A DNA stretch of 32,447 nt. Source: an uncultured Lachnospiraceae bacterium. Lineage in GTDB: Bacteria > Bacillota > Clostridia > Lachnospirales > Lachnospiraceae. Both the position numbers and the translations under genes were made by a program. The notes beneath the pieces are model-generated. The model was not told where the DNA came from and did no database searches. It saw only the letters and a program-made list of their open reading frames with translations. The stretch lies in NCBI GenBank assembly GCA_944384125.1, contig CALWSF010000033.1, positions 1-32,447 on the forward strand, written 5' to 3'. Shown in pieces: positions 1 through 32,447 of this stretch. The first letter of the stretch is position 1. Every line of letters starts with the position of its first letter.

Positions 1-290
1 AATTGCGGGGCAACATTTTTTGATGAACTTGTCAAGTGCTTTTTTAAATTTTCTTAAGTTGACGACATTGCCCGTTTTACGGGTGGCGGCGACTGCTTTT
101 CTGCATCCGGAAACAGGTAAGACGGGGCAGATAAACTTGCGGATGCTAAAACTGTACCCTTTAAAATTGTTATTTCTGACTATTTTAAACGTGTACAGAT
201 TTGGTATACTTCTAAATAAACAAAACAGCAGTTAATAATGCCGGCTGTAATTTGCTCCGGCACATACTTAAAATTCAGGAGGTACATGCC
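1..290. other. Intergenic region, no gene supported
   Basis: No convincing gene. A 71-codon open frame at 20-235 has a low-complexity, Leu-rich translation and no good ribosome binding site. The stretch holds a small CCCG/CGGG hairpin (71-83) and a weak long-loop pair GCATCCG/CGGATGC (103-109 with 140-146). A promoter for the next gene lies near 202-210. Confidence 0.5.
202..210 (+). promoter_or_regulatory. Extended -10 promoter for the pyridoxal kinase gene
   Basis: The sequence TGGTATACT fits an extended -10 (TGn followed by TATACT). No good -35 lies 17 bp upstream, as is usual for extended -10 promoters. It stands 80 bp ahead of the start codon at 291. Confidence 0.45.
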
Positions 291-1136
291 ATGAAACGAA
301 TCGTCACTCTTCAGGATATATCATGTGTGGGAAGGTGCTCCATTACGGTAGCGCTTCCGGTTATTTCTGCCATGGGGGTGGAATGCGGAATACTTCCCAC
401 GGCTGTACTTTCCACTCACACCATGTTTCAGAATTTTACATGCCGGGATTTGTCAGATGAGATAGAGCCCATAGCTGATGCATGGGAAAAAGAAAAACTT
501 TCCTTTGACGGCATATATACAGGTTACCTGGCTTCGGCTGAGCAGTGCTGTCAGGTAGAGGATTTCTTTGAGAGGTTCAGGACAGAAGACGGTACTATAC
601 TGGTTGATCCGGTTATGGCGGATAATGGAAAGCTTTATCCGGCATTCGGGTCGGATTTTCCGTCAAAGATGGCGCAGGTGTGCAGCAGGGCCGATATCAT
701 CGTCCCCAATATTACGGAGGCATGTTTTCTGACGGAGACGGAGTACAGGACGGAGTATGATGAATCCTATGTCCGCAGTCTTCTGGAAAAGCTTCTGAAG
801 CTGGGATGCCGGACAGCGGTGCTCACAGGCGTAAGCTGTGATCCGGATCATCTGGGCGTTGCCAGCCTGGATCGTTCAGGAGAGAGCTTTTCCTATTTCA
901 CACACAGGTGCCCTCAGTGCTATCATGGAACGGGAGATCTGTATGCCTCCACACTGATGGGGGGACTGATGAGGGGACTGGGACTGGGAGAGGCTCTGGC
1001 CCTGGCCGCCGATTTTGTGGTCGCATGTATAGAAGCAACAGCTGAGGCGCCCGATGCGCGCTGGTATGGGGCGGAGTTTGAATCACAGATTCCGAAACTG
1101 TGTGCTATGTTGGAGATGAAGCTTAAAAAGTTGTAA
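291..1136 (+). CDS. Pyridoxamine/pyridoxal kinase (ribokinase-like)
   Basis: Probably phosphorylates pyridoxal, pyridoxamine or pyridoxine with ATP in the B6 salvage pathway in the cytoplasm. The 281-residue product starts MKRIVTLQDISCVGRCS, as PdxY/PdxK proteins do. It carries the anion-hole/catalytic motif HGTGDLYAS at 212-220, with D216 as the likely base, and ILVDPVMADNGKLY at 103-116, which is typical of the family. The ATG at 291 was chosen because AGGAGG ends 6 bases before it; an in-frame TTG at 252 has no ribosome binding site. The neighbour is an ion-pumping pyrophosphatase with its own promoter, so no functional link is implied. The related ThiD (hydroxymethylpyrimidine kinase) is less likely, given the N-terminus and the HGTGDLYAS motif. 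Confidence 0.88.
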   Translation: MKRIVTLQDISCVGRCSITVALPVISAMGVECGILPTAVLSTHTMFQNFTCRDLSDEIEPIADAWEKEKLSFDGIYTGYLASAEQCCQVEDFFERFRTEDGTILVDPVMADNGKLYPAFGSDFPSKMAQVCSRADIIVPNITEACFLTETEYRTEYDESYVRSLLEKLLKLGCRTAVLTGVSCDPDHLGVASLDRSGESFSYFTHRCPQCYHGTGDLYASTLMGGLMRGLGLGEALALAADFVVACIEATAEAPDARWYGAEFESQIPKLCAMLEMKLKKL

Positions 1137-1184
1137 AGATTTAAGTGAAACACTGATTTGTTTATACAAAACCTGATGGAAAAG

Positions 1185-1193
1185 TGGTATAAT
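1185..1193 (+). promoter_or_regulatory. Extended -10 promoter of hppA
   Basis: TGGTATAAT is a perfect extended -10 element. No clear -35 is present at the expected distance. It lies about 60 bp upstream of the ATG at 1252, which is preceded by AGGGGGG. Confidence 0.6.
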
Positions 1194-1251
1194 ATTTACG
1201 GATGTAGTTTTGGGCTGACTGCCCGAAAATAAAAATCAGGGGGGTAATTGT

Positions 1252-3351
1252 ATGGACAATCAACTGGCACTCCTTACGCTGTGCGGCTCCGTCATTGCCA
1301 TTCTTTTTGCGGCAAGCCGGGCGGCTAAGGTAATGAAATTTTCTGAGGGCAATGAAAAAATGCAGAAAATTTCAGCATCGATTCATCAGGGGGCGATGGC
1401 ATATCTGCGGCGGCAGTATCGGATTCTTCTTGTCTTTTTTGCGGGTATGTTTGTAATCCTGGCTGGCATGGCTGCATGTGGTTTTCTTACGTGGTTTGTG
1501 CCCTTTGCGTTTGTGACGGGAGGATTCTTCTCAGGGCTTTCCGGTTTTGTGGGAATGCAGATTGCAACGCGGGCGAATGCAAGAACGGCAGCAGCATGTC
1601 AGAACAGCCTTAACCGGGGACTGAATGTGGCTTTTTCTGCCGGTTCGGTAATGGGGTTTACGGTAGTTGGCCTGGGTCTTCTGGATATTTCGATCTGGTA
1701 TCTGCTCCTGCGGCTTGTGTTTAAGCTGCCTGTTGAAGATATAACAAGTACAATGCTTACCTTTGGTATGGGTGCTTCTTCCATGGCTCTTTTTGCCCGT
1801 GTCGGCGGCGGTATCTATACAAAGGCGGCTGATGTCGGAGCAGATCTGGTAGGAAAGGTAGAGGCAGGGATTCCTGAGGACGATCCGAGAAATCCGGCCG
1901 TTATCGCGGATAATGTAGGCGACAATGTAGGAGATGTGGCTGGAATGGGAGCGGACCTTTACGAGTCTTATGTGGGTTCCATTCTTTCAGCCTGTGCTCT
2001 CGGAGTTATTGCATTTAATAAAATTGAGGCGGTTGACAGGGTTAATGCGGTTGTGATTCCCATGATTCTTGCAGCGGTCGGCGTGCTGGCTTCCATCATC
2101 GGCTCACTTCTCGTGAGAACCGGGGAGAGCACGGATCAGAACACGCTTTTAAAAGCGTTGAGAAGAGGAACAAACACCAGCGCGCTTATTATTGCCGTCA
2201 TATCATTCCCGGTTGTGTGGTATATTCTGGGAAAAGACTTTATCGGTTTTTATTTTGCCATTCTGGGCGGACTTCTTGCAGGCGTTCTCATCGGATTTTT
2301 TACAGAATACTTCACATCTGATACATACAGACCTACAAGGGATCTGGCCGAGAAATCGCTGACAGGTTCTGCTACTATTATTATCGGCGGTCTGAGTCTG
2401 GGGATGCTTTCCACCATGGTGCCTGTTATTATCATTGCGGTCTGTGTAATGGCGGCATATGCTTTTTCCGGCGGATTTATTGAATCAACGAGAGGACTTT
2501 ACGGAATTGCGCTTGCGGCAGTGGGAATGCTTTCTACGCTTGGTATTACGCTGGCGACGGATGCATACGGACCGGTTGCTGACAATGCGGGCGGCATCGC
2601 GGAGATGGCCGGGCTTGACAAAGAAGTAAGAAAAAGAACGGATGCACTTGACTCTCTGGGAAACACCACAGCAGCGACAGGAAAAGGATTTGCCATTGGT
2701 TCTGCGGCACTGACTGCACTGGCACTGATTGCCTCCTATGTTGAAAAGATACAGCAGGTTGGCGGGGATATGGTAAGTCTTGATATGAGTATTATGAACC
2801 CTACGGTTCTGGTAGGCATTTTTATCGGGGCATGTCTTCCGTTCGTGTTTGCAGCGCTGACTATGGCCTCTGTGGGAAGAGCGGCACAGAGTATTGTAAT
2901 AGAAGTAAGGAGACAGTTTAAGGAGATAGCAGGCCTGATGGAGGGAAAGACGGATGCGGATTATGCGACATGCGTTGACATCTGTACCAGAGCAAGCCTG
3001 CGTGAGATGATTCTTCCCACACTTCTTGCTATTATCACTCCCATTATAACCGGTCTGATTCTGGGGCACAACGGAGTGATTGGCCTTCTGGCGGGCTCTA
3101 CCTCATCCGGATTCCTGATGGCAGTGTTTATGTCCAATGCCGGCGGAGCATGGGATAACGCTAAGAAATACATTGAGGGAGGTGCTCATGGCGGAAAAGG
3201 AGGCGAGCCTCATAAAGCGGCGGTTGTCGGCGATACCGTCGGCGATCCTTTTAAGGATACTTCCGGTCCGTCCATCAACATTCTTATAAAATTGCTTTCC
3301 ATGGTTTCCATTGTGTTTGCGGCGCTCGTTGTACAGTATCATATTTTCTGA
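1252..3351 (+). CDS. hppA: K+-dependent membrane ion-translocating pyrophosphatase
   Basis: Integral membrane enzyme that hydrolyses pyrophosphate and pumps Na+ and/or H+ out of the cytoplasm. It is 699 residues long, the usual size, with about 16 membrane spans. The PPi-binding signature [11 protein letters not shown] is at 194-204, followed by the aspartate-rich stretch 209-238. The motif [14 protein letters not shown] carries Ala and Gly where K+-independent enzymes carry Lys and Thr, so this is the K+-dependent class. Glu238 in DLYESY is at the helix-6 position used by Na+-type pumps, one turn before the plant-type Glu. T89, F93 and D145, plus a Met near 173, resemble the residues I recall for dual Na+,H+ pumps. 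The gene has its own promoter and ends at a shared terminator. Confidence 0.96.
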
Positions 3352-3366
3352 TATCCTTATAAAACA

Positions 3367-3395
3367 AAAACCGTCCGGGATTTCCGGGCGGTTTT
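3367..3395. terminator. Bidirectional terminator between hppA and the MATE gene
   Basis: A 12-bp stem (3367-3378 with 3384-3395, one G-U pair) with a 5-base loop lies between two convergent genes. On the minus strand it runs into a T-rich tract (TTTTTGTTTT). On the plus strand only four T are present, so it should work better for the MATE gene. Confidence 0.8.
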
Positions 3396-3422
3396 CGGAT
3401 CTGTGAAACATTGCAGAAAATT

Positions 3423-4811
3423 TTACGCTTTTGATTCTCTCCGGAGCTGGTCGAGAGGGACAATTTTCTTAATATAAATACGGCGGAAGAGAATGGTGGA
3501 TATTGTTACTGATATCAGTTCAGCCAGTGCAAAGGAATACCAGACAGCTCCAAGTCCCCAGATCTTTGAGAAAATATAGGCCAGCGGCAGGATGCACAGA
3601 AGCTGGCGGGCAACAGAGACAATCAGGCTGTAGATACCGTTTCCGAGAGCCTGGAAGACAGAGCCTACGATAATGCAGTACCCGGCAAAAAGGAAACTGA
3701 GGCTGATAATGCGAAGAGCAGGGACACCGACCTCAAGCATGTGTGCGGAGGCATTGAAAAGTCCCAGAAGCTGAGCGGGGAAAACCTGGAAGATAATAAG
3801 CCCGACCAGCATAATGGAGACAGCTGTAAAAATACTGAGACGCACCGTTTCCATAATCCGTTTTCTGCTGGCTGCCCCATAGTTGTATGCCACAATGGGA
3901 ATCATTCCGTTGTTGAGTCCGAATATGGGCATAAAGATAAAACTCTGAAGCTTGAAATATACGCCCAGAACCGAAACGGCCGTCTCAGAAAACAAAATCA
4001 GAATTTTATTGAGTCCAAAGGTCATGACAGATGTGATGGACTGCATGATAATAGAAGGAACGCCAACTTCATATATTCTGGCTATGACACGCCGGTTGGG
4101 GCGGATGGACGCCGGGGACAGCTGAATATCCCTGTTTTTTGTCTGATTCAGCCATATTGCGAGAAGCATGGCAATAATCTGGCCTGCCACAGTGGCGATG
4201 GCCGCGCCGCGGATCCCCAGTCTGGGAAAACCAAAAAGTCCGAAAATCAGAATCGGATCGAAGATAATATTGATGATGGCGCCGGTTCCCTGGGTTATCA
4301 TGCTGTAAACAGTCCGGCCGGTGGATTGCATAAGACGTTCGAAAGTCATCTCCAGAAAGATGCCGAAAGAGCAGCACAGGCAGATTGTCAGATACTGAGT
4401 CCCATATTCTATGACTTCGGGATTGCCTGTCTGGCTCTGGAAAAAGAACCGGGAACCGAATGCTCCGAACAGTCCGAAGAATAAAAAGCTTACAGCAGCC
4501 AGAAATACACCGTTGGCTGCAGCCAGGTTTGCCTCCTGCTGTTTTCCTTCTCCCAGAGAGCGGGAGAGCAGTGCATTGATTCCCACGCATGTTCCGGAAG
4601 CCACGGCAATCATCAGTGACTGAATGGGAAAAGCGAGAGAGACCGCTGTCAGGGCGTTTTCGCTGATCTGGGCAACAAAAATGCTGTCAACGATATTGTA
4701 GAGAGCCTGTACCAGCATGGAAGCGATCATGGGGAGTGACATGGAAAACAGAAGCCGGTTTACGGGCATTGTTCCCATTTTGTTCTCGCCGGCGGGGGCA
4801 GTATTTGACAT
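3423..4811 (-). CDS. MATE family efflux transporter
   Basis: Probable Na+- or H+-driven multidrug/metabolite exporter in the cytoplasmic membrane. The 462-residue protein begins MSNTAPAGENKMGTMPVNRL, then SMSLPMIASMLVQALYNIVD, the characteristic first helix of NorM/DinF-type MATE proteins. Twelve hydrophobic segments can be followed, in two six-helix halves. The length matches the family. The start at 4811 has AAGGAGG 8 bases upstream. This is the only minus-strand gene in the window, and it has its own consensus promoter with possible operator repeats. The substrate cannot be told from the sequence. Confidence 0.93.
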   Translation of the reverse strand: MSNTAPAGENKMGTMPVNRLLFSMSLPMIASMLVQALYNIVDSIFVAQISENALTAVSLAFPIQSLMIAVASGTCVGINALLSRSLGEGKQQEANLAAANGVFLAAVSFLFFGLFGAFGSRFFFQSQTGNPEVIEYGTQYLTICLCCSFGIFLEMTFERLMQSTGRTVYSMITQGTGAIINIIFDPILIFGLFGFPRLGIRGAAIATVAGQIIAMLLAIWLNQTKNRDIQLSPASIRPNRRVIARIYEVGVPSIIMQSITSVMTFGLNKILILFSETAVSVLGVYFKLQSFIFMPIFGLNNGMIPIVAYNYGAASRKRIMETVRLSIFTAVSIMLVGLIIFQVFPAQLLGLFNASAHMLEVGVPALRIISLSFLFAGYCIIVGSVFQALGNGIYSLIVSVARQLLCILPLAYIFSKIWGLGAVWYSFALAELISVTISTILFRRIYIKKIVPLDQLRRESKA

Positions 4812-4854
4812 GGAATGGACCTCCTTGAAATCAAAAGTAATTAGCGTGCTGACA

Positions 4855-4883
4855 ATTATAGCTCAGGCCTAAAATTCTGTCAA
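4855..4883 (-). promoter_or_regulatory. Perfect sigma-A promoter of the MATE gene
   Basis: Read on the minus strand: TTGACA (4883-4878), a 17-bp spacer, TATAAT (4860-4855). Both hexamers match consensus exactly. A promoter this strong normally needs a repressor, and inverted repeats overlap its -35. Confidence 0.88.
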
Positions 4884-4899
4884 CAGAATGTTATTCTGT
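4874..4899. promoter_or_regulatory. Candidate operator: three ATTCTGT half-sites over the -35
   Basis: ATTCTGT (4874-4880) and ACAGAAT (4883-4889) form a perfect 7-bp inverted repeat with a 2-bp gap, covering the -35 box at 4878-4883. A third half-site ATTCTGT (4893-4899) forms a second inverted repeat with the middle one, 3 bp apart. This suits a dimeric repressor such as a MarR- or TetR-type protein; no regulator gene is adjacent. Confidence 0.55.
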
Positions 4900-4942
4900 T
4901 TTGAAATTTGCTTCATATATTCAGGGCGGATAAAAAATATGC

Positions 4943-4972
4943 TTGTCAGGCAATCTGTATTTATGCTATCAT
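4943..4972 (+). promoter_or_regulatory. Promoter of the aminotransferase gene
   Basis: TTGTCA (4943-4948), an 18-bp spacer, TATCAT (4967-4972) with TG one base ahead (extended -10). It lies about 100 bp before the start at 5072 and diverges from the MATE promoter. Confidence 0.55.
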
Positions 4973-5006
4973 AAAAATACTGTTTTAAAAAAGCGGAGAG
5001 GATCTG

Positions 5007-5042
5007 ATGCCTCAGCAGTCTTTGCAGACAGGAGAACAGTAA
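5007..5042 (+). CDS. Possible 11-codon upstream ORF in the aminotransferase leader
   Basis: A short frame, MPQQSLQTGEQ then stop, lies between the promoter and the aminotransferase. GGAGAGG lies 5 bases before its ATG. It has no run of a single regulatory amino acid, only four Gln, and no clear attenuator hairpin follows. It may be chance. Confidence 0.2.
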   Translation: MPQQSLQTGEQ

Positions 5043-5071
5043 ATCAGGAAATGATAGGAGGAGTTTGAAGG

Positions 5072-6355
5072 ATGAAGCCTTATAGAGAATTAAACAGAGA
5101 AGAATTACTGGAACTCAAGAAGGAATTATCCGAGCGCTACCGCGAATTTCAGAGTAAAGATCTGGCTCTGGATATGTCCCGCGGTAAGCCGAGTGCGGAG
5201 CAGCTGGATCTTTCCATGGGAATGATGGACGTGCTGAGCAGCGATGATGATTTGACCTGTGAGGATGGAACAGACTGCCGCAACTATGGAGTTCTGGACG
5301 GAATCCGTGAGGTGAAGGAACTGATCGGAGATATGATAGAGGTTCCTGCTGACAATATTATTATCTATGGAAACTCCAGCCTGAATGTGATGTATGATAC
5401 AATTTCCCGGTCCATGACCCACGGAGTTATGGGAAATACGCCGTGGTGCAAGCTGGATAAGGTAAAATTTCTGTGTCCGGTTCCCGGATATGACCGGCAT
5501 TTTGCGATTACGGAATATTTCGGTATCGAGATGATTAATATTCCCATGACGCAGGATGGCCCGGATATGAATATGGTAGAAGAGCTTGTTACAAATGATG
5601 CTTCCATAAAAGGTATCTGGTGTGTTCCGAAATATTCCAACCCCACAGGAAACAGCTATTCGGATCAGACAGTCCGCCGCCTGGCAAGGCTGAAACCGGC
5701 AGCTCCGGATTTCAGAATCTACTGGGACAACGCGTATGGAATTCATCATCTGTATGACGACGAGCAGGATCATGTTCTGGAGATTCTGGCAGAGTGTAAA
5801 AAAGCCGGAAATCCGGATCTGGTTTACAAATTTTCTTCCACATCCAAGATCAGTTTCCCGGGTTCGGGTATTGCGGCAATAGCTGCATCTTATAATAACC
5901 TGGAGGATATCAAGGGCCAGCTTAAAATTCAGACCATTGGCCATGACAAGGTAAATCAGCTGCGTCATGTCCGTTTCTTTAAGGATATTCACGGTATGGT
6001 AGAGCATATGAAGAAGCATGCCGATATTCTGAGACCTAAATTTGAGGCTGTAGAGGATATTCTGGAGCGTGAGCTGGGAGGTCTGGAAATCGGAAGCTGG
6101 ACAAAGCCGAGGGGAGGTTATTTTATCTCCTTTGATTCTATGGAGGGCTGTGCCAAAGAGATTGTGGCCAAGTGCAAGAAGGCCGGTGTTGTGATGACAG
6201 GAGCGGGAGCTACCTATCCTTATGGAAAAGATCCTCATGACTGCAATATCAGAATTGCACCGTCTTATCCTCCGCTTCAGGATCTTATTACGGCTACAGA
6301 GCTTTTTGCACTCTGTGTCAAGATTGTCAGTGTGAATAAGCTTTTAGGTAAATAA
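5072..6355 (+). CDS. PLP-dependent aminotransferase, aspartate aminotransferase-like
   Basis: Cytoplasmic fold-type I aminotransferase, probably aspartate/2-oxoglutarate, of the subgroup that resembles corynebacterial AspT (Pfam Aminotran_MocR type). It is 427 residues long. Visible features are N190 in NPTG, D219 and Y222 in WDNAYGIHHL for cofactor contact, Schiff-base lysine K259 in FSSTSKISFPGSG, and the substrate carboxylate arginine R394 in CNIRIAPSYP. The N-terminal RGKPS (37-41) is typical of the subgroup. The ATG has AGGAGG about 8 bases upstream. The gene stands alone, with its own promoter and terminator. Amino-acid specificity is inferred; alanine or another amino acid is possible. 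Confidence 0.9.
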   Translation: MKPYRELNREELLELKKELSERYREFQSKDLALDMSRGKPSAEQLDLSMGMMDVLSSDDDLTCEDGTDCRNYGVLDGIREVKELIGDMIEVPADNIIIYGNSSLNVMYDTISRSMTHGVMGNTPWCKLDKVKFLCPVPGYDRHFAITEYFGIEMINIPMTQDGPDMNMVEELVTNDASIKGIWCVPKYSNPTGNSYSDQTVRRLARLKPAAPDFRIYWDNAYGIHHLYDDEQDHVLEILAECKKAGNPDLVYKFSSTSKISFPGSGIAAIAASYNNLEDIKGQLKIQTIGHDKVNQLRHVRFFKDIHGMVEHMKKHADILRPKFEAVEDILERELGGLEIGSWTKPRGGYFISFDSMEGCAKEIVAKCKKAGVVMTGAGATYPYGKDPHDCNIRIAPSYPPLQDLITATELFALCVKIVSVNKLLGK

Positions 6356-6385
6356 CAGGGATCTGTGTCTTCAGTGAATGGGACA

Positions 6386-6441
6386 GGCCGCCGCAGGCTG
6401 GGAGCCGGAGCTTCCAGCGGGCGGCGGCCCATATATTTTTT
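6386..6441 (+). terminator. Rho-independent terminator after the aminotransferase
   Basis: GGCCGCCGC (6386-6394) pairs perfectly with GCGGCGGCC (6421-6429) around a partly paired loop. It is followed by CATATATTTTTT. Confidence 0.85.
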
Positions 6442-6478
6442 GTGAAGAACCAGACGGGAAAAGGGAGACTTTTCAGAA

Positions 6479-6913
6479 ATGTTGAGAGAAAAACTGGGTA
6501 TACTCTGGAGTAAGTTCGTAAACCGGGAGACGGTTTCCTATCTGATATTCGGCGTGCTGACAACGCTGGTGGACTGGCTGTCCTATGCGGCGTTCCGGCA
6601 TGGAGGCATGAATTACCGGCTTGCCACAATCTGCTGTCAGGCAGCGGCAATTCTTTTTGCTTATGTGACAAATAAGATCTGGGTGTTTCAAAGCTATAAC
6701 TTTCATCCGATGTATCTGATTCGGGAGATGGCCTCTTTTTTTTCCTGCAGGATTCTCACAGCAGTTTTTACGTATGTGGCAATGGTAGTTATGGTGGATG
6801 GAATGGGAATAAAGCAGGACATGATCTGTAAGATTGTTGTATCGGCTATCTCTCTGGTTTTAAATTATATATTCAGTAAACTGTTTATTTTTAAAAAGGC
6901 CGGTTCCCGCTGA
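6479..6913 (+). CDS. GtrA-family membrane protein (lipid-linked sugar flippase-like)
   Basis: Small polytopic membrane protein of 144 residues. GtrA/GtcA proteins are thought to move undecaprenyl-phosphate sugars across the membrane for decoration of surface polymers. Four hydrophobic segments are visible at about 19-37, 48-66, 84-104 and 118-137. The family motif NKIWVF is at 65-70, and NYIFSKLFIFK lies near the C-terminus. GGGAGA precedes the ATG by about 10 bases. The next gene, a YfhO-type glycosyltransferase, begins 26 bases downstream, so the two are probably co-transcribed and work in one pathway. No partner GT2 enzyme that charges the lipid carrier is seen in the window. Confidence 0.85.
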   Translation: MLREKLGILWSKFVNRETVSYLIFGVLTTLVDWLSYAAFRHGGMNYRLATICCQAAAILFAYVTNKIWVFQSYNFHPMYLIREMASFFSCRILTAVFTYVAMVVMVDGMGIKQDMICKIVVSAISLVLNYIFSKLFIFKKAGSR

Positions 6914-6939
6914 GTCGGACGGGAGTGTGTGGAGGTACC

Positions 6940-9726
6940 ATGGACAGAGAAGGAATATCCGGAATTTCAAAGGAATTGGATGAAGTTCTGGAACATATGG
7001 AAGCAGGAGGAGCGGCCCGGGAGAGTGCTGCTGCAGGAGAGCACGGAGAATGTGCTGAAGAAGCAGCCGGAAAAAATGAGAAAAGACGGTTTCGCGCCTG
7101 GAGGGAACCGCAGCAGGAAGACAGCAGAGACATGCTTGATGATGATTTTGATGAAATGCCGGACGGGGAGTGTGTTTCTTGCGTCAGGCAGGAAGGCTAC
7201 AGGGGCAGATATTCTGTTTCCGGCCTGATACGTCCTTCTGACGGGATTCTCGCTGCTTTTTTTATTCCGGTTATTATAATGGTGGTTATTTTCGCTCAGC
7301 GCGGGATTTTTCCTTTCGGGGAGGAAACCTTTCTTCGGACGGATATGTATCACCAGTATGCTCCGTTTTTTTCAGAATTTCGCCATAAGCTTACCAGCGG
7401 CGGAAGCCTTCTTTACAGCTGGGATATCGGGATGGGAGTCAACTTTGCGGCTCTCTATGCATATTATCTGGCAAGTCCTTTAAACTGGCTTGTGGTTTTG
7501 TGTCCCGGGGCATACGTGATTGAATTCATGACTTACATGATCGTGTTTAAAACGGGGCTTGCAGGGGCAGGTTTTGCGTATTATCTGAAGAGGCATAATC
7601 ACACCGAGAATTTTGGTGTCTGCTTTTTTGGCGTGTTTTACGCTCTCTCCGGATATATGGCAGCCTACAGCTGGAATATCATGTGGCTGGACTGCATTCT
7701 TCTGTTCCCGTTTATAATGCTGGGGCTGGAGCGGCTTGTGAAAGAAAAGAAAGGAATGCTTTACAGTATTGCTCTGGGGCTTTCCATTCTTTCAAATTAC
7801 TATATTTCCATCATGATATGCCTGTTTATGGTTATATATTATTTTTGCCTTCAGGTGTTTGAGGGACAGAAGTATGTGCTGGAGAGAGTTCTGGATTTTC
7901 TGCGGTTTGCAGGATATTCTCTTCTGGCCGGGGCGCTTGCGGCAATCGTGCTGCTTCCCGAGATTGCAGCTCTTCAGAGCACTGCTTCAGGAGAATTTTC
8001 AATTCCCAGTACGGTGGAAATGTATTTCCCTATTTTTGATATGCTGGCCCGTCACATCGGAAATGTGCAGACAGAGATTGGACTGGATCACTGGCCCAAT
8101 ATTTACTGCGGAGTGGCAGTTTATCTATTCTTTATTCTGTATCTGGGATGCAAAAGAATACCTCTGCATGAAAAGGCGGTTTACTGCGGACTTCTGCTTT
8201 TCTTTTTTGCCAGTTTCTCCATTAATATACTGAATTATGTCTGGCATGGTCTGCATTATCCAAACAGCCTGCCGTGCAGGCAGTCCTTTATCTATATTTT
8301 CCTGATGCTGTCCATGTGCTTCAGAGCCTTCATGTATCTGGATGTTACACCCAGGAAGCATATTGCCATTGCATTCTGGACATCTGTATGCTTTATTCTT
8401 CTGGCTCAGAAGCTCATTACGGATGAGGCGTATCATTTTGTGGTGTTCTATGCAGCCATTGTTTTTCTGGCGGCCTATGCCGGTATCATGTATTTATATA
8501 AGGATCCGCGGCGCCGGATAAGTGCTGCTGTTCTTGCCATGGCAGTGGTGGCGGTTGAGGCAGCCGTGAATACGACTGTTACAAGTGTGACGACTACCAG
8601 CCGGACATCCTATGTTGAGGATAATGATGAGGTAAGAGAACTGACAAGGGATCTCCGGGACAGTGCAGAGTTCTGCCGTGTGGACAAAACGGACGCCCGG
8701 ACAAAAAACGACGGTGCATGGATGAATTTCCCGTCAGCTTCACTTTTCTCCTCTGTCGCCAGTGCGGATGTGACAGAGCTTTACAGAAAACTGGGGTGTG
8801 AGGCTTCGACAAATGCTTACAGCATAGTGGGAAGTACACCTCTTGTCGACTCCCTTTTTTCGATCCGATATGCACTTTACAAGGGCAAGCAGGAGAATCC
8901 CAGACTGTCTCTTTACAGCTTTTCCGGTGAAACATATCTGTACGAAAATCCGTGGACGCTGCCGTTAGGCTTTATAATGCCGGATATAGTGGAAACAGGA
9001 TGGAAGCTGGATCTTCAGACTCCTGTGGATGTTCAGAATGATTTGTCTTCTGTTCTGGATGTGCCGGAGTGCTTTGAACTTGTGCCGGGGGATCACGACG
9101 GCGGAATCTTCTCTTTCACGGCACCTGAAGACGGGGAGTATTATGTGTGCATTATGAACAGCCGGATTGAGTCAGTTACTCTCTCTGCGGGAGAGTGGAC
9201 GGATACGGTGGATAATGTGAACAGGGGCTTTCTTATTGAAACAGGGTATCTGAAGGCAGGAGAAATGGTTACTCTGGAAAATCAGGATGGTTCCGAGTCA
9301 TTAAATGCAAGAGCATACCTGTTCCGGCAGGAGGGGCTGCAGGCAATCTATGAGCGGCTTAACAGGAATCCACTGACTCTCACAGTCTGGGAGGATGATT
9401 ACCTGAGAGGAGAGATTGACGCAGGAGAGGGCGGAACCCTGTTTCTCTCCATTCCCTATGATGAAGGCTGGAGTGTCCTTGTGGATGGGAAGCCGGCTAT
9501 TACAAGAAAGATATGGGGCGCCTTTACGGGACTGGAGCTTTCAGCGGGGACTCATACGGTTGAGCTCAGCTATATGCCTGCCGGATTTAAGAAGGGCTGT
9601 GTGATAAGTGCGGCGGCGCTGGCTGTTCTGTGCGTTATTGCAGGAGCCGGGAAAGTGCGTGCCCGTCGGAGGAGAGAACGCTTCGCAGAAGGAAAAGATG
9701 AGAAGAAAAGCGGGACAAAGACATGA
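6940..9726 (+). CDS. YfhO-family membrane glycosyltransferase (GT-C type)
   Basis: Large membrane protein of 928 residues. In Bacillus and Listeria, YfhO-type proteins transfer a lipid-linked sugar to lipoteichoic or other surface polymers outside the membrane. Residues 1-102 are a charged, Glu-rich cytoplasmic extension, longer than usual. The first membrane span is near 103-119. Next comes FLRTDMYHQYAPFF, where D135 is the likely catalytic acid. About a dozen more spans run to near residue 560, followed by an extracellular beta-rich region with ENPWTLPLGFIMPD, typical of the family. A final span near the C-terminus is followed by a basic tail. The ATG at 6940 has GGAGG only 4 bases ahead; GTG at 6925 is an alternative. 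It pairs with the GtrA gene upstream. Confidence 0.88.
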   Translation: MDREGISGISKELDEVLEHMEAGGAARESAAAGEHGECAEEAAGKNEKRRFRAWREPQQEDSRDMLDDDFDEMPDGECVSCVRQEGYRGRYSVSGLIRPSDGILAAFFIPVIIMVVIFAQRGIFPFGEETFLRTDMYHQYAPFFSEFRHKLTSGGSLLYSWDIGMGVNFAALYAYYLASPLNWLVVLCPGAYVIEFMTYMIVFKTGLAGAGFAYYLKRHNHTENFGVCFFGVFYALSGYMAAYSWNIMWLDCILLFPFIMLGLERLVKEKKGMLYSIALGLSILSNYYISIMICLFMVIYYFCLQVFEGQKYVLERVLDFLRFAGYSLLAGALAAIVLLPEIAALQSTASGEFSIPSTVEMYFPIFDMLARHIGNVQTEIGLDHWPNIYCGVAVYLFFILYLGCKRIPLHEKAVYCGLLLFFFASFSINILNYVWHGLHYPNSLPCRQSFIYIFLMLSMCFRAFMYLDVTPRKHIAIAFWTSVCFILLAQKLITDEAYHFVVFYAAIVFLAAYAGIMYLYKDPRRRISAAVLAMAVVAVEAAVNTTVTSVTTTSRTSYVEDNDEVRELTRDLRDSAEFCRVDKTDARTKNDGAWMNFPSASLFSSVASADVTELYRKLGCEASTNAYSIVGSTPLVDSLFSIRYALYKGKQENPRLSLYSFSGETYLYENPWTLPLGFIMPDIVETGWKLDLQTPVDVQNDLSSVLDVPECFELVPGDHDGGIFSFTAPEDGEYYVCIMNSRIESVTLSAGEWTDTVDNVNRGFLIETGYLKAGEMVTLENQDGSESLNARAYLFRQEGLQAIYERLNRNPLTLTVWEDDYLRGEIDAGEGGTLFLSIPYDEGWSVLVDGKPAITRKIWGAFTGLELSAGTHTVELSYMPAGFKKGCVISAAALAVLCVIAGAGKVRARRRRERFAEGKDEKKSGTKT

Positions 9727-9735
9727 AAAACAGCA

Positions 9736-9755
9736 TCAGAATGCGTATATTCTGA
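9736..9755. repeat. 7-bp inverted repeat between yfhO-like gene and apt
   Basis: TCAGAAT (9736-9742) and ATTCTGA (9749-9755) are perfect reverse complements, 6 bp apart. No T-run follows, so it is not a typical terminator. It could be an operator or chance. Its core ATTCTG is shared with the repeats at the MATE promoter. Confidence 0.3.
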
Positions 9756-9799
9756 AAAACATATATTAAGATTAAATCAAAAGAAAAGAGGAGATTAAA

Positions 9800-10324
9800 A
9801 TGAAAAAGCTGGAAGAGTATGTAAGAAGTATCCCTGATTTCCCGGAGCCGGGTATAATTTTCCGGGATATAACAACCATTCTTCAGGATCCGGACGGACT
9901 CAAACTGGCTATTGACGGGCTGGCGGATGCAATCCGGAATACGGAATGTGATGTGATAGTCGGACCGGAGTCCAGAGGATTTATTTTTGGTGTGCCGGTA
10001 GCATATGCACTTCACAAGGGATTTGTGCCTGTGCGCAAAAAAGGAAAGCTTCCCTGCAAGACAGTGTCAATGGAGTATGATCTGGAATACGGCAGCGCGG
10101 AGATTGAGATGCATGAAGACTCCATAAAACCGGGACAGAAGGTTGTTATTGTTGATGATCTGATTGCAACGGGGGGAACGACAGAGGCGATTATCAAGCT
10201 GGTTGAGAAACTGGGTGGAGAAGTTGTCAGAATATGTTTTGTGATGGAACTGGCAGGCCTTAACGGACGTAAGAAACTGGAAGGGTATCCGATCACTTCT
10301 CTGATCACGTATGAGGGAAAATAA
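9800..10324 (+). CDS. apt: Adenine phosphoribosyltransferase
   Basis: Converts adenine and PRPP to AMP and pyrophosphate in purine salvage (cytoplasm). It has 174 residues, the normal size. The N-terminus IPDFPEPGIIFRDITT (11-26) is the APT signature, and VVIVDDLIATGGTT (115-128) is the PRPP-binding loop. VGPESRGFIFG (54-64) is also conserved. GAGGAG stands before the ATG. Apt lying next to a rel gene is common in Firmicutes and ties salvage to (p)ppGpp control of purine pools. A terminator and a new promoter separate it from rel here. Confidence 0.96.
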   Translation: MKKLEEYVRSIPDFPEPGIIFRDITTILQDPDGLKLAIDGLADAIRNTECDVIVGPESRGFIFGVPVAYALHKGFVPVRKKGKLPCKTVSMEYDLEYGSAEIEMHEDSIKPGQKVVIVDDLIATGGTTEAIIKLVEKLGGEVVRICFVMELAGLNGRKKLEGYPITSLITYEGK

Positions 10325-10455
10325 ACTGTGAGAGGCAGAGTTTCCCCCGTACTCCCGGCAGACCATAAAAATGGTAACAGTAAGAACATGCAAAATGATT
10401 AAAACAGAAAACGGGGGGAATAATCTTCTGTGATCCCGGATGGGGAGAAATGCTG

Positions 10456-10506
10456 AAAAATGCTTGTTTATCAAGGGTTTCGCCCCGAAAGTGATTGCAT
10501 TTTTTG
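10456..10506 (+). terminator. Probable terminator between apt and rel
   Basis: AAAAATGC (10456-10463) pairs with GCATTTTT (10497-10504), with inner ATCA/TGAT and GGG/CCC pairs, then a T-run. It overlaps the -35 of the rel promoter. The outer stem is AT-rich, so strength is uncertain. Confidence 0.45.
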
Positions 10507-10523
10507 ACAAAAATACGTATAAT
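10495..10523 (+). promoter_or_regulatory. Promoter of the rel operon
   Basis: TTGCAT (10495-10500), a 17-bp spacer, TATAAT (10518-10523). Transcription would begin near 10530, leaving a leader of about 180 nt before the rel ATG at 10710. That leader is AT-rich and then holds a small hairpin TTTGCG/CGCAAA (10605-10621). I recognise no known riboswitch in it. Confidence 0.6.
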
Positions 10524-10709
10524 AGAATTTATTCCTTACAGTAGATTCTGTATCTGAGGTATTAAATTTTAAGAATTTTTGATTGAATTTTAATCATTTT
10601 CTGATTTGCGGCTTGCGCAAAGGCCGGGGATAAGGCCGTGATTATATATGCTGCAGACAGAAGAATAACCGTAGCGCATGATTGGTCGGCGGATAATCAG
10701 GAGGCATGT

Positions 10710-12995
10710 ATGGGAAATCTGGATACAATTAAAAAGCTGGATCAGGAGATAGAGGCCCCGGCGGATTTTACAAGCCCGGATATTCTTTATCAGGAGCTGA
10801 TTGCGGCAATTCGCAAATACCACCCATCTGATGATATCAGCATGGTGGAGAAAGCTTACCAGATTGCCAATGATGCCCATAAGGATCAGAAGAGGCGCTC
10901 CGGAGAGCCGTATATTATCCATCCGCTCTGTGTTGCAATTATTCTGGCGGATCTGGAGCTGGATAAGGAGACAATTGTAGCGGGTATTCTCCATGATGTG
11001 GTTGAAGATACGGTTATGACGGAGGAGGAACTGACAGCTATTTTCGGCGAAGAGGTTGCTCTTCTTGTGGATGGTGTTACCAAGCTGACCCAGATTTCCT
11101 GGTCGATGGACAAAGTTGAGATACAGGCTGAGAATCTGCGCAAGATGTTTCTTGCCATGGCAAAGGATATCCGTGTCATTCTGATTAAACTGGCAGACCG
11201 TCTTCATAATATGCGCACGCTTCAGTATATGAAGCCTGAAAAACAGAAGGAAAAGGCCAGAGAGACGATGGATATCTATGCGCCCATCGCGGATCGTCTG
11301 GGTATTTCAAAAATTAAGACGGAGTTGGATGATCTCTCGCTCAAATATCTGGAGCCGGAAGTTTATTATGATCTGGCGGAGAAGATTGCTCTTCGCAAGG
11401 ATGCCAGGGAGACATTTGTCCAGGGGATCGTGGATGAAGTCAAAAAACATATGGAGGACGCCGGTATCGAGTCCAAGGTGGACGGCCGGGTAAAGCATTT
11501 TTTCAGTATTTACAAAAAAATGGTAAACCAGGATAAGACGCTGGATCAGATTTATGATCTCTTTGCTGTGCGGATTATTGTGGAGACAGTCAAGGACTGT
11601 TATGCGGCTCTGGGAGTTATCCATGAGATGTATAAGCCGATTCCGGGACGTTTTAAGGATTATATAGCCATGCCGAAGCCCAATATGTACCAGTCCCTAC
11701 ATACGACGCTTATTGGCAGCAGCGGACAGCCCTTTGAGATTCAGATCAGGACGTACGAGATGCACCGGACAGCAGAGTATGGTATTGCCGCCCACTGGAA
11801 ATACAAGGAGAGCGGCAGCAGCAAGGCGGCAACGGACAGTGCGGAAGCAAAGCTTTCCTGGTTGCGTCAGATTCTGGAATGGCAGAGGGATATGTCCGAC
11901 AATAAGGAGTTTTTAAGCCTTTTAAAGAGCGATCTGGATCTGTTTACTGACAGCGTCTACTGCTTTACTCCTACCGGAGATGTGAAAAACCTTCCCAGCG
12001 GTTCCACGCCCATTGACTTTGCCTACTCTATCCACAGTGCAGTGGGAAACAAGATGGTGGGTGCCAGGGTAAACGGGAAGCTTGTCAATATTGACTATGT
12101 AATTCAGAACGGGGATCGGATTGAGATTATCACATCCCAGAATTCCAAGGGACCGAGCCGGGACTGGCTTAAGCTGGTCAAGAGTACACAGGCCAAGAAT
12201 AAAATTAACCAGTGGTTCAAGACGGAGCTCAAGGAGGACAATATTCTCCGCGGGCGCGATATGATTGATAAATACTGCCGGAGCAAGGGAATCAATTTCT
12301 CCGACATCAACAAGCCGGAGTTTATGGAAAAGGTCATGAAGCGGTATGCTTACAAGGACTGGGATTCCGTGCTTGCCTCCATTGGCCACGGCGGCCTCAA
12401 GGAGGGCCAGGTTATCAATAAGATGCTGGAGGAACGCAGCAAGAAGCTGAAGAAAGAAGAGACAGATGCCACAATCCTTGACAACATGGCCAGCGAAGGA
12501 AACCGTGTGCCGGTTATCGCGGCAGGAAAGTCCCAGAGCGGTATTGTGGTAAAGGGAATTCATGATCTTGCAGTTCGTTTTTCCAAATGCTGCAGCCCGG
12601 TTCCGGGCGATGAGATTGTGGGGTTTGTTACCCGGGGAAGGGGTATTTCAATCCATCGGACAGACTGCATCAACGTGATTAACCTGCCGGAGGAGGAGCG
12701 TGTCAGGCTGATTGATGCCGAATGGCAGCAGCCGGAAGTACTGACCGGAAAAGAAAAATATTCGACTGAAATAAAAATTTACGCAAACAACCGTATCGGC
12801 ATGTTTGTGGATATTTCCAAGGTGTTTACAGAGCGCCAGATAGATATTACTTCCATGAATGTAAGAACCAGCAAACAGGGAAAGGCCACGATTATGATGA
12901 CCTTTGACATTCACGGTATAGAAGAACTGAATAAGCTGTCCGATAAGCTGAAGCAGATAGAGGGCGTGCTGGATATAGAGAGAACTGCCGGATAA
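10710..12995 (+). CDS. rel: Bifunctional (p)ppGpp synthetase/hydrolase Rel
   Basis: Makes (p)ppGpp from ATP and GTP/GDP in amino-acid starvation and degrades it otherwise; binds ribosomes. The 761-residue protein shows all domains. The hydrolase HD domain has an intact HDVVED at 95-100, so hydrolysis should be active. The synthetase domain has GRFKDYIAMPKP with the RxKD motif at 314-317 and YQSLH at 327-331. A TGS domain lies at about 412-475, a Cys-containing RIS/zinc-finger region with FSKCCSPVPG near 624-633, and a C-terminal ACT domain at about 685-759. The ATG at 10710 follows CAGGAGG; the frame extends upstream to 10638 without a good site. It heads the operon rel-MBL-hemZ-hisS-aspS. 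Confidence 0.96.
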   Translation: MGNLDTIKKLDQEIEAPADFTSPDILYQELIAAIRKYHPSDDISMVEKAYQIANDAHKDQKRRSGEPYIIHPLCVAIILADLELDKETIVAGILHDVVEDTVMTEEELTAIFGEEVALLVDGVTKLTQISWSMDKVEIQAENLRKMFLAMAKDIRVILIKLADRLHNMRTLQYMKPEKQKEKARETMDIYAPIADRLGISKIKTELDDLSLKYLEPEVYYDLAEKIALRKDARETFVQGIVDEVKKHMEDAGIESKVDGRVKHFFSIYKKMVNQDKTLDQIYDLFAVRIIVETVKDCYAALGVIHEMYKPIPGRFKDYIAMPKPNMYQSLHTTLIGSSGQPFEIQIRTYEMHRTAEYGIAAHWKYKESGSSKAATDSAEAKLSWLRQILEWQRDMSDNKEFLSLLKSDLDLFTDSVYCFTPTGDVKNLPSGSTPIDFAYSIHSAVGNKMVGARVNGKLVNIDYVIQNGDRIEIITSQNSKGPSRDWLKLVKSTQAKNKINQWFKTELKEDNILRGRDMIDKYCRSKGINFSDINKPEFMEKVMKRYAYKDWDSVLASIGHGGLKEGQVINKMLEERSKKLKKEETDATILDNMASEGNRVPVIAAGKSQSGIVVKGIHDLAVRFSKCCSPVPGDEIVGFVTRGRGISIHRTDCINVINLPEEERVRLIDAEWQQPEVLTGKEKYSTEIKIYANNRIGMFVDISKVFTERQIDITSMNVRTSKQGKATIMMTFDIHGIEELNKLSDKLKQIEGVLDIERTAG

Positions 12996-13041
12996 GCAGT
13001 TTTCTCTTTGTTCTGTAAAAAGCAGAAAACGGGAGGAAAAA

Positions 13042-13683
13042 ATGGAGATCAAGAGACTGGTTGTTGGAATGGTGGAGACAAACTGCTATATCGCCTGGAA
13101 TCCGGCATGTATGGAAGCTGTTATTGTGGATCCGGGCAGCGAGGCGCAGCGGATTGAAGAGGCTGTGAGGAAGCTTTCCGTCTCGCCGAAGGCAATTCTT
13201 CTTACCCATGGACATTTTGATCATGTTATGGCAATAGATGAGCTGAGGGAAACGTTTAAAATTCCTGTCTGTGTTTTTGAGGAGGAGGCGGATATTCTGG
13301 CGGATCCGAATCTTAATCTGTCTTCCCAGTTCCAGGGAGGTCAGAGCTGGAAGGCGGATGTGCTTTTTAAGGATGGCCAGATATTTGAATCAGCAGGATT
13401 TTCTTTCCGTGTGATACACACTCCGGGGCATACAGCGGGTTCATGCTGCTATTACGAAGAAAAGGAAAAGATCCTTTTTTCAGGGGACACGCTTTTTGAG
13501 GGCTCCTACGGAAGAATTGATTTTCCCACAGGAAGCGGCCGAAAGATGGTTCATTCTGTCGCATCAGTGCTTTTTGATCTTCCTGATGATACGGCTGTGT
13601 ATCCGGGCCACATGGGATATACTACCATTGAGGATGAAAAAAAATATAATCCCCTGGCAGGATACAGGGGGCAGCAGATATGA
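13042..13683 (+). CDS. MBL-fold metallohydrolase, glyoxalase II-like (YcbL type)
   Basis: Small cytoplasmic metallo-beta-lactamase-fold hydrolase of 213 residues. The metal motif THGHFDH (55-61) gives H56, H58, D60 and H61; H130 (HTPGHTAGS), D149 (SGDTLF) and H190 (YPGHMG) complete a two-metal site. It lacks the C-terminal substrate domain of true glyoxalase II, so it is best called YcbL-like, a thioester hydrolase of unknown physiological substrate. It starts 46 bases after rel with GGGAGG, and its TGA overlaps the hemZ ATG by 4 bases (ATGA), so the two are translationally coupled. Confidence 0.9.
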   Translation: MEIKRLVVGMVETNCYIAWNPACMEAVIVDPGSEAQRIEEAVRKLSVSPKAILLTHGHFDHVMAIDELRETFKIPVCVFEEEADILADPNLNLSSQFQGGQSWKADVLFKDGQIFESAGFSFRVIHTPGHTAGSCCYYEEKEKILFSGDTLFEGSYGRIDFPTGSGRKMVHSVASVLFDLPDDTAVYPGHMGYTTIEDEKKYNPLAGYRGQQI

Positions 13684-15194
13684 TAGCCATTTTGTTAAAT
13701 GATAATTCCTTTGAGCAGGATATCAGAGAGCTTCTGATGGCATATTATCCGGGAGAGGGTTTTTCTCACAGTGAAGAGGACAGTTCTCAGGCATTTCTGG
13801 TTGTCCGCGGGGAGCGTTCAGAGAATCCGGGAACAGAGAATGAAACAGGGACTGAACGGCCGACGGAAAATCTGTTCAGGATTACCCTTATGCCGGGCGG
13901 TGCCGGCGATGCGCGGGAAGAAGAGCTCTCAGATGCGGTTTCAGCCGATTTTTCCTGCAGAACCGAGGCAAAAAACGCTGTAAAGAGAATGCTTTACGGT
14001 CTTCTCAGGCGGCGGACGGGACGGGAACTGCCGTGGGGAACACTCACAGGTATCCGTCCCACGAAGATTGCCATGACAAAATTTTCTGAAGGCTGGAATG
14101 AGGAGCAGATACGGCGATACATGAAAGAGACGTATTATACCAGTGACGGTAAAATCGAACTCAGTCTGGATGTTGCCGGCCGGGAGAGGAGTCTTTTAAG
14201 TACCATAGATTATCAGAACGGCTACAGCCTCTATGTGGGGATTCCCTTTTGTCCGACAACGTGTCTCTACTGCTCATTTACATCTTTTCCCATCGGAAAA
14301 TGGGAAGGACGGACAGGGCTTTATCTGGAGGCTCTGTTCCGGGAAATGGAATATACGGCAAACAGGATGAAAGGCCGTCAGCTTTCCACGGTTTATTTCG
14401 GAGGCGGGACTCCCACTTCCTTAAGTCCGTCGGATCTGGATCTGCTTCTTTGCAGACTGGAGAACCTGTTCCCCCTGAATCATACACGGGAAATAACGGT
14501 AGAAGCCGGCCGTCCCGACAGCATCACAAAAGAAAAGCTTGCTGTTCTGAGAAGACACGGTATTACAAGGATCTCCATTAATCCTCAGACGATGAAGCAG
14601 GAGACGCTGGATCTCATCGGACGGCGGCATACGGTAGAGCAGGTGCGTGAGACGTACCGGATGGCGCGGGAGATGGGATTTGATAACATCAATATGGATC
14701 TGATAGTGGGTCTTCCGGAGGAGACAATTGACGATGTGCGCTGCACGATGGAGGCTGTGAGAGAGCTTATGCCTGACAGCCTGACGGTGCATTCTCTGGC
14801 AATCAAGCGGGCGGCGCGCCTCAATACGCAGAAAGAGCTTTACGGCGGACTGCATATTGTCAACACCCAGGATATGATTGATCTGACAGCCCGTTTTGCG
14901 CGGGAGATGGGACTCAGTCCCTATTATCTGTACCGGCAGAAAAATATGGCCGGAAATTTTGAAAATGTGGGATATGCCGCGCCGGGAAAAGAATGCCTCT
15001 ATAATATTCTTATTATGGAGGAGCAGCAGACTATTGTGGGCTGCGGGGCCGGCACAACGACGAAGGTTCTTTTCCCTGAACAGAACAGGATTGAGCGGGC
15101 GGAAAATGTAAAAGAAGTGGAGCAGTATATAAGCCGGACAGATGAGATGATTGGGCGCAAGGAGCGGCTTCTGTCGGCTCTCTGCGGCGAATAA
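13680..15194 (+). CDS. hemZ: HemZ-like radical SAM coproporphyrinogen dehydrogenase homologue
   Basis: Radical SAM protein of the oxygen-independent coproporphyrinogen III oxidase (HemN/HemZ) family. It has 504 residues. Residues 1-180 are the clostridial HemZ-type N-terminal extension with the conserved PWGTLTGIRPTK (118-129). The radical SAM cluster motif CPTTCLYC gives C191, C195 and C198. YFGGGTPTSLSP (239-250) is the SAM-binding glycine motif. HemN-like motifs such as ISINPQTM and GFDNINMDLIVGLPEET follow. It is coupled by a 4-base overlap to the MBL gene. In organisms without haem synthesis such proteins may act on other substrates; no other haem genes are seen here, so the reaction is inferred. 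Confidence 0.88.
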   Translation: MIAILLNDNSFEQDIRELLMAYYPGEGFSHSEEDSSQAFLVVRGERSENPGTENETGTERPTENLFRITLMPGGAGDAREEELSDAVSADFSCRTEAKNAVKRMLYGLLRRRTGRELPWGTLTGIRPTKIAMTKFSEGWNEEQIRRYMKETYYTSDGKIELSLDVAGRERSLLSTIDYQNGYSLYVGIPFCPTTCLYCSFTSFPIGKWEGRTGLYLEALFREMEYTANRMKGRQLSTVYFGGGTPTSLSPSDLDLLLCRLENLFPLNHTREITVEAGRPDSITKEKLAVLRRHGITRISINPQTMKQETLDLIGRRHTVEQVRETYRMAREMGFDNINMDLIVGLPEETIDDVRCTMEAVRELMPDSLTVHSLAIKRAARLNTQKELYGGLHIVNTQDMIDLTARFAREMGLSPYYLYRQKNMAGNFENVGYAAPGKECLYNILIMEEQQTIVGCGAGTTTKVLFPEQNRIERAENVKEVEQYISRTDEMIGRKERLLSALCGE

Positions 15195-15260
15195 TAAACA
15201 AATATCTGCAAACGCCGTAGTCCAGGATGAGGTGTCTGCAGTGCAGAAGGAGATAAAGTG

Positions 15261-16523
15261 ATGGCATTAAAGAAAAAACCGGTAACCGGAATGAAGGACA
15301 TTCTCCCGGCGGAGATGGAAATCAGGGATTATGTGCTGAATATCATAAAAGACACATATCGTCAGTATGGATTTTCTTCCATAGAAACGCCCTGTGTGGA
15401 GCATATTGAAAATCTGACCAGCAAACAGGGCGGAGACAATGAGAAGCTTATTTTCAAAATCTTAAAGCGCGGTGAAAAACTGAATCTGGAAACGGCCGAG
15501 ACAGAGGCGGATCTGGTGGACGGCGGACTTCGCTATGATCTCACACTGCCTTTAAGCCGCTACTATTCCAATAATGCAGCCAGCCTTCCGTCGCCTTTCA
15601 AGGCACTTCAGGTCGGCAGCGTATGGAGGGCGGATCGACCGCAGAAAGGGCGCTTCAGACAGTTTGTCCAGTGCGATATCGATATTCTGGGGGATGCTAC
15701 CAGTCTGGCAGAGATAGAGGAAATCCTGGCGCTCACAACAGCTCTTAAAAGGATCTGTCCTGACAAAGCATATACTGTCCGGGTAAATGACCGCGCTATC
15801 CTGAAGGGAATGGCAGATTACAGCGGATTCCCGGAGAATGAGACGGATCAGGTTTTCATTATCCTGGACAAGATGGACAAAATAGGCCTTGACGGGGTAA
15901 AGGAAGAGCTTCTGGCAGAGGGATATACAGCTGAATCCGTTGAAAAATATACGGATCTTTTGGGAAAAGTGAAAAATACGGCGGAAGGTGTCCGTGAACT
16001 GGGAAGGATTCTGGAGGGCGTTATGGATCCGGCAAAGGCGGAGAATCTTGCCATGATTATGGATACCGTAAAAGAAGTGGCGGATATTGATTTCGGCCTG
16101 GAATTTGACCCCACTCTGGTACGCGGCATGGGGTATTACACAGGTACCATTTTTGAAGTTTCAATGGAGGGCTTCGGCGGCTCTGTTGCCGGAGGCGGCC
16201 GGTATGACAAACTGATTGGGAAGTTTACGGGGACCGATACGCCGGCCTGTGGATTTTCCATTGGTTTTGAGCGTATTATCACGATACTCATGGACAGCGG
16301 TTTTAAGGTTCCGGCCTCATCCGGGAAGAAGGCCTACCTGTACGAGAAGGGAATAAGCGGCGCTGCGCTGGCAGACATTCTTAAAAAAGCGCAGGCAGAG
16401 CGTGCATCAGGCGTGCGTGTGGCTGTTGCTCAGATGAATAAGAACAAAAAGTTCCAGAAGGAGCAGCTTCAGAAGGAAGGATATCAGGAATTTGTGGAGT
16501 TTTACCGCGATTCTTTGAAGTGA
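15261..16523 (+). CDS. hisS: Histidyl-tRNA synthetase (divergent, short C-terminal domain)
   Basis: Class II synthetase that charges tRNA-His. The 420-residue product shows TGMKDILPAE (9-18), motif 1 around 38-48, motif 2 VWRADRPQKGRFRQFVQCDIDI (121-142, R123), the His-binding loop LVRGMGYYTGTIFEV (286-300, catalytic R288), AGGGRYDKL (310-318) and motif 3 GFSIGFERI (331-339). Two oddities appear. The loop reads RGMGYY where most enzymes read RGLDYY, and the region after the catalytic core is only about 67 residues with little resemblance to the normal anticodon-binding domain of about 95. HisZ, the regulatory paralogue, is unlikely because the catalytic residues are present. ATG 15261 was chosen: AAGGAG is 8 bases away; GTG 15258 is an alternative. 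Confidence 0.88.
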   Translation: MALKKKPVTGMKDILPAEMEIRDYVLNIIKDTYRQYGFSSIETPCVEHIENLTSKQGGDNEKLIFKILKRGEKLNLETAETEADLVDGGLRYDLTLPLSRYYSNNAASLPSPFKALQVGSVWRADRPQKGRFRQFVQCDIDILGDATSLAEIEEILALTTALKRICPDKAYTVRVNDRAILKGMADYSGFPENETDQVFIILDKMDKIGLDGVKEELLAEGYTAESVEKYTDLLGKVKNTAEGVRELGRILEGVMDPAKAENLAMIMDTVKEVADIDFGLEFDPTLVRGMGYYTGTIFEVSMEGFGGSVAGGGRYDKLIGKFTGTDTPACGFSIGFERIITILMDSGFKVPASSGKKAYLYEKGISGAALADILKKAQAERASGVRVAVAQMNKNKKFQKEQLQKEGYQEFVEFYRDSLK

Positions 16524-16603
16524 AAAAATTTGAAATAAAAACAGATTTGCGCAAAGCACAGGATGCAGGCGCAAAGAATAATAAGACGGAGGAAAAAGAA
16601 ATT

Positions 16604-18412
16604 ATGGCAGAATCAATGGCAGGCCTTAAGCGTACTCATCGCTGTACTGAGCTGGATACGGCCAATATCGGCGAGATTGTTACAGTCATGGGCTGGGTGC
16701 AGAAGAACAGAAATAAAGGCGGAATCATTTTTGTGGATCTCAGGGATCGTTCCGGTATTCTGCAGATTATTTTTGAGGAGGCCGACTGTGGGGCGGAGAG
16801 CTTTGCAAAGGCTGAGAAACTGAGAAGTGAGTTTGTTATTGCGGTTACAGGACGCGTGGAGGCCAGATCAGGAGCTGTAAATGAGAACCTGAAGACAGGC
16901 CGGATTGAAGTTCGCGCCCAGTCGCTCCGCATTCTTTCCGAGTCCGAGACTCCGCCTTTCCCCATTGAGGAGAATTCAAAGACAAAAGAGGAGCTGCGTT
17001 TAAAATACCGCTATCTGGATCTGAGGAGACCGGATCTGCAGAGGAATCTTATGACGAGAAGCCGTGTGGCTATCCTGACGAGAGCTTTTCTGGCTGATGA
17101 GGGTTTTCTGGAGATCGAGACACCGACACTCATTAAGAGTACGCCGGAAGGGGCGAGAGACTATCTGGTTCCCAGCCGTGTGCATCCCGGAAGCTTTTAT
17201 GCGCTTCCCCAGTCTCCCCAGCTTTTAAAGCAGCTTCTGATGTGTTCCGGTTATGATCGCTACTTCCAGCTGGCAAGATGCTACCGTGATGAGGATCTGC
17301 GGGCCGACCGTCAGCCGGAGTTTACGCAGATTGATATGGAGCTTTCCTTTGTCGATGTGGAAGATGTGCTTGATGTCAATGAGCGTCTGTTACAGAAGCT
17401 TTTCTGCGAGATATGCGGCTATGAGCTCCAGCTTCCCATACCGAGAATGACATGGCGTGAAGCAATGGATCGTTTTGGCTCTGACAAGCCGGATCTGCGC
17501 TTTGGCATGGAGCTTAAAAATGTGTCAGATACAGTAAGGGGCTGCGAATTTGCAGTATTTAAGGGAGCGCTTGAGAACGGAGGTTCTGTCCGCGGAATTA
17601 ATGCTGAGGGACAGGCAGGCATGCCCAGAAAGAAGATAGATGCCCTTGTGGAGTACGCAAAAGGATTCGGGGCAAAGGGGCTTGCTTATCTGTCTATCCA
17701 GGAGGACGGAAGCTTCAAATCATCTTTTGCAAAGTTTATGAAAGAAGAGGAACTGACAGCTCTTGTGTCGGCCATGGGAGGAAAGCCCGGCGATCTCCTG
17801 CTGTTTGCGGCGGATAAGGACAAGGTTGTGTTTGACGTTCTGGGAAATCTCCGTCTTGAACTGGCAAGACAGCTCGATCTCCTCAAAAAAGATGATTTTA
17901 AATTCCTGTGGGTAACGGAGTTCCCGCTTCTGGAGTATTCAGAAGAAGAGGATCGCTATGTGGCGATGCATCATCCTTTTACCATGCCTATGGAGGAGGA
18001 TCTGCCCCTGCTTGATACTGATCCGGGTGCCGTGCGCGCAAAGGCATATGATATTGTGCTCAACGGAACGGAGATGGGCGGCGGCTCTGTCCGTATCCAT
18101 CAGGCGGATATTCAGTCAAAAATGTTTGAGGTTCTGGGATTCACGAAGGAGAAGGCGAACGAGCAGTTCGGTTTCCTTCTGGATGCTTTCAAATACGGTG
18201 TTCCGCCTCATGCAGGTCTTGCATACGGAATGGATCGTATGGTTATGCTTATGGTGGGTGCAGACAGCATCCGCGATGTTATTGCCTTCCCGAAGATCAA
18301 GGATGCATCCTGTCTTATGATGGAAGCTCCTTCTCCTGTGGATCAGAAGCAGCTTGATGAGCTGTCCATCGGAATAACAGCAGAGTCGGAGACGGCAGAA
18401 AAAGAAGAGTAA
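16604..18412 (+). CDS. aspS: Aspartyl-tRNA synthetase, bacterial type
   Basis: Class IIb synthetase charging tRNA-Asp, 602 residues, the normal bacterial size. An N-terminal OB-fold anticodon-binding domain (about 20-120, GWVQKNRNKGGIIFVDLRDR) is followed by RYLDLRRPDLQRNL, motif 1, and motif 2 with R228 in CYRDEDLRADRQPEFTQIDME. A bacterial GAD insertion lies near 300-400, then GTEMGGGSVRIH (488-499) and motif 3 AYGMDR (540-545). ATG 16604 has GGAGG 11 bases upstream and fits the family N-terminus. The frame also opens at a GTG (16520) that overlaps the hisS stop, which would add 28 residues of poor similarity. It is the last gene of the rel operon, followed by a terminator. Confidence 0.95.
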   Translation: MAESMAGLKRTHRCTELDTANIGEIVTVMGWVQKNRNKGGIIFVDLRDRSGILQIIFEEADCGAESFAKAEKLRSEFVIAVTGRVEARSGAVNENLKTGRIEVRAQSLRILSESETPPFPIEENSKTKEELRLKYRYLDLRRPDLQRNLMTRSRVAILTRAFLADEGFLEIETPTLIKSTPEGARDYLVPSRVHPGSFYALPQSPQLLKQLLMCSGYDRYFQLARCYRDEDLRADRQPEFTQIDMELSFVDVEDVLDVNERLLQKLFCEICGYELQLPIPRMTWREAMDRFGSDKPDLRFGMELKNVSDTVRGCEFAVFKGALENGGSVRGINAEGQAGMPRKKIDALVEYAKGFGAKGLAYLSIQEDGSFKSSFAKFMKEEELTALVSAMGGKPGDLLLFAADKDKVVFDVLGNLRLELARQLDLLKKDDFKFLWVTEFPLLEYSEEEDRYVAMHHPFTMPMEEDLPLLDTDPGAVRAKAYDIVLNGTEMGGGSVRIHQADIQSKMFEVLGFTKEKANEQFGFLLDAFKYGVPPHAGLAYGMDRMVMLMVGADSIRDVIAFPKIKDASCLMMEAPSPVDQKQLDELSIGITAESETAEKEE

Positions 18413-18464
18413 CAAAAAAGTGCGTTTCTTTCTGTACAGCACTTGATAAAATATGGACGGTCCT

Positions 18465-18513
18465 GCAAAAGCGGCTTTGGGTGTGCAATCATGCATCCTG
18501 AGCCGCTTTTTGC
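18465..18513 (+). terminator. Rho-independent terminator after aspS
   Basis: AAAAGCGGCT (18467-18476) pairs perfectly with AGCCGCTTTT (18501-18510), and the arms extend to GCA/TGC with one bulge. The U-run lies in the 3' arm. It ends the rel-aspS operon. Confidence 0.8.
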
Positions 18514-18649
18514 ATACGCAAAAACCGCCGCCTGTGAATCTTTTGTGAATCGGTAGAAAACAGAGATGAGATCTGTTAAAATAAAAACGGAAAAAGAAGA
18601 TTTAAAACAAATTTGCGGGTTTTGCCGCGGGATAGATGAGGTAAGGCAG

Positions 18650-19327
18650 ATGGAGATGATTAAGGTATTAGTGGTGGACGATGAGGCCCGGATGAGAAAA
18701 CTGGTAAAGGATTTTCTTTCTGTAAAGGGTTATCAGGTTCTGGAGGCTGCAGACGGGGAAGAGGCTATTGACATTTTTTTTGAGCAGAAGGATATTGCCC
18801 TTATTCTGCTTGATGTGATGATGCCGAAAATGGATGGCTGGGAGGTAGTAAAAACAATTCGCAAATACTCTCAGGTTCCCATTATTATGCTGACAGCCCG
18901 GGGCGAGGAGAGTGACGAGCTTCAGGGATTTAATCTGGGAGTCGACGAATATATTTCAAAACCGTTCAGTCCTAAGATTCTGGTGGCGAGAGTAGAGGCT
19001 ATTCTGAGAAGAAGCAAGACAGTATCCCAGGATGTCATTGATGTGGGCGGGATACACATCGACAAGGCTGCTCATCAGATCAGCGTGGACGGCAGGGCAG
19101 TGGATTTAAGCTACAAGGAATTTGAACTGATGACATATTTTGTAGAAAATCAGGGGATCGCTCTTTCGCGCGAGAAAATTCTCAACAATGTGTGGAATTA
19201 TGACTACTTCGGCGATGCCAGAACAATTGATACCCATGTGAAAAAACTGAGAAGCAAACTGGGCGAAAAGGGCGATTATATTAAAACCATCTGGGGGATG
19301 GGGTATAAATTTGAGGTAGGAGAATGA
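18650..19327 (+). CDS. OmpR/PhoB-family response regulator
   Basis: DNA-binding response regulator of 225 residues. The receiver domain (about 4-118) has D10 and D11, phosphorylation site D55 in LILLDVMMPKMDGW, T82 and K104 in SKPF. The winged-helix domain (about 128-222) ends with RTIDTHVKKLRSKLG and IWGMGYKFE, typical of OmpR regulators. ATG 18650 gives a normal N-terminus; the frame extends to 18566 but that stretch lacks family similarity. The stop overlaps the kinase start by 4 bases (ATGA), so the pair is translationally coupled. The cell-wall hydrolase gene downstream suggests an envelope role, which is inference. Confidence 0.94.
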   Translation: MEMIKVLVVDDEARMRKLVKDFLSVKGYQVLEAADGEEAIDIFFEQKDIALILLDVMMPKMDGWEVVKTIRKYSQVPIIMLTARGEESDELQGFNLGVDEYISKPFSPKILVARVEAILRRSKTVSQDVIDVGGIHIDKAAHQISVDGRAVDLSYKEFELMTYFVENQGIALSREKILNNVWNYDYFGDARTIDTHVKKLRSKLGEKGDYIKTIWGMGYKFEVGE

Positions 19328-20919
19328 GACGTTCAATCCGCTGGAAATTTACGCTGACATTTATGAGTCTGATGATCCTGTCTGTTCTGGCGGTCTGGTG
19401 CATTAACAAATGGTTTCTGGAAGATTATTATCAGAATTATAAGATCGGGGTTCTGGAGAGGGGATATGAGGCCATTGATGCCATTGTGCGCCGGGAGATG
19501 GAACGGGGAGAATCGAGCCTGGAAGGAGCTCAGGAAGAGCTGGATGACAATCTGGGCGGTCTGGTAACCGGAGAAGATCTGGATGCGGCAGATAATCCGC
19601 AGGACAGTGTGGAAATTCTGGCGCGGGTGGTGCAGCGTCTCAGGGATACATCCAATATTACGCTTCTGATTTATGACAGCTTAAAGGATCAGACGCTGGT
19701 TTCATCCGTCAGGGATATAGAGGTTATGCGGGAGCGCGTCCGCCAGTATATAGTAGGTTACAATGTATCGCGGCGGGAAATCATGAGAAAGCATGACAAT
19801 TATATGATCCAGAAAACCTACGATCCGCGCAATAAAACTTTCTATCTGGAGAGCTGGGGATTCTTTTCTGACAACAGCACAATTTTTATTATGACAACAC
19901 CTCTGGAAAGTATCAGAGAGAGCGCTGATATTTCCAATCGTTTTCTCATGTATGTGGGGATTGTTGTCATATTTGTGGGAAGTATTATTCTGTATTTTAT
20001 CACAAAAAGGATTACAGCGCCCATACATCGTCTGTCTCAGCTTTCAGAAAAAATGTCCAGATTGGATTTTAATGCGCGCTATGTACAGCCCCGTCATTCC
20101 ACGGAGGAGATAGATATACTGGGCAACAGCATGAATGTGCTGTCAGAAAGGCTGGAGGAGACAATAAATGAGCTCAAATCGGCAAATAATCAGCTTAAAA
20201 AGGATATAGAAGAAAAAACACAGATTGACGAGATGAGAAAAGAGTTTATTGCAAATGTCTCTCATGAGCTGAAAACGCCTATTGCGCTTATCCAGGGCTA
20301 CGCGGAGGGACTTGTGGAAGGCATGGCCGAGGATAAGGAAAACCGGGATTACTACTGTGAGGTAATCATGGATGAGGCCGGAAAAATGAATAAGATGGTT
20401 AAACAGCTTCTGACACTGACAGCGCTGGAATTTGGCAGAGAACAGATTGTGATGGAGCAGTTTGATCTTACAGAGCTTATCCGCGGCGTCATATCTGCAT
20501 CGGGGCTGCTTCTGAGGCAGAAAGAAGTGACAGTGAATTTTCCGTATGATAAGCCTGTTATGGTAAAAGGGGATGAATTTAAGATAGAAGAGGTGGTAAC
20601 GAATTATCTGACCAATGCAATCAATCATGCGGACGGAGAGAAGAAAATCCGGATTTTCATGGACATGCTGCCGGAGCGCCGGGAAGTAAAAGTTTCTGTA
20701 TACAATACAGGAAACCCCATACCGGAGGAGGCTCTTCCCAATCTGTGGACTAAGTTTTATAAAGTGGACAAGGCGCGTACCAGAGCCTATGGAGGAAGCG
20801 GAATCGGCCTCTCCATTGTCAAAGCGATCATGGATTCCCACCACAAAGAATATGGCGTGAGAAACACTGAAAACGGGGTGGAATTCTGGTTCACGCTGGA
20901 ATGTGAAAATATAAAATAA
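19324..20919 (+). CDS. Sensor histidine kinase with HAMP domain
   Basis: Membrane kinase partner of the preceding regulator, 531 residues. TM1 is at about 8-28 and an extracellular sensor domain at 29-206 with no recognised fold. TM2 is at 207-228, the HAMP linker at 229-282 and a coiled-coil stretch at 270-300. The HisKA domain carries phospho-acceptor H314 in ANVSHELKTPIALIQGYAEG. The ATPase domain has the N-box NYLTNAINHA (427-436), NTGNPI (461-466) and the G2 motif GGSGIGLSIV (490-499). It follows the regulator with a 4-base overlap. The signal sensed cannot be read from the sequence. Confidence 0.94.
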   Translation: MRRSIRWKFTLTFMSLMILSVLAVWCINKWFLEDYYQNYKIGVLERGYEAIDAIVRREMERGESSLEGAQEELDDNLGGLVTGEDLDAADNPQDSVEILARVVQRLRDTSNITLLIYDSLKDQTLVSSVRDIEVMRERVRQYIVGYNVSRREIMRKHDNYMIQKTYDPRNKTFYLESWGFFSDNSTIFIMTTPLESIRESADISNRFLMYVGIVVIFVGSIILYFITKRITAPIHRLSQLSEKMSRLDFNARYVQPRHSTEEIDILGNSMNVLSERLEETINELKSANNQLKKDIEEKTQIDEMRKEFIANVSHELKTPIALIQGYAEGLVEGMAEDKENRDYYCEVIMDEAGKMNKMVKQLLTLTALEFGREQIVMEQFDLTELIRGVISASGLLLRQKEVTVNFPYDKPVMVKGDEFKIEEVVTNYLTNAINHADGEKKIRIFMDMLPERREVKVSVYNTGNPIPEEALPNLWTKFYKVDKARTRAYGGSGIGLSIVKAIMDSHHKEYGVRNTENGVEFWFTLECENIK

Positions 20920-20941
20920 ATATAAAACATCCCGAACAACC

Positions 20942-20970
20942 TTGACAAAAAAGAGAAAAAAAAATATAAT
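20942..20970 (+). promoter_or_regulatory. Perfect sigma-A promoter of the NlpC/P60 gene
   Basis: TTGACA (20942-20947), a 17-bp A-rich spacer, TATAAT (20965-20970). Both boxes match consensus exactly. Transcription from near 20977 gives a leader of about 120 nt. Confidence 0.88.
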
Positions 20971-20995
20971 AGCACCGTAACATATTTAACAATTA

Positions 20996-21057
20996 TGTAA
21001 TAATTAATATAACATTTGTAATAAATGTTAAGATTACAGGGTAAATCCCGCGGGATT
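20996..21057 (+). promoter_or_regulatory. TGTAAT repeats and two palindromes in the NlpC/P60 leader
   Basis: TGTAAT occurs at 20996-21001 and 21017-21022, 21 bp apart (two helical turns), with TGTTAA at 21026-21031. TAACATTT (21010-21017) and AAATGTTA (21023-21030) form an 8-bp inverted repeat. A perfect 14-bp palindrome, AATCCCGCGGGATT, follows at 21044-21057. OmpR-type regulators of wall hydrolases such as WalR use TGTWAH-type repeats, but the spacing here is not the WalR 5-bp gap. Position downstream of the start site suggests repression or an RNA hairpin. Confidence 0.4.
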
Positions 21058-21096
21058 ATGCTGTGCAAGTCAAATTTGTCAAGGAGTTTTGGAGTA

Positions 21097-21819
21097 ATGA
21101 ATTTTAATAAAGCAAGAAAACTTTTCGGTGCAATATGTGTCTGTTCTCTGTTTACGGTAGGAGGCCATCAGGTAGCTCTGGCAGGTCCGTCGGACGGCTT
21201 TGAGGATGAGATGGTTGCCATGGTGGAGGCATCTGATGTTTCTATTTATGCGGATGATGATGAGAACTCCCAGGTGGTTGCCATGGCGAAGCAGGGAAGC
21301 AGCTATGACGTGATTGAAGAGGCCGGCGAAGGCTGGGTCAAGGTTGCGGCAGGAGAGCTGGAAGGATACCTGAAAGTGCAGGGAGAAGTGATGCTTACAA
21401 AAGCGGAGGATGCCGCTGAAGCCGCTGCAGAATTTATGGCTGAGCAGAATGATATTTCCGCAAGACAGCAGGTAGTTGAATACGCACTTCAGTTTGTGGG
21501 AGGTCCGTATCGCTACGGCGGCAGTGATCCCCATACAGGAGTTGACTGTTCCGGTTTTACCCGTTATGTGATGCAGAACGGAGCCGGGGTAAGCCTGAAC
21601 CGTTCCTCATCTTCACAGGCTACGCAGGGACGGGCTGTCAGCGCAGCTGAGATGCAGCCGGGAGATCTTATTTTCTACGGCAATGGAAGCCGCATTAATC
21701 ATGTGGCACTTTACATAGGAGATGGACAGGTTGTTCATGCTTCCACAGAGCGTACCGGCATTAAGACATCTCCCTGGAATTACCGCAATCCCGTAAAGAT
21801 TGTGAGTGTCCTGGGTTAA
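21097..21819 (+). CDS. Secreted SH3b-NlpC/P60 cell-wall hydrolase
   Basis: Exported cysteine peptidase that cuts peptidoglycan stem peptides, usually gamma-D-Glu to diamino acid bonds. It has 240 residues. A signal peptide covers 1-29 with a likely cut after HQVALA. A bacterial SH3 domain lies at about 40-100, an Ala/Glu-rich linker at 100-122 and an NlpC/P60 domain at about 124-240. Catalytic C151 is in DCSGF, H202 in NHVALYIG, and H214 in VVHAST completes the site. ATG 21097 was chosen for its fit to the signal peptide, with AAGGAG and GGAG ahead. It has its own strong promoter directly downstream of a two-component system, and a long terminator follows. Confidence 0.93.
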   Translation: MNFNKARKLFGAICVCSLFTVGGHQVALAGPSDGFEDEMVAMVEASDVSIYADDDENSQVVAMAKQGSSYDVIEEAGEGWVKVAAGELEGYLKVQGEVMLTKAEDAAEAAAEFMAEQNDISARQQVVEYALQFVGGPYRYGGSDPHTGVDCSGFTRYVMQNGAGVSLNRSSSSQATQGRAVSAAEMQPGDLIFYGNGSRINHVALYIGDGQVVHASTERTGIKTSPWNYRNPVKIVSVLG

Positions 21820-21870
21820 GGATAAGCCGGCAGATATTGTATCAGAACCTGCGGGAGCAGGAAGCATATA

Positions 21871-21914
21871 TAAAGGAAAAAGGAGTTCGCGGCGGCGGAC
21901 TCCTTTTTCCTTTA
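21871..21914 (+). terminator. Strong terminator after the NlpC/P60 gene
   Basis: A perfect 16-bp stem, 21871-21886 with 21899-21914, has a GC-rich loop. The arms are A-rich and T-rich, so it can act in both directions. Confidence 0.85.
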
Positions 21915-21923
21915 CAAAAAGAC

Positions 21924-21954
21924 TGCATAAAAATTTGTTTGCAGAGCCATACTA
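21924..21954 (+). promoter_or_regulatory. Forespore (sigma-G/F-type) promoter candidate
   Basis: TGCATA (21924-21929), an 18-bp spacer, CATACTA (21948-21954). This matches the sigma-G consensus I know from Bacillus spore-protein genes (GnATR, about 18 bp, CATnnTA). There is no sigma-A promoter in the same stretch. It lies 37 bp ahead of the start codon at 21991. Confidence 0.6.
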
Positions 21955-21990
21955 ACGATGTAACAAAAAAACAGTCAGGAGGTAGCAGAT

Positions 21991-22158
21991 ATGTCTAACA
22001 AAAACAGTTACAGCGACATGGATGACAATACCAGCAAAAACTGTTCACAGAACAGTTACAAGAACAGTTCAAAGAACAGTTCCAAAAACGCAAGCCAGAA
22101 CTCTTACAAAAACAGTTCTCAGAACAAAACTGAGAATACCAGCAAAAACAGCTATTGA
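21991..22158 (+). CDS. 55-residue tetrapeptide-repeat protein, probably forespore-expressed
   Basis: A short gene not matched to any family I know. Residues 16-55 are ten consecutive tetrapeptides with Asn fixed at position 2. Position 1 is Lys, Gln or Glu; position 3 is mostly Ser; position 4 is Ser, Tyr or Thr. The first 15 residues contain a KNSY and a short acidic DMDD stretch. It has no signal peptide or membrane span, and one Cys (residue 18). AGGAGGT (21977-21983) lies 7 bases before the ATG, an excellent site, and a forespore-type promoter stands upstream. The composition recalls gamma-type small acid-soluble spore proteins, but no sequence relation is claimed. A structured segment follows the stop. 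Confidence 0.75.
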   Translation: MSNKNSYSDMDDNTSKNCSQNSYKNSSKNSSKNASQNSYKNSSQNKTENTSKNSY

Positions 22159-22234
22159 TTCGGATAGGGTTAAAGGGACTTGAGGAGTCTGCCCTGAGAC
22201 CGGATAAAGTAATCTGAGCAGTTATTGCGGGAAG

Positions 22235-22365
22235 AAAATGCCGTGAAAGTGAAAAAGGACGGAACCGCTTTCTGGAAACAAGACAGAGCGGCGGGTGCCG
22301 GGACAGCTTTGCAGGGAATGCTGCAAAAGCTGTGAACCTGTTTTGCTTTCGCGGCATTTTTGTGT
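22235..22365 (+). ncRNA. Candidate structured RNA (three-way junction)
   Basis: A 20-bp outer stem joins 22235-22254 to 22341-22360, with three G-U pairs and no mismatch. Inside are two hairpins: 22265-22274 with 22284-22291 (8 bp, 2-base bulge, 9-base loop) and 22304-22314 with 22321-22332 (11 bp, one bulge, 6-base loop). TTTTTGTGTTTT starts within the outer 3' arm and continues past it. It may be an independent small RNA, the 3' end of the tetrapeptide-repeat mRNA, or a leader of the rhodanese gene. It does not match 6S, SRP, tmRNA or RNase P as I know them. Confidence 0.4.
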
Positions 22366-22454
22366 TTTGACAGGTACATATTTCCCGTGTGATGGACACG
22401 TATTGATTTGAAGAAGAATATATTAAATTAAAGATGGACAGGAGGCAGAGCGGA

Positions 22455-22760
22455 ATGTATGAGACAATACCGGTAAACGATCTGGATCGCTGGCTGGAAC
22501 AGGGATACACGGGCAGAATTGTGGATTTGAGAGATCCTGAGTCCTTTTATCGTTCCCATCTTTACGATGCGGAAAACTATCCTTACGAAGAGCTGATGGA
22601 AAATCCGTCTGTTCTGACAGGGGAAGCACCTGTGCTGTTTTACTGCTCCCGCGGGAGTGAGAGTATGCTCGCCTGTAATTATTATTCCCGTCAGGGCCTT
22701 GAGGTATATAATCTGGGAGGCGGCTACCGATATTACCGGGGGAAATATAACGCCTTTTAA
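22455..22760 (+). CDS. Single-domain rhodanese-like sulfurtransferase
   Basis: Cytoplasmic protein of 101 residues, one rhodanese domain. The active-site loop FYCSRGSES carries the persulfide-forming Cys, followed by the Gly-x-x-Ser pattern. VDLRDPESFYRSHLYDAENYPYEEL is the usual start of the domain, and NLGGGYRYY the usual end. ATG 22455 was chosen because AGGAGG ends 9 bases before it; an in-frame ATG at 22434 lies upstream of that site. It probably moves sulfane sulfur or helps thiol redox. It stands between the structured segment and the methyltransferase promoter. Confidence 0.9.
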   Translation: MYETIPVNDLDRWLEQGYTGRIVDLRDPESFYRSHLYDAENYPYEELMENPSVLTGEAPVLFYCSRGSESMLACNYYSRQGLEVYNLGGGYRYYRGKYNAF

Positions 22761-22767
22761 ATGGCCG

Positions 22768-22796
22768 TTGACAGAAAGAATAAGGTAAATTAGAAT
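22768..22796 (+). promoter_or_regulatory. Promoter of the methyltransferase operon
   Basis: TTGACA (22768-22773), a 17-bp spacer, TAGAAT (22791-22796). It lies about 50 bp before the methyltransferase start and overlaps no gene. Confidence 0.7.
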
Positions 22797-22846
22797 AATA
22801 GAAATGAGGATACAAGAGGGGAAAATGAAGAAAAGAGGATTTGGGA

Positions 22847-24007
22847 TTGGAACGATTTGAATTAATAGCGCCGTGCCATTTTGGGCTTGAATCTGTTTTA
22901 AAGAGAGAGATAGCGGCGCTCGGATATAAGATAACGGAAGTGGAAAATGGCCGCGTGACATTTGAGGGGGATGCGGGGGCAATCTGCCGATCCAATATAT
23001 TTCTCCGGACTGCAGAGAGAGTCCTTCTGAAAGTGGGGTCCTTTGAAGCGAAGACTTTTGATGAACTTTTTGAGAAAACACGGGCTGTTCCGTGGGAAAA
23101 ATATCTGCCGAAGGATGGGAAGTGCTGGGTAAAAAAAGCATCTTCCATATCCAGCCGGCTTTTCAGTCCCTCGGATATCCAGCGGATTATGAAAAAGGCA
23201 ATTGCCAGACGCATGCAGGAAAAGTTTGATATGGAACGGATGCCGGAAACGGGCAGCGAATATCCGCTTCGTGTTTTTTTATACAAGGATAAGGTAATAA
23301 TCGGGATCGATACGAGCGGAGATTCCCTGCACCGGAGAGGGTACCGCCAGATGACGAGCAAAGCTCCGCTGACAGAAACCCTGGCGGCCGCGCTGATTCT
23401 TCTCACGCCGTGGAACAGCAGCCGCATTCTGGTGGATCCTTTCTGCGGCAGCGGTACATTCCCCATAGAGGCTGCCATGATTGCCGCTTCTATGGCGCCC
23501 GGTATGAACCGTTCATTTCTTGCAGAGGCATGGACGAATCTGATTCCCCGTTCACTCTGGTATGAAGCGGCGGATGAGGCGGCTTCCATGGTAGATGATT
23601 CTGTTTCGGTTGATATCCAGGGGTACGATGCAGACGGGGATGTTATCCGGGCGGCGCGTGAAAATGCGGAGCGGGCCGGGGTTGCTCATATGATACATTT
23701 TCAGAGACGGCCGGTGGAGGAACTGAGCCATCCGAAAAAATACGGTTTTATAATTACTAATCCGCCTTACGGAGAGAGACTGGAGGAGAAAAAGGATCTG
23801 CCGGATCTGTACCGTACAATAGGAGAGCGTTTTAAAGGTCTGGATTCATGGTCAATGTATCTGATTACGGCATATGAAGATGCGGAGAGGTATATTGGCC
23901 GGAAGGCGGATAAAAACCGGAAAATATATAACGGAATGATGAAAACATATTATTACCAGTTCATGGGGCCAAAACCTCCGAAGAGAAAAACGGGGGACGG
24001 AGAGTGA
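22847..24007 (+). CDS. THUMP-domain class I SAM-dependent RNA methyltransferase (RlmL/YpsC-like)
   Basis: Probable 23S rRNA guanine-N2 methyltransferase of the UPF0020/YpsC family, 386 residues. A ferredoxin-like and THUMP RNA-binding region covers about 1-155. The methyltransferase domain has the SAM motif DPFCGSGTFPIEAAM starting at 197 and the catalytic motif NPPYGERL starting at 305. The start is TTG: 22847 lies 7 bases after AGAGGA and gives MERFELIAPCHFG, the family N-terminus. No in-frame ATG is available. An out-of-frame ATG at 22825 opens an 11-codon frame that ends inside the gene at 22860. The last 4 bases overlap the protease start. The exact rRNA site is not shown by the sequence. 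Confidence 0.88.
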   Translation: MERFELIAPCHFGLESVLKREIAALGYKITEVENGRVTFEGDAGAICRSNIFLRTAERVLLKVGSFEAKTFDELFEKTRAVPWEKYLPKDGKCWVKKASSISSRLFSPSDIQRIMKKAIARRMQEKFDMERMPETGSEYPLRVFLYKDKVIIGIDTSGDSLHRRGYRQMTSKAPLTETLAAALILLTPWNSSRILVDPFCGSGTFPIEAAMIAASMAPGMNRSFLAEAWTNLIPRSLWYEAADEAASMVDDSVSVDIQGYDADGDVIRAARENAERAGVAHMIHFQRRPVEELSHPKKYGFIITNPPYGERLEEKKDLPDLYRTIGERFKGLDSWSMYLITAYEDAERYIGRKADKNRKIYNGMMKTYYYQFMGPKPPKRKTGDGE

Positions 24008-25707
24008 GACAGAGAGCGGTCTATTTCGTTATAACAGGACTTCTCGCTGTCTGTGTCTGCATCAGGGCTGCGGATCCTTCCGGGAGCCGGACCGTGGGCA
24101 GGGACGGGAATGCGGCATACTGGGAGCCGGAATGGTTTTCCATCATTTCCAGCCAGGTCAATGAAAAGCCTATCCGTTTTTTTGTGGACGGGAAGGAAAT
24201 TTCCGGCGGAAAGTATTCTGTCAGGCTGTCCCGCGAGGGGCAGTTTCAGATACCTTCAGAGCTGCTGCCGGAATGTTTTTCCTGCACCAGCCTGTTTTAT
24301 GATAACTCCTGTCTGGTAATGGACAGAGGAGAGATTCATGCCCGGCTTTCTCTGGGAAGCCGTGAGCTTCTGGTAGACGGAGAAAAGATTGATCTCAGTG
24401 CCTCTCTGGAGGAAGAAAACGGAGTTATTTATGTCCCTCTTGAGGCTGTGGAGAGGGCTTTTTCTTATGAACGGGACTGGAATGCCGAGGAGAATACACT
24501 GACACTGACCGGCCGGAATGGAGAACTTGTTCTGCCGGCTGTTTATGATTATCGTGAGGAGGGACGGGCACCGCAGGTAAAAAATCAGGGAAGCCTGGGA
24601 ACGTGCTGGGCCTTTGCATCTATGATGGCTCTGGAGAGCAGCCTTCTGCCGGAACAGCGTGCTGATTTTTCGGAGGATCATATGTCACTTCGCAACAGCT
24701 TCCATCTGGATCAGAATGCGGGGGGAGATTACACAATGTCCATGGCGTATCTGCTGGCATGGCAGGGGCCGGTTCCGGAGGAAGAGGATGCCTATGGGGA
24801 CGGTTACTCGCCGCCCGGTCTTGAGCCTGTCTGTCACGTTCAGGAGATACAGGTACTTCCCGAGAAGGATTACGAAGCGATTAAGAGAGCCGTGTATCTG
24901 ACAGGGGGAGTGCAGAGCTCACTTTACACATCCATGGTAACGGGGGAGAATGATCAGAGATACTATAATAAAGAGATGGGCGCATACTGCTATACAGGGA
25001 CAGAAAAGCCCAATCATGATGTAGTTATCATCGGATGGGATGACACATATCCAAGAGAAAATTTTAATGCGGTTCCGGAGGGAGACGGCGCTTTTATATG
25101 TGCAAACAGCTGGGGCGGCGATTTTGGAAATGATGGATATTTCTATGTGTCCTATTACGATTCTAATATTGGGATACACAATATACTCTATGCCAGGGCG
25201 GAGGATACAGACAATTATGACCGGCTCTATCAGACTGATTTGTGCGGATGGGTAGGCCAGCTGGGATATGGTAAGGAAAATGCATATTTTGCCAATATAT
25301 ATACGGCGCAGGAACGGGAAGAACTGACAGCAGTTGGGTTTTACGCTACGGGTCCTGATACTTCATATGAGGTGTATACCGTTAAAGATGTGTCGGGAAG
25401 TGCCCAGTTCGGACGCCGCCGTCTGGCAGCATCAGGGATACTGAAGAATGCAGGGTTTTATACAATAGATCTGCGCCGCAGCATTGAACTTGAACCGGGA
25501 GAACGATTTGCTGTCATTGTTTCTGTCAAAACTCCGGGTGCCGTCCATCCGGTGGCAGTTGAGTACAATTCGCCGGACAAGGATCTGAGCGTAGATCTGA
25601 GTGACGGAGAAGGCTACATCAGTTACAGAGGATCTGTGTGGGAACGGGTAGAGAGCGGTCAGGAGTGCAATGTATGCCTGAAGGCATACACAAAAATAAA
25701 GAAATAG
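24004..25707 (+). CDS. Secreted papain-like (C1A) cysteine protease with lectin-like C-terminus
   Basis: Exported protease of 567 residues. An N-terminal hydrophobic signal/anchor is at about 4-22. Residues 55-170 resemble the copper amine oxidase N-terminal-like fold often found in clostridial surface proteins. The C1A domain (about 178-390) has oxyanion Q195 and catalytic C201 in KNQGSLGTCWAF, H338 in KPNHDVVIIGWDD and N368 in CANSWGGDFGNDGYF. Residues 391-567 are beta-rich and fit the lectin-like domain that follows the protease domain in Clostridioides difficile Cwp84. No LPXTG, SLH or CWB2 wall anchor is present. The GTG start at 24004 overlaps the methyltransferase stop by 4 bases. The substrate is unknown; surface-protein maturation is possible. 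Confidence 0.88.
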   Translation: MRQRAVYFVITGLLAVCVCIRAADPSGSRTVGRDGNAAYWEPEWFSIISSQVNEKPIRFFVDGKEISGGKYSVRLSREGQFQIPSELLPECFSCTSLFYDNSCLVMDRGEIHARLSLGSRELLVDGEKIDLSASLEEENGVIYVPLEAVERAFSYERDWNAEENTLTLTGRNGELVLPAVYDYREEGRAPQVKNQGSLGTCWAFASMMALESSLLPEQRADFSEDHMSLRNSFHLDQNAGGDYTMSMAYLLAWQGPVPEEEDAYGDGYSPPGLEPVCHVQEIQVLPEKDYEAIKRAVYLTGGVQSSLYTSMVTGENDQRYYNKEMGAYCYTGTEKPNHDVVIIGWDDTYPRENFNAVPEGDGAFICANSWGGDFGNDGYFYVSYYDSNIGIHNILYARAEDTDNYDRLYQTDLCGWVGQLGYGKENAYFANIYTAQEREELTAVGFYATGPDTSYEVYTVKDVSGSAQFGRRRLAASGILKNAGFYTIDLRRSIELEPGERFAVIVSVKTPGAVHPVAVEYNSPDKDLSVDLSDGEGYISYRGSVWERVESGQECNVCLKAYTKIKK

Positions 25708-25794
25708 GAGCCGCAGGCAGATATTACGTCTGACAGCGGCATGGGCCTGAAGGAGCTTTTTTCGGAGCCGGATGAGCCGTAACAGGGAGGATTT

Positions 25795-26400
25795 ATGCAG
25801 GAGAATATAATATTTGCCACAGGGAATGAAGGAAAATTAAAGGAGATTCGTCTGATACTGTCGGATTTGGGACGTGATATCATTACTATGCGTGCTGCCG
25901 GATATGAGGGAGAAATTGAAGAAACGGGCACGACATTTCAGGAAAATGCCCGGATTAAGGCGAGAACTGTATGGGAAAAGACAGGAGGCATAGTTCTTGC
26001 AGATGATTCAGGTCTGGTAATTGATTACCTTAACGGGGAGCCCGGAGTATATTCTGCCAGATATCTGGGGGATACGCCGTATGAGGAGAAAAACAGAATA
26101 CTGATTGAGCGGCTTAAAAATGCAGAAGGGCAGGAGAGAAGCGCACGCTTTGTATGCTGTATTGCGGCGGTTCTTCCGGACGGAAGGGAACTTGGCACCG
26201 AAGCGTGCATGGAGGGCCTGATAGCAGATAAACCGGCCGGAACAGGCGGATTTGGCTATGATCCCATTCTTTATCTGCCGGAATACGGAAAAACTTCAGC
26301 GGAGCTGACAATTGAGGAAAAAAACAGAATCAGCCACCGCGGCAAAGCGCTGGAAAAGATGAAGACGGCGCTTAAAGAAGCATTGGGGGAAGAAAAATGA
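25795..26400 (+). CDS. rdgB: XTP/dITP pyrophosphatase (RdgB/HAM1 family)
   Basis: Removes non-canonical purine triphosphates (dITP, XTP) by splitting them to monophosphate and PPi, protecting DNA and RNA. The 201-residue protein begins with the family signature IIFATGNEGKLKEI (5-18). D70 and D71 are in VLADDSGLVID, and FGYDPIL and ISHRGKAL stand near the C-terminus. GGGAGG precedes the ATG. Its stop overlaps the next gene by 4 bases (ATGA). The rdgB-yfcE pairing is common in Firmicutes. Confidence 0.95.
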   Translation: MQENIIFATGNEGKLKEIRLILSDLGRDIITMRAAGYEGEIEETGTTFQENARIKARTVWEKTGGIVLADDSGLVIDYLNGEPGVYSARYLGDTPYEEKNRILIERLKNAEGQERSARFVCCIAAVLPDGRELGTEACMEGLIADKPAGTGGFGYDPILYLPEYGKTSAELTIEEKNRISHRGKALEKMKTALKEALGEEK

Positions 26401-26912
26401 AAATACTGATTGTCAGTGATACGCATCGAAGAGACGGAAACCTTCAGGCGGTAATTGAAAAGACAGCTCCTTTTGATATGCTCATTCATCTTGGAGATGC
26501 TGAGGGGAGTGAAGACAGGATAGAGGCATGGTGCCGGGAGCAGAACGAAAACTGCAAGGTCCATATTGTGCTGGGCAATAATGATTTCTTTTCCAATCTC
26601 GAACGGGAAAAGGAAGTATCAATTGGAAAATACAGGGCATTTCTGACTCACGGACATTTTTACAGTGTATCTGTGGGAACAGAGCGTCTCGTAGATGAGG
26701 CAAAAGATCGCGGGGCCCAGATTGCGATGTTTGGTCATACGCATAAGCCCTATCTTGATATTCGGCATGATATTACAGTTCTCAATCCGGGAAGTCTTTC
26801 CTTTCCCCGCCAGGATGGGAGAAAACCCAGTTATATGCTGATGGAGCTGGATTCTGAGGGCGAGGCACACTACACGATCTGTTATTATCAGCCGGGATTT
26901 CAGAACTTTTAA
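26397..26912 (+). CDS. YfcE/MJ0936-family metallophosphoesterase
   Basis: Cytoplasmic two-metal phosphodiesterase of 171 residues with unknown natural substrate. D8 and H10 (SDTH), D34 (HLGD), the GNND group at 60-63, H85 and H87 (THGH) and H114 and H116 (GHTH) form the metal site. It is coupled to rdgB by a 4-base overlap. A miniature mobile element candidate begins at the base after its stop codon, so it lost nothing from its coding sequence. Confidence 0.93.
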   Translation: MKILIVSDTHRRDGNLQAVIEKTAPFDMLIHLGDAEGSEDRIEAWCREQNENCKVHIVLGNNDFFSNLEREKEVSIGKYRAFLTHGHFYSVSVGTERLVDEAKDRGAQIAMFGHTHKPYLDIRHDITVLNPGSLSFPRQDGRKPSYMLMELDSEGEAHYTICYYQPGFQNF

Positions 26913-26920
26913 GTAAATTA
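26913..26920. repeat. Left 8-bp target duplication GTAAATTA
   Basis: Directly follows the phosphoesterase stop codon and directly precedes the MITE candidate. An identical copy stands at 27072-27079. Confidence 0.55.
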
Positions 26921-27071
26921 GTAACAGTTCAGCCATGCATCTTCTTGCCCGCTTGCAGCGGACAAGAAGCGCCTGGCGTCTGTCCTATGAAGATTTGGGC
27001 AGCAAAATCCTTATGAAAACATGCTTTCAGCGCATTTTCCTGTCCAAATCTTCGCATGGCTGAGCTGTTAT
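26921..27071. mobile_element. Candidate MITE with 18-bp inverted repeats
   Basis: A 151-bp non-coding element. Its terminal inverted repeats, 26921-26938 and 27054-27071, match at 16 of 18 positions (RTAACAGYTCAGCCATGC). The 8-bp sequence GTAAATTA flanks it exactly on both sides (26913-26920 and 27072-27079), as a target-site duplication would. Two inner stems exist: 26941-26952 with 26958-26969 (12 bp, one mismatch) and 26989-27008 with 27034-27053 (20 bp, one mismatch, one G-U). No transposase is encoded. Eight-bp duplications occur in several insertion sequence families, so the helper cannot be named. Confidence 0.65.
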
Positions 27072-27079
27072 GTAAATTA
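27072..27079. repeat. Right 8-bp target duplication GTAAATTA
   Basis: Identical to 26913-26920 and directly after the MITE candidate. It lies 27 bases before the lactate dehydrogenase start. Confidence 0.55.
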
Positions 27080-27106
27080 TTATATCAGGAAAAGGAGAGT
27101 GGACGA

Positions 27107-28057
27107 GTGAAAAGAGATAACCGTAAAGTTGTTCTGATTGGAACCGGTATGGTGGGCATGAGCTATGCCTATGCCGTTCTTAACCAGAATGTATGCGATG
27201 AACTGGTTCTTATTGATGTTAACAAAGAAAGAGCTGTCGGGGAAGCGATGGACTTAAATCATGGACTTGCCTTTTCGGCTTCGAATATGAAAATATATGC
27301 CGGGAGCTACCAGGACTGTACTGATGCCGATATTGTTGTGCTCTGTGCCGGCGTTGCGCAGAAGCCGGGAGAGAGCAGACTGAATCTTCTGAAACGAAAC
27401 GTTGAAGTTTTCAAATCCATTATAGATCCCGTTACAGAATCCGGCTTTAATGGTATTTTCCTTGTGGCGACCAATCCTGTGGATATTATGACACATATTA
27501 CGTGTTCGCTTTCGGGATTTAACCCGAGACGTGTGCTGGGTTCCGGGACAGCTCTGGATACGGCAAGGCTCCGTTATCTGCTGGGAGAATATCTGAAGGT
27601 TGATCCCCGCAATGTTCATGCCTATGTGATGGGAGAACATGGGGATACGGAGTTCGTTCCCTGGAGCCAGGCAATGGTTGCCACAAAATCGGTACTGGAC
27701 ATCTGCAGAGAGTCCGGGGGAGATGTCTGCTGTCAGGAGCTGGAAAAAATATCAGAGGAGGTCCGCACAGCTGCCTATAAAATAATAGAGGCTAAAAAAG
27801 CAACCTACTATGGCATAGGTATGGCTCTGACAAGAATAACCAAGGCGATTCTCGGCGATGAGCACAGTGTCCTTACAGTATCTGCCATGCTGCGCGGAGA
27901 ATACGGTCAGACAGACGTTTTTACGGGAGTTCCCTGTATTATTAATCAAAATGGAATACAGCGCATTCTTCCTCTGTCGCTCAATGAAGAGGAACTGGAA
28001 AAGCTGGCTCAGTCATGCAGGACGCTTAAAAGCTGTTTTGAAGAGCTGAAGCTCTGA
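27107..28057 (+). CDS. ldh: L-lactate dehydrogenase
   Basis: Reduces pyruvate to L-lactate with NADH in fermentation (cytoplasm). It has 316 residues. The NAD-binding VVLIGTGMVGMSYA opens the protein, and VLIDV ends the second strand with the Asp that selects NAD. Q85 in AQKPGESR is the pyruvate-type residue; malate dehydrogenases have Arg there. R91, D151 and R154 (ALDTARLR) and H178 (GEHGDTEF) form the active site. GTG 27107 was chosen because GGAG lies 9 bases upstream. The frame extends to 27056 inside the MITE candidate, so that longer start is unlikely. A strong terminator follows. Confidence 0.94.
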   Translation: MKRDNRKVVLIGTGMVGMSYAYAVLNQNVCDELVLIDVNKERAVGEAMDLNHGLAFSASNMKIYAGSYQDCTDADIVVLCAGVAQKPGESRLNLLKRNVEVFKSIIDPVTESGFNGIFLVATNPVDIMTHITCSLSGFNPRRVLGSGTALDTARLRYLLGEYLKVDPRNVHAYVMGEHGDTEFVPWSQAMVATKSVLDICRESGGDVCCQELEKISEEVRTAAYKIIEAKKATYYGIGMALTRITKAILGDEHSVLTVSAMLRGEYGQTDVFTGVPCIINQNGIQRILPLSLNEEELEKLAQSCRTLKSCFEELKL

Positions 28058-28068
28058 GAATGTTTTTT

Positions 28069-28116
28069 GGGACTGTCTCCGGATATTTGTGTGGAGACAG
28101 TCCCTGTTTATGTTTT
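28069..28116 (+). terminator. Rho-independent terminator after ldh
   Basis: GGGACTGTCTCC (28069-28080) pairs perfectly with GGAGACAGTCCC (28093-28104), followed by TGTTTATGTTTT. Confidence 0.92.
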
Positions 28117-28118
28117 AA

Positions 28119-28136
28119 CAGGTGTCTTGTCACATG
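28119..28136. promoter_or_regulatory. Candidate NiaR operator over the nad promoter
   Basis: An 18-bp imperfect palindrome, CAGGTGTCTTGTCACATG, with 12 of 18 positions symmetric. It covers the -35 of the nadA promoter. The last gene of the operon encodes NiaR, the niacin-responsive repressor, so autorepression is likely. I did not compare it with a motif database. Confidence 0.6.
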
Positions 28137-28155
28137 AAAACAACTGTGCTATACT
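28127..28155 (+). promoter_or_regulatory. Promoter of the nadABC-niaR operon
   Basis: TTGTCA (28127-28132), a 17-bp spacer, TATACT (28150-28155) with an extended TG at 28147-28148. The transcript begins near 28162 and contains a small 6-bp hairpin GTGCCG/CGGCAC (28165-28180). Confidence 0.75.
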
Positions 28156-28222
28156 GGTGCCAATGTGCCGCATCCGGCACGGAGAATGGGCTGTGTGAGG
28201 GACACGGCGGAATCGAGGAAAA

Positions 28223-29128
28223 ATGAAGATGCAGGAAGAAATACTGAAGTGGAAAAAAGAGAGGGATGCAGTTATCCTTGCTCATTATTATGCACCTTTA
28301 GAGGTGCAGGAACAGGCGGATTACATAGGGGATTCCTTTTATCTGAGCAGGGTGGCGGCCGGGCTTTCCTGCCGCACGATTGTATTTGCGGGTGTTCGCT
28401 TTATGGGGGAGAGCGCCAAACTTTTAAATCCGTCAAAGACAGTGCTTTTGCCGGAACCGGGGGCGGACTGCCCTATGGCTCATATGGTATCCCGGGAGGA
28501 AATAGAGGAAGTGCGACGGACATTTCCCGATGTGACGGTCGTCTGCTATATCAATTCGACTGCGGAAGTAAAATCCTGGTGTGATGTAAGTGTTACGTCT
28601 GCCAATGCGGTAAAAATTGTGCGAAAACTGCCGGGGCACAATATTCTGTTTGTTCCGGATCAGAATCTGGGACGCTTTGTGGCACAGCAGGTTCCGGAGA
28701 AAAATGTGATGCTGGTAAAAGGTTTCTGTCCGGTGCATCATTTTATAAAGGCGGAGGAGGTGCAGATGCTTAAGAGGCTTCATCCTGAGGCGGAAGTCCT
28801 GGCACACCCCGAGTGCGGCATCGAAGTGCTGTCTCTGGCAGATTATATTGGTTCTACCTCCGGGATTATTGATTATGCATCGGCAAGCCCGAAACAGCAA
28901 TTTATTATCGTGACGGAGTCGGGGGTCCGCTGGATGCTGGAAAAGAGAAATCCGGGAAAGTGTTTTTATTTCCCTGAGCGTGAACCGGTGTGCGCAGATA
29001 TGAAAAAGATCACGCTGGAAAAAATTCTCCATGTATTAAAGACAGGAGAAAATGAGGTGGAAGACCCCGGACCGGAAGGCGTTCAGGCGGCGAAAACACT
29101 GGAGCGGATGCTGGAGCTGGCCCGGTAG
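28223..29128 (+). CDS. nadA: Quinolinate synthase
   Basis: [4Fe-4S] enzyme that condenses iminoaspartate with dihydroxyacetone phosphate to quinolinate in de novo NAD synthesis. It has 301 residues, the short clostridial/Thermotoga form. ILAHYYAPLEVQEQADYIGDS opens it. Cluster ligands are probably C83 (GADCPMA), C169 (GFCPVH) and C257 (PVCADMKKITLEK). HPECGIEV and GSTSGIIDY are further signatures. GAGG precedes the ATG by 5 bases; an in-frame ATG at 28229 is possible. It is the first gene of the nad operon. Confidence 0.95.
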   Translation: MKMQEEILKWKKERDAVILAHYYAPLEVQEQADYIGDSFYLSRVAAGLSCRTIVFAGVRFMGESAKLLNPSKTVLLPEPGADCPMAHMVSREEIEEVRRTFPDVTVVCYINSTAEVKSWCDVSVTSANAVKIVRKLPGHNILFVPDQNLGRFVAQQVPEKNVMLVKGFCPVHHFIKAEEVQMLKRLHPEAEVLAHPECGIEVLSLADYIGSTSGIIDYASASPKQQFIIVTESGVRWMLEKRNPGKCFYFPEREPVCADMKKITLEKILHVLKTGENEVEDPGPEGVQAAKTLERMLELAR

Positions 29129-29156
29129 ATGTGGTACAGGAAAGGAGTGTACAGAG

Positions 29157-30374
29157 ATGGCAGGAGAGATGTACTGCGATGTGGCGATTGCGGGATGCGG
29201 GGTGGCAGGTCTTTATACGGCTCTTTGTCTGCCGCGGCAGACAAAGATAATTATGCTGTGCAAAGAAGATATGGACAGCTGTGATTCCATGCTGGCACAG
29301 GGCGGGATATGCGTACTTCGGGATGATAATGACTATGATGCTTATTTTGAGGATACCATGAAGGCAGGTCATTACGAAAACCGGAAAGAAAGTGTGGATA
29401 TAATGATACGTTCCAGCAGGAACATCATAAACCGGCTTGTGGAACTGGGAGTTCGGTTTGACAAAAACCCGGACGGCAGTTTAAAATATACAAAGGAAGG
29501 AGCTCATTCAAGACCCCGTATCTGTTTTCATGAAGATATTACAGGACAGGAGATTACCAGGACTTTGCAGCGTCATGTGCGTTCTCTGCCCAATGTCAGG
29601 ATTCTGGAGTACACGGAAATGACAGATATCATGACGGTCGGATCGGGCTGTGCAGGCATCAGGGCGCGCACTGCAGGCGGAGAAGTCCTCTGTATTCATG
29701 CGTCTGATACAGTTATGGCGACGGGAGGGATTGGCGGTCTGTATGAACATTCCACAAATTTTCCCAGCCTCACGGGAGATGCCATTCGTATTGCCGGAAA
29801 ACACGGTCTGCGTCTTGAACATCTGGATTATGTGCAGATTCATCCCACCAGTCTTTACAGTGAGAAACCGGGGCGCAGCTTCCTGATTTCCGAGTCTGCC
29901 AGAGGGGAAGGCGCTGTTCTTCTGAATGGAAAAGGCGAGCGGTTTGTGGATGAACTGCTCCCGAGAGATGTGGTATCCGAAGCGATAGAAATGCAGATGA
30001 AAAAAGAAGGGAGCCGCCATGTGTGGCTTTCGTTTGCCGCCATACCGGAGGAGACTATAAAAAAACATTTTCCCCATATTCTGGAGCACTGCCTGGAGGA
30101 AGGCTATGATATCTGCAGAGAGCCTATTCCCGTTGTGCCTGCGCAGCATTATTTTATGGGGGGAATTTATGTGAATACTGATTCAGAAACAACGATGCCG
30201 CACTTATTTGCAGTGGGGGAGACAAGCTGCAACGGTGTTCACGGGAAAAACCGGCTGGCCAGCAACAGTCTTCTTGAGAGCCTGGTGTTTGCAGAAAGAG
30301 CTGCGGCGCGCATTGCCGGAGAACAGAAAGGAAAGTATAATTATGAATCCAATTACCATGCAGCTTGTTGCTGA
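29157..30374 (+). CDS. nadB: L-aspartate oxidase (short form)
   Basis: Flavoenzyme that oxidises L-aspartate to iminoaspartate, passed to NadA. It has 405 residues. The FAD motif GCGVAG is at 13-18, then DSMLAQGGICVLRDD. The substrate region HSRPRICFHEDITGQEI, VMATGGIGGLYEHSTN and HPTSLY follow. The FAD-domain end GETSCNGVHGKNRLASNSLLESLVF stands near the C-terminus. Full-length NadB has about 500-540 residues with a C-terminal helical domain; here the frame stops soon after the FAD domain and overlaps nadC by 32 bases. This appears to be the short form of anaerobes rather than a broken gene. ATG 29157 has AAAGGAG 9 bases ahead. In anaerobes fumarate probably replaces oxygen as acceptor. Confidence 0.92.
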   Translation: MAGEMYCDVAIAGCGVAGLYTALCLPRQTKIIMLCKEDMDSCDSMLAQGGICVLRDDNDYDAYFEDTMKAGHYENRKESVDIMIRSSRNIINRLVELGVRFDKNPDGSLKYTKEGAHSRPRICFHEDITGQEITRTLQRHVRSLPNVRILEYTEMTDIMTVGSGCAGIRARTAGGEVLCIHASDTVMATGGIGGLYEHSTNFPSLTGDAIRIAGKHGLRLEHLDYVQIHPTSLYSEKPGRSFLISESARGEGAVLLNGKGERFVDELLPRDVVSEAIEMQMKKEGSRHVWLSFAAIPEETIKKHFPHILEHCLEEGYDICREPIPVVPAQHYFMGGIYVNTDSETTMPHLFAVGETSCNGVHGKNRLASNSLLESLVFAERAAARIAGEQKGKYNYESNYHAACC

Positions 30375-31194
30375 TAAATATATACGTATGGCGCTGGAAG
30401 AAGATATCAGCAGTGAGGATGTGTCTACAAATGCCGTCATGCCGCAGGCACGGCGCGGAGAGGTGCAGCTTCTTGCCAAGGCCGATGGAATTATTGCCGG
30501 ACTTCCGGTATTTGAAAGAGTGTTTACTCTGCTGGATCCGGAGACAGAGATTGTCTGTGAGGTAAAAGATGGAGATGAAGTACATAAAGGACAGCTTCTT
30601 GCCACAGTCAGAGGAGACATCCGGGTTCTTCTGTCAGGAGAGAGGACGGCGTTAAATTATCTGCAGAGAATGAGCGGGATTGCCACATATACCCGTTCGG
30701 TTGCAGAGCTTCTGAAGGGGAGCAGAACGACACTCCTCGATACAAGAAAGACAACCCCGTGTATGCGCATATTTGAAAAATATGCAGTTCGCGTTGGCGG
30801 CGGAAGCAATCATCGATACAATCTTTCAGACGGGGTTCTTCTGAAGGATAACCATATCGATGCAGCCGGAGGTGTACGCGAGGCGGTTGAGGCGGCAAAA
30901 AGGTATGCGCCCTTTGTGCGCAAGATTGAGGTTGAAACAGAAAATCTTGATATGGTGCGTGAGGCGGTTGAAGCGGGAGCGGATATCATTATGCTGGATA
31001 ACATGACGCCGGAGGAAATGGAGGAGGCGATCCGGATTATCGGGGGAAGAGCCAGAACGGAGTGTTCCGGAAATATGACGCGGGAAAATATTGAAACAAT
31101 CACACGCCTGGGAGTTGATTATGTCTCCAGCGGAGCGCTGACGCACTCTGCACCGATTCTGGATATCAGTCTGAAACATCTGAAAGCACTTTAA
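30343..31194 (+). CDS. nadC: Nicotinate-nucleotide pyrophosphorylase (carboxylating)
   Basis: Quinolinate phosphoribosyltransferase: quinolinate plus PRPP gives nicotinate mononucleotide, CO2 and PPi. It has 283 residues, the normal length. ALEEDISSEDVST opens the N-terminal domain. ERTALNYLQRMSGIAT, LDTRKTTPCMR, KYAVRVGGGSNHRYNLSDGVLLKDNH and the C-terminal YVSSGALTHSAPILDISL are all diagnostic. The ATG lies 32 bases inside the end of nadB, with AGGAAAG ahead, so translation is coupled. Confidence 0.96.
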   Translation: MNPITMQLVADKYIRMALEEDISSEDVSTNAVMPQARRGEVQLLAKADGIIAGLPVFERVFTLLDPETEIVCEVKDGDEVHKGQLLATVRGDIRVLLSGERTALNYLQRMSGIATYTRSVAELLKGSRTTLLDTRKTTPCMRIFEKYAVRVGGGSNHRYNLSDGVLLKDNHIDAAGGVREAVEAAKRYAPFVRKIEVETENLDMVREAVEAGADIIMLDNMTPEEMEEAIRIIGGRARTECSGNMTRENIETITRLGVDYVSSGALTHSAPILDISLKHLKAL

Positions 31195-31277
31195 TTAAGG
31201 CGGTTATCAGAAATGCCGCCGGATGAATAAAGAAATTAAAAAATATAAAAAACCGAAATTACAGAGGAAGGATGGGG

Positions 31278-31826
31278 ATGAATATGGAAGGAACGATGAG
31301 TGGAGCAAAGCGGCGCAGGGAGATTATGGCATTGCTTGGCCGTTCCTCCAGACCCCTGTCCGGAACTGCACTGGGAGAAAAGCTGGGAGTAAGCCGTCAG
31401 GTGGTGGTGCAGGATATAGCCCTGCTTCGGACAGAGGGGAAATCTATTCTTGCCACCGCCCGTGGATATGTGCTGGATGAACCGCAGAAAGCCAGCCGGG
31501 TGTTAAAAGTTTGCCATACGGAGCTTCAGACGGAGGAAGAGCTTAACACGATTGTTGACATGGGCGGAGCCGTTCTGGATGTGATGGTAAATCACCGGAT
31601 TTACGGAAAGGTAACAGCCCCTCTGAATATCAGAAGCCGTCGTGATGTGCAGGCATTTCTTACCGGACTGCGCACGGGAAAATCAGCTCCTCTCATGAAT
31701 GTGACATCCGGCTATCATTTTCACCGGATTTCAGCTGACAGTGATGAAATACTGGATGAGATTGAATGTGCGCTCCGTGAGAAGAAATTTCTGGCGGAGA
31801 GATTTCCCTATGAATCCGAGGAATAA
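31278..31826 (+). CDS. niaR: Niacin-responsive repressor NiaR (YrxA)
   Basis: Transcription repressor that binds nicotinate and shuts off NAD synthesis and niacin uptake genes. The 182-residue protein has an N-terminal winged-helix HTH_11 domain (about 12-60, LSGTALGEKLGVSRQVVVQDIALLR) and a C-terminal 3H ligand-binding domain. The named histidines are visible: H80, H106 (NHRIYG) and H147/H149 (GYHFHR). ATG 31278 follows AGGAAGG by 6 bases; ATG 31272 and 31284 are alternatives. It is the last gene of the operon it probably controls. Confidence 0.93.
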   Translation: MNMEGTMSGAKRRREIMALLGRSSRPLSGTALGEKLGVSRQVVVQDIALLRTEGKSILATARGYVLDEPQKASRVLKVCHTELQTEEELNTIVDMGGAVLDVMVNHRIYGKVTAPLNIRSRRDVQAFLTGLRTGKSAPLMNVTSGYHFHRISADSDEILDEIECALREKKFLAERFPYESEE

Positions 31827-31879
31827 GCCGGTTCAGATGCTGATAAATAAAAAGTATAAAAATAATGTAAAATTTATGC

Positions 31880-31908
31880 TTGACAGCACAGAAGATTTAG
31901 TATATACT
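31880..31908 (+). promoter_or_regulatory. Promoter of the tRNA cluster
   Basis: TTGACA (31880-31885), a 17-bp spacer, TATACT (31903-31908). It lies 100 bp before the first tRNA, with no coding frame between. No terminator is visible between niaR and this promoter. Confidence 0.8.
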
Positions 31909-32007
31909 ACTTTTGCTGTCAAATGAGCAGCAAAGCAGTTGGTAAACAGCTGAAGGCAGGACAGGTTGGTTTGCCGGATGAGTTTAGCCGAATCACAAAA
32001 TGAATAT

Positions 32008-32081
<74 letters not shown>

Positions 32082-32109
32082 TCGAATCTGTTATACGGCA
32101 GATTCTTAT

Positions 32110-32184
32110 GGTGGATATAGCGCAGCTGGTTAGCGCGCCAGATTGTGGCTCTGGAGGCCTAGGGTTCGAATCCCTATATCCACC
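32110..32184 (+). tRNA. tRNA-His (anticodon GTG)
   Basis: Acceptor stem GTGGATA (32111-32117) pairs with TATCCAC (32177-32183). Anticodon stem CCAGA/TCTGG has loop TTGTGGC. A G stands at position -1 (32110) opposite C73 (32184), so the histidine identity element is genome-encoded. No encoded CCA. Confidence 0.96.
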
Positions 32185-32209
32185 TTCCTTTTTTAAGGGA
32201 TTTTGCTGA

Positions 32210-32282
32210 TGGGCTATCGCCAAGCGGTAAGGCACAGGACTTTGACTCCTGCATTTCGTTGGTTCGAATCCAACTAGCCCAG
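32210..32282 (+). tRNA. tRNA-Gln (anticodon TTG)
   Basis: 73 nt, no encoded CCA. Acceptor stem TGGGCTA pairs with TAGCCCA, discriminator G. Anticodon stem CAGGA/TCCTG has loop CTTTGAC. Confidence 0.96.
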
Positions 32283-32289
32283 TTAATAA

Positions 32290-32362
32290 GGGGTATTAGC
32301 TCAGTCGGTAGAGCACTTGACTTTTAATCAAGTTGTCCGGGGTTCGAATCCCCGATGCCTCA
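32290..32362 (+). tRNA. tRNA-Lys (anticodon TTT)
   Basis: 73 nt, no encoded CCA. Acceptor stem GGGGTAT pairs with ATGCCTC (two G-U), discriminator A. Anticodon stem CTTGA/TCAAG has loop CTTTTAA. It starts 8 bases after tRNA-Gln. Confidence 0.96.
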
Positions 32363-32365
32363 CGA

Positions 32366-32422
32366 GAGCGAAGGGAGTGTCGCAAAATCATCAAAATAGA
32401 TGATTGAGCGGCACTTCCGCTC
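32366..32422. repeat. Long imperfect hairpin after the tRNA cluster
   Basis: GAGCG/CGCTC (5 bp), a 3-base bulge, a 10-bp stem (32374-32383 with 32408-32417, two G-U) and a perfect 7-bp tip AATCATC/GATGATT with a 6-base loop. No T-run follows on the plus strand, so it is not a standard terminator. It may be a processing site or a palindromic repeat; the window ends 25 bases later. Confidence 0.5.
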
Positions 32423-32447
32423 GTTACTGCAAAAAATTCGGCGTTCC

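Follow-up and report, generated by a model that had tools for sequence, protein, structure and literature searches.

The window analyzed here, that is, the whole stretch of 32,447 nucleotides, contains an open reading frame (ORF) for a small Asn-rich protein, which is flanked upstream by an NlpC/P60 gene and downstream by rhodanese-like and methyltransferase genes. The features of this locus are as follows:

21097..21819, plus strand: NlpC/P60 gene (PF00877; start read by eye), the upstream syntenic flank in the genus
21872..21913, plus strand: hairpin with a 19-bp stem and a 4-nt loop, between the NlpC/P60 gene and the Asn-rich gene (fold of −30.9 kcal/mol)
21925..21929, plus strand: putative −35 element GCATA, which fits GNATA (PMC3416734)
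21948..21954, plus strand: putative −10 element CATACTA, 18 nt past the −35 element (16.3 bits with a SASP-only matrix)
21959..21962, plus strand: TGTA within the presumed initiation region, present at SASP promoters too
21977..21982, plus strand: ribosome binding site (RBS) AGGAGG, 8 nt before the ATG (from the sequence)
21991..22158, plus strand: gene for an Asn/Ser/Lys-rich protein of 55 aa (translation and pN/pS; no structure predicted)
22036..22155, plus strand: ten back-to-back [KQE]-N-x-x tetrapeptides (sequence and shuffles)
22455..22760, plus strand: rhodanese-like gene, the downstream syntenic flank (PF00581; tblastn in relatives)
22841..24007, plus strand: RlmL/THUMP-type methyltransferase gene, the synteny anchor (PF01170, PF22020, PF02926; 187 of 202 genomes)

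The hairpin, which none of 200 shuffles equaled in stability, is terminator-like, but it has no U-run past the stem and is absent from the list produced by the terminator scan. The start of the rhodanese-like gene was read by eye behind an AGGAGG, with a longer frame beginning at 22434. Four tRNA genes are clustered at the end of the window (32008-32362).

Direct reading of the 55-aa ORF (21991-22158, plus strand) gave the translation MSNKNSYSDMDDNTSKNCSQNSYKNSSKNSSKNASQNSYKNSSQNKTENTSKNSY, in which residues 16-55 are arranged as KNCS QNSY KNSS KNSS KNAS QNSY KNSS QNKT ENTS KNSY, with Lys, Gln or Glu at position 1 and Asn at position 2 in 10/10 tetrapeptides. Eleven Asn residues follow each other at a spacing of four (N13-N53), a run that was matched by 0 of 200,000 shuffles of the protein's own residues. 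The 55-codon gene with ten tetrapeptides described in the initial annotation was thereby confirmed, as was the ribosome binding site, there called excellent, which lies at 21977-21982. Pooled over six genus members, pN/pS was 0.33 in the named frame, whereas the two remaining sense frames gave 0.89 and 0.69 and the three antisense frames 1.00, 0.49 and 0.84. Genes in these other frames were considered and rejected: although sense frame +1 runs uninterrupted through 6/6 genus members, its pN/pS is 0.89, and sense frame +2 is interrupted by stops. One antisense frame is open across nearly the entire gene (within a 171-aa ORF, 22510-21995), but its pN/pS is 0.84, and the remaining two (1.00 and 0.49) carry stops in 6/6 members. 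The window protein matched no Pfam and no NCBIfam model; searches with 24 family members yielded a single Pfam match overall (BNIP3, E 0.97) and none in NCBIfam. AlphaFold predicted no structure for the window protein, with a mean pLDDT of 53 from a shallow alignment of six rows.

With regard to the promoter, the arrangement TGCATA-18 bp-CATACTA reported in the initial annotation is present as written and agrees with the published sigma-G consensus. The B. subtilis table lists GNATA and CAWAMTA for sigma-G (PMC3416734), and GCATA-N18-CATACTA in the window corresponds to both elements at about 17–18 nt, the consensus hexamers being those of that table and the spacing that of the matches to the SASP matrix. 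The score of 16.3 bits is that of the 16 bases starting at 21948, with a matrix built from alpha/beta-SASP promoters only. Promoters for sigma-K or sigma-E were rejected, since the consensus sequences tabulated for them, GCATANNNTA and KCATANANTN, misfit the window sequence (PMC3416734), and no sigma-70-type promoter was found in a scan of 21700-22500. Within the assembly (3.44 Mb, 94% complete), two places carry CATACTANNNNTGTA, the window ORF and an alpha/beta-SASP gene; because the reversed control occurs at five places in the same assembly, the count alone is uninformative, and it is the identity of the two places that is informative.

A homologue was recognizable by sequence in six of the eight genomes of the genus, including the window's own, in which the ORF is the only match; G003 and G007 gave no sequence match. 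The genus homologues lie between the NlpC/P60 and the rhodanese/methyltransferase genes, with CATACTA upstream; in relatives, reading frame, putative promoter and position are all conserved. Searching by profile alone performs poorly in this family: the profile A2 matched 61 genomes, in 24 of which the match was unconfirmed as a small ORF with an RBS. Eight of these 24 are among the 99 sigG-negative genomes defined below, and none was confirmed as a member: four (G060, G090, G185, G254) were inspected in the sequence, and four (G088, G127, G144, G301) were excluded on open-frame length only, as were some sigG-positive genomes. In five others of the 24, all sigG-positive (G038, G101, G134, G164, G186), a member is present at the syntenic locus. 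A class-wide search, which covered the tetrapeptide profile only and not other Asn-rich versions, matched 12 of 291 genomes, and in the ten of these that lie outside the family no small Asn-rich repeat ORF was found; one locus among these, L078, contains a 91-aa ORF with 18% Asn that lacks such a repeat. In G171, a tandem pair of Asn-rich ORFs (L085) is accompanied by a third copy at the syntenic locus (L309). No paper naming such a family was found among the open-licence papers searched.

The SASP matrix used above has 16 ungapped positions and was made solely from alpha/beta-SASP promoters; of 30 alpha/beta-SASP loci taken from the family, 29 had a start that could be located and 27 an element of the anticipated form. 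It was applied to 42 homologues, defined as A1/A2 profile matches that passed the rule for small ORF, RBS and Asn content (two from G171). At least 8 bits were reached by 29/42 Asn-rich upstream regions, compared with 4/80 control ORFs (other ORFs of more than 120 aa from the loci in the comparison) and 14/840 shuffles. Among the 29 homologues at or above this threshold, 28 also carry GHATR, which we take to be a form of the −35 element, 17–19 nt upstream of the −10 element, where 3.9% would be expected at random. The other 13 of the 42 upstream regions scored below 8 bits; low scorers such as L064, L072, L086, L092 and L103 do contain CATACTA, with a longer gap to TGTA, and were missed because the SASP matrix is ungapped.

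We also searched the 299 family genomes promoter-first, with CATACTANNNNTGTA followed by AGGAGG 10–40 nt further on. This pattern occurred at 44 places in 41 of the genomes (four of the places taken from loci L012, L014, L022 and L033), compared with five for the reversed control. Behind the 44 places were 25 Asn-rich small proteins, a number to be read with the fact that the pattern favors Asn-rich genes because it was partly derived from them, and five alpha/beta SASPs. The rest comprised five CotF/DUF3231-like proteins, three DUF1540-like proteins, two related 27-aa peptides and four others, with classes assigned by eye and one or two per non-SASP class checked in Pfam. The sole match in a sigG-negative genome (G255) is followed by no ORF and is one of the four others. 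Of the 25 Asn-rich ORFs, 13 had nevertheless been missed by the protein profile. Behind this sigma-G-type module, five proteins of 59–61 aa are encoded at L109, L115, L118, L121 and L129, and the two tested (L115, L118) gave weak matches, below cut-off, to DUF3231, DUF2383, DUF1657 or Coat_F. Cys-rich DUF1540-like proteins are encoded at L110, L135 and L139, of which L135 was tested and matched PF07561. The 27-aa peptides (NQSNQ...GDEPI; L114, L125) come from different genera, and that of L125 had no Pfam match.

For the link to sigG, the model TIGR02850 was matched below 1e-60 in 200 of the 299 family genomes, and in the other 99 no match was better than 1e-45; this is a split by E-value, as the curated cut-off of the model was reached in 0/299. 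This split agreed with the presence of PF00269 SASPs in 99 of the 100 genomes compared. Members found by profile or promoter were present in 49/200 sigG-positive vs. 0/99 sigG-negative genomes, and sigG is present in the genome of every member confirmed in the 299 typed genomes.

Since the sequence drifts fast, position was used for the search as well. The region up to 2.3 kb upstream of the RlmL-like gene was examined at the matches listed, leaving out the window's own; this sample comprised 115 sigG-positive genomes and 34 sigG-negative regions (33 genomes). A fixed rule (35–180 aa, RBS with at least 5 of 6 positions, no less than 15% Asn and no more than 10% hydrophobics plus Pro) had been set after the family was known and before the syntenic regions were examined. 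Among these listed matches, a small Asn-rich sense ORF was located upstream of the RlmL-like gene in 91/115 sigG-positive genomes and in 0/34 sigG-negative regions. The former value combines 86/106 in a first set with 5/9 added in checking, the latter a lower rate, seen in genomes among those least like the window, so that the rate may be lower still beyond the matches listed. Counted per genome, again among the matches listed, the first set gave 86/106 vs. 0/33 (p = 2e-18). In all comparisons by sigG, the genomes are not phylogenetically independent. Of the 20/106 first-set genomes without a sense match under the fixed rule, five had Asn-rich ORFs on the opposite strand, four had ORFs found under a relaxed rule (L249, L257, L311, L318), four ended in contig fragments of less than 1400 nt, and seven had none; the 4/9 added genomes without a match comprised one 782-nt contig end and three with none (matches listed in both cases). 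The relaxed rule, applied to the sense strand only, gave no ORF in the sigG-negative regions among the matches listed. At L228, L270, L283, L287 and L294, from five sigG-positive genomes, the Asn-rich ORF and the methyltransferase gene lie in opposite orientations.

Within 200 nt upstream of the ORF, the pattern GHATR-N17..19-NATAMTA was found in 67 of the 86 syntenic members from the first set of listed matches and was missing in 19, compared with 7/860 shuffles and, likewise among the matches listed, 1/365 windows of sigG-negative regions; three of the five listed members added in checking carry it too. The rhodanese flank was present in 61/106 sigG-positive vs. 1/34 sigG-negative regions among the matches listed, and the absence of the ORF from the latter is partly that of a changed locus, because this flank is mostly gone there. 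Where neither flank was found, the Asn-rich ORF was still present in 33/44 sigG-positive vs. 0/32 sigG-negative regions (matches listed). The rhodanese-like gene (22455-22760) may itself be linked to sporulation, or the locus may have been rearranged.

These data bear on the view that the ORF is a functionless low-complexity by-product, in which a promoter happens to precede a sequence prone to forming repeats. In favor of this view, slippage can occur at repeats of 12-nt period, and 6/6 genus members have a second sense frame without stops across the gene; purifying selection in the named frame, the position kept in 91/115 sigG-positive genomes and none of 34 sigG-negative regions, and the promoter pattern at 67/86 syntenic members, both counts among the matches listed, already largely contradict it, and we regard it as very improbable. 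By the evidence of its sequence, the 55-aa ORF is instead a protein gene under selection with a SASP-type promoter, which among the genomes examined occurs only in those with sigG. Of the forespore protein proposed in the initial annotation, the conserved frame, promoter and position and the restriction to sigG genomes have held up at this level; expression in the forespore is what we infer from the promoter comparison and the co-occurrence with sigG, which support it.

The repeats of the syntenic members vary (NSSQ/NSSR, NKNAS, ANNTSN, QNNQ, NKNASNKNAS, SNANNTSNANN and others), and the tetrapeptide, as judged from these sequences, does not define the family but is one of the forms that its changeable Asn-rich repeat can take. 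What the members appear to share is being small, disordered, mostly net-basic and rich in Asn, Ser, Lys and Gln, outside Pfam and NCBIfam; because the sequence evolves fast, detection rests on composition plus position. In the 86 syntenic members among the matches listed, the median length was 61 aa, Asn made up 31% and Ser 20%, and about 1% was accounted for by I, L, V, F, W and P combined. Mean Asn plus Gln was 38% for the 86 members, as against 15% for SASPs and 7% for seven window genes, and the window protein has 29%; side-chain nitrogens per residue were 0.58 for the members, 0.34 for SASPs, 0.35 for the window genes and 0.44 for the window protein. No E[IFVL]A (GPR-type) site was found in 42 profile-found members or in the 86 syntenic members from the matches listed, and the usual degradation route is therefore missing; E[IFVLC]A was present in 29/29 alpha/beta SASPs. 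Cys occurs in 56 of the 86 listed syntenic members, which is unexpected for a plain reserve. Exactly one Cys was counted in 30/42 profile-found and 44/86 syntenic members, and a thiol-store reading prompted by the latter value was dropped, as 30/86 have no Cys (syntenic counts among the matches listed).

There seems to be an even chance that the Asn-rich ORF is a real gene of a widespread Lachnospiraceae family that is expressed in the forespore under sigma-G and provides a GPR-independent store of amino acids and nitrogen in the spore core. A sigma-G-class promoter belonging to the gene itself would drive its transcription in the forespore, jointly with that of the alpha/beta SASPs; the protein would accumulate in the spore core as an unstructured store, working like a gamma-type SASP, and would be broken down in germination or outgrowth by a protease other than GPR. 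The Asn/Gln-rich and nitrogen-rich make-up and the absence of the gamma-SASP profile are the basis for proposing a reserve function. As the protein is short and has a single sequence match in its own genome, this store would be small unless expression were very high.

The same composition would also suit a disordered protectant made in the forespore, in which a net-basic hydrophilic chain coats DNA or RNA or, as a glass or condensate, fills the core while it loses water. Net charge is above zero in 82 and zero in four of the 86 syntenic members among the matches listed, with a median pI of 9.5, hydrophobic residues are almost absent, and the promoter class is shared with the DNA-binding alpha/beta SASPs. 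However, these listed members carry little charge, mostly between +2 and +5, with Asn and Ser outweighing Lys and Arg, and the searches described above gave neither a Pfam match nor a predicted fold. We consider a protectant rather unlikely.

As regards the store reading, it can be widened, with somewhat less than even confidence, to the proposal that Lachnospiraceae spore-formers possess an independently evolved counterpart of gamma-type SASPs, namely a core protein that is rich in Asn, evolves fast, is GPR-independent and sigma-G-driven, and is encoded at a conserved locus. Its sequence would be constrained almost only in composition (Asn, Ser, Lys and Gln, no bulky hydrophobics), as would follow if its function lay in bulk amino-acid content or chain hydration.

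The Lachnospiraceae are a large group of gut spore-formers, and the predictable position of the gene allows immediate annotation and makes it a candidate marker, at the genome level, for spore-forming members. More generally, the composition and location of a spore protein can be retained although its sequence changes, with the result that profile libraries miss it. Gamma-type SASPs are reported to be absent from clostridia (PMC3533761, PMC8452069); the Asn-rich family is a concrete sporulation-linked candidate for what feeds or fills their spore cores, and the 55-aa protein may take the place of the nutrient-storing spore protein believed to be missing from this group.

Among known spore proteins, the alpha/beta-type SASPs (PF00269) resemble the Asn-rich family in the ATA[AC]TA element with a downstream GTA element and in occurring in genomes of the same family. 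They are conserved and have a GPR-type site (29/29), in contrast to the Asn-rich protein, which is predicted to be disordered, is fast-evolving and was unmatched by PF00269; the two PF00269 matches of its own genome are at other loci.

GerG of Clostridioides difficile is likewise a spore-linked, Asn-rich low-complexity repeat protein (PMC5241399), and a similar role for the Asn-rich family, as a structural or gel-forming protein that aids assembly or loading of germination or coat components, has to be weighed. GerG is described as containing about 30% Asn, with Asn-rich repeats capable of gel formation in vitro, and as affecting germination, but also as the product of a mother-cell sigma-E gene with longer, Met/Pro-rich GMPNNMSNNMNSNM repeats that are dispensable for its germination role, and is reported there only in C. 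difficile (PMC5241399). The Asn-rich family differs in promoter class and repeat, having SASP-type (sigma-G) promoters, little Met and almost no Pro, and a GerG-like role appears improbable.

The Asn-rich protein is not a member of the gamma-type SASPs, as both the profile and the GPR-site tests failed: PF04259 matched none of the 24 Asn-rich members and 0/200 family genomes, with the B. subtilis control matching. Gamma-type SASPs (SspE, PF04259) are small, Asn/Gln-rich and repetitive, with a GPR cleavage site of the E-[IF]-A type. Unlike them, the Asn-rich family has no E[IFVL]A site, has other, highly variable repeats and often contains Cys. Of the gamma-type likeness suggested in the initial annotation, the exact tetrapeptide did not prove to be family-defining; as an analogy, the likeness is nevertheless the best supported, the shared features being small size, Asn/Gln richness, repetitiveness, a sigma-G-class promoter and a presumed role as a spore-core store.
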